Part shown: positions 1-38,310 of the stretch, piece after piece | Layout of the letters: each line of letters opens with the position of its first letter | Numbering within the stretch: position 1 is the first letter of the stretch | DNA from: Halorubrum saccharovorum DSM 1137 | Lineage (GTDB): Archaea; Halobacteriota; Halobacteria; Halobacteriales; Haloferacaceae | Direction of reading: 5' to 3' | Assembly: GCF_000337915.1 (NCBI RefSeq) | Contig: NZ_AOJE01000064.1 | Coordinates: forward strand, 1 to 38,310 | Length of the DNA: 38,310 nt | The notes under the pieces: generated by a model | What the model was told of the DNA's origin: nothing | The model's database searches: none | Seen by the model: the letters and a program-made list of their open reading frames with translations, nothing else | Position numbers and translations under genes: made by a program

Positions 1-3000
1 GTGGCTCACCGCGAACGCGCGGTACAGGTCGGAGCCGATCCGGTCCGCGATCGCCCGCGCCTCTCGCGCGTGCGCCGCGGCCTCGCCGACCTCGCCGCGC
101 TGCTCGGCGATCTCGCCGAGGTTCAACAGGACGACCGCCTCGCGGTGCTCGTCGCCCACGGTCCGGTACCCGTCCAGCGCGCGCTGTGCCTCCCGCTTCG
201 CGACCGCCAGCTCGCCGCGCCGACGCCGGGCGACCGCGAGGTTGGTCCTGACGTTCGCCTCGCCGTGGGTGTCGTCGTACGCCCTGAACAGCCCGCGGGC
301 GACGCGGTAGTGGTCGATGACCGCACCGGTGCCGTCGAGCGCGTCGAGCGCGTTCCCCGCGTCCATGAGGCTCTTCGCGATCGCGATCGGGTCGCCGACC
401 TCGGCCGCGATCGCGTACGCCCGCGAGGCCGCCTCGTAAGCGGCCTCGTAGTCGCCCGCGAAGTGGGCCGCCTGCGCCCGTCCCCGGACAGCGGCCGCGA
501 GCCCCTGCCGGTCCTCGGCCGCCGAGAACAGCGCCGCGGCGCGGTCATACCGGTCGCGCGCGGCGTCGTATTCGCCGCGGCGACGCGCCACGTCGCCGTA
601 TCCCCGCTGGCGCTCGGCCTCGTCGGCCTTTTTCGCCGGCCGCCACGCGTCGAGCGCGGCGGTCGCTCCGTCGAGGTCGCCGGCGTCGACGTACATGCGC
701 GCGACCCACTCGGGCGGCCGATCGCCGAGATCGGACGCACAGGCGTTCGGGAGGTCGATCCACGAGTAGCGGACCCGGCCGTACAGCCCCGCGAGCCGCG
801 GGTAGCGCCGCCCGACCCCGTAGAGCGCCCGCACGGCCTCGGCCGCCCACCCCTCGGGGTCGCGCTCGATCCGGTCCATCGCCGGCGTGTCGCCGTCCAG
901 CGCGCGCCGGATCCGGGACCGCCTGGCGGGCTCGTCGGCGAGCGCGAGCACCCGCGTCGCCGCCCGTCCGACTCGCCTGGCGACGACCGGCTCCGGCTCC
1001 CGTTCGAGGAGCAGCTCTAAGAACAACACCGACCACTCCTGGTGGGCCGTGCGGTCCGGATCGCTCGGCGTCGGGACGAGGACGGTGCCCGACAGCCGAT
1101 CGAGGGCCCGCCGAACCGCGCCCGGCGACGTCTCGTCACCGACGAGCGCGTACGCGAACTCCCGCACGTCGCGGATCCCCGCCACGTTGAGGAGGTTCAC
1201 GAGCACCGCGACGTCCGCGGTCGGCGGCGGCCGCTCGGTCAGGTCGCCGACCGCCGCCGAGACGGACGACTCCAGCCCCGTCTCGTGCGGCTCTCCCGGA
1301 CTTCCGCCCCGGGTTCCGTCGAGCGAGGCGGAGTCGTCGAACAGGCCGCACGTTCGCACGAGGTGGTGGACGAGGCACAGCAACTCCCCGGGACGGTCGC
1401 CCTCCGGCCGACGCACCGCATCGAGCATCGCGCCCGGATCGGCGACCGGTCGGGTGCCGGTGAGATCGCCGACGTGTTTCGCGAGCCGCTCGGCCTCGCG
1501 CTCGTCGAGCCGCGGCATCCGGACGGTCTCGATCCGCCGCCGGTACTCGAGGTTGCTCGGGCGCAGCGGGAGCGAGTCGGGGTCGTCGTACCGCTCTTCG
1601 CGCGCGTCGAACAGAAAGGAGACGTCGTCCCGGTCGGCCAGTTCGCGGGCGACGCCGACCGCGTCGGACGCGTCGGAGTCGACGGCGTCCTCGACGACGA
1701 CGAGCGCGTGTCCCTCGGCTCCGACCGCGCGCTCGCGGAGCCTGTCTGTCGCCGAGAACGGCTCTCCCTCGTCGCCGGCGCGGTACAGCACCGGTCCGCG
1801 TCCCGATCGGTGCCACCGCACGGCGGCGAGCCGGCAGACGGTGCTTTTCCCGCTCCCCGCCGGGCCGACCAGCGCGTGATCGTCGCCCGCGTCTAGCCCC
1901 TCCACCAACCGGTCGGCGATCGACCGCCGCGAGCCGTCGCAGGCCGCGGTCCGGTCAAGCACGAACCCCTCGTCGACCTCCGCGAACGACGGCGTCGCGC
2001 GGAGCGGACCGACCGGGTCCGCGTCGCGGTCGAGCAGCCCGTCGGTGAGCGCGACGAGCCCCTGCGCGGAGAGCGGATCCAGGAACGGGTCGTTGCGTCG
2101 GAACGGGGCGACAAACGCGTCGAACCGGCCGGACCCGGCCTCCCCGGCTGTCCCGTCACTCCGGCCGGGGGCTCCCTCGGCGGCCGAGGGGTCTGCGCTC
2201 CCACCGGACTCGGGGGTTCGCTCCCCTCCGCCGGCTCCGTCGTCCGGTCCGGCCCGAGCGTCCCGGAGCGCGGCAAGCTCGTCCGTCGCGTCGTGGCCCG
2301 CCTCGCAGAGGGCGCGAACGCGGTCGCGGGCCCACGCGACCGCCTCGGCATCGGTCGATTCGGCCACGCCGTGAACGCCGCCGTCGTCGTCGAACACGAC
2401 GAGGGCCGCGGTCCCGTCGGCGACGAGACAGCCGACGTCGATCCCGTCGACGACACACACCGCGGCGCCGTCGCCGGCGGCGAGCCCCCTCAGCGTGCCG
2501 GCGTAGCGCTCGCGCCCGTGCCGGTACGTGCGGTCGGTCACCGCGAGGTCGACGCTTCCCCCGTCGGCGGCGGTGCGTCGGCACCGGTCGAGCAGTCGGG
2601 GATACGGGAGCGCGGGGAGCGCGGCGGCGATGTCGTCGGCGTCTGCGAGCACCGCGTCGAGCCGCTCCAAGGGACGGTACGGGTCCGGCGCCGCGGCGCG
2701 GTAGGTCTCGGCGTCCCGCAGCGCGACCGGGGAGAGCGAGATATCGGGACCGAGCGGAGCGAGCGTCTCGCTTGCGGCGTCGACGTCCGCGGCGACCGTC
2801 AGGAACCGCCGGTAGCTCTGCGCGAGCAGGCGTCCGGTCAGGGTCGTTCGGTAGCCGTCGGTCTCGCCGGCGACGAGCCCGGCGGCCTCCAGCTCGTCGA
2901 TCGCGCGGTTGACCGTCGAGCGGGAGTGGCCGAGGTCGTCGACCAGCTCGTGTTTCCGGAGCGCCCCCTCGACGAGGCGTTCGAGGAAGTCGAGCCGGCG

Positions 3001-3036
3001 CTCGACCACCTCGACGAGTCCTGACGGCGCCTCCAT
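1..3036 (-). CDS. HTH-sensor / STAND-like NTPase / TPR fusion regulator (partial, C-terminus beyond window)
   Basis: One uninterrupted frame runs from the ATG at 3036 to the left edge (at least 1012 residues); I translated it and found no stop. Residues ~1-70 form a winged HTH (HSRSTVNRAIDELEAAGLV), followed to ~240 by a sensor-like part resembling the DUF1724-type haloarchaeal HTH regulators. A Gly/Ser-rich linker leads to a P-loop NTPase: Walker A GPAGSGKST at 391-399, Walker B LVVVED at 445-450 and a sensor-like LFDARE at 475-480. From ~783 onward there are TPR-like helical repeats rich in A, Y and R. This is the layout of STAND signalling ATPases such as MalT, but with the DNA-binding domain at the N-terminus. 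A TATA-like box at 3061-3070 supports a leaderless start at 3036. It is divergent from the dehydrogenase homologue at 3154, which it may control. Domain names rest on motif reading; the ligand is unknown. Confidence 0.85.
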   Translation of the reverse strand, partial: MEAPSGLVEVVERRLDFLERLVEGALRKHELVDDLGHSRSTVNRAIDELEAAGLVAGETDGYRTTLTGRLLAQSYRRFLTVAADVDAASETLAPLGPDISLSPVALRDAETYRAAAPDPYRPLERLDAVLADADDIAAALPALPYPRLLDRCRRTAADGGSVDLAVTDRTYRHGRERYAGTLRGLAAGDGAAVCVVDGIDVGCLVADGTAALVVFDDDGGVHGVAESTDAEAVAWARDRVRALCEAGHDATDELAALRDARAGPDDGAGGGERTPESGGSADPSAAEGAPGRSDGTAGEAGSGRFDAFVAPFRRNDPFLDPLSAQGLVALTDGLLDRDADPVGPLRATPSFAEVDEGFVLDRTAACDGSRRSIADRLVEGLDAGDDHALVGPAGSGKSTVCRLAAVRWHRSGRGPVLYRAGDEGEPFSATDRLRERAVGAEGHALVVVEDAVDSDASDAVGVARELADRDDVSFLFDAREERYDDPDSLPLRPSNLEYRRRIETVRMPRLDEREAERLAKHVGDLTGTRPVADPGAMLDAVRRPEGDRPGELLCLVHHLVRTCGLFDDSASLDGTRGGSPGEPHETGLESSVSAAVGDLTERPPPTADVAVLVNLLNVAGIRDVREFAYALVGDETSPGAVRRALDRLSGTVLVPTPSDPDRTAHQEWSVLFLELLLEREPEPVVARRVGRAATRVLALADEPARRSRIRRALDGDTPAMDRIERDPEGWAAEAVRALYGVGRRYPRLAGLYGRVRYSWIDLPNACASDLGDRPPEWVARMYVDAGDLDGATAALDAWRPAKKADEAERQRGYGDVARRRGEYDAARDRYDRAAALFSAAEDRQGLAAAVRGRAQAAHFAGDYEAAYEAASRAYAIAAEVGDPIAIAKSLMDAGNALDALDGTGAVIDHYRVARGLFRAYDDTHGEANVRTNLAVARRRRGELAVAKREAQRALDGYRTVGDEHREAVVLLNLGEIAEQRGEVGEAAAHAREARAIADRIGSDLYRAFAVSH

Positions 3037-3038
3037 TC

Positions 3039-3116
3039 GTCACCCCCGACTCGGTCCACCCGAATAACTGTTTCCTCGATCACACATTCCGTCGCGGGGT
3101 GACACAGTGGGTCACC
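3039..3116. promoter_or_regulatory. Divergent promoter region with GGTGAC/GTCACC inverted repeat
   Basis: GGTGAC at 3098-3103 and GTCACC at 3111-3116 form a 6-bp inverted repeat with a 7-nt spacer, just upstream of the rightward TATA box. A third GGTGAC half-site lies on the minus strand at 3039-3044, next to the start codon of the leftward regulator gene. This placement suits an operator for autoregulation and control of the divergent gene. The binding protein is inferred, not shown. Confidence 0.4.
3061..3070 (-). promoter_or_regulatory. TATA-like box of the regulator gene
   Basis: CAGTTATTCG on the minus strand lies 25-34 nt before the ATG at 3036, the spacing expected for a leaderless haloarchaeal transcript. 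Confidence 0.5.
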
Positions 3117-3120
3117 GGAT

Positions 3121-3128
3121 GAGAATAT
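3121..3128 (+). promoter_or_regulatory. TATA-like box of the aldehyde dehydrogenase homologue
   Basis: GAGAATAT lies 26-33 nt before the ATG at 3154. It overlaps the alternative ATG at 3127, which argues that 3154 is the true start. Confidence 0.5.
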
Positions 3129-3153
3129 GCGGGCGGCCGACCGAGAGCCGCGT

Positions 3154-4620
3154 ATGAACGGGGGAGCGACCGCGGACACGGACGGGACAGACAGGGCGGC
3201 GGCGGCGGTCGCGGACGCCCGATCCGCCGGGGCGCGACTCGCCGAGCGCGACGCCGCGGCGACGGGTCGGATCGTCGAGGCGATCGGCGAGCGACTGAGC
3301 GACCCGGAGGCGATCAGTCGCCTGGCGCTGGCGGCCGCCAACGAGACGGGACGCGGCCACCCGGGGACGAAGGGGGAGAAGATCGCGACCGCAGTCGAGG
3401 GGGCGCGAGCGCACGCCCGCGAGACCGCGACCGCGGGCGTGATCGACCGGGACGGCCCGCGTGGCGGGCTCACCGTCGCCCGGCCGGTCGGCGTCGTCGG
3501 CGTCGCGGTCCCGGCGACGCACCCGGTGGTCGTCCCCGCGGTCGTATCGCTGTACGCGCTGGCCGGGCGGAACGCGGTCGTCCTCTCGCCGTCGCCGTCG
3601 GCGGTCGAGACCTGCGACATGGTCGTCGAGGAGCTCCGACGGGCGCTCGGGGCGGCGGGGGCCCCGACCGGCGCCGTCTCGATGGTCCCCGCGCCGCCGT
3701 CGAAGCCCGGGACCGACTCGCTGTTCGAGCGCGCCGACTACGTCGTCGCGTCCGGATCCGGGACCACCGTCGCGGCCGGACAGCGCTGCGGGACGCCGAA
3801 CGCATGTGCCGGCGCCGACGGCCTCGTCTCCGTCTCCGACGGGTCGGCGTCGCCCGCGGCGGTGGCGACGCGCGTCGCGGTCGGCGCGACGTACGACTTC
3901 GGCGCTCATCCCGCCGCCGACGCCGCCGCGGTCACCGCCGAGGGGACGACGGAGCCGCTGATCGCGGCGCTCGAAGACGAGGGGGGGTACGTCCTCGACG
4001 CCGACGAGCGCGAGCGGCTTCGCGACCTGCTGACGGGCGGCGGTCCGGAAGGCCAGCGGGCGGGCGGCACGGACCCCGAGGCGGCGCGGTCGTCCCCGAT
4101 CGGTAACTCTCCGCGGTGGTTCGCGTCGGCGCTCGACCTCCCCCCGGCGGCACGGACGGCGGCGTTTCTGATCGTCGACGGGGGGGGCCTGTGCGAGGGG
4201 AGGGAGCGCGGGAAGGTCGAAGCCGTCCGTGACGACCCGCTCGCGACGCTCTCGGGAATTCCGGCGGTCGCGGTCCACGCCCGCGAGGGGTTCGGCGCCG
4301 CGCTTCGGCTGGCGGCCGACCTGGGCGGGCCGCACGCCGCCGCGGTCCACACCACTCGACAGGGACGCGTCACCCGGGCCGCGGAGCGGCTCGCTCCCGG
4401 CCGACTCGTCGTCAACCAGGCTGGCACCGCGGCGGCGGGATCGGCGCGGAACGGCTTCCCGTTCGCGCCGCTTCTCGGAGGCGGGAGCCGCGAGGGGGGC
4501 CAGCTCGACGGCGGGCTGACCGCGACCGACCTGATCGAGACGACGAGCGTCTCGGCGACGGCGGTCGGCGACCGCGCCGCGAACCGGAACGGGGCGGGGG
4601 AGACGCTTCGGGGGCCGTAG
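3154..4620 (+). CDS. Acylating aldehyde dehydrogenase family protein lacking the usual catalytic Cys
   Basis: About 488 residues. The order of motifs follows the CoA-acylating aldehyde dehydrogenases (EutE/PduP/AdhE N-domain): RPVGVVGVAVPATHPVVVP (Rossmann entry), the NAVVLSPSPSA stretch, VVASGSGTTV, and a C-terminal GRLVVNQAG...FPFAPLLGGGSREGG that parallels the family's closing FxLGxGxxGG block. In the family, the segment after these reads roughly FDNGxICASEQ and contains the nucleophilic Cys. Here the matching stretch is YDFGAHPAADAAAV and has no Cys. The only nearby Cys (NACAGADG) falls at the earlier GxGNxPV position. It may be a pseudo-enzyme or use another chemistry. I chose the ATG at 3154 over 3127 because a TATA box overlaps the latter. 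It ends directly against the stop of the convergent HD gene. Confidence 0.8.
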   Translation: MNGGATADTDGTDRAAAAVADARSAGARLAERDAAATGRIVEAIGERLSDPEAISRLALAAANETGRGHPGTKGEKIATAVEGARAHARETATAGVIDRDGPRGGLTVARPVGVVGVAVPATHPVVVPAVVSLYALAGRNAVVLSPSPSAVETCDMVVEELRRALGAAGAPTGAVSMVPAPPSKPGTDSLFERADYVVASGSGTTVAAGQRCGTPNACAGADGLVSVSDGSASPAAVATRVAVGATYDFGAHPAADAAAVTAEGTTEPLIAALEDEGGYVLDADERERLRDLLTGGGPEGQRAGGTDPEAARSSPIGNSPRWFASALDLPPAARTAAFLIVDGGGLCEGRERGKVEAVRDDPLATLSGIPAVAVHAREGFGAALRLAADLGGPHAAAVHTTRQGRVTRAAERLAPGRLVVNQAGTAAAGSARNGFPFAPLLGGGSREGGQLDGGLTATDLIETTSVSATAVGDRAANRNGAGETLRGP

Positions 4621-5484
4621 CTACAGTTCGATCCGGTCGACGATCGACCCGTTGCCGTCGCCGTCGCGGTGGGTGTTGATCGCGACCGTCCGGATCTGGT
4701 CTTCCAGCAGCGACCCCTCGATCTTCGCCTTGAGCAGGGAGTCGACCTGGTACACTCCCGCCGCGTTGTTCATCCGTATCACGACCTGCGCCGGGGTCTC
4801 TTCCCCCTCGCGCAGCGAGACGCGCTCGATCGCCTGCGAGGAGACGGTGTTGATCCCGCGCCCGCCCTCCTCGTAGGGGACCCGGGAGCGCCCGCGCTCC
4901 ATGTCGAGTCCGTCGGCGATCCGGACGACGCCGGCCTCGCGGGTCAGCGGCTGCTCCTCGGTGTGGTGACAGAGGATGGCGTGGAGCACCTCGGCCTTGA
5001 TCCGGACCCGCTCGGGGACGCCGTAGAAGGAGGGGAGGAAGTCGTCGAGGAAGTCGGCCGCGAGCGGGATCGAGTAGTACGGGTGGTCGTGGCGGTGGAC
5101 GACGTGACCGATGTCGTGGAGCGTGGCCGCGAGCGCGATGATCACCGGCTCGTCGGCCTCGTCGAGCCCCTGCTGGCGGGCCCCGTTGAACTCGACGCCG
5201 CCGGCCTTCAGTAGATCGTACAGCCGGAGCGCGCGGTCCCTGACGATCTCGACGTGTTTCGCGCCGTGGTCGTTGTACCCCTTCCGGTCGACCGGGTTGA
5301 CGTTCTGCGCCTCCAGGTACGCCGTGATCTCCGGATCCGACTCGATCCGGTCCAGCATCTCGTTGAGCCGTTCGTCGGGGAACGCGTGCTCGCGGTCGGA
5401 GTGATACTCGTGGCGGTCGGCGTCCGGGTCGGCGTCGATGTCGGCGTCGGGGTCAGTAGGGTCGGTGTCGGCGGGGTCGGTCAT
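4621..5484 (-). CDS. HD-domain metal-dependent phosphohydrolase-like protein
   Basis: 287 residues. After an Asp/Pro-rich N-terminal tail (residues ~3-24) comes an HD fold: an upstream H (NDHGAKHVEIV), the HD doublet in LHDIGH (123-127), HCHH-type histidines in AILCHHTEE (173-174) and the closing Asp in RIADGLDM (191). Together these can bind one or two metals, as in nucleotide or phosphate ester hydrolases. The substrate cannot be read from sequence. The C-terminal ~80 residues look like an additional ligand or oligomer domain. The frame extends further upstream, but only the ATG at 5484 has a TATA-like box at the right distance (5510-5518). It is convergent with the dehydrogenase homologue with no spacer. 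Confidence 0.85.
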   Translation of the reverse strand: MTDPADTDPTDPDADIDADPDADRHEYHSDREHAFPDERLNEMLDRIESDPEITAYLEAQNVNPVDRKGYNDHGAKHVEIVRDRALRLYDLLKAGGVEFNGARQQGLDEADEPVIIALAATLHDIGHVVHRHDHPYYSIPLAADFLDDFLPSFYGVPERVRIKAEVLHAILCHHTEEQPLTREAGVVRIADGLDMERGRSRVPYEEGGRGINTVSSQAIERVSLREGEETPAQVVIRMNNAAGVYQVDSLLKAKIEGSLLEDQIRTVAINTHRDGDGNGSIVDRIEL

Positions 5485-5820
5485 GAGATCGGTGGAAACG
5501 CGACGAGTAGGTAAAAGGATGTTCGTGATTGACGGGGAGGGCGCGGAGCCGCGTTCGGCGTCGGGACGCGCGACCGCTCCGCTCGGCAGTTTCGACCCGA
5601 GGCGCAATCTATAAGCGAGCCAAAGGCGCATACCCTGATGTGACCCGACCCGCGTCCTACCGCGGCTCGCCGACGCCGACAGCGACGCGGCTCTTCTCGA
5701 AAAAACGCGCGTGACTCGTCCGCCGGCGGGAGTGGCGACCCCGTCCCGGACGACCCCCGACCCGCGCGCACCGTCCCTCGACCGACTGCAGACACCGACC
5801 GGACACGGAGACACCCGCCC
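5485..5820 (+). other. 336-nt intergenic region with probable dapA leader
   Basis: No credible gene. It holds the minus-strand TATA-like box of the HD gene (5510-5518) and a plus-strand box ATCTATAAG at 5607-5615. The latter predicts transcription from about 5637, giving a leader of roughly 180 nt before dapA, unusual in this largely leaderless window. An ATG-TGA start-stop pair lies at about 5638, close to the predicted start of transcription. I saw no recognisable riboswitch. Confidence 0.45.
5607..5615 (+). promoter_or_regulatory. TATA box, probable promoter of the dap/lys operon
   Basis: ATCTATAAG is the best TATA match upstream of dapA. It is about 210 nt from the start codon, so the operon mRNA would carry a long leader. 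Confidence 0.5.
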
Positions 5821-6819
5821 ATGACAGACACCACGACGACGACACCCTACGCGACGCAGGACGAGACGGACAGAGACGCGACCGACGAGCCCTTCGAGGG
5901 CGTCTACCCGGCGATGACGACCCCGTTCACGGACGACAACGAGGTCGATCACGAGCAGCTCGCCGATAACGCCCGCTACCTCGAACGCGCCGGCGTCGAC
6001 GGGGTCGTCCCCGTCGGCTCTACCGGCGAGTCGGCGACGATGACCCACGACGAGCACGTCGACGTGATCGAGACCGTCCGCGACGCCGTCGAGGACGTGC
6101 CGGTGATCGCCGGCACCGGCTCGAACAACACCGCCGAGGCGCTCTCGCTGTCCCGGCGCGCCGCCGACGCGGGCGCCGACGGGCTCCTCCTCATCTCCCC
6201 GTACTACAACAAGCCCGAGCCCGCCGGCTTCCTGGAGCACTACCGCACCATCGCCGACGAGGTCGACCTCCCGCAGATCGTCTACAACGTCCCGGGCCGG
6301 ACGGGTCAGTCGATCTCCGTCGACGTGAGCGTCGAACTCGCCGAGCACCCGAACATCCAGGGGTACAAGGCCGCCTCGGGCGACCTGAACCTCATCAGCG
6401 AGGTGATCGAACGCACCCGAGACGAGGAGTTCGCGGTGCTCTCCGGCGACGACGGACTCACCCTTCCCGTGCTCTCGATAGGCGGTACCGGAACGATCAG
6501 CGTCGTCGCCAACGTCGAGCCCGAGCGCTCCTGTGCGATGGTCGGCGCCGCGCTCTCGGGCGATTACGACCGCGCCCGCGCGCTCCACCACGAGCTCTCG
6601 CCGCTCGTCCGCGAGCTGTTCGCCGAGACGAACCCGATCCCGGTGAAGGAGGCGATGCACGTCCGGGGCCGGGGCGGGCCCCTGGTCCGGTCGCCGCTCT
6701 CGCGGCTCTCCGGAGAGCGCCGTGAGACACTGCGCGAGCTGCTCGCCGAGTACGACGAGGCGGCTCCCGGCACCGTCGATCCCGAGGCCGTCGAGCCCGC
6801 GGCGGGGGACGCCGAATGA
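5821..6819 (+). CDS. dapA: 4-hydroxy-tetrahydrodipicolinate synthase
   Basis: 332 residues; condenses pyruvate with aspartate semialdehyde, the first committed step of the diaminopimelate route to lysine. The TIM-barrel signature is clear: GSTGE at 66-70, YNVPGRT with Tyr155 and Arg160, and the Schiff-base Lys183 in GYKAASGD. A polar, Thr-rich extension of about 25 residues precedes the usual start of the family (FEGVYPAMTTPF), so a downstream initiation site cannot be excluded, though no better start codon is present before it. It opens a six-gene operon and overlaps dapB by 4 nt. Confidence 0.97.
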   Translation: MTDTTTTTPYATQDETDRDATDEPFEGVYPAMTTPFTDDNEVDHEQLADNARYLERAGVDGVVPVGSTGESATMTHDEHVDVIETVRDAVEDVPVIAGTGSNNTAEALSLSRRAADAGADGLLLISPYYNKPEPAGFLEHYRTIADEVDLPQIVYNVPGRTGQSISVDVSVELAEHPNIQGYKAASGDLNLISEVIERTRDEEFAVLSGDDGLTLPVLSIGGTGTISVVANVEPERSCAMVGAALSGDYDRARALHHELSPLVRELFAETNPIPVKEAMHVRGRGGPLVRSPLSRLSGERRETLRELLAEYDEAAPGTVDPEAVEPAAGDAE

Positions 6820-7619
6820 GCGGCGGCGACGCCGACCTCCGGCTCGCCGTCACCGGCGCCGGCGGCCGGATGGGGCGAGAGGTGATCGAGGCGGCCGCCG
6901 ACCGCGAGGGCGTCGCCGTCGCCGTCGCGGTCAACCGCACCCCGACCGACCCGGTGGCGGGCGTCGCGGTCGAGGGTGCCGACCGACTCGACGAGCTGCT
7001 CGCCGCCGCGGAGCCGGACGCGCTCGTCGACTTCACCGGCCCCGAATCGGCGGTCGCGTACGCCGAGGCCTGCGCCGACGCCGGCGTGCCGATGGTCACC
7101 GGGACGACCGGCTTCGCGGACGCGCAGCTCGCCGGCCTCCGGGCCGCGAGCGAGGCGGTTCCCGTGCTCAAGGCGTCGAACTTCGCGCGCGGCGTCGCCG
7201 CGCTCCGCCGCGCGGTCCGGGAGGCCGCCGCCGCGCTCCCCGGCTACGACGTGGAGCTGACCGAGACGCACCACAACGCCAAGCGGGACGCCCCCTCGGG
7301 CACCGCGAAGTCGATTCTCGGCGACGTGGAGTCGGTCCGCGACGACCTCGACGAGCGCGTCCACGGCCGCGAGGGCGACGCGCCGCGCGAGGCCGGCGAG
7401 ATCGGCGTCCACGCCCGGCGCGCGGGCGACGTGACCGGCGAGCACGAGGTGCTGTTCGCCGGCAACCGCGAGTCGATCGAACTCACGCACCGCGCCGGCG
7501 ACCGCGGCGTGTTCGCCGAGGGCGCGCTCGACGCCGCCGACTGGCTCGCCGACCGCGACCCCGGCTGGTACGGGTTCGGCGACGTGCTGGACGCGGACGG
7601 CGGAGACGCTGGACAATAA
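6816..7619 (+). CDS. dapB: 4-hydroxy-tetrahydrodipicolinate reductase
   Basis: 267 residues; NAD(P)H-dependent reduction of the DapA product to tetrahydrodipicolinate. The nucleotide-binding loop TGAGGRMG is at 13-20, TGTTGF at 95-100, and the substrate-binding signature THHNAKRDAPSGTA at 151-164, all canonical. Its ATG lies within the dapA stop region (ATGA overlap), which points to translational coupling. The C-terminal tail (GDVLDADGGDAGQ) is acidic, as usual in halophiles. Confidence 0.97.
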   Translation: MSGGDADLRLAVTGAGGRMGREVIEAAADREGVAVAVAVNRTPTDPVAGVAVEGADRLDELLAAAEPDALVDFTGPESAVAYAEACADAGVPMVTGTTGFADAQLAGLRAASEAVPVLKASNFARGVAALRRAVREAAAALPGYDVELTETHHNAKRDAPSGTAKSILGDVESVRDDLDERVHGREGDAPREAGEIGVHARRAGDVTGEHEVLFAGNRESIELTHRAGDRGVFAEGALDAADWLADRDPGWYGFGDVLDADGGDAGQ

Positions 7620-7643
7620 CTTCCAGACATACACACATCGACG

Positions 7644-7651
7644 AATAAATA
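7644..7651 (+). promoter_or_regulatory. Internal TATA box before dapD
   Basis: AATAAATA sits 26-33 nt before the dapD ATG in the only real gap of the operon (57 nt), so dapD and downstream genes may have their own leaderless promoter. Confidence 0.6.
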
Positions 7652-7676
7652 CCGACACTCATCCATACACCATTCA

Positions 7677-8516
7677 ATGACGCTCGAAGCCGACGTATCC
7701 GATCTGTGGAACCGCTATCAGGAGGGGCTGACCGCCGCCGACGCGACCGACGAGGACGCGGCCGTGATCGACGAGTTCCTCGCCGCGCTGGAGGCCGGCG
7801 AGGTCCGCGCCGCCGAGAAGACCGGCGACGACGTGACCTCGTGGGAGGCCAACGAGTGGGTCAAGCGGGGCATCCTGCTCAACTTCGGCCTGCGCGAGAC
7901 CGAGGCGCGCGAGTACGGCGGCGTGACCTACCACGACGTGCTCCCGCTGCGCGACACCGACGACCTCGGCGAGCGCGGCACCCGGAACACGCCGGACGGG
8001 ACGGCGATCCGCCGGGGGGCCTACCTCGGTAGCGACTGTATCATGATGAGCCCCTCGTTCGTCAACATGGGCGCGTACGTCGGCGACGGAACCCTCGTCG
8101 ACTCGTGTGACACGGTCGGCTCCTGCGCCCAGCTCGGCGAGAACGTCAAGCTCGGCGCCAACACGCTGATCGGCGGCGTCCTCGAACCGGTCGAGGACGC
8201 GCCCGTCATTATCGAGGACGGCGTCTCGCTCGGCGCGGGCTGTCGGGTCACCTCCGGCTTCCGCGTCGGCGAGAACTCGATCGTCGGCGAGAACACGCTC
8301 CTCACGCCCCGCATCCCCGTCTACGACCTCGTCGAGGAAGACGTGATCTACGGCCACCTCCCCGCCGAGCGCCGCGCGTTCACCCGGATGGTGGAGTCAT
8401 CGGTCGGCGACCACGACCTGTTCGAGGGCGGCGCGTACAAGCCCGCGGTCGTCGCGACCCACGTCGAGGAGGAGACGCTGGAGGCGACGCGGCGCGAGGA
8501 CGCCCTCCGCGAATGA
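7677..8516 (+). CDS. dapD: 2,3,4,5-tetrahydropyridine-2,6-dicarboxylate N-succinyltransferase
   Basis: 279 residues; transfers succinyl from succinyl-CoA to tetrahydrodipicolinate, which commits this organism to the succinylase branch. The N-terminal helical part is followed from ~110 by left-handed beta-helix hexapeptide repeats (GAYLGSDCIM, VNMGAYVGDGTLVDSCDTVGSCAQLGENVKLGANTLIGGV). The family motif SFVNMGAYVG is intact. A nearby TATA box supports this start. The gene overlaps lysA by 4 nt. Confidence 0.96.
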   Translation: MTLEADVSDLWNRYQEGLTAADATDEDAAVIDEFLAALEAGEVRAAEKTGDDVTSWEANEWVKRGILLNFGLRETEAREYGGVTYHDVLPLRDTDDLGERGTRNTPDGTAIRRGAYLGSDCIMMSPSFVNMGAYVGDGTLVDSCDTVGSCAQLGENVKLGANTLIGGVLEPVEDAPVIIEDGVSLGAGCRVTSGFRVGENSIVGENTLLTPRIPVYDLVEEDVIYGHLPAERRAFTRMVESSVGDHDLFEGGAYKPAVVATHVEEETLEATRREDALRE

Positions 8517-9871
8517 GCGACGGCGACGCGGACGCACCGGACGGCCCGGAAAATCCACCCGCCCGGCGCGTGAGCGACTGGAGCGCCGAGCGCCTCGCCG
8601 GCCTCGCGGACGAGCACGACACGCCCCTCTACGTGCAGGACCTCGACCGCGTGGGCGAGAACTGCGAGCGCCTGCGCGACGCCTTCCCGGACGCCGACGT
8701 GCGGTACGCGGTGAAGGCGCACACCGGCCGGGCCGTGCTGGAGACGGTCCGCGAGGCGGGCCTCGACGCCGAGTGCGCCTCGGCGGGCGAGGTCGACCGC
8801 GCGCTCGCGGCCGGCTTCGGCGGCGACCGCCTCCACTACACCGCGGTCAACCCGCCCGCCCGCGACCTCGACTACGTCGTCGGCGTCGCCGAGGCGGAGC
8901 CGGACCTCACGGTCACCGTCGGCGCGGTCGACACTCTCGACCGCCTCGCCGAGCGCGGCTACGACGGGAGGGTCTGCGTCCGAGTGAACCCCGGCGTCGG
9001 CGCGGGCCACCACGAGAAGGTCCGGACCGGCGGCGCCGCGAAGTTCGGGATCCCCTCCGACCGGGCCGCGGAGGCGACGCGGGACGCGGCCGAGCGGTTC
9101 GACGTGGTCGGGATCCACGCCCACGCCGGGTCCGGAATCGACTCTGACCAGCTCGACAGCCACCGCGAACTGGTGGCGCGGATGGGCGAGCTCGCGCGGG
9201 AGCTGGCGGAGCCGGAGGACGCTGACGGCTCCCCCATCGATCTCGAGTACGTCGACGTCGGGGGCGGCTTCGGCGTCCCCTACGAGGAGGACGCGCCGGC
9301 GCTCGACCTGCCGGCGGTCGCCGCAGCGACGCGCGAGGCGGTCGCGCCGCTCCCCGCGGGCGTCGACCTCGCGATCGAGCCCGGGCGGTACGTCGTCGCC
9401 GACGCGGGCGTTCTCCTGACGCGCGTCAACACGGTGAAGCCGACGCCGGACGAGCGCGTCGTCGGCGTCGACGCCGGGATGACCGACCTGCTGCGCCCGG
9501 CGATGTACGACGCCTACCACCCGATCCGGAACCTCGGTGGCGGACGAGAGAGCGACGGGAGCGACGCTCCCGCCCCCGTCGACCGGTCGGCAACCCCTGT
9601 CACGGTCGCCGGACCTATCTGTGAGACGGGCGATACACTCTGTACAGACCGATCGCTCGCCGACCCGGCTCGCGGGGACCTCCTCGCCGTCGGGATCGCG
9701 GGCGCGTACGGATACGAGATGGCGAACCAATACAACTCACGACCGCGACCGGCGGAGGTCGCGCTCGACGACGGGACCGTGGCAGTCGTCCGCCGCCGAG
9801 AGACGCTCGGCGACCTGACGACGGTCGAGCGGGACGCGAACCGAACTGACCGAACGGAGGCGGGCCGATGA
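8513..9871 (+). CDS. lysA: Diaminopimelate decarboxylase
   Basis: 452 residues; PLP-dependent decarboxylation of meso-diaminopimelate to lysine. A fold-type III barrel: PLP lysine K68 in YAVKAH, HAHAGSGI, GGGFGVPY, the EPGRY phosphate site, and the active-site Cys in GPICETGD, with a closing AYGYEMANQYNSRPRPAEV. A hydrophilic insertion (GGGRESDGSDAPAPVD) precedes the Cys motif, a typical haloarchaeal surface loop. It overlaps dapD upstream and dapF downstream by 4 nt each. Its place before dapF, ahead of its own substrate supplier, shows the gene order is not the reaction order. Confidence 0.97.
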   Translation: MSDGDADAPDGPENPPARRVSDWSAERLAGLADEHDTPLYVQDLDRVGENCERLRDAFPDADVRYAVKAHTGRAVLETVREAGLDAECASAGEVDRALAAGFGGDRLHYTAVNPPARDLDYVVGVAEAEPDLTVTVGAVDTLDRLAERGYDGRVCVRVNPGVGAGHHEKVRTGGAAKFGIPSDRAAEATRDAAERFDVVGIHAHAGSGIDSDQLDSHRELVARMGELARELAEPEDADGSPIDLEYVDVGGGFGVPYEEDAPALDLPAVAAATREAVAPLPAGVDLAIEPGRYVVADAGVLLTRVNTVKPTPDERVVGVDAGMTDLLRPAMYDAYHPIRNLGGGRESDGSDAPAPVDRSATPVTVAGPICETGDTLCTDRSLADPARGDLLAVGIAGAYGYEMANQYNSRPRPAEVALDDGTVAVVRRRETLGDLTTVERDANRTDRTEAGR

Positions 9872-10806
9872 GCGCCTACGCCGTCCCGTTCGAGAAGTAC
9901 CACGGTACGGGCAACGACTTCATCGTCGTCGACGCGGACGCCGAGGCCGTCGGCGACCGCGCGGCCTTCGCGCGCGCCCACTGCGACCGCGAGACGGGCG
10001 TCGACGGGGAGACGTTCGACGCGGCCGCTGCGAGCGGCGCCGACGGGAACCCCGGGCGGCGCGGCGCCGACGGCGTCCTCTTTCTCAGCGTCGAGGAGCG
10101 GTTCGACCCCACCCGCGTCGTGATGACGCTCGTCCAGCCGGACGGATCCACGGCGACGATGTGCGGCAACGGTGCGCGCGTCGTCGCCCGATGGGCCCAC
10201 GACCGGACCGGCGACCGCGAGTTCATGATCGACACGCAGGCCGGCACCCGGCGGGCCTCCGTGAACGCGGACGCGACAGCGGCCACCATCGAGATGGGCG
10301 AGCCGACGTTCGACCCCCGCTGGGTCCCTCTCGCGCGAGACGAGCCCCTCATCGACGAACCGGTCGAGGGGCTCACGGTCACCGCCGTCAACACCGGCGT
10401 CCCGCACGCGGTGGCGTTCGTCGACGGCGGCCGCGACGACCCCGACGGGATCGGCGCGGTCGACCTCGACGCGGTCGCGCCGCCGGTGCGCCACGCCGAG
10501 GTCTTCCCCGAGGGCGCGAACGTGAACCTCGCCGCCGTCGTCGACGACGGGTCCGGTGACGGCCCCGCCGTCATCGACCAGCGCACCTTCGAGCGCGGTG
10601 TCGAGGGCGAGACCCGCTCCTGCGGTACCGGCGCGGTCGCGGTCGTCGCGGCCGCGCGCCGGCTCGACCTGATCGACGGCGACTCGGCGGTCAGTCGACC
10701 ACCGGGCGGCGATCTCGAAATTTCGGTTCCGGACCGGGGCCACGCGACCCTGACAGGCCCCGTCGCCCGCGAGTACGGGGGGACGCTCCCCGCCGACCCG
10801 CGATGA
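9868..10806 (+). CDS. dapF: Diaminopimelate epimerase
   Basis: 312 residues; interconverts LL- and meso-diaminopimelate through two active-site cysteines. Both are present: Cys99 in MCGNGARVVA and Cys252 in SCGTGAVAV. The N-terminal motif YHGTGNDFIV and the PHAVAFV and GANVN segments also match. There is an insertion of about 20 residues (48-66) between the conserved GVD and GADGVLFL elements. The start and stop overlap the neighbours by 4 nt. Confidence 0.97.
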   Translation: MSAYAVPFEKYHGTGNDFIVVDADAEAVGDRAAFARAHCDRETGVDGETFDAAAASGADGNPGRRGADGVLFLSVEERFDPTRVVMTLVQPDGSTATMCGNGARVVARWAHDRTGDREFMIDTQAGTRRASVNADATAATIEMGEPTFDPRWVPLARDEPLIDEPVEGLTVTAVNTGVPHAVAFVDGGRDDPDGIGAVDLDAVAPPVRHAEVFPEGANVNLAAVVDDGSGDGPAVIDQRTFERGVEGETRSCGTGAVAVVAAARRLDLIDGDSAVSRPPGGDLEISVPDRGHATLTGPVAREYGGTLPADPR

Positions 10807-12002
10807 GCGAGACGGCCTTCGATCCGGTCTCATTCCTGGCGCAGGCGGTTCGAACCCCCTCCCACGAGTCGATCGACGAGATGCGCGCGTTCGTCGTCGA
10901 GACGCTCGATCGGTTCGGAGTCGAACACGAGGTCGTCGCCGGCGGCTGCGTGCTCGCCGAGAAGCGCTCGGACGCACCGGATGAGGGGCCGCACCTCGTG
11001 TTGAACACCCACCTCGACACGGTGACGCCGCACGTCCCGTTCGAGCGCGGCGAGGCGACCGAAGACGAGCGCGGCGGTTCGACGGCGGCGACCGACGGAT
11101 CGGGAGACGTGATCCGCGGCCGCGGCGCCTGCGACGCGAAGGGACCGCTCGCCGCCCTGCTCGCCGGGTTCCTCGCCGCCGAACCGGAGCGCGGGCGACT
11201 CACGCTGGCGCTCACCCCGGACGAGGAGTCGCTGTCGCTCGGCGCGGCGGCGCTGACCGGTCGCTCGCCCGAGACCGAAGACCGGCTCGACGGCGACCTG
11301 TTCCTGGTCGGCGAACCGACCGGTCTCGACGCCTGCACCGCCGCGAAGGGGCGGTTTCAGGGGACCGTCGAGCTGTCGGGGACCGCGGCCCACGCCGCGG
11401 AGTTCGCGGGGGCGAACGCGGTCGCGGCCGCCGAGGGCGCGCTCGCGGCGGTCCGGACCTTCGACGACGGCGCCGACGAACACCCCCAGCTCGGCGCGCC
11501 GAAGCTCACGCCGACCGTCATCCAGGGCGGCGGCGCGACGAATCAGGTGCCCGCGGACTGCGAGATCACCGTCGACCGCCGGAGCGTCCCGCCGGAGACG
11601 GCGGAGGGGTTCCGGTCGTCGCTCGCGGAGGCGGTCGACGGGGAGACCCCGGACGATATCGGCGTCGAGGTCGCGCTGACGGACCGCGAGTCGCCGTTCT
11701 TCGAGGCGTTCTCGACGGATCCGGACCACGAACTCGTGAACGCGGTCGCGAGCGCGGCCCGGGCCGCCGACGAGTCGATCGGCCTTCCGACGGACCGCGG
11801 CGGCGCGGTCAGGCCCTTCGGTGCGGCGACGGAGGCGTCGTACTTCGCGCCCGCGCCGACGGTCGTGTTCGGCCCCGGCGACCTCGCGGACGACGCCGGA
11901 GCGGTGGCGCACGCCGAGCGGGAGTACGTCCGGACTCGGGAGGTCGAGGCGGCCGCGGAGGCGGTCGAGCGCGCGGTGTCGACGCTGCTTGCGGAGCCGT
12001 AG
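10803..12002 (+). CDS. dapE: M20 family amidohydrolase, probable succinyl-diaminopimelate desuccinylase
   Basis: 399 residues; a zinc-dependent M20 hydrolase with the expected ligands: H and D in LNTHLDTV, D in RGACDAKGP, the EE pair in TPDEESLS, and E in VGEPTGLD. The dimerisation insert follows (GRFQGTVELSGTAAHAAEFAGANA). M20 enzymes share this scaffold, so specificity comes from context: it is the last gene of the dap operon, overlapping dapF by 4 nt, and removes the succinyl group added by DapD. The aminotransferase step (DapC) is not encoded here and is probably served by an ArgD-like enzyme elsewhere. Confidence 0.9.
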   Translation: MSETAFDPVSFLAQAVRTPSHESIDEMRAFVVETLDRFGVEHEVVAGGCVLAEKRSDAPDEGPHLVLNTHLDTVTPHVPFERGEATEDERGGSTAATDGSGDVIRGRGACDAKGPLAALLAGFLAAEPERGRLTLALTPDEESLSLGAAALTGRSPETEDRLDGDLFLVGEPTGLDACTAAKGRFQGTVELSGTAAHAAEFAGANAVAAAEGALAAVRTFDDGADEHPQLGAPKLTPTVIQGGGATNQVPADCEITVDRRSVPPETAEGFRSSLAEAVDGETPDDIGVEVALTDRESPFFEAFSTDPDHELVNAVASAARAADESIGLPTDRGGAVRPFGAATEASYFAPAPTVVFGPGDLADDAGAVAHAEREYVRTREVEAAAEAVERAVSTLLAEP

Positions 12003-12044
12003 GAGTCGGGAGACGCCCTGCGAGACACGTCGAGGTCCGGCCCG

Positions 12045-12542
12045 CTACAGCAGGAACGTCTCCTCTTTCTCCGCGAGGTCGACGAAGTCGTCGGCGGCCT
12101 CGATCAGCTCGTCGGCGGCGGAGTTGCCGAATCCCATCGCCTCGACGCGGACTCCCTCGTGACGGAGGTGCGAGCAGAGCCGGGCGAAGTCGCCGTCGCC
12201 GGTACAGAGGACGACCGTGTCGACGTGGCTCGCGAGCGAGACGGCGTCGAGGCTCATTCCGAGATCCCAGTCGGCCTTCTTCGAGCCGTCGGCGAACGTC
12301 TTGATCTCCTTGATCTTCGTTTCGAAGCCGATGTCGCGTAACGCCTCGAAGAAGCTCTCCTCTTCGGGGGACTCCGCCCGGATCACGTACGCGATGGCCC
12401 GAACGAGCGATCGGTCGTTAACCGCCTCCTCCAACAGTCCCGAATAGTCGATGTTCCGAGAGTACACGCTCTGGGCGGAGTGATACAGGTTTTGCGAGTC
12501 GGCGAGCACCGCGACGCGCTGGTCGGGGTGAATTTCGGTCAT
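12045..12542 (-). CDS. NYN-domain (PIN-like, LabA/DUF88) protein
   Basis: 165 residues. The NYN fold is suggested by an early Asp in LADSQNLYHS, KKADWDLGMSLDAV in the middle and LCTGDGDFARL toward the end, giving the acidic cluster expected for a metal-dependent RNase-like site. NYN proteins are thought to act on RNA; no target can be read here. The frame could start 22 residues earlier, but MTEIHPDQRVAVL fits the family's N-terminus, and an A/T-rich box (CCCAAAAC) lies 30-36 nt upstream. It is convergent with the dap operon and divergent from the solute-binding protein. Confidence 0.85.
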   Translation of the reverse strand: MTEIHPDQRVAVLADSQNLYHSAQSVYSRNIDYSGLLEEAVNDRSLVRAIAYVIRAESPEEESFFEALRDIGFETKIKEIKTFADGSKKADWDLGMSLDAVSLASHVDTVVLCTGDGDFARLCSHLRHEGVRVEAMGFGNSAADELIEAADDFVDLAEKEETFLL

Positions 12543-12649
12543 ACGCTCCGTTCGATCCGATGGGTTAGGGGTTTTGGGATCCGTTCGCCTCGTGGCGCGG
12601 TCCGACATCGATCTAGGTGTTTTTGTATGCCTTCTTATTGGATCAGAAC

Positions 12650-14572
12650 GTGAGACTGCAGCATCGTCACAGTGGAAGTGACAGCGAGAACCACATCGAT
12701 CGGCGGCAGTGGCTCTCCACGCTCGGCGCCGTCGGCGTTGCGACGCTCGCCGGCTGTTCGGATCGGGACGACAACGGGAACACCGGGAGAACCGGAAGCG
12801 CCGAGGATGCCGAAAGCGCCGGAGGTGCCGGGGGCACCGATGCGGTCGCCGTGGACGCCGGTACCTTCCCGCGGTTCGGCGTCGACGACCTGTACGGCGA
12901 GGAGCTCGCCCGAGACCTCGCCCGGCGGGCGTTCGAGCGGTCCGAGTACGATTACGGCTTCGCCGGCGGGGACCTCGTCACTCCGGAGGGCGAGCAGGTC
13001 ACGCTTGACATCTACTACCGCGCGGAACGCGAGCCCTCGCGGCTCACCGCCGAGTTCGTCTCCGAGGAGCTCGGCGACAACCTCGGTATCGACGTCGCGG
13101 CCGAGGCCGTCGACGGCACGCGGTTCAACAACGAGTACTGGACCGCCGAGCCGACCGGTGGCGCCGACACCGTGAACGGCGAGGAGGTCGAGTGGGCGAA
13201 CCCCACCCCGCAGAACCCCGGGCCGCGCTCCGTCACCAGCACGGAGCCGTGGGACATGTCGGTCGTGTTCGGACTGAACGCACATCCCCACAATCCCCTG
13301 GCGAACGAGATGTTTTTCGACGGCGCCGACTCGCACTACAACCCGGTCGGCTACTACCCGCAGTTCGACGCGCAGGGGCTGTTCGAGGAGGCTCGGCGGG
13401 CGTCCGATCGAGACGAACTCCGGGAGGCGTTCGTCGAGATATTCGAGAATATCGCCCGCGAGCAGCCGTACGTCACCCTGTTGTTCAGCGACGGCCTCGT
13501 CGGCTATAACCCCGACCTCGAAGGGCCGATCGAGGACTTCTCGAACGGGTGGGACCTGCCCGCGTGGCACGAGGGCGAACCGACCGTCAGCGGGTCGTAC
13601 GACACCGTCACCCCTGAGCGGTTCGCCACCTTGAACCCGCTGTTCAACGCCGAAAACGGCGCCGGCATCGCGATCGGCCGCGCGCTCGATCGGGGGTACA
13701 CGTTCGACGAGAACCGGGAGTACTTCCCGCTGCTGTACGACATGTCCACCGAAGAGGGCGAGACGTGGACGTTCGACGTGCGGGAGAACCTCCGGTTCAG
13801 CGAGCCGTACGGTCAGGTCACAGCCGGAGACTTCGTCTACCTCGTCCGAGAGATTCACCAGGCCGACTGGGCGCCCACCGCCGCGTCGGGCGGCTGGGAC
13901 GGCGTCGAAGTCGAACAGACGGGCGAGTTCCAGTTCGAGGCGACGCTGGAGTCTTCGAACCTGCTGTGGCCCCGGACGCGCGACCCGCTCCTGTACCCGA
14001 TCCCCCGCGACCTCGTCGAGCCGTACGTTCGAGCGGAGGACGTGGAAGGGCTCAAACGGGACGAGGAGCTGCTCGAACTCCGGTTCACCGGCAACCTCGG
14101 TGCGTTCGAGCTCACGGAGTGGAACCGCGGCTCGGGCACCGAGTACGTCCGCAACGACGAGTACTACCTCCGCGACATCGACGAGGGCCCCGACCTGTTC
14201 TCGGAGGGGCCGCTCTTCGAGGAGGCGTCGATCAGCGTCGTTCCGAAGCAGGCGTCCCGTCTCGGTGCGCTTAAGGCCGGCGAAGCCGACTCGGTGGCGA
14301 TCCCGTCGGATCGGTACGGGTCGTACGACGAGGACGAGAACGTGGCGGTCCGGCGGGTTCCCACGCCGTACAACACGGTTCTCTCCGTGAACCAGCGCGC
14401 GAACGGCTGGAGCGCCGGCCCGGGGAACCCCTTCCGACTGGTTCCGTTCCGCCAGGCGCTGGCGGCGGCGATCAGTAAGCGAGGTCTCATCGACGGCGTC
14501 TATCGGGGGCTCGCCGAGCCGAACTTCACCTGGCAACCTCGCTGGTCCGAGTTCTCCCCGGCTGACGACTGA
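12650..14572 (+). CDS. Tat lipoprotein ABC solute-binding protein (family 5), apparently circularly permuted
   Basis: 640 residues from the GTG at 12650; a GTG at 12617 would add 11. The N-terminus is a Tat lipoprotein signal: DRRQWLSTLG then LAGC with lipid-bearing Cys36, followed by a Gly/Asn/Glu-rich linker. The mature part belongs to the oligopeptide-binding family (SBP_bac_5) but in swapped order. Residues ~66-310 match what is normally the C-terminal portion (EQVTLDIYYRAEREPSRLTA, GDNLGIDV, NPVGYYPQFDAQGLFEEA, ENIAREQPYVTLLF). Residues ~314-640 match the normal N-terminal and middle portion (LNPLFNAENGAG, TWTFDVRENLRF, VTAGDFVYLV, FRQALAAAISKRGLI, FTWQPRW), after which the protein stops. 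No permease or ATPase gene is adjacent. Probable role: extracellular peptide or solute capture at the membrane surface. Confidence 0.85.
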   Translation: MRLQHRHSGSDSENHIDRRQWLSTLGAVGVATLAGCSDRDDNGNTGRTGSAEDAESAGGAGGTDAVAVDAGTFPRFGVDDLYGEELARDLARRAFERSEYDYGFAGGDLVTPEGEQVTLDIYYRAEREPSRLTAEFVSEELGDNLGIDVAAEAVDGTRFNNEYWTAEPTGGADTVNGEEVEWANPTPQNPGPRSVTSTEPWDMSVVFGLNAHPHNPLANEMFFDGADSHYNPVGYYPQFDAQGLFEEARRASDRDELREAFVEIFENIAREQPYVTLLFSDGLVGYNPDLEGPIEDFSNGWDLPAWHEGEPTVSGSYDTVTPERFATLNPLFNAENGAGIAIGRALDRGYTFDENREYFPLLYDMSTEEGETWTFDVRENLRFSEPYGQVTAGDFVYLVREIHQADWAPTAASGGWDGVEVEQTGEFQFEATLESSNLLWPRTRDPLLYPIPRDLVEPYVRAEDVEGLKRDEELLELRFTGNLGAFELTEWNRGSGTEYVRNDEYYLRDIDEGPDLFSEGPLFEEASISVVPKQASRLGALKAGEADSVAIPSDRYGSYDEDENVAVRRVPTPYNTVLSVNQRANGWSAGPGNPFRLVPFRQALAAAISKRGLIDGVYRGLAEPNFTWQPRWSEFSPADD

Positions 14573-14583
14573 TCGCCTCGACC

Positions 14584-15327
14584 TCAACCGTTCTCGAACA
14601 CCGGTAGCGTCGCCCGTTTCGCCCCGGCGGTCTCGGCCTCGTCGTCGATCACCACCAGATCGCCGCGGGACTCGCCGTCCTCGCGACCGGAACTCCGGTC
14701 CGCAAGCACGACCGTTCCTCCGACGGAGAGCGGCGCGACCACGCCGGCGGCAAGCACTCGCGGGTCCGCGAGGTCGCTCCGGAGGACGACCCGCGTCTCG
14801 GCGTCGATCCCGTGTCGATCGACGACCGAGGCGGCCGCCGCGAGGAGGTCTCGGTGGGTTACGTCACCGTCTGCGGCCCGGACGACCGGGTCGTCGGGGG
14901 CGACCCCGCTCGGCGGCATCGCGGGGTTCTCGCTCCACAGCTCCTGCTCCCAGTGGGTCGTCTCGGGGCGGTCCGGCGGACCGCCGAAGGCGGCGAGACT
15001 GGTTCCGGGCGCCGGCTCCGTCGTCGACTCGTCCGCGACGGCGACGAGGACCACACGATCGCCCCGTTCGATCCCCGTCGCGGGGTCGAACCGGACCGGA
15101 GCCCCCAGCCCCGCGGCGCCGAGGAAGGCGAGCGTCGTGTGAAACCCCGGCGTCGGCTCGACGGCGACGGTCGATCCCTCGCGGGCGCCGAGGTAGCGCA
15201 ACACGTTGGCGGCCTTGTACGCGTTGGTGATCAGGTCCCGATACGTGCGCTCGCGCCCGTCGGCCGTGACGAGCGCGACCTCGCGGCTCCGCCGATCGCG
15301 ATCGAGCAAGTCGCCGACGACGTCCAT
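14584..15327 (-). CDS. Short AMP-binding (ANL superfamily) N-domain-like protein
   Basis: 247 residues. The first ~75 resemble the N-terminal start of acyl-CoA synthetases (RTYRDLITNAYKAANVLRYLG, then EGSTVAVEP, LAFLGAAGLGAPV). The P-loop-like STSG/TGxPK motif and the C-terminal A8/A10 motifs of active adenylate-forming enzymes are missing, and full members are over 500 residues. It may be a stand-alone regulatory or binding protein of haloarchaea rather than a broken gene, because the frame is open, the start has a TATA-like box and the ends are clean. Substrate and activity are unknown. It is convergent with the solute-binding protein (11-nt gap). Confidence 0.75.
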   Translation of the reverse strand: MDVVGDLLDRDRRSREVALVTADGRERTYRDLITNAYKAANVLRYLGAREGSTVAVEPTPGFHTTLAFLGAAGLGAPVRFDPATGIERGDRVVLVAVADESTTEPAPGTSLAAFGGPPDRPETTHWEQELWSENPAMPPSGVAPDDPVVRAADGDVTHRDLLAAAASVVDRHGIDAETRVVLRSDLADPRVLAAGVVAPLSVGGTVVLADRSSGREDGESRGDLVVIDDEAETAGAKRATLPVFENG

Positions 15328-15351
15328 ACGCGTGGCTCGGGGCGGACGAGA

Positions 15352-15360
15352 CTTAAAAAC
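15352..15360 (-). promoter_or_regulatory. TATA box of the AMP-binding-like gene
   Basis: GTTTTTAAG on the minus strand lies 25-33 nt before the ATG at 15327, indicating a leaderless transcript. Confidence 0.6.
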
Positions 15361-15411
15361 GCGGAGGCGTTCTCGGGAGCCGCGAGCCGAGAGTAAGGAA
15401 GCGGTCTCCGT

Positions 15412-15732
15412 TCAGGGCGCGCCGGCGATGACCATCTTCGAGCCGTCCGCGGAGAACGCCAGATCGCGCGTGGAGTCGGCGTCGACCCGGACCGCGTCGC
15501 CGGGCCCGAGATCGACGGGCTCTCCGTCGACGGTGAGCGTCGCCTCGCCGTGGAGCAGCACGTACACCTCTTCTTGACCGTCCTCGGCGTGGTCGTGTTC
15601 CATCCCCTCCCAGCCGGCGTCGGCCTCGACGACCGTGACTCCGAGCTCCTCGCAGTCGAGGGCGTCGCGGAGGAAGTACATTCCCGGGGATAGCGGTTCG
15701 ACGTCGTCGTAGGCGGTCGCGTCGTAGCCCAT
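15412..15732 (-). CDS. Cupin-domain protein
   Basis: 106 residues, a single small beta-barrel. Cupin motif 1 is seen in EGMEHDHAEDGQEEVYVLLHG (two His, then Glu) and motif 2 around GPGDAVRVDADSTRDLAF; the usual motif 2 His is not obvious, so metal binding may be incomplete. Cupins range from sugar isomerases to ligand sensors, so no reaction is assigned. The open frame extends far upstream only because of the GC bias; ATG 15732 has a TATA-like box at 15756-15766. It lies between the AMP-binding-like gene and dnaJ on the same strand, each with its own promoter. Confidence 0.85.
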   Translation of the reverse strand: MGYDATAYDDVEPLSPGMYFLRDALDCEELGVTVVEADAGWEGMEHDHAEDGQEEVYVLLHGEATLTVDGEPVDLGPGDAVRVDADSTRDLAFSADGSKMVIAGAP

Positions 15733-15755
15733 GCCGGAAGGAGGGACCGAACCGC

Positions 15756-15766
15756 GGAAAAAGTAC
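15756..15766 (-). promoter_or_regulatory. TATA box of the cupin gene
   Basis: GTACTTTTTCC on the minus strand lies 24-34 nt before the ATG at 15732. Confidence 0.55.
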
Positions 15767-15800
15767 GGGTTGGTGAAGGCGGACTCGGCGGCGGAGACTT

Positions 15801-16967
15801 CTAAAACGAACTCTTCAGCTTCTCGAAGAAGCCCCCGCCGACGTCGATATCCTCGCCGCCGGCCTCGGCGAACGCCTCCAGCGCCTCGCGCTGCTCGTCG
15901 TTGAGAGAGTCGGGAACGACGACACCGACCTGCACGTAGAGGTCGCCGCGCCCGCGCCGGCGCAGACGGGGCATCCCCTTCCCCTTGAGACGGAACGTCT
16001 CGCCGCTCTGGGTTCCGGCGGGCACGTCCATCTCCACGCTGCCGTCGACGGTCTCGACTTCGATGGTGTCGCCGAAGACGGCCTGCGGGAACGAGACCGC
16101 CTCGTTCACCCGGAGGTCGTCGCCGTCGCGCTCGAACCGGTCGCCGACGTCCACGTCGACCTCGATCAGGAGGTCGCCGTTGGGGCCGCCGTTCTCGCCC
16201 GGCGCGCCCTCGCGCTCCATCCGGAGGCTCTGTCCCGAGCGGATCCCGGCCGGGATCTCGACCGAGAGCGTCGCCTCCTCGCGGACGACGCCGTCGCCGC
16301 CGCAGTCGGCGCAGTCCTCGCTGTACAGCTCGCCCTCGCCCCCACACCGGGGACAGGTCGAGGTCTGCTGGACGCGACCGAGCGGCGTCTGCTGGACCTG
16401 CTGGACCTGCCCGCGGCCGTTACACTGCGGACAGGTCTCCACGTCGGCGTCGGGCGGGTGGCCCGCGCCGTCGCAGGTGTCGCACTTCGCCGGTCGCGTG
16501 AGCGTGACCTCTTTGGTCGCGCCCTCGAAGGCCTCCTCCAAGTCGATCGTGAGCCCGGTGCGGAGGTCCTGTCCCTGTCGCGGTCGGTTGCCGCCGCCAC
16601 CGCCGCGGCCGCGGCCGCCGCCACCGCCGAAGAACTGATTGAAGATGTCCTCGAATCCGCCGGCGCCGCCAGCGCCACCTGCGCCGCCGAAGGGGCCGCC
16701 CGCACCGCCGGGACCGCCCCCGCCGGTCGCGCCCCGCTTGTCGGCCTCGGTGAAGCGGTCGTGACCCATCTGGTCGTACTGCTGGCGCTTCTGCTCGTCG
16801 GTGAGCACCTCCTTGGCCTTCTGGATCTTCTTGAACCGCTCCTCGGCGTCGTCGTCGTCGCTGACGTCGGGGTGGTGTTCGGCGGCCTGCTTGCGGTACG
16901 CCTTCTTGATCTCCTCCTCGCTGGCGTCCCGCGATACCCCGAGGACGTCGTAGAAGTTCTCGCTCAT
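15801..16967 (-). CDS. dnaJ: Chaperone DnaJ (Hsp40)
   Basis: 388 residues; co-chaperone that delivers substrates to DnaK and stimulates its ATPase. The domain order is complete: J domain with the HPD triad at 32-34, a Gly/Phe-rich linker (~82-128), four zinc-binding CxxCxGxG motifs (162-169, 179-186, 205-212, 219-226) and the C-terminal substrate-binding barrels. It is therefore a type I DnaJ. It lies 97 nt downstream of dnaK on the same strand; a TATA-like CGCTTAAC at about 17008-17015 could give it a separate transcript with a short leader. Confidence 0.98.
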
Positions 16968-17064
16968 GCGTTACGTTCGTTGATGTGTCGTTCGTGGCTG
17001 CGTCGTGTTAAGCGGCGCGTCCGAGAGACGCCGGGAACCGGACGGCGTCGGCGCTACTTCGTCG

Positions 17065-19008
17065 CTACTCGTCGTCGCTGTCGTCGTCTACATCCTCGAA
17101 GTCGGCGTCGACGTACTCCCCGTCGTCGCCGTCGGCGCCTGCACCGCCCGCGCCTCCGGGGCTCGCACCGCCGGGGCCAGCGGCGCCGCCCATGCCGCCC
17201 ATCCCGCCGGGACCGGCGCCGGCGGCACCGCCCGCGCCGCCCGGCCCGGCCTGCGCGGCCTGTCCCTCGTACATCTGCTTGCCGATCTCCTGCAGCTCCT
17301 CGGTGAGGGCCTCGGTGGCGGACTCGATCTCGTCGGTGTCGGCGTCCTCGTCTTCGAGTACCTCCTCGACGTCCTCGATGGCCGCCTCGATGTCGGCGAC
17401 GAGCTCGTCGTCGTCGAGCTCCTCCTCGTTCTCCTCTAAGAGGGTCTCCGCGCGCTGGATCGTCGTCTCGGCCTCGTTGCGGGCCTCGATCCGCTCGCGC
17501 CGTGCCTCGTCCTCTTCCTTGTGCTTCTCGGCTTCCTCTTGCATCTCCTCGATCTCCTCGTCGGAGAGGCCGACGCCGCCCTCGATGGTGATCGACTCGG
17601 CGTTGCCCGAGCCCTGGTCCTCGGCCTCGACGTTGACGATGCCGTTCTCGTCGATGTTGAAGGAGACCTCGATCTGGGGGGTTCCGGCGGGCGCCGGCGG
17701 GATGCCGGAGAGCTGGAACGCGCCGAGCAGCTCGTTCTCCTCGGCGATCTCGCGTTCGCCCTGGAAGACGCGGACGTTGACGGAGGTCTGGTTGTCCGCG
17801 GCCGTGGTGAACACTTTCGACTCCTCGGTCGGAATCGTGGTGTTCTTCTCGATGAGCCGCTCGAAGAGTCCGCCCTTCACCTCGATCCCGAGCGAGAGCG
17901 GGGTCACGTCCAGCAGGACGATGTCGTCGACGTCGCCGGAGAGCACGCCGCCCTGAACTGCCGCGCCGAGCGCGACGGCCTCGTCGGGGTTGACGTTCTT
18001 CTTCGGCTCCTGGCCGACGAGCTCCTCGACCTTCTCCTGGACCTGTGGCATCCGGGTCGAGCCGCCGACGAGGATGACCTCGTCGATGTCAGACTTGGCG
18101 TAGTCGGCGTCGGAGAGCGCCTGCTCGGTCGGATCGACGGTGCGCTCGATAAGGTCCGATGTGAGGTTCTCGAACGTCGCGCGGGTGACGGACTGTTCGA
18201 GGTGGACCGGGCCGCTGTCGGTCGCGGTGATGAAGGGGAGGTTGACGGTGGTCTCCTTCTTGCTCGACAGCTCGATCTTCGCCTCCTCGGCGGCGTCTTT
18301 CAGCCGCTGGAGCGCCTGCCGGTCCTCGCGGAGGTCGATCCCGTGGTCGTTCTGGAACTCGTCGGCGAGGTGGTCGATGAGCGCCTCGTCCCAGTCGTCG
18401 CCGCCGAGGTCGTTGTCCCCGTTCGTGGCGACGACCTCGTAGACGCCGCCGCCCAGATCGAGGACCGACACGTCGAACGTGCCGCCCCCGAGGTCGTACA
18501 CGAGGACGGTCTGGTCGGACTCGTCGTCGAGGCCGTACGCCATGGAGGCCGCGGTCGGCTCGTTGACGATGCGCTCGACCTCGAAGCCGGCGATCTCGCC
18601 GGCGTCTTTCGTCGCCTGGCGCTGCTTGTCGTTGAAGTAGGCGGGGACCGTGATGACCGCCTTCTCCACGTCGTCGCCGAGGTACTCCTCGGCGTCGCGC
18701 TTGATCTTCTGGAGGATCATCGCCGAGACCTGCTCGGGCGTGTACTCCTCGTCGCCGATCTCGACGGTGTAGCCGTCCTCGCCCATGTGCCGCTTGATCG
18801 ACTGGATCGTGCGGTCGGGGTTCTGGACGGCCTGGTTCTTCGCCGGTTTGCCGACGAGCCGCTCGTCGTCGTCGGCGAAGGCGACGACCGACGGGGTGGT
18901 TCGGTCGCCTTCCGCGTTGGCGATGATCTCGGGCTCGTCGCCTTCCATCACCGCGAACGCGGAGTTGGTGGTACCGAGGTCGATACCGAGGATCTTGTTG
19001 CTCGCCAT
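17065..19008 (-). CDS. dnaK: Chaperone DnaK (Hsp70)
   Basis: 647 residues; ATP-dependent protein folding in the cytoplasm. The N-terminal ATPase domain starts [14 protein letters not shown] and contains [29 protein letters not shown] and the [10 protein letters not shown] phosphate loop. The substrate-binding part begins at [14 protein letters not shown]. The lid is highly charged, and the tail is Gly/Ala-rich with a final acidic stretch ([16 protein letters not shown]). An upstream TTG at 19017 would add 3 residues; ATG 19008 fits the family. Two TATA-like boxes lie upstream (19036-19043 and 19130-19138). grpE is not adjacent here. Confidence 0.98.
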
Positions 19009-19035
19009 CTTAGCCAAAGTTAGCGGCTTGTGTCG

Positions 19036-19043
19036 GTTAAAGG
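19036..19043 (-). promoter_or_regulatory. Proximal TATA-like box of dnaK
   Basis: CCTTTAAC on the minus strand, 28-35 nt before the ATG at 19008. Confidence 0.5.
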
Positions 19044-19129
19044 TTACTAGACGGCGCGATCTCGGCCGACAGCCGATACCCTCGCAGTCTTGCGATTTTC
19101 GCGATCGTGTGAACGCGTCTCACCGATGT

Positions 19130-19138
19130 CTTTATACC
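19130..19138 (-). promoter_or_regulatory. Distal strong TATA box upstream of dnaK
   Basis: GGTATAAAG on the minus strand is the best TATA match in this gap. It predicts a start near 19106 and a dnaK leader of ~100 nt that includes small hairpins (GCGA/TCGC and TCGGC/GCCGA). A second, possibly stress-inducible promoter is an inference. Confidence 0.45.
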
Positions 19139-19209
19139 GATCCGCAAGCGCAGCAGCCCGCTTCCGTCGCGGCGGTCCGCGGGAACCCCTCGGAAGCCGG
19201 GGGCGCCCC

Positions 19210-19854
19210 TCAGATCCCGCTGACGAGGTCTTCGAGCACCGCCTCCGGGTCGTCGGCCTTCGCGACGCCGGAGGCCAGCAGGACGCCGGACGCCCCGAGG
19301 TCGCCGGCGGTCGACACGTCCTCGCCGGTCGAGACGCCCGCACCGCAGAACACGTCGACCGCGGGGTCGACGGCCTCGGCGGCCGCGACCGCGTCCTCGA
19401 CGATCCCGGGGTCCGCGGTGGCGACGGAGACGTCACCGCCGATCAGCTCCGGCGGCTCGACCGCGACCGCGTCGGGGCCGAGCGCGGCGGCGGCGCCGAC
19501 CTGTGCGGGATTGTTCGCGCAGACGATCGTCTCCAGGTCGGCGCGCTCGGCGGCGCGGACGGAGCCGTCGATGTCGGCGAGCTTCAGGCGGTTCTCGGAG
19601 TGATTGATAAGGGTCCCCTCGGCGCCGTTGTCCGCGACGGCCTCGGCGAGCGTCGACCCGGTGTGAGAGCCGTGGGCGTTCGGCGAGACGTGCTGCCCCC
19701 ACGTCTCGACGCCGGTGTCGGCGACGCGGGCGATGTCGGCGGCCTGCGGCGAGACCGCGATCCGGGCGCCCGACGCCTCGGCCACGTCGCGGGCGGCGGT
19801 CGCGACTTCGATCGGGTCACACGGGTACGCCTTGAGGTTCACCAGGATGAACAT
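19210..19854 (-). CDS. tpiA: Triosephosphate isomerase
   Basis: 214 residues, the compact archaeal form (bacterial enzymes are about 250). It interconverts dihydroxyacetone phosphate and glyceraldehyde 3-phosphate. Active-site residues are visible: Asn6/Lys8 in VNLKAY, His85 in INHSENR, and Glu133 in AVEPPELIG, with the phosphate-binding GAGVSTGED and [10 protein letters not shown] loops. The frame could begin 12 residues earlier, but [10 protein letters not shown] is the family start and has a TATA box (19877-19885) at the leaderless distance. Confidence 0.97.
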
Positions 19855-19876
19855 ACTCGCACTCGGGTGCCGCGGT

Positions 19877-19885
19877 GCAAATAGC
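19877..19885 (-). promoter_or_regulatory. TATA box of tpiA
   Basis: GCTATTTGC on the minus strand, 23-31 nt before the ATG at 19854; it decides the start over the upstream ATG at 19890. Confidence 0.55.
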
Positions 19886-19957
19886 TTCATACTCCGGCGA
19901 CGCTCCCTCTCCGACCCCGAGACCGGGGCCCGCCGTGACCCCGAGAGCAGAAACGAC

Positions 19958-19965
19958 CTTATACC
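19958..19965 (+). promoter_or_regulatory. TATA box of the DICT-domain gene
   Basis: CTTATACC, 25-32 nt before the ATG at 19990; a strong leaderless promoter. Confidence 0.65.
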
Positions 19966-19989
19966 CCGCTACTGTGGGTCCGACAAGGG

Positions 19990-20817
19990 ATGTCTCTCAT
20001 CGAGCTCATCGCGGGCGTGGAAGCTCACGAGGCCACGCTGACCGTGTTCAACGCCGACCCGGCGGTCACCGAGGCGCTCCGAGAGCACTTCGCCGACCGC
20101 AACGTTCGGATCGTCGAAGACCAGACCGCCTCCGGACCGGAGGCGTTCGCCGTGCTCGCGCGTGACGGGGAGTTCGTCACCGCCGCGACCGTCGACGAGC
20201 TGTTGCCACGGCCGGGCGATGACGGGAAACCGCGAGACGGAGGGTCGGGAGGTGGGAAACCGCGAGACGGAGAGCCGGGAGACGGGGGACCGGAAGAAGG
20301 CGAACCGGGAGGCGGGGACCGGAGCGACAGGCGCGTCGGGGAGCCGGTGTTGGACCACCTCGATGAGACGATGTTCACCTCCTACTCGCGCGCGGACATG
20401 GTGGCCGCCTCCCGCGAGATCGAGGACCGCGCGTGGCGGGTCGGCGACGGGGAGCTCCACGCCGGCTTCCAGACGCTCGACGTGCTCACCGGCGAGGCGG
20501 ACACCTACGACCTGCTCGGCGAGAAGGAGCGCCTCGACGTCCACGCCTACGCCGCGGACGAGGGCGAGGCGCCCGACGTGGAACACTACGCCGTTCACGT
20601 CGGCGAGACTGCCGAGATCCGGGAGACGTGGTTCGTCGCGTACGACGGCGGCGGGTACGACGACGCGAAGTGCGCGTTGCTCGCCGAGGAGCGCGCCCCG
20701 GGCGAGTTCTACGGATTTTGGAGCTACGACCCCGAGACGGTCGGCTACATCATCGACTACCTGACGGAACGGTACGGGGGATCGGAACAGACTGACGACG
20801 GCGGAGCCACAGTGTGA
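19990..20817 (+). CDS. DICT sensory domain protein
   Basis: 275 residues. The ends match the haloarchaeal DICT-type sensor proteins as I know them: MSLIELIAGVEAHEATLTVFN at the start and, after a linker, ETMFTSYSRADMVAASREIEDRAW and a C-terminal EFYGFWSYDPETVGYIIDYL. DICT domains accompany two-component and diguanylate cyclase systems and are presumed small-molecule sensors; here the domain is not fused to an output module. A linker at residues ~77-118 is made of Gly/Pro/Asp/Lys repeats. The gene ends with GTGTGA, where the GTG is followed by the start of the DsbB-like gene, so the two are translationally coupled. Confidence 0.85.
   Translation: MSLIELIAGVEAHEATLTVFNADPAVTEALREHFADRNVRIVEDQTASGPEAFAVLARDGEFVTAATVDELLPRPGDDGKPRDGGSGGGKPRDGEPGDGGPEEGEPGGGDRSDRRVGEPVLDHLDETMFTSYSRADMVAASREIEDRAWRVGDGELHAGFQTLDVLTGEADTYDLLGEKERLDVHAYAADEGEAPDVEHYAVHVGETAEIRETWFVAYDGGGYDDAKCALLAEERAPGEFYGFWSYDPETVGYIIDYLTERYGGSEQTDDGGATV
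20224..20272 (+). repeat. 30-bp tandem repeat inside the DICT gene linker
   Basis: A 19-bp block (GGGAAACCGCGAGACGGAG) occurs at 20224-20242 and 20254-20272, a 30-bp in-frame period encoding GKPRDG-type 10-residue units; diverged copies continue to about 20330. It probably expands and contracts without breaking the frame. Confidence 0.8.
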
Positions 20818-21233
20818 CTGGACGACTCCCGGAGTCGACCCTCTGGCTGTCAGTTGCGACGGTCGTCGCGACGGTCGCGACCGCTGGGAGCCTCTGGTTC
20901 AGCCTCGGGGTCGGGCTCACGCCCTGCGATCTGTGTTGGTACCAGCGGATCCTCATGTACCCGCTCGTCGTGGTGCTCGGCGTCGCCGCCGTCGAGGGGC
21001 GGGCGGCGGTTCTCCGAACCGCGCTGCCGCTCGTGGCCTTCGGAGGAAGCCTCGCCGCCTACCACTCGTACCTCCAAGCGACGATGACGGAGTGCGCGAT
21101 CGGCGGCCCGTGTGCGGCCGTTCAGTGGCAGAGCCCGGCGCTCGGACTCACCATCCCGAACCTCTCGCTCGTCGCGTTCGGGTTGCTCGCAGTTCTGCTC
21201 GTCGGGATGTGGGGGCGGGTCGGACGGCGGTAA
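20814..21233 (+). CDS. DsbB/BdbC-like disulfide oxidoreductase, membrane protein
   Basis: 139 residues with four predicted membrane helices (about 10-30, 43-60, 69-87 and 112-132). The CxxC pair in PCDLCWYQR (Cys38, Cys41) and a second pair, Cys94 and Cys100, in the following outward loop are the hallmarks of DsbB, which reoxidises a secreted thiol oxidase and passes electrons to quinone. The start is GTG at 20814, overlapping the stop of the DICT gene by 4 nt. No DsbA-like partner is in the window. Confidence 0.9.
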   Translation: MTGRLPESTLWLSVATVVATVATAGSLWFSLGVGLTPCDLCWYQRILMYPLVVVLGVAAVEGRAAVLRTALPLVAFGGSLAAYHSYLQATMTECAIGGPCAAVQWQSPALGLTIPNLSLVAFGLLAVLLVGMWGRVGRR

Positions 21234-21274
21234 CGGCGAGAGAACGGGAGCGATCTCGGGGCGAATTCCGGCGG

Positions 21275-21817
21275 TCAGTCCTTCCGCTTGACCACGTCGC
21301 CGAGCGTCATCGTCCCGGCGTCGCCGCTGTCCCAGTCGGCGTCGTCGACGGACTCGCCCTCGACGAGCGAGATGTCGAGCGCGCTCTCCAGCTTCCGCTG
21401 GATGTCGTCGGTCGGGAGCGTGTCGCCGCGCTCCAGCTTGCGGATGAGGCTCGCCTTCTCGTTGAGCTGGTCGGCCAGCTCCTCCTGGCTGAGCTCGCGG
21501 GACTCGCGGGCGTTCCGGATCTGCTCGTCGTAGTCGGTGGCGATCTCGTCCATGTCGTCGAACATGTCGCGCGGGCGCGTCGACCCGCCCGAGGACCCGG
21601 ACGAGCCGGACGACCCGCCCGAGGACCCGGATGAGGACCCGGACGACTTCCCGGTGCTCGAACTCGTGGAGTACTTGCTGCCGCCGGAGCCGGTGGACTC
21701 GTCGCGGACCTCGGTTCCGAAGTCCGTACACGAGCTACACAGCTCCAGCTCGGCGCCTTCGACCTTCGTCGTCGTCAGCGAGGCCTCGTCGGCGCCACAC
21801 ATCTCACACTGGGGCAT
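21275..21817 (-). CDS. mbf1: Archaeal multiprotein bridging factor 1 (aMBF1), zinc ribbon plus HTH
   Basis: 180 residues. An N-terminal zinc ribbon (Cys4, Cys7, Cys27, Cys30) is joined by a Ser/Gly-rich linker (~residues 42-82) to a helix-turn-helix of the XRE type (EQIRNARESRELSQEELADQL, then KASLIRKLERGDTLPT). This is the MBF1 arrangement of archaea, linked in eukaryotes to TBP-dependent activation and in archaea also to ribosome binding. The frame could extend 44 residues upstream, but MPQCEMCGAD is the family start and has a strong TATA box at the leaderless distance. Confidence 0.95.
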   Translation of the reverse strand: MPQCEMCGADEASLTTTKVEGAELELCSSCTDFGTEVRDESTGSGGSKYSTSSSTGKSSGSSSGSSGGSSGSSGSSGGSTRPRDMFDDMDEIATDYDEQIRNARESRELSQEELADQLNEKASLIRKLERGDTLPTDDIQRKLESALDISLVEGESVDDADWDSGDAGTMTLGDVVKRKD

Positions 21818-21840
21818 ACGCGACGGTAGCGCTCCCGATG

Positions 21841-21848
21841 GTATAAAG
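21841..21848 (-). promoter_or_regulatory. TATA box of mbf1
   Basis: CTTTATAC on the minus strand, 24-31 nt before the ATG at 21817. Confidence 0.65.
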
Positions 21849-21975
21849 GGTGCGCCGGCGGGCTCCGACGAGCGTCGGAGAAGCCGACCTGAGCCGCCGA
21901 ACCGAACCGCGGAATCCGCCCGCAGAATCGTGCCGCGGCCGGTACCCACTTGTCGCCGCGGGCGGCAGGGGACGT

Positions 21976-23343
21976 ATGGACGTTCACGTCACCACCTCGA
22001 CCGTGCGGGGGACGACCCGCGCGCCGCCCTCGAAGAGCTACACCCACCGCGCGCTGCTGGCCGCGGGGTACAGCGACGGCGCGACCGTGCGCTCCCCGCT
22101 CGTCTCGGCCGACACGAAGGCGACCGCCCGAGCCGTGACCGCCTTCGGCGGCGCGGTCGAGCCGGGCCCCGAGTCCGGAGCGGACATCGACGAGGCCGAC
22201 GCGCTCGCCGTCGACGGGTTCGGAGGCCGACCCGCCGTCCCCGACGACGTGATCGACTGCGCGAACTCCGGGACGACGATGCGGCTCGTCACCGCCGCGG
22301 CCGCGCTCGCGGACGGGACCACGGTGCTGACGGGGGACGGGTCCCTCCGCTCGCGTCCGCAGGGGCCGCTCCTGGAGGCGCTCGGCGATCTCGGCGTGCG
22401 CGCGGAGTCGACCCGCGGGAACGGGCAGGCGCCCCTCGTCGTGAGCGGCCCGCTCGCGGGCGGCGAGGTCGCGATCCCCGGCGACGTCTCCTCGCAGTAC
22501 GTCACCGCCCTGCTGATGGCCGGCGCGGTCACCGACGAGGGCGTCGAGATCGAGCTGACGACGCCCCTCAAATCGGCCCCGTACGTCGACATCACGCTCG
22601 AACTGCTCGCCGACTTCGGGATCGAGGCCACGCCCGTCGACGACGGCGGCGACGCGCTCGACGGCGCCGCCGGCGCCGCCGGCTTCGTCGTCGACGGCGG
22701 GCAGTCGTACGCGCCGGCCGGCGGGAGCTACACCGTCCCCGGCGACTTCTCTTCCATCTCGTATCTGGTCGCCGCCGGCGCGGTCGCCGCCGAGCAGGGC
22801 GAAGCGGTCCGGATCGAGGGCGCCGTGCCGAGCGCGCAGGGCGACTCCGCGATCGTCGAGATCGCCGAGCACATGGGCGCCGACGTCGAGTGGGACCGCG
22901 AGGCGGGCGTCATCACTATCCGGCGCTCCGACCTCTCGGGCGTCGAGGTCGACGTGGGCGACACGCCCGACCTCCTCCCCACCATCGCCGCGCTCGGCGC
23001 GGTCGCCGACGGCGACACCCGGATCACGAACTGCGAGCACGTCCGGTACAAGGAGACCGACCGCGTCGCGGCGATGGCCGAGGAACTGGAGGCGATGGGC
23101 GCCGAGGCGACCGAGGAACGGGACGTGCTCACGATCCACGGCTCCGAGAGCGACCTCCGGGGCGCCGACGTGGACGGGCGCGCGGACCACCGGATCGTGA
23201 TGTCGCTGGCGGTGGCCGCCTTGGTCGCCGACGGCACCACGACGATTCGGGGCGGCGAGCACGTCGACGTCTCGTTCCCGAACTTCTTCGACGCGATGGC
23301 CGACCTCGGGATGGCCGTCGAGCGCGACGGCGCGAGCGAGTAG
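21976..23343 (+). CDS. aroA: 3-phosphoshikimate 1-carboxyvinyltransferase (EPSP synthase)
   Basis: 455 residues; joins phosphoenolpyruvate to shikimate 3-phosphate in aromatic amino-acid synthesis. Motifs: [12 protein letters not shown] near the N-terminus, [58 protein letters not shown] and YKETDR, all in the expected order. The frame extends upstream to 21850, but [21 protein letters not shown] is the family start. An ATG at 21976 has only a weak promoter-like upstream region. No other shikimate genes are adjacent. Confidence 0.97.
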
Positions 23344-23354
23344 TGCGCGGCGAC

Positions 23355-23365
23355 AATTTATAAAT
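23355..23365. promoter_or_regulatory. Palindromic TATA-like element
   Basis: AATTTATAAAT contains the perfect palindrome ATTTATAAAT and stands alone in GC-rich DNA. On the plus strand it would start transcription at about 23390, inside the hairpin; it could work in either direction. Confidence 0.45.
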
Positions 23366-23376
23366 GCGATGCGGTG

Positions 23377-23600
23377 GCGCGTGCCTCCGAGTGGCCGATA
23401 GGCCACGAGGAGCACGCGCGAGGGACGCCGCGAGCGACCGGAGGGAGCGAGCGGCGAGGCTGGGGAGGTGTGAGGCTGCGGTCCCGCGAGCGGAGTGAGC
23501 GGAAGCACGGAAGTCGCAGCCCGCGCAGCGAAGCGAGCAGGAACGTCTTCCGGCGGTGCGGTTGCGGTCGGGTGGGACTCAAAGGGGCAGCCGCGAGGAC
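23377..23600 (+). ncRNA. Candidate structured RNA or repeat element
   Basis: Starts with a near-perfect hairpin at 23377-23419: GCGCGTGC pairs with GCACGCGC, one bulged C, TCC/GGA, a symmetric GA/GA mismatch, then GTGGCC/GGCCAC closing a GATA loop. Next come GCCGC/GCGGC and a longer GGCTGCG (23474-23480) with CGCAGCC (23515-23521). Phrases such as GAGCGGAGTGAGCGG resemble haloarchaeal dispersed intergenic sequences from memory. Boundaries and strand are uncertain. Confidence 0.4.
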
Positions 23601-23677
23601 GAAGCCCGGCGACGCAAGCACTGGAAGGAGCGAACGGAGTGAGCGACTGAAGGGCGCAGCGAGCCGCGCGAGTTCTC

Positions 23678-23759
23678 GCGGCTGGGGCTTTGGCGGTGTT
23701 CACCGCAGAGTCATAGATCACGTACTACCGAGCGGCTGGGGCTTTGGCGGTGTTCACCG
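23678..23759 (+). repeat. Two direct copies of a 28-bp motif containing a hairpin
   Basis: The copies are 23678-23705 and 23732-23759, identical, with a 54-bp period. Each contains GGGGCTTTGGC followed by the inverted repeat GCGGTG-TT-CACCGC; the second copy ends in CACCGT, so its last pair is G-T. The spacer between them is unrelated AT-richer DNA. Confidence 0.85.
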
Positions 23760-23814
23760 TCGATCCGCCATCAGCAACCACTCATAAACGACCGCCGCCG
23801 ACCCCAACGACGAC

Positions 23815-24843
23815 TTAGAAGAATCCGCCGAGCCCGACCGCCTCGATCAGCGGGACGCCGGCGACGACGGAGCCGATCAGGTAGCCGCCGATCGCGCCGC
23901 CATTTAAGAGCGGAAGTCCGGCGTGCGGTCGCCCCTTGATCACCCAACTCATCAACACCAGCAGCCCCGCGAGGCTGCCGACCATCGCGAGCAGCGCGGG
24001 GGCGTTGATCCCGATCAGGGGCACGGAGAGGGGATCCGCGGGGGAGAACCTCGCCGCGCTCGCCACGAGCACCGCCGGGATCACGGCGTCTCCGAGCCCG
24101 ATGAAGAACGCGTCGCGGTCCTCGATGTCGGTCGGCTCCGAGACGTCGGCGCCCGCATCGTCGGTCTCCGTGTCGTCGGCGCCCGCGTCGGCCTCCGTGT
24201 CGTCGGGGTCGTCGGGCTCGGCGGGCTCCGTGGCATCGCCTTCCGATTCTTCCGCGTCCTCCCCGCCCTCCCCGAGAAGCGAGTACGAGAGCGACAGCGG
24301 GATCACGAGCACCACGGGGATGTTCAGGTCCATCACACCCTCCGCGAGCGACAGCATGTGCTCGGTGCCGTACACCGAGATCGCGTCGTACACCGCCAGG
24401 AAGGCCAACAGGAGCAGCGCGGGCAACAGCCCGAAGGAGATGCCGAAGAGTCCGGCCGCGCCCGCGCCCATCAGCACCCCGGCGGCGTCGATCACGTACC
24501 ACTCGGGGTACGCGAGGAGGGCGACGCCGACCGCGACGGCGGGCACCGCGGCCGCGAGCGGCGACACCACCGCGGAGAAGACGTACCACGAGAGCCACGC
24601 GGAGACGCCGACGATCAGCAGCCGGATCCCCTGATCGAGGTCGTAGCGGAACGCCGCGAGCATCACCCCCGTCATGGCGATGATCGCGGCGATATACACG
24701 AGGCTGTTCGTCGGGTTCTCCGGGTTCTCGACCGCCTGATAGCCGCTTTCGGCGAACTCCGGGACCAACGCCAACGCGCCCAACTGAACGACGAGGAACA
24801 GGCCCACGACGAAGGCGACGCCGCGGTACTCGCGGGGGAACAT
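23815..24843 (-). CDS. Presenilin-family intramembrane aspartyl protease (PSH type)
   Basis: 342 residues with about nine membrane helices. The two catalytic aspartates lie in the family motifs YD (152-153, VYDAISVYG) and GLGD (249-252, IGLGDAVIP), and a PLLN variant of the PAL motif follows (GLPLLNGGAIGG, 309-320). The helices with YD and GLGD are separated by an acidic hydrophilic loop (~residues 192-243), longer than in many homologues. It cleaves membrane proteins within the bilayer; its natural substrate is unknown. The upstream region has only a weak TATA-like A/T stretch. Confidence 0.92.
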   Translation of the reverse strand: MFPREYRGVAFVVGLFLVVQLGALALVPEFAESGYQAVENPENPTNSLVYIAAIIAMTGVMLAAFRYDLDQGIRLLIVGVSAWLSWYVFSAVVSPLAAAVPAVAVGVALLAYPEWYVIDAAGVLMGAGAAGLFGISFGLLPALLLLAFLAVYDAISVYGTEHMLSLAEGVMDLNIPVVLVIPLSLSYSLLGEGGEDAEESEGDATEPAEPDDPDDTEADAGADDTETDDAGADVSEPTDIEDRDAFFIGLGDAVIPAVLVASAARFSPADPLSVPLIGINAPALLAMVGSLAGLLVLMSWVIKGRPHAGLPLLNGGAIGGYLIGSVVAGVPLIEAVGLGGFF

Positions 24844-25396
24844 TCGACCGTCGGTTCGGGATCCGAGGGTTTCGTCCTTGCGCTTCGGCTCGGACCGGGA
24901 GCGTGTCCGCTGCTACGAGACGGCGATACCGAGAAACGGGATCGGGTACGGTGTGGGAGCGGGTCGACCCGAGCCCGAAGGCCGACGGACGACGGACGGT
25001 GGAAGCGAGTCTCCGGCCGCCCGAAAACGGGGTCGGGCCGGCCGGTTTCGTCCGCGGCGTTTACGTGCTCCCCCGAGCGAGATAAGTAGCTATCGCCTGA
25101 ATTATCGTGTGTGATTCTTGGGGTTCCGGCGACCGTCCTCGACGGCCCGCCGCTGGACGACGCGCTCGCGGAGCGGTCGATCGAAGTGCGTTGAACGCGA
25201 GGCCGTGGCTGCGAGACGCGACGAAAGGGGAGAGGGAAGCGGCGAGAGGCGAAGTCGAGGTGGCAAACGGCGAATCAGCGGCGAAAGGCGAAGCGGAAGG
25301 TTGAACGACGGGAGGCGGGCGGGCGGCGGCCGAACAGCGGACCCCCGGGCTGTCATCGGCGTCGCCGCCCGAGTGGTCGGGACGGGCGCGTGGTTT

Positions 25397-25437
25397 GTCG
25401 CCGAACTCCAACGAGAAAAGCGTCGGACTTCGGCAAC
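25397..25437 (-). ncRNA. 41-nt strong hairpin, possible start of a small RNA or a 3' terminator structure
   Basis: Read on the minus strand: GTTGCCGAA / TTCGGCGAC (9 bp with one G-T), a G-G mismatch, then TCCGACG / CGTTGGA (7 bp with one G-T) closing a CTTTTCT loop. A minus-strand TATA box (ATTTATAC, 25458-25465) lies 21-28 nt before its first base, so the hairpin would sit at the 5' end of a transcript. It is also 43 nt downstream of the nitrilase stop, so a processing or termination role for that operon is the main alternative. Confidence 0.45.
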
Positions 25438-25457
25438 CGATCGTTGTCGCTTCTCCC

Positions 25458-25465
25458 GTATAAAT
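25458..25465 (-). promoter_or_regulatory. TATA box upstream of the 25.4-kb hairpin
   Basis: ATTTATAC on the minus strand, just past the nitrilase stop; correctly spaced for a start at 25434-25437. Confidence 0.45.
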
Positions 25466-25479
25466 GAGACGGTCCGCGG

Positions 25480-26286
25480 CTATCGCCGGTCGCGCAGCGC
25501 GGGGAACTCCTCGCGCACCGCGGCCACGCGGTCCGGGTCGACCTCGGCGGTCACGGTCGTCGGCTCCTCGCCTGCCGACGCCAGCGTCGTTCCCCACGGG
25601 TCGTAGACGGTCGTCCGACCGCAGAGCGCGTCGCCGCCGAACGCGCCGCTCCCGTTGACCGCCGCGACGTACGCCAGGTTCTCGATCGCCCGCGCCCGCC
25701 CGAGCGTGCGCCAGTGCTCCACGCGCGGATACGGCCACGCGCTCGGCACCAGAACGCAGTCGACGCCCGCCTCGACCATCCGCCGAAACTGCTCGGGGAA
25801 CCGGAGGTCGTAGCAGGTCGTCACGCCGACGCGCACGCCCTCGATCTCCGTCACCGGCTCCCGCTCGCCGGGGACCATCCGGGTCGTCTCCTCGGAGCCG
25901 TAGCCGAACAGGTGGCGCTTCCGGTAGACGAGCCGGCGGTCTCCGCTTCGATCGAACAGCACCGCCGTGTTCGCGAGCCCCTCGTCGGCCGGCACGTCGA
26001 CCCCGGCGGCGGCGGACGCGGCGAGGTCCTCGACGACGGTCCCAGCCAGCACGTTCACGTCCTCCTCGCCTGCGACCGCGGCGAACCGACCCAGCCGGTC
26101 GCCGGCGAGGCCCTGGGCGGCGCGGGCGTACGACTCGAACGCGAAGTACCCCACGTCGAACAGCTCCGGGAGGACGACCAGGTCGGCCCCGTTGGCCGCC
26201 GCCTCGCGGGTCGCCTCGATCGCGGCCGCGACGTTGTCCTCGACGGCGCCGCCCTCGACGCCGAGCTGGACGCAGACGACCCTCAT
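25480..26286 (-). CDS. Carbon-nitrogen hydrolase (nitrilase superfamily)
   Basis: 268 residues with the Glu-Lys-Cys triad: Glu41 in VLPELFD, Lys123 in YRKRHLFGY, and Cys158 in TTCYDLRFPE. Such enzymes hydrolyse amides, for example omega-amidase, carbamoylputrescine amidase or NADase-like activities; the sequence does not choose among them. ATG at 26286 overlaps the stop of the SRPBCC gene by 4 nt (ATGA), so the two are probably cotranscribed and translationally coupled. Confidence 0.93.
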   Translation of the reverse strand: MRVVCVQLGVEGGAVEDNVAAAIEATREAAANGADLVVLPELFDVGYFAFESYARAAQGLAGDRLGRFAAVAGEEDVNVLAGTVVEDLAASAAAGVDVPADEGLANTAVLFDRSGDRRLVYRKRHLFGYGSEETTRMVPGEREPVTEIEGVRVGVTTCYDLRFPEQFRRMVEAGVDCVLVPSAWPYPRVEHWRTLGRARAIENLAYVAAVNGSGAFGGDALCGRTTVYDPWGTTLASAGEEPTTVTAEVDPDRVAAVREEFPALRDRR

Positions 26287-26711
26287 GCGGTCGTTCCGAA
26301 CGACGCTCGAAGGGCGTCCTCCAAGTTGTCCAGCTCCTCGTCGAAGTTGCGCTCGAAGAAGGACTCGACGCCCGGCAGCCGTCCGTCGACCACGAACTCG
26401 TTGGCCAGCCGACAGCCGCCGTCGGCCTCGGTGATCGTGTGCTCACCGGTGACGCGGAAGGCGCGCGACTTGCCGACGAACTTCACTCGGGTGGGCGGCT
26501 CGCGCTCGACCTCCTCCGTCTCGACGGAGATAGTCGACCGGATCATCGGGATCGGGAGCGCGACGTGCCACGTCGCCCGCCCGTCGCCGTGGACCTCGTA
26601 GGTGTCGACGACGCTGATCGCTCCTGCGCGCTGCTCGGCGTCCGAGATGAACGCCCACACGTCCTCAGGGGGGGCGTCGAACTCGAACGTCCGGGAGACT
26701 CGGACGGTCAT
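26283..26711 (-). CDS. SRPBCC (START/CoxG-like) ligand-binding protein
   Basis: 142 residues. The N-terminus VSRTFEFDAPPEDVWAFISD and the following strands, ending with a long C-terminal helix (FERNFDEELDNLEDALRASF), match the SRPBCC helix-grip fold that holds a hydrophobic ligand in a deep pocket. Which ligand is unknown. The coupling to a nitrilase suggests a shared pathway. A good TATA box lies at 26734-26743. Confidence 0.85.
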   Translation of the reverse strand: MTVRVSRTFEFDAPPEDVWAFISDAEQRAGAISVVDTYEVHGDGRATWHVALPIPMIRSTISVETEEVEREPPTRVKFVGKSRAFRVTGEHTITEADGGCRLANEFVVDGRLPGVESFFERNFDEELDNLEDALRASFGTTA

Positions 26712-26733
26712 ACGCTCCCGTTTGGGGCTACGG

Positions 26734-26743
26734 GAATTAAAAG
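26734..26743 (-). promoter_or_regulatory. TATA box of the SRPBCC-nitrilase pair
   Basis: CTTTTAATTC on the minus strand, 23-32 nt before ATG 26711; leaderless. Confidence 0.6.
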
Positions 26744-26832
26744 CACGCGAGTCGAGCGGCCGGAGTCGGGCGGTCGGGGTGTAGCGGGTGAATTCGGTCG
26801 GGCGAACTCGAGCGAACGGGGGAGGACCCGCC

Positions 26833-27060
26833 TCAGCTCTCCGGGGTCACGCGCCACGTCGTCGAGCGCGCGCGGCCCCACTTCTCGATGTCCACGTCGT
26901 CGGACTTCTCGGCGAGTCGGGGGAGCCGGGAGCCGACTTGCTTAGCGGTGAGACCGATGGCGTCGGCGATCGTCTTTGAGCGGACGTACCGCTCGCCACG
27001 GGTGACGCTGTCCGTGAGGTACGCGAGGATGCGCTGCTCCTCCTCGGTGTACTCGCTCAT
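26833..27060 (-). CDS. Small haloarchaeal winged-helix protein
   Basis: 75 residues. A winged-helix arrangement is visible: TEEEQRILAYLTDSV, then a turn with YVRSKTIADAIGLTAKQVGSRLPRLAEKSDD, and a wing (EKWGRARSTTWRVT). I believe it belongs to a haloarchaea-wide small family (catalogued, as I recall, as DUF7123). It may be a transcription regulator, though no partner is known. TATA-like TTAAGAA lies at the leaderless distance (27083-27092). Confidence 0.85.
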   Translation of the reverse strand: MSEYTEEEQRILAYLTDSVTRGERYVRSKTIADAIGLTAKQVGSRLPRLAEKSDDVDIEKWGRARSTTWRVTPES

Positions 27061-27082
27061 GCACCGAGGTAGGCGTCAAACG

Positions 27083-27092
27083 TTCTTAACGG
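27083..27092 (-). promoter_or_regulatory. TATA-like box of the small winged-helix gene
   Basis: CCGTTAAGAA on the minus strand, 23-32 nt before ATG 27060. Confidence 0.5.
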
Positions 27093-27111
27093 TTTCTCGT
27101 CCGGCCCGCGT

Positions 27112-27294
27112 TCAGTCGAAGATCTGGACGGCGACGACCGAACAGAGGGCGAAGACGACCGCCGCCCCGAAGCCCCAGGCCTTCCCGAGCTGAGCCGGGT
27201 GGCCGAACATCACGACTGCGCCGACGACCGCGATCGCGCCCAGCGCGAGCGCCACGCCGATCTCCTTGTCGGACTCGATGGATGCCTCACTCAT
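27112..27294 (-). CDS. Small two-helix membrane protein
   Basis: 60 residues: a short acidic head (MSEASIESDKEIG), then two hydrophobic helices (~13-30 and ~38-57) separated by FGHPAQLGKAWG. It resembles a haloarchaeal family of tiny membrane proteins (as I recall, DUF7525). No enzyme or transport motif is present. A TATA-like box lies at 27315-27324. Confidence 0.75.
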   Translation of the reverse strand: MSEASIESDKEIGVALALGAIAVVGAVVMFGHPAQLGKAWGFGAAVVFALCSVVAVQIFD

Positions 27295-27377
27295 ACTCGT
27301 CGCTTTGCGGGCGGCTACTTAGTTCATGCGAACGCGGGGAATTCGGAGCAGGAACGGGGCCGGAGATCGCGCCCGGA

Positions 27378-28409
27378 TCAGATGATCTCGACGTGCTCGG
27401 ACTCCTTGTTGAGCGCGAGGTTCGCGGCGATCTCGGCGTTCCGCATCGCGTATTCGGCCGTGTGCTGGAGGCTGACGAGCACCTCGCGGGTCATCAGCAG
27501 CGTGTCGTTGTCGAGGTCGCCCGGGAGCTCTCCGAGGATCTCCTGTTCGCGGTCTTCGAGTCGCGCGAAGAGCTCGCGACACTCGACCGTGAGGTCGTAG
27601 TCGCGCTCGACGACCGCGCGCACGGCGAGCGCCGTCAGCTCGTCCACCTGATCGGTGAACTCCCGGATCTGGCGCATCGTCGCGCTGTCGACGTCGAGGG
27701 TGTGGCCCTCCGCCTCCATCACGATGTCGGCGATGTCCTCCGCGTTGTCGGCGGTGAGTTCGAGGTTCTTCGCCACGGAACGGTAGCCGATTAACGGGAA
27801 CCCCTCCTCTAACCCGACCGCGCGGGCGAGGTTCGGGTTCTGGTACGCCGTGAAGATGAGCCGGAGCAGGAGCACGAAGATCTTGTTGGCCTGCCGCTCG
27901 CGGTTGAGCGCGCGCTGAGCCAGGTCGGGGTTGCCGTGCGCGAGCGCCTTCACGGCCTCGCCGCGCATGGTCGATCCCGTGTTCTCCAGCCGTTCGAGCA
28001 GGTTGTCGAGGGTGAAGTCCTCCGGGTCGACGGAACACCGGATCGAGATATCCGAGGGCGTCTCCTCGATGACGCCGAGCCCCATCAGCTGCGTCTCGGC
28101 CTTGTAGACGGCGTTGATGTGCTCGCTGTCGAGCGTCCCCTCGCTGCGGACGTGGATCACGCGCCGCCCGAGAACGTACTGGGCGACGATGGCGCGTTCG
28201 AGCGAGCGCGCGTCGAGCGCGTCCGCGTTGATCACCGCCTCCGACTCCTCCGTGCTCACCGACTCCGGGAGGACCGTGAGCGTCCCTTTGCCGCCCATCC
28301 GCAGCGACACCTCGTCGCCCTTGTTGACGCCGTGCTCCTTCGCCCACTCAGCGGGGAGGGTCATCGCCAGCGTCGACGGCCCCAGCCGCTGAACTTTCCG
28401 CGTTTCCAT
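27378..28409 (-). CDS. phoU: PhoU-family phosphate regulator with N-terminal AbrB-like domain
   Basis: 343 residues. The first ~50 form an AbrB/SpoVT-like DNA-binding fold (METRKVQRLGPSTLAMTLPAEWAKEHGVNKGDEVSLRMG). The remainder is two PhoU-type three-helix repeats with the acidic metal-binding patches expected (ELTADNAEDIADIV and similar). In archaea this fusion is typical for a transcription-linked PhoU that responds to phosphate supply. No pst transporter genes are in the window. Two TATA-like boxes precede it (28431-28440, and 28453-28462); the nearer one gives a leaderless start at ATG 28409. Confidence 0.92.
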   Translation of the reverse strand: METRKVQRLGPSTLAMTLPAEWAKEHGVNKGDEVSLRMGGKGTLTVLPESVSTEESEAVINADALDARSLERAIVAQYVLGRRVIHVRSEGTLDSEHINAVYKAETQLMGLGVIEETPSDISIRCSVDPEDFTLDNLLERLENTGSTMRGEAVKALAHGNPDLAQRALNRERQANKIFVLLLRLIFTAYQNPNLARAVGLEEGFPLIGYRSVAKNLELTADNAEDIADIVMEAEGHTLDVDSATMRQIREFTDQVDELTALAVRAVVERDYDLTVECRELFARLEDREQEILGELPGDLDNDTLLMTREVLVSLQHTAEYAMRNAEIAANLALNKESEHVEII

Positions 28410-28430
28410 AGGGGCTGATACCGCCGGATA

Positions 28431-28480
28431 CACCTTAACCTTGTTCCTATGTCCATTATACGCTTGATCAAATATACAAG
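28431..28480. promoter_or_regulatory. AT-rich divergent promoter region of phoU
   Basis: Minus-strand TATA boxes at 28431-28440 (GGTTAAGGTG) and 28453-28462 (CGTATAATGG) serve phoU. The region also has the palindrome TTGATCAA (28464-28471) and a plus-strand AATATACAAG (28471-28480). The palindrome could be an operator. Confidence 0.45.
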
Positions 28481-28553
28481 GGATATTCCACGTCGCTGGC
28501 GACGGAAGAGGGAGGAGGAGAGAGCCCCTCACCGGTTGCGAGTCGATCCGCGG

Positions 28554-28560
28554 GCTTATG
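28554..28560 (+). promoter_or_regulatory. TATA-like box of the CheY-like gene
   Basis: GCTTATG, 25-31 nt before ATG 28585; it decides the start over the in-frame ATG at 28558. Confidence 0.5.
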
Positions 28561-28584
28561 CCGTTCTGCCGCCGACGGACAGGC

Positions 28585-28944
28585 ATGACCGAGCGGGTAC
28601 TCGTCGTCGACGACTCCTCGTTCCAGCGGACCGTCGTTCGGGACGCGCTGGAGGGCCCCTTCGAGGTCGTCGGCGAGGCGGAGAACGGCGCGGAGGCGGG
28701 GGAGCTGTTCGAGGCGTACGAACCGGACGCGGTGTCGATGGACGTCGTCATGCCCGAGATGACCGGGATCGAGGCGACCGCCGCGATCAAGGACCGGTGG
28801 CCGGACGCGGTGATCGTGATGTGCACGAGCGTCGATCAGCAGGAGAAGATGATGGAGGCGGTGAAAGCCGGCGCCGACGGTTACGTGACGAAGCCGGTCG
28901 ACGCCGACGAGCTGGTCCCAGAGATGCGGAGCCACTTCGAGTGA
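28585..28944 (+). CDS. Stand-alone CheY-like response regulator receiver
   Basis: 119 residues, a single receiver domain. The phosphorylation site is Asp53 (VSMDVVMPEM), with acidic Asp9/Asp10, Thr81 (MCTSVDQ) and Lys103 (VTKPVD) in the canonical places. No histidine kinase or che gene lies in the window, so the signal source is unknown; chemotaxis or another phosphorelay is possible. The TATA box at 28554 supports MTERVLVVDD as the N-terminus. Confidence 0.92.
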   Translation: MTERVLVVDDSSFQRTVVRDALEGPFEVVGEAENGAEAGELFEAYEPDAVSMDVVMPEMTGIEATAAIKDRWPDAVIVMCTSVDQQEKMMEAVKAGADGYVTKPVDADELVPEMRSHFE

Positions 28945-28977
28945 GGGGCCGCGGTCGGCGGGGCAGCGCGCGCTTCC

Positions 28978-29358
28978 CTACGCCGGATCGAACGACCGCA
29001 GGATCGACCCGAGCGCGCTCGCGAGTTCCTCGAAGCGGTCGATGTCCATCGAGTCGGTCGTCACCCACACCCCGTGGCCGTTGTTGATCACGCGCGTGAG
29101 GTAGCCGTTCTCGAACACGCGGACGGTGAACCGGTAGTCGCCGAGCTGGGTGTCGGCGTACAGCGACTGCGCGTGGAACCCGTGTCGCTCGCTCTCCGCG
29201 AAGCCGACGAGGTCGGCCGTCCGGCTCAGGTCGCTGCGGAGGTAGAGCTGCTCGACGTCCTCCTCGGTGAAGTACGTGAGGCTTCGCAGCTCGTCTCCGG
29301 TGGCGGTTCGGGCGGCGCTGAGCAACTCCTCGACGCTGTCGTCCGGTGGGTGTTCCAT
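28978..29358 (-). CDS. Haloarchaeal conserved protein of unknown function
   Basis: 126 residues, soluble and acidic. Conserved-looking segments include LLSAARTATGDELRSLTYFTEEDVEQLYLR and YRFTVRVFENGYLTRVINNGHGVWVTTD. I recall a haloarchaeal family of this form (DUF7522-like), but no function. The frame has an alternative ATG at 29385 (9 residues earlier); neither start has a clear TATA box, and I prefer 29358. Confidence 0.75.
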   Translation of the reverse strand: MEHPPDDSVEELLSAARTATGDELRSLTYFTEEDVEQLYLRSDLSRTADLVGFAESERHGFHAQSLYADTQLGDYRFTVRVFENGYLTRVINNGHGVWVTTDSMDIDRFEELASALGSILRSFDPA

Positions 29359-29427
29359 GCTACCACGATCGATCGTCTGGTACATGAGCGTATGGGTGAC
29401 CGAAACGACTCCGACTCGGAGGGACAG

Positions 29428-29436
29428 AGTTTAGCG
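29428..29436 (+). promoter_or_regulatory. TATA-like box of the glycosyltransferase gene
   Basis: AGTTTAGCG, 24-32 nt before ATG 29460. Confidence 0.5.
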
Positions 29437-29459
29437 ACTCCCCCGATATCCACCCCGTA

Positions 29460-30392
29460 ATGAGCGAATACGACGACGTCTGCGTCCTGCTGCCGACGAT
29501 GGACGAAGTCGAGACGGTCGCGCGCGTCGTCGAGTCGTTCCGCGACGCCGGGTTCGACGAGGTTCTCGTCATCGACGGCGGATCGACGGACGGCACGCGG
29601 GAGGCGGCCCGCGAGGCGGGCGCACGCGTCGTCGAGCAGTCCGGGAGGGGGAAGGGCCAGGCCGTCAGGGAGGCGGTCCGCGACCACATCGACGCGCCCT
29701 ACGTCGTGATGGCCGACGCGGACGCGACGTACGACGCGGACGACGCCGACGCGATGCTCGATCCGCTGCTGTCCGGCGAGGCCGACCACGTCATCGGGAA
29801 CCGGTTCGCGGACATGCGTCCGGGCGCGATGACGCGGTTGAACCGGATCGGAAACCGGATCATCAACTTCTCGTTCCGCCTCATCCACGGCGAGCGCTAC
29901 CGGGACATCCTCTCCGGCTACCGCGCGTTCACCCGCGAGTCGTTCCGCAGGCTCCACCTCACCGCCGACGGGTTCGGGATCGAGACCGAGATGGCGGTCG
30001 AGTGCGTGAAGAACCGGCAGTCGGTCGCGGTCGTCCCGATCACCTACCGCGAGCGTCCCGGCGGTTCCGCGACCAACCTCCACCCCGTCCGCGACGGCGG
30101 CGTGATCTTCATCGAACTGTACCGGAAGGCGAAGACGAACAACCCCCTGTTCTACTTCGGCAGCCTCGGCGTCGTCTCGACGAGCGCCGGGGCGCTCATG
30201 ACCGGGTACGTGCTCTACGACTGGTTCGTCAACGGGATCCCCCACGAGATAATCACGATCGGCGCCGTCGGGGCCACGCTCTTGGGGATCCAACTGCTGA
30301 TCTTCGGGTTCCTCGCCGACATGATCCTCTCGCTCCACCGCGAGCAGGTGGCGCGCTACGAGCGGGCGGTCGACGACGGCGCGGAGCGGTAG
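29460..30392 (+). CDS. aglJ: Family 2 glycosyltransferase, AglJ-like
   Basis: 310 residues. The GT-A domain has the start of the family (CVLLPTMDEVETV), the ribose-binding VIDGGSTDGT (37-46), a DxD motif (Asp85, Asp87 in MADADATYD), and GYRAFTRESF toward the acceptor side. Two C-terminal membrane helices (about 243-262 and 268-292) anchor it. Dolichol phosphate hexosyltransferases such as AglJ of Haloferax, which starts S-layer N-glycan assembly, look just like this. A general DPM1-type enzyme is the alternative. No other agl genes or oligosaccharyltransferase AglB are in the window. Confidence 0.85.
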   Translation: MSEYDDVCVLLPTMDEVETVARVVESFRDAGFDEVLVIDGGSTDGTREAAREAGARVVEQSGRGKGQAVREAVRDHIDAPYVVMADADATYDADDADAMLDPLLSGEADHVIGNRFADMRPGAMTRLNRIGNRIINFSFRLIHGERYRDILSGYRAFTRESFRRLHLTADGFGIETEMAVECVKNRQSVAVVPITYRERPGGSATNLHPVRDGGVIFIELYRKAKTNNPLFYFGSLGVVSTSAGALMTGYVLYDWFVNGIPHEIITIGAVGATLLGIQLLIFGFLADMILSLHREQVARYERAVDDGAER

Positions 30393-30452
30393 GGGTCGAC
30401 TCCCGTCCGCTCGTCCGTTTCCTGTCCCTCCGCGACCCGATCGAGCCCCCAT

Positions 30453-30460
30453 AGTTTATG
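30453..30460 (+). promoter_or_regulatory. TATA box of the AI-2E family gene
   Basis: AGTTTATG, 24-31 nt before ATG 30484. Confidence 0.6.
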
Positions 30461-30483
30461 CCGAGCCACGGAGAGGAACGTCC

Positions 30484-31590
30484 ATGGACGAAAAGCGGTT
30501 CGTCATCGCCCTCTTCGGACTCGTCGTCGCGCTGCTGGTCGGGTTCATCGCCTACCGGTTCGTCGCCCCGCTCACGGTCGCCGTCTTCCTCTACTACTCG
30601 ACCCGGCGCCTCTACCACCGCCTCGAACGCTTCCGGCTCCCCGCACGGGTCAGAGCGGTGGCCTCGCTGTCGCTGATCGGCATCCCGCTCATCGGACTCC
30701 TGAGCTACACCGTGCTCCTCCTGCTGATCGAGGCGCGTCGGTTCATCGAGCAGTACCCGGTCACCGAGACGGTCGGCGCCGAGAACTCCTGGGTCGGCGA
30801 CCTCGCCGCGCTCTCGGACCCGACGTTCGACGGGGTCATGCGGGCGTATCAGTCCGGCCAGCTCGACCCGCTCATCGAGTTCGCCTCCGAGCAGGCAACG
30901 TTGCTGGCGGGCGTGCTCTCGGGGTTCGCGTTGAATCTCCTCATCACGATCGTCGTCACCTACTACCTGCTGCTCGATGGGTCGAAGTTCCACGAGTGGC
31001 TGCTCACGTTCGACGACGACGCCGTCGTCCGCGAGTACCTGGAAGCGGCCGACGCCGAGTTGGAGGCGGTGCTGTACGGGAACCTGCTCAACGTCATCGC
31101 CATCTCGATCATCGCCGTCGTGACATACACCGGCTACAACGTGGTCGCGCCCGAGATCGTCGAGGTTCCGTACCCCGCGCTCGCGGGCGCGCTCACCGGC
31201 GTCGCCAGCCTGATTCCCGTCATCGGGATGAAGATCGTGTACGTCCCGCTCGCGGCGGTGACCGCGGTCCCGTCGGTCCTCGGCGACGAGGTCGCGGCGC
31301 TCGTGTACGTCGCCGGGTTCCTCGTCGTCGCCGCGGTCGTCGTCGACACGATCCCCGACATCGTGCTTCGGCCCTACTTCAGCGGGAAGACGACCCACGT
31401 CGGGCTGCTCATGTTGGCGTACATCTTCGGGCCGGTCGTGTTCGGGTTCCACGGGCTGTTCCTCGCGCCGATCGTGCTCGTGTTGGCGCTCACGTTCGCC
31501 GACACCGCCCTGATCCGGCTGCTCGGCGGCGACCCCGAGGAGGTCGGTCCGGAGATGCCTCGGGGGCAGCGCCGGCTCGACGAGTTCTGA
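30484..31590 (+). CDS. AI-2E family (PerM/UPF0118) membrane transporter
   Basis: 368 residues with roughly eight membrane helices: a pair at the N-terminus (8-37), one near 60-82, one near 141-162, then four or five between ~200 and ~350. The family pattern is visible in IVVTYYLLLDGSKFHEWLL, the PALAGALTGVASLIPVIG turn, and the closing VFGFHGLFLAPIVL. Members export small molecules (autoinducer-2 in E. coli TqsA) or exchange Na+/H+; the substrate here is open. The TATA box fixes the start as a leaderless ATG. Confidence 0.9.
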   Translation: MDEKRFVIALFGLVVALLVGFIAYRFVAPLTVAVFLYYSTRRLYHRLERFRLPARVRAVASLSLIGIPLIGLLSYTVLLLLIEARRFIEQYPVTETVGAENSWVGDLAALSDPTFDGVMRAYQSGQLDPLIEFASEQATLLAGVLSGFALNLLITIVVTYYLLLDGSKFHEWLLTFDDDAVVREYLEAADAELEAVLYGNLLNVIAISIIAVVTYTGYNVVAPEIVEVPYPALAGALTGVASLIPVIGMKIVYVPLAAVTAVPSVLGDEVAALVYVAGFLVVAAVVVDTIPDIVLRPYFSGKTTHVGLLMLAYIFGPVVFGFHGLFLAPIVLVLALTFADTALIRLLGGDPEEVGPEMPRGQRRLDEF

Positions 31591-31645
31591 TCGACGGGCG
31601 CCGACCGGCGAGCTCCGGGCCGGCGCTCGACGCCTCGGGCCGAAG

Positions 31646-31654
31646 AGATAAACC
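31646..31654 (+). promoter_or_regulatory. TATA-like box of the tubulin-like gene
   Basis: AGATAAACC, 25-33 nt before ATG 31679. Confidence 0.5.
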
Positions 31655-31678
31655 CCCGCTCGACGACCGGGGTGACGT

Positions 31679-32824
31679 ATGCGAGTACACGTCATCGGTC
31701 TCGGGGGCGCCGGCGGCCGGATCGCGGACCGGCTCGCCGCCGACAGCGACGGGGACCGGTTCCTGCAGGGCGTCAACGCGTTCGACACCGATGCGGCCGC
31801 GCTCGACGCCCTTCGGTCGGTGGACGAGTCCCGCCGGTACCGCTTCGGCGACGCGGCCGGCGGCGGGGGTCTCGACGGCGACCTCCACGCGGCCCGGCGG
31901 CTCGGCGACGCTCACGCCGGCGAACTCGGCCGAGCCATGGACGACCAGCGGCCGTCGCTCGCGGAGGCGTTCGTCCTCGTCGTCGGGCTCGGCGGCGGCG
32001 CGGGGGCCGGCGTCGCGCCGGCGCTGGCCGAGGAGCTGACGCGGCTCTACGACGTCCCCGTCTACGCCGTCGGGATACTCCCGACGCCCGCCGAGTCCGA
32101 GCCGAGCGAGCCCGACTCCACCCGTGCGACCGGCGAGGGATCGGGGGAACGTCCTCCGGATCGCCCCCTCGCGGAGAAGAACGCGGCGCGGACCCTCGAC
32201 GCGCTCTCCGACCGCTGTGCGGCGATCTTCCCGTTCGACAACGGCCGGTGGCTCCGCCCCGGCGAGACGATCGCCGACGCTCGCGACCGGCTGAACGGGG
32301 TCGTCGCCGAGCGGCTGGCGGCGCTGTTCGGCGCCGGGGAGTCCGACGACGCGGCGTCGACGCCCCAGCAGGTGCTCGACGCGAGCGACGTGGCCCGAGC
32401 GGTCGGCGACGACGGGGAGATCGCCGCGGTCGGTCACGCGACGCAGGCGGTCGAGCCGCCCGAGTCGGAGTCGCGGTTCGGGCTCGGGCTGTTCGGCTCC
32501 TCGGAGTCGGCCGAGGTCGACACGAGCGCCGCGGTGTCAGCGATCGAGACGACGATCCGGAAGGCGGCTCGCGGGAAGAACACCGTCGAGGTGCCGGAGG
32601 GTCGGGCGGACCGGACCCTGCTCGTGGTCGGCGGGCCGCCGGCGTGGCTCAACCGGGAGGCGATCGCGGACGGGCGGCGGTGGCTCGCCGACGAGACCGG
32701 CTCCGGCGCGATTTTGAGCGGCGACGCCCCGGTCCCGGACGGCGACGAGGTGTTCGCGCTGGTCGTGCGCTCGGGGATCGACGAGCCGGCGCGGGTCCGC
32801 GAGATACGCGAGTCGATCGCATGA
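31679..32824 (+). CDS. Tubulin/FtsZ superfamily protein, divergent CetZ-like
   Basis: 381 residues. The GTP-binding core is recognisable: MRVHVIGLGGAGGRIADRL with VNAFDTD, and the signature GLGGGAGAG (103-111), a variant of the GGGTGSG loop with Ala for Thr/Ser. A long acidic, low-complexity insertion (~residues 136-161) follows strand S5, and the T7-like catalytic loop NxDxxD is not apparent. GTPase activity may be low or need another subunit. Haloarchaeal CetZ proteins shape cells; this one looks like a distant paralogue. No other cell-division gene is adjacent. Confidence 0.8.
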   Translation: MRVHVIGLGGAGGRIADRLAADSDGDRFLQGVNAFDTDAAALDALRSVDESRRYRFGDAAGGGGLDGDLHAARRLGDAHAGELGRAMDDQRPSLAEAFVLVVGLGGGAGAGVAPALAEELTRLYDVPVYAVGILPTPAESEPSEPDSTRATGEGSGERPPDRPLAEKNAARTLDALSDRCAAIFPFDNGRWLRPGETIADARDRLNGVVAERLAALFGAGESDDAASTPQQVLDASDVARAVGDDGEIAAVGHATQAVEPPESESRFGLGLFGSSESAEVDTSAAVSAIETTIRKAARGKNTVEVPEGRADRTLLVVGGPPAWLNREAIADGRRWLADETGSGAILSGDAPVPDGDEVFALVVRSGIDEPARVREIRESIA

Positions 32825-32878
32825 GTGTCGATAGCGTGAGGGGCGTTCCCGTGCGCCCTCGGCGGCCGACCCGAACTC

Positions 32879-32885
32879 GTTAACC
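32879..32885 (+). promoter_or_regulatory. TATA-like box before the GTG at 32908
   Basis: GTTAACC-type box, 23-29 nt before the start; supports GTG 32908 as a leaderless start. Confidence 0.5.
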
Positions 32886-32907
32886 GCGTGAGGCGCCCAG
32901 TACGCCC

Positions 32908-33642
32908 GTGACAACCCACGCCGACCTCGGGCTCGACCTCGACGTGCGCGACACGGACGCGGTCGCCGACCGACGCGACCAGCTCGTCGCCGCCGTGCGG
33001 GACCACGCCGGAGCGCTCGCCTACCAGCTCGCGAAGCTGCAGGGCGGCGACTACGGCCGACAGGAGCTGTCGACGCCGGGCGGGTCGTGGACCGTCAAAC
33101 ACGAGGCCGGCGAGCTGGAGTTCCTGCTGTTCTCGCCGAAGTCGGGCTCGGACGTGTACGTGATCTCGACGAAGCAGCCGCCGGAGCCCGCCGACCTGGC
33201 GACCGCGCTCGACGACTACGCGAACTTCGTCGCGGCGTGGAACGAGTGGGTCGAGTCGCTGTCGGGCGTCCTCGACGGCGTGAGCGCCGAGTTCCCGGAG
33301 CCGGCCTCGACCGACGGGATCGTGGCCGAACGCGACCGCGTCCTGGATCGCGTGCGCGAGGCCTGTTCGGTCATGGCCGGCGAGATATACCGGTACGAAG
33401 GCGACGACTACGGCACCTTCACCGCCCGCGTCGACGGCGACCGCTGGGAGCTGAAGTGGGACGAGGGGGCCGTTTCCTACCTCCGCGTCGGGGGTTCCGG
33501 CGGCCTCTACCTCCTCTCGCAGTACGAGGCGCCGTCGGCCGCCGACGTGCGCGAGTACGCCGACTCGTTCCGGGGGTTCGTCGCGGCGTACAACGAGTTC
33601 GTCGACGAACTGGAGAGCGACCTCGCGGCGGTCGAGGTGTGA
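32908..33642 (+). CDS. Haloarchaeal protein with internal duplication, function unknown
   Basis: 244 residues, soluble and acidic. Two halves are similar: residues ~46-115 (GDYGRQELSTPGGSWTVKHE ... NFVAAWNEWVESL) and ~165-240 (DDYGTFTARVDGDRWELKWD ... GFVAAYNEFVDELE). The matching pattern DYG, W-x-x-K, VAA-x-NE-x-V is an internal repeat of about 75 residues. I do not recognise a named family. The start is a GTG with a TATA-like box at the leaderless distance. Confidence 0.8.
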   Translation: MTTHADLGLDLDVRDTDAVADRRDQLVAAVRDHAGALAYQLAKLQGGDYGRQELSTPGGSWTVKHEAGELEFLLFSPKSGSDVYVISTKQPPEPADLATALDDYANFVAAWNEWVESLSGVLDGVSAEFPEPASTDGIVAERDRVLDRVREACSVMAGEIYRYEGDDYGTFTARVDGDRWELKWDEGAVSYLRVGGSGGLYLLSQYEAPSAADVREYADSFRGFVAAYNEFVDELESDLAAVEV

Positions 33643-33696
33643 GCCGCGCGCCGCCGTGCTGGACCCGCCGCCGAGCCGCCCCGACCGGCGTCTCGC

Positions 33697-33921
33697 CTAC
33701 TCGTCGCTAGACCCGCTGAACGCGCCGAACGCGTACTCCAAGCCGAACATGACGACCGCCATCGTGAGGGCGCGAACGAGGAGGAGCTCCCCGCTCAGCG
33801 CCAGTCCGACGGCGAGAACACCGCTTCCGGACGCCGCTCCCAACACGGTCGCGTACCGCCCGCGGGAGAGGCCGCGCGCCCACTCGTCGCCGCGGTCGTA
33901 GAGCCGCTTCGCGGCCTTCAT
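33697..33921 (-). CDS. Small two-helix membrane protein
   Basis: 74 residues: a basic amphipathic start (MKAAKRLYDRGDEWARGLSRGRYATVLG), then two hydrophobic helices (~25-45 and ~47-66) and an acidic tail (SGSSDE). The function is unknown. ATG 33921 is the only start codon near the TATA-like GTATATTCG (33982-33990, minus), which would give a ~40-nt leader. It is convergent with the upstream plus-strand gene and divergent from purK. Confidence 0.75.
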   Translation of the reverse strand: MKAAKRLYDRGDEWARGLSRGRYATVLGAASGSGVLAVGLALSGELLLVRALTMAVVMFGLEYAFGAFSGSSDE

Positions 33922-33981
33922 ACCGTCGGCGAGCCGTTCCGGACGGAAATCGGTTCCGCACGGCTTCCTCGTCGCACGCCT

Positions 33982-33990
33982 CGAATATAC
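33982..33990 (-). promoter_or_regulatory. TATA box for the small membrane protein gene
   Basis: GTATATTCG on the minus strand, 61-69 nt before ATG 33921; it would leave a leader of about 40 nt. Confidence 0.45.
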
Positions 33991-34023
33991 ACGGTTGTGC
34001 CTATTTACTGGGTCGATGTGGGA

Positions 34024-34032
34024 ATATTTATG
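34024..34032 (+). promoter_or_regulatory. TATA box of purK
   Basis: ATATTTATG, 25-33 nt before ATG 34057; leaderless, one of the strongest boxes in the window. Confidence 0.65.
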
Positions 34033-34056
34033 CAGTAACGTTCGGTACGACCGTCC

Positions 34057-35232
34057 ATGTCGATCACTCTGCCGGGACCGACGCTCGGCGTCGTCGGCGG
34101 CGGACAGCTCGGTCGGATGATGGGCGAGGCGGTCGCGCGGCTCGGCGTCGAGGTCGTCGTGTTGGACCCGACGCCGGACTGTCCGGCTGCCCCCGTCGTG
34201 AGCGACCAGATCGTCGGCGACTTCGACGACGCCGACGCGATCCGCGAACTGGCGAGCCGCGTCGACGCGCTCACCTTCGAGATCGTGCTCGCGGACCCGG
34301 ACCTGCTCGCCGAGGCGGCCGCCGAACACGACGTGCCGGTCCACCCCGACCCGGACACGCTCCGCACTATTCAGGACAAGCTCGTCCAGAAGGAGGCGCT
34401 GGTCGACGCCGGGATCCCCGTCCCCGAGTTCGTCGCGGTCGCCACCGCCGAGGGGCTCGAACGCGTCGTCGAGGAGTTCGGCGGCGTCATGCTGAAGGCC
34501 CGCGAGGGCGGCTACGACGGTCGCGGGAACGTCCCGGTTCGGGACCCGGCCGATGCCGCCGCCGCGCTCGACGAGGTCGGCGGGAACGCGATGGCCGAGG
34601 AGCTCCTCGACTTCGAGCGCGAGATCGCCGTGATGGGACTGAAGGGGGCCGACGGCGAGACCCGGACGTACCCCGTCACCGAGACGGTCCACCGCGAGGA
34701 GATCCTCCGCGAGAGCGTCGCGCCGGCCCGGGCCGACGACGCGGTCGTCGCCGAGGCGGAGGCGGTCGCGAGAGACGTGCTCGACGTGCTCGACGGCCGG
34801 GGGGTCTTCGGGATCGAGCTGTTCGAGACCCGGGACGGCAACGTGCTCGTCAACGAGATCGCGCCGCGGCCGCACAACTCCGGCCACTGGACCATCGAGG
34901 GCGCGCGCACCTCGCAGTTCGAGAACCACGTCCGGGCCGTCCTCGGGTGGCCGCTCGGCCCGACCGACCTCGTCGCGCCGGCGGTCACCGCGAACGTCCT
35001 CGGCGATGTCGAGGAGACTCAGTCCGCGACCCTCTCGGGCGTCGACGACGTGCTCGCCGCGCCCGCCGCCGACCTGCACTGGTACGGGAAAGACGACGTG
35101 CGCCCGCTCCGGAAGATGGGGCACCTGACGGCGACGGCCGGAGGCGACGACCCGGACGCCGCCGCCGACCGCGACGCCCTGCTCTCGCGGGCGCGAGACC
35201 TCCGCGACGGGCTGACCTTTCGAGCCGAGTAG
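34057..35232 (+). CDS. purK: N5-carboxyaminoimidazole ribonucleotide synthase
   Basis: 391 residues; ATP-dependent carboxylation of AIR to N5-CAIR in purine synthesis. ATP-grasp fold with the family N-terminus (TLGVVGGGQLGRMMGEAV), KAREGGYDGRGN for ATP binding, FEREIAVMG, and the closing EIAPRPHNSGHWTIEGARTS. The start has a strong TATA box. Its partner purE is 1.4 kb downstream with an antisense gene between them, so the two are not in one operon. Confidence 0.98.
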   Translation: MSITLPGPTLGVVGGGQLGRMMGEAVARLGVEVVVLDPTPDCPAAPVVSDQIVGDFDDADAIRELASRVDALTFEIVLADPDLLAEAAAEHDVPVHPDPDTLRTIQDKLVQKEALVDAGIPVPEFVAVATAEGLERVVEEFGGVMLKAREGGYDGRGNVPVRDPADAAAALDEVGGNAMAEELLDFEREIAVMGLKGADGETRTYPVTETVHREEILRESVAPARADDAVVAEAEAVARDVLDVLDGRGVFGIELFETRDGNVLVNEIAPRPHNSGHWTIEGARTSQFENHVRAVLGWPLGPTDLVAPAVTANVLGDVEETQSATLSGVDDVLAAPAADLHWYGKDDVRPLRKMGHLTATAGGDDPDAAADRDALLSRARDLRDGLTFRAE

Positions 35233-35315
35233 CGAAAGCGACGCCACGACGGGGGCCACTCCCCTCCCGACGCTCCACGCGAGTCGCAGACGACCCGCGC
35301 CTCCGCACGCACCTC

Positions 35316-36539
35316 TCAGGAAAGCACTAGTAACCGCCCGCTCCCGGTCCCCGTCGCCACCGTCGCGAACAGCGTCCCGTCGGCGGCGGTGACGTAGCTC
35401 GCGCCGCCGTCGACCTCGCGCTCGAACCGCGTCCCGCCGACGCGGACCGACCGGAAACCGACGCCGCCGTCGACGCCGACCCCGCGGAGCCGTTCTCCGC
35501 CGACGTAGACCGTGTCGCCAACGACCGCCGGCGGCGTCGGTCGAACGGCGTTCCCGATATCGGTCCGCCACGCGTGGCTCCCGTTCTCCGCGTTCAGCGC
35601 GTACAGCCGTCCGCCGGAGGCCGCGAACACTCCGCCGTGACCGACCGCCATTCCGCCCTCGACGAACCCGCGAAGGTCGGCGCGCCACCGGGGCTCCCCG
35701 GCCGGGCCGAAACAGCGGATCGATCCGTCTCCCGCGCCGACGACCACGTCTCCCGACCCCCGTATCGACTCCCCGTCCGAGCCGCGAGACCCGACGACGG
35801 TCGGGGCGGTGCGGATCCCGGCGTCGACGGTCCGGGTCCAGCGCACGCGGCCGTCGTCGTCGACCGCGTACAGTTTCCCGCCGGCGGTCGCGGCGTAGAC
35901 GACGCCGTACACCGACGCCAGCGCGCGCGCGGCGGCACGCCGGACGATTCCGTCCAACCGGCGCTCCCACTGCAGTTCGCCCGTCGCGCCGTCGAACGCC
36001 CGGAGGTACTCGCCGGCGCCGATCACCACCCGGTGACCGTCCCCACGCTCGACGACGAGCGGCGTCGTCTCCCCGAAGACGTACTCGAACTCCCGGCTCC
36101 ACAGCCGCTCACCGGTGTCGAGTTCGCGAGCGACCAGCGTGTCGCTCTCCGGGACGTACGCCACGCCGTCCGCGACGGTCGGCGCCCCGGTGTAGCGAAA
36201 CGCGTCGTTGTCGTCGGGAGCGACGCCCCACCGCCGGCTCAGGTCTCCGCGGTCGAGCGCGACAACGTCCACGCCGGCGTTCAGAAGGACCGTCCCGGCG
36301 GTCACCACCGGGTCGCCGGCCGGGGTCCCGTCGAACTCGTGCGTCCGGTCGACGGTCGGGTCGTCGCGCGGCGCGACGCCGTTCGGAACCGCCCGGGAGT
36401 TCAAGTCGTCGCCGCCGCCGGTCGGCCAGTCGTACGTCTCGTCGGTACCGGGGTCGCCGTCGAACCCGCCGAGACAGCCGGCGGTAGCCGTCAGTCCGGT
36501 CGTTCCGAGACCGGCGAGAAACGCGCGTCTGGAGGGCAT
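35316..36539 (-). CDS. Tat lipoprotein with PQQ-like beta-propeller
   Basis: 407 residues. The N-terminus is a Tat lipoprotein signal (SRRAFLAGLGTTGLTATAGC, lipid-bearing Cys22). Then follow about seven PQQ-type blades with the pattern ALDxGDLxWRW or LYAVDDDGRVRWT (for example VVALDRGDLSRRWGV, LVARELDTGERLW, YALNAENGSHAWRT). Such propellers bind PQQ or simply act as scaffolds; no quinoprotein dehydrogenase catalytic residues are evident. It probably faces outward at the cell surface. The gene lies antisense between purK and purE, with a poor promoter context before ATG 36539. Confidence 0.88.
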   Translation of the reverse strand: MPSRRAFLAGLGTTGLTATAGCLGGFDGDPGTDETYDWPTGGGDDLNSRAVPNGVAPRDDPTVDRTHEFDGTPAGDPVVTAGTVLLNAGVDVVALDRGDLSRRWGVAPDDNDAFRYTGAPTVADGVAYVPESDTLVARELDTGERLWSREFEYVFGETTPLVVERGDGHRVVIGAGEYLRAFDGATGELQWERRLDGIVRRAAARALASVYGVVYAATAGGKLYAVDDDGRVRWTRTVDAGIRTAPTVVGSRGSDGESIRGSGDVVVGAGDGSIRCFGPAGEPRWRADLRGFVEGGMAVGHGGVFAASGGRLYALNAENGSHAWRTDIGNAVRPTPPAVVGDTVYVGGERLRGVGVDGGVGFRSVRVGGTRFEREVDGGASYVTAADGTLFATVATGTGSGRLLVLS

Positions 36540-36630
36540 GTTCGTCCGGAGGTTCCGTGGCCGGGCTCTTCGACTTTGTGATCGCTGGGGCGGCCGTCGG
36601 CGACGCGCCGGCCGGCCACCGGACCGGCAC

Positions 36631-36640
36631 GATTTACAAC
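36631..36640 (+). promoter_or_regulatory. TATA box of purE
   Basis: GATTTACAAC, 23-32 nt before ATG 36663. Confidence 0.6.
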
Positions 36641-36662
36641 CCGCCTCGCGTCACCCACATCC

Positions 36663-37271
36663 ATGACGACGGTCCAAGACCTGATCGACCGGCTCGAAGC
36701 GGAGGCGGCGGCCGACGCCGACCCCGAGACCACCCCCGACGTGGGGATCATCATGGGGTCGGACTCCGACCTCCCCGTCATGGAGGGCGCCTACGAGGCG
36801 CTCGACGAACTCGAGTTCGCCGAGCAGACCGACTTCGACGACGCCCCCGACGCGCGGTTCACCTACGAGAGCTACGTCGTCTCCGCCCACCGGACGCCGG
36901 AGCTCATGTACGCGTACGGGGAGACCGCGGCGGCCCGGGGGATCGATGTCGTGATCGCGGGCGCGGGCGGGAAGTCCGCAGACCTCCCGAACATGACCGC
37001 GTCGATCGCGTACCCGATCCCGGTGATCGGCGTCCCGGTTCAAGAGAAGTCGGTGGACTCGGTCATCGGAATGCCCACCGGGGCCCCGATCGTCGCCGTC
37101 GACGCCGGCAAGTCGTACAACGCCGCCCTGTCTGCCGCGCAGGTGCTCGCGCGCGAGCACGACGCCGTCGCGGAGCGGCTGATCGATCTCCACGAGAAAC
37201 AGAAAGCGGGCGTCGCGGACGTGTCGACCGCTCTCCACGATCTCGGGCTCGACGACTTCCGGAATCGATGA
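36663..37271 (+). CDS. purE: N5-carboxyaminoimidazole ribonucleotide mutase
   Basis: 202 residues; converts N5-CAIR from PurK to CAIR. Class I PurE motifs are present: GSDSD (32-36), SAHRTPE with the catalytic His76, and AGAGGKSADLPNM. An extra N-terminal helix of about 25 acidic residues precedes the core, and the length exceeds the bacterial 160-170 partly through this and a C-terminal tail. Its own TATA box makes it independent of purK. Confidence 0.97.
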   Translation: MTTVQDLIDRLEAEAAADADPETTPDVGIIMGSDSDLPVMEGAYEALDELEFAEQTDFDDAPDARFTYESYVVSAHRTPELMYAYGETAAARGIDVVIAGAGGKSADLPNMTASIAYPIPVIGVPVQEKSVDSVIGMPTGAPIVAVDAGKSYNAALSAAQVLAREHDAVAERLIDLHEKQKAGVADVSTALHDLGLDDFRNR

Positions 37272-37622
37272 GCAACTGCTCGCTTATAAATAGCTGCTGA
37301 CGCGGAGACCCCCGATTGCGCCCGCCTCGTGGCTCGCTCGGAGCCCCTGCGGTCGCCCGCGTCGCTCACAGCATCCAGCGAGAATCGGAGATTCTCTGCC
37401 AGCCGGCGCGCCACCGTACCGGATTTATACATTGGTTGCCGTCGCCGTCACCGGTAGCGTTTGCCCCGCACGGTGACCTTCCCGAGCCGGATCGACGGCT
37501 GCCAGTCGCGTCACCGCCGTTCCGACCGGAAACGGGCGATACCGGGCCGCTCGCGCGCGGGCACACAAGTCTCAACGCTTATGAGGGGGCGGTCCAAATC
37601 CTCGCACGTTACGGAGACCTAT
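37272..37622 (+). other. 351-nt gene-free region before nuoA
   Basis: Holds an inverted repeat at the purE stop (GAGCA-AC-TGCTC, 37270-37281), TATA-like boxes at 37283-37291 (CTTATAAAT) and 37422-37430 (GATTTATAC), a 7-bp hairpin GAGAATC-GGA-GATTCTC (37380-37396) and a TATA-like box for nuoA at 37577-37584. No ORF in it looks like a protein. A short unannotated transcript from the first box is possible. Confidence 0.45.
37577..37584 (+). promoter_or_regulatory. TATA-like box of nuoA
   Basis: GCTTATGA, 39-46 nt before ATG 37623; a transcript with a leader of ~15 nt. Confidence 0.45.
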
Positions 37623-38039
37623 ATGAGCGATTGGATAGCGATCGGCGCCTTGGCGGCCGTCGGCGTGCTCATCCCGCTGGGGATGATGTCAGTGTCGGCG
37701 TTGCTCCGTCCGAGCGTGCCTGAGACCGGTAAAAGTACCACCTACGAGTCCGGCGAGACCCCGACGGGCGGGACGCGGATCCGGTTCAACATTCAGTACT
37801 ACATGGTCGCGCTGTTGTTCGTCGTGTTCGACATCGAGACCGTGTTGCTGTTCCCGTGGGCCGTCATCTACCGTCCGGCGATCAGCGCTGGCGTGCCGAT
37901 GATCGACCTGCTGTGGCCGATGTTGGCGTTCGTCGGAATCCTCGCGATCGGGCTCGTCTGGGCGTGGCGCTCCGGCGCGATCAGCTGGGCCCGGAGTCCC
38001 CGCGCGACAAGTCGAAAGACGGAGCGTGACCTCAACTAA
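37623..38039 (+). CDS. nuoA: NADH-quinone oxidoreductase-like complex I subunit A
   Basis: 138 residues with three membrane helices (about 5-25, 62-82 and 90-112). The family signature is clear: YESGETPTGGTRIRFNIQYYMVALLFVVFDIETVLLFPW, where the acidic residue in the FDIE part lies in the second helix. It belongs to the membrane arm of haloarchaeal complex I, which lacks the NADH module and may use another electron donor. The frame extends upstream to 37461, but MSDWIAIGALAAVGV is the family start. Its TAA overlaps the nuoB ATG by one base. Confidence 0.95.
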   Translation: MSDWIAIGALAAVGVLIPLGMMSVSALLRPSVPETGKSTTYESGETPTGGTRIRFNIQYYMVALLFVVFDIETVLLFPWAVIYRPAISAGVPMIDLLWPMLAFVGILAIGLVWAWRSGAISWARSPRATSRKTERDLN

Positions 38040-38294
38040 TGAGCAGCGATCAACCATTCATCACCGACGAATCGCAAGTCGTAACCGAGACCCGCGACGC
38101 CCGGATGACCGGGCAGGGAGACCGCTTTAACTCCCGGCTCCGCGAGGCGTTCGGCTCCTCGCCGTTCATCCTCACCAAGTTCGACAAGTTCCTGAACTGG
38201 TGTCGCGGCTCCTCGATGTTCATGCTGCAGTTCGGCATCGCCTGCTGCAGCATCGAGATGATGCACACCTACGCGGTGAAACACGACCTCGACC
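38039..38294 (+). CDS. nuoB: Complex I subunit B (partial, truncated at window end)
   Basis: The first 85 residues are present. The hallmark GIACCSIEMM contains adjacent Cys69 and Cys70, two of the ligands of the N2 iron-sulfur cluster of the peripheral arm. The other two cysteines and the rest of the protein are missing because the contig ends. The real coding sequence runs to about 38294; the remaining bases are adapter, not gene. The ATG overlaps the nuoA stop by one base, so they are translated together. Confidence 0.9.
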
Positions 38295-38310
38295 CTGTCT
38301 CTTATACACA
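38295..38310. other. Nextera/Tn5 transposase adapter remnant
   Basis: CTGTCTCTTATACACA equals the start of the Tn5 mosaic-end adapter used in Nextera libraries. It directly interrupts nuoB after KHDLD, where homologues continue with normal protein sequence. It is a sequencing artefact, not biology. Confidence 0.95.

Follow-up and report, generated by a model that had tools for sequence, protein, structure and literature searches.

Circular permutation has been described before among the solute-binding proteins (SBPs) of ABC transporters. TpMglB-2 (Tp0684) of Treponema pallidum is a naturally circularly permuted, lipid-anchored SBP in which the bilobed fold and ligand binding are retained (PMC4990184). 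It belongs to the sugar-binding type I proteins of cluster B, and its authors proposed the designation 'Type Ic / Cluster Bc' and suggested anchoring to the membrane as a factor that might favour the altered topology (PMC4990184). The permuted portion of TpMglB-2 is about 13% identical to its counterpart (PMC4990184), a level so low that the homology of this portion is uncertain. The glycine-betaine-binding proteins are likewise related by permutation to the molybdate-binding proteins and CysB, a relationship that was found structurally, at sequence identities below 24% (PMC2395249). As a rule, natural circular permutation is inferred from comparisons of such distant proteins, in which event, order and consequence are blurred. 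No published permutant of the SBP_bac_5/DppA cluster or from haloarchaea was found in a literature search that left subscription papers and most preprints outside its coverage, and the novelty of a cluster C permutant is therefore provisional.

The gene discussed here lies in a window of 38,310 nucleotides, the whole stretch of DNA that was analysed, from Halorubrum saccharovorum DSM 1137. With a probability of roughly 0.88, it encodes a naturally circularly permuted lipoprotein of cluster C (DppA/OppA/NikA-type) that arose by an event in place, kept its fold and became an orphan in the window, and whose kind of rearrangement recurred elsewhere. The rearrangement took place in one Halorubrum lineage without any change of operon position: the new ends were opened within the crossover segment that follows the N-terminal block, the former C-terminus was fused straight to the former N-terminus, and the leader kept its place at the front. 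Both halves of the protein align with the SBP_bac_5 or cluster C proteins (DppA, OppA, AppA, NikA), with which it also shares the operon context in close relatives; however, its block order is exchanged and its termini lie in the crossover segment and not at the usual ends. In comparison with the canonical Halorubrum dpp SBP (G004/L042), the locus is orthologous, the leader is the same and the sequence is approximately 60% identical, but the block order differs. Unlike TpMglB-2, the Halorubrum permutant has orthologs of canonical order and about 60% identity at the same locus in sister species. The glycine-betaine, molybdate-binding and CysB proteins, for their part, belong to other clusters and show no recent permutation at an unchanged locus for which close sisters of canonical order exist.

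The permuted gene occupies positions 12650 to 14572 of the plus strand and encodes an SBP_bac_5 (cluster C) solute-binding lipoprotein of 640 residues, as read from the open reading frame, its translation, the Pfam match and the comparison with 18 further Halorubrum species. The reading frame is intact and closes with a stop codon at 14570–14572; its likely start is the GTG at 12650, with a further in-frame GTG at 12617. The GC content of the gene, 66–68%, is somewhat below that of the upstream DNA and inside the regional range. The leader (12650–12754, plus strand), with the sequence RRQWLSTLGAVGVATLAGC, matches the canonical leader and carries a twin-arginine motif (RRQWLS) and a lipobox (LAGC), whose cysteine, Cys36, is encoded at 12755–12757. 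To judge from these motifs, the protein would be exported by the Tat pathway and lipid-anchored through its new N-terminus. A low-complexity tether rich in acidic, glycine and serine residues (12755–12862, plus strand), which coincides with low pLDDT at the start of the structural model, leads from the putatively lipidated cysteine to the folded domain.

The folded part opens with block A (12863–13573, plus strand; residues 72–308), the canonical C-terminal part that now comes first, so that the new N-terminus lies immediately ahead of FPRFGVDDLYG. The inner junction (13571–13630, plus strand; residues 308–327), which corresponds to the gap between two BLASTP matches, has the sequence HEGEPTVSGSYDTVTPERFAT. 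The old C-terminal tail (NGWDLPAW) here runs into the old mature N-terminus (VSGSYD...TLNP) with no spacer, and the VSGSYD motif is also present in canonical N-termini. Block B (13631–14569, plus strand; residues 328–640), the canonical N-terminal part and now the last, ends with WSEFSPADD as the new C-terminus.

The exchange becomes apparent in a BLASTP comparison with the canonical Halorubrum ortholog at L042. Residues 3–37 of the leader correspond to canonical residues 6–41, residues 73–307 to canonical 402–652 (57% identity) and residues 328–640 to canonical 88–400 (63% identity), and the E-values of the block matches, 5e-142 and 4e-95, rule out a chance match. Only canonical residue 401 is left uncovered between the blocks, so that the cut, which falls between SEFYPPEE and IPQFGV in the canonical chain, is almost residue-exact. 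The Pfam profile SBP_bac_5 (PF00496) is matched with 120.7 bits, against a curated cut-off of 32.4, in two stretches, the better of which places residues 367–630 on profile positions 13–248. When PDB sequences were searched with phmmer, residues 235–292 matched residues 444–501 of AppA, in its C-terminal part, and residues 484–624 matched residues 186–307, in its middle. Both blocks are homologous to one protein, which they jointly cover in exchanged order, and this is what defines a natural circular permutant. The usual order of SBP_bac_5, with the N-terminal block ahead of the C-terminal block, is violated, and we file the protein as a permuted derivative of this family, homologous throughout, rather than as an ordinary member. 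No homology to MglB-type (cluster B) proteins was seen, the PDB sequence matches and the best 50 Foldseek matches listed being of the cluster C type.

The AlphaFold2 model of the window protein reached a mean pLDDT of 92.9 and a pTM of 0.87. Its input alignment combined permuted relatives with canonical sequences whose halves were entered as separate rows, and this arrangement may have favoured the model. Foldseek, whose matching requires the same chain order, aligned this model with AppA, DppA and NikZ over approximately 260 columns (TM 0.33–0.37), that is, over one block only. In contrast, the canonical ortholog, modelled as a control (pLDDT 92.0), aligned with the same structures over approximately 590 columns, with TM scores of 0.6–0.7 and target-normalised scores of up to 0.84. 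For a predicted model, a partial alignment of this kind, next to a canonical control that aligns throughout, is the pattern expected of a permutant, and the permuted protein is predicted to keep the usual Venus-flytrap shape. The first-pass annotation, made from the sequence of the window, had proposed that the two halves were swapped by circular permutation, and this is borne out by BLASTP, by the 18 other species, by trees of the two blocks and by structure prediction, in which the permuted model matches DppA with one half and the control throughout. The block borders it gave, residues 66–310 and 314–640, prove right to within about a dozen residues in BLASTP, the in-frame junctions and clean stop it described agree with the reading frame, and no alignment puts the blocks in the usual order.

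When whole genomes of the genus were searched, 19 of 52 Halorubrum genomes had the permuted gene, each time as a single near-full-length match, and 15 had the canonical order, as two matches in opposite order; none of the 52 had both genes. In a separate collection, the permuted gene is present in the named isolates H. salsamenti, H. lipolyticum, H. sodomense and Halorubrum sp. CSM-61. Wherever flanking genes were read, the locus is the same for the permuted and the canonical form, and in the most complete loci the SBP gene is flanked by M20 peptidase/NYN-domain genes and by AMP-binding/dnaJ/dnaK genes. This common locus indicates that the event took place in situ. In the window, the conserved left neighbour of both forms is an NYN-domain gene (12045–12608, minus strand), and the conserved right-hand marker of the locus is a short AMP-binding-domain gene (14584–15327, minus strand), both assigned by Pfam and synteny.

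With regard to its origin, the permuted order may go back to a tandem duplication, in frame and downstream of the leader, after which the first copy lost its N-terminal block and the second its C-terminal block. This model, which the first-pass annotation had put forward as one possible origin, fits because the leader and the gene position are unchanged and the old end is joined to the old beginning. No tandem-duplicate intermediate was found, the direct repeats around the gene are only short or imperfect and chance-like, and the intergenic gaps leave no room for a remnant of the duplication. The earlier proposal therefore stands as far as leader, position and junction are concerned, and the duplication step itself is one that we infer.

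Synteny analysis with DppB, DppC, DppD and DppF queries placed dppB 26–43 bp downstream of the SBP gene in 14 of the 19 permuted Halorubrum loci, followed by dppC, dppD and dppF where enough flank was read. Since dppBCDF adjoins the permuted gene in these 14 loci, the permuted protein most likely still serves the DppBCDF importer in the operon-bearing relatives, and it may bind a peptide-like ligand. The permease genes are also still present in most canonical Halorubrum loci. In the window, the syntenic site of dppBCDF (14573–14583, no strand assigned) lacks these genes, which have been lost in a single clade formed by the window, G003, G012 and G067 and, separately, in G006. No close DppB was found elsewhere in the window's genome, where the best relative is 32% identical. 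The permuted protein would pass its ligand to the adjacent permease in most relatives, while in the window's genome, where the permease was lost, the orphan may have been kept because it feeds another Dpp-like permease, or as a scavenging or sensing lipoprotein. Loss of dppBCDF from the same locus was also seen beside one canonical SBP, L048 (G033), whose very long branch (approximately 0.8) suggests fast change after orphaning.

Class-wide and family searches showed that many haloarchaeal genera besides Halorubrum also have permuted members. Their proteins use a second cut site and end about 30 residues later than those of Halorubrum, after ...DYGFE and before GDTLVGPDG. A third, distantly related group, identified in plasmid records, is cut slightly beyond the second site, after ...GGKLRYP and approximately 45 residues downstream of the Halorubrum cut. 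It includes Alphaproteobacteria (Neorhizobium, Nitratireductor, Roseomonas, Ketogulonicigenium and Maritalea) and haloarchaea (Halalkalicoccus, Haladaptatus, Halorussus, Natrialba and others). Its records are L160–L174, L179 and L180 (e.g. L160:5857–7512), with the exception of L162 and L173, which, together with L175–L178, are canonical or unclassified and fall outside the third permuted group. Importer genes follow most permuted SBP genes outside Halorubrum; in the third group they are mostly adjacent, and peptidase, racemase or hydantoinase genes are often nearby. For four SBPs of the second cut site, L076, L077, L080 and L082 (G222, G374, G232 and G320), no dppBCDF was detected within approximately 6 kb downstream, and these genes make up a second, unrelated group of orphans.

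In a tree of 118 sequences, four changes to the permuted state are required, all of them forced by well-supported branches: one in Halorubrum, one in G324 and two in groups with the second cut. The gene of G324 (L066/L089) is permuted at the second cut site and its sister from the same genus, G252 (L067), is canonical (support 99), so this is possibly the youngest event. Placing the second-cut groups, without G324, in one clade was rejected more weakly (AU test, p = 0.007), and two separate events at this site are for that reason not insisted upon; a clade uniting the second and third cuts was rejected with p = 1.5e-07 in a tree with long branches. Taken together, at least four independent permutation events would have occurred, namely in Halorubrum, in G324, once or twice at the second cut and at the third cut, with their exact number left uncertain by the long deep branches. 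Comparable permutations would then have arisen independently elsewhere in cluster C, always near the same segment. On balance, we lean towards viewing cluster C SBPs as a hot spot of natural circular permutation, with at least four independent events, and probably five, among haloarchaea and Alphaproteobacteria, cuts within approximately 45 residues of one crossover segment and permuted proteins that take over the same importers. If this were the case, a structural or selective reason, such as repositioning of the membrane tether or the order of folding, would be favoured over chance.

Several other explanations for the exchanged order have to be weighed against a permutation in place. The window comes from a draft assembly of 72 contigs, of which it is one, and an assembly or binning artefact that misjoined the halves of one gene, or two genes, could in principle produce the same picture. 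However, the same order and conserved junctions recur in 18 other species, some with assemblies of very few contigs, and the gene is flanked left and right by the same genes as the canonical form. Misassembly, a risk that the first-pass annotation had pointed out, is excluded by an order common to independent assemblies of many species, and we give an artefact next to no credence. Domain shuffling, in which block A and block B would come from two different paralogs that became fused, appears very improbable: haloarchaea have several SBP_bac_5 paralogs and thus potential donors, but the two blocks are similarly close to a single canonical ortholog (63% and 57% identity), and neither the locus nor the leader has changed. 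The trees argue in the same direction, since the permuted Halorubrum genes form one group with a support of 99 in the full-length tree of re-ordered sequences, 98 in the block-B tree and 90 in the block-A tree, and are placed among the same canonical orthologs by both blocks. The canonical Halorubrum genes are the neighbouring group, with modest support (83–92), in the full-length and block-B trees, and the block-A tree alone leaves this relation unresolved. Separate trees of the blocks hence largely agree on the nearest canonical relatives, the placement of block A being modestly supported.

A different objection accepts the permutation but holds that the protein in the window no longer works as a binding protein and is a relic, either decaying or without a role in transport; this seems unlikely to us. 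It draws on the loss of dppBCDF in the window and four other species and on the dN/dS of the orphans, which is about twice that of the operon-linked copies. Nevertheless, all five orphan Halorubrum species have an intact reading frame, their dN/dS remains well under 1, and the permuted gene stands at the head of an importer operon in 14 of 19 cases. Pairs of operon-linked permuted genes gave dN/dS values of 0.11–0.22 and pairs containing an orphan 0.27–0.36, a contrast that is suggestive only, as canonical pairs span 0.13–0.37. The values of the orphan-containing pairs, approximately 0.3, suggest that the orphan copy is under weaker but still purifying selection. Finally, the presence of permuted forms in several haloarchaeal families and in Alphaproteobacteria might be read as an ancestral or single-origin permuted order, from which the canonical forms would be reversions. 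This reading is highly implausible: a single clade of all permuted forms was rejected (AU test, p = 5e-41), the G324 gene groups with a canonical sister from the same genus, and the cut sites differ between the groups. Reversion to the canonical order, on which trees alone do not decide, is mechanistically unlikely, and the exact canonical termini would need to have been restored repeatedly. A derived permutation of the canonical gene, at its own locus in Halorubrum, remains the reading that we favour.

Independent rearrangement on several occasions makes this kind of protein an uncommon natural experiment in how proteins evolve. The close pairs found here offer what distant comparisons do not, as sister species have, at the same operon position and with the same importer genes, orthologs of either order that are about 60% identical, and similar rearrangements have happened in other lineages at cut sites nearby. 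Such pairs would allow direct tests of permease docking, folding at high salt and ligand binding. The anchoring idea proposed for TpMglB-2 is in keeping with the haloarchaeal lipoproteins but does not suffice as an explanation, since several of the alphaproteobacterial permuted members, inspected by eye, seem to have ordinary cleaved signal peptides. Annotation based on profiles, which assigns the name 'ABC transporter substrate-binding protein', conceals the rearrangement.

Other features of the locus were also observed. Directly upstream of the NYN gene, the window contains a compact run of diaminopimelate-pathway genes (5821–12002, plus strand), composed of dapA, dapB, a dapD-like gene, a lysA-like decarboxylase gene, dapF and an M20 peptidase gene. 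In G016 (L019/L041), an in-frame stop divides the canonical ortholog into open frames of 396 and 187 residues, although dppBCDF is present downstream; the stop probably reflects either damage to the gene or an error in sequencing. The AMP-binding-domain gene to the right of the permuted gene encodes 247 residues that match only the first 70 or so of the 384 profile positions; since it is conserved at the locus across Halorubrum, it probably encodes a real small protein and is not a remnant.
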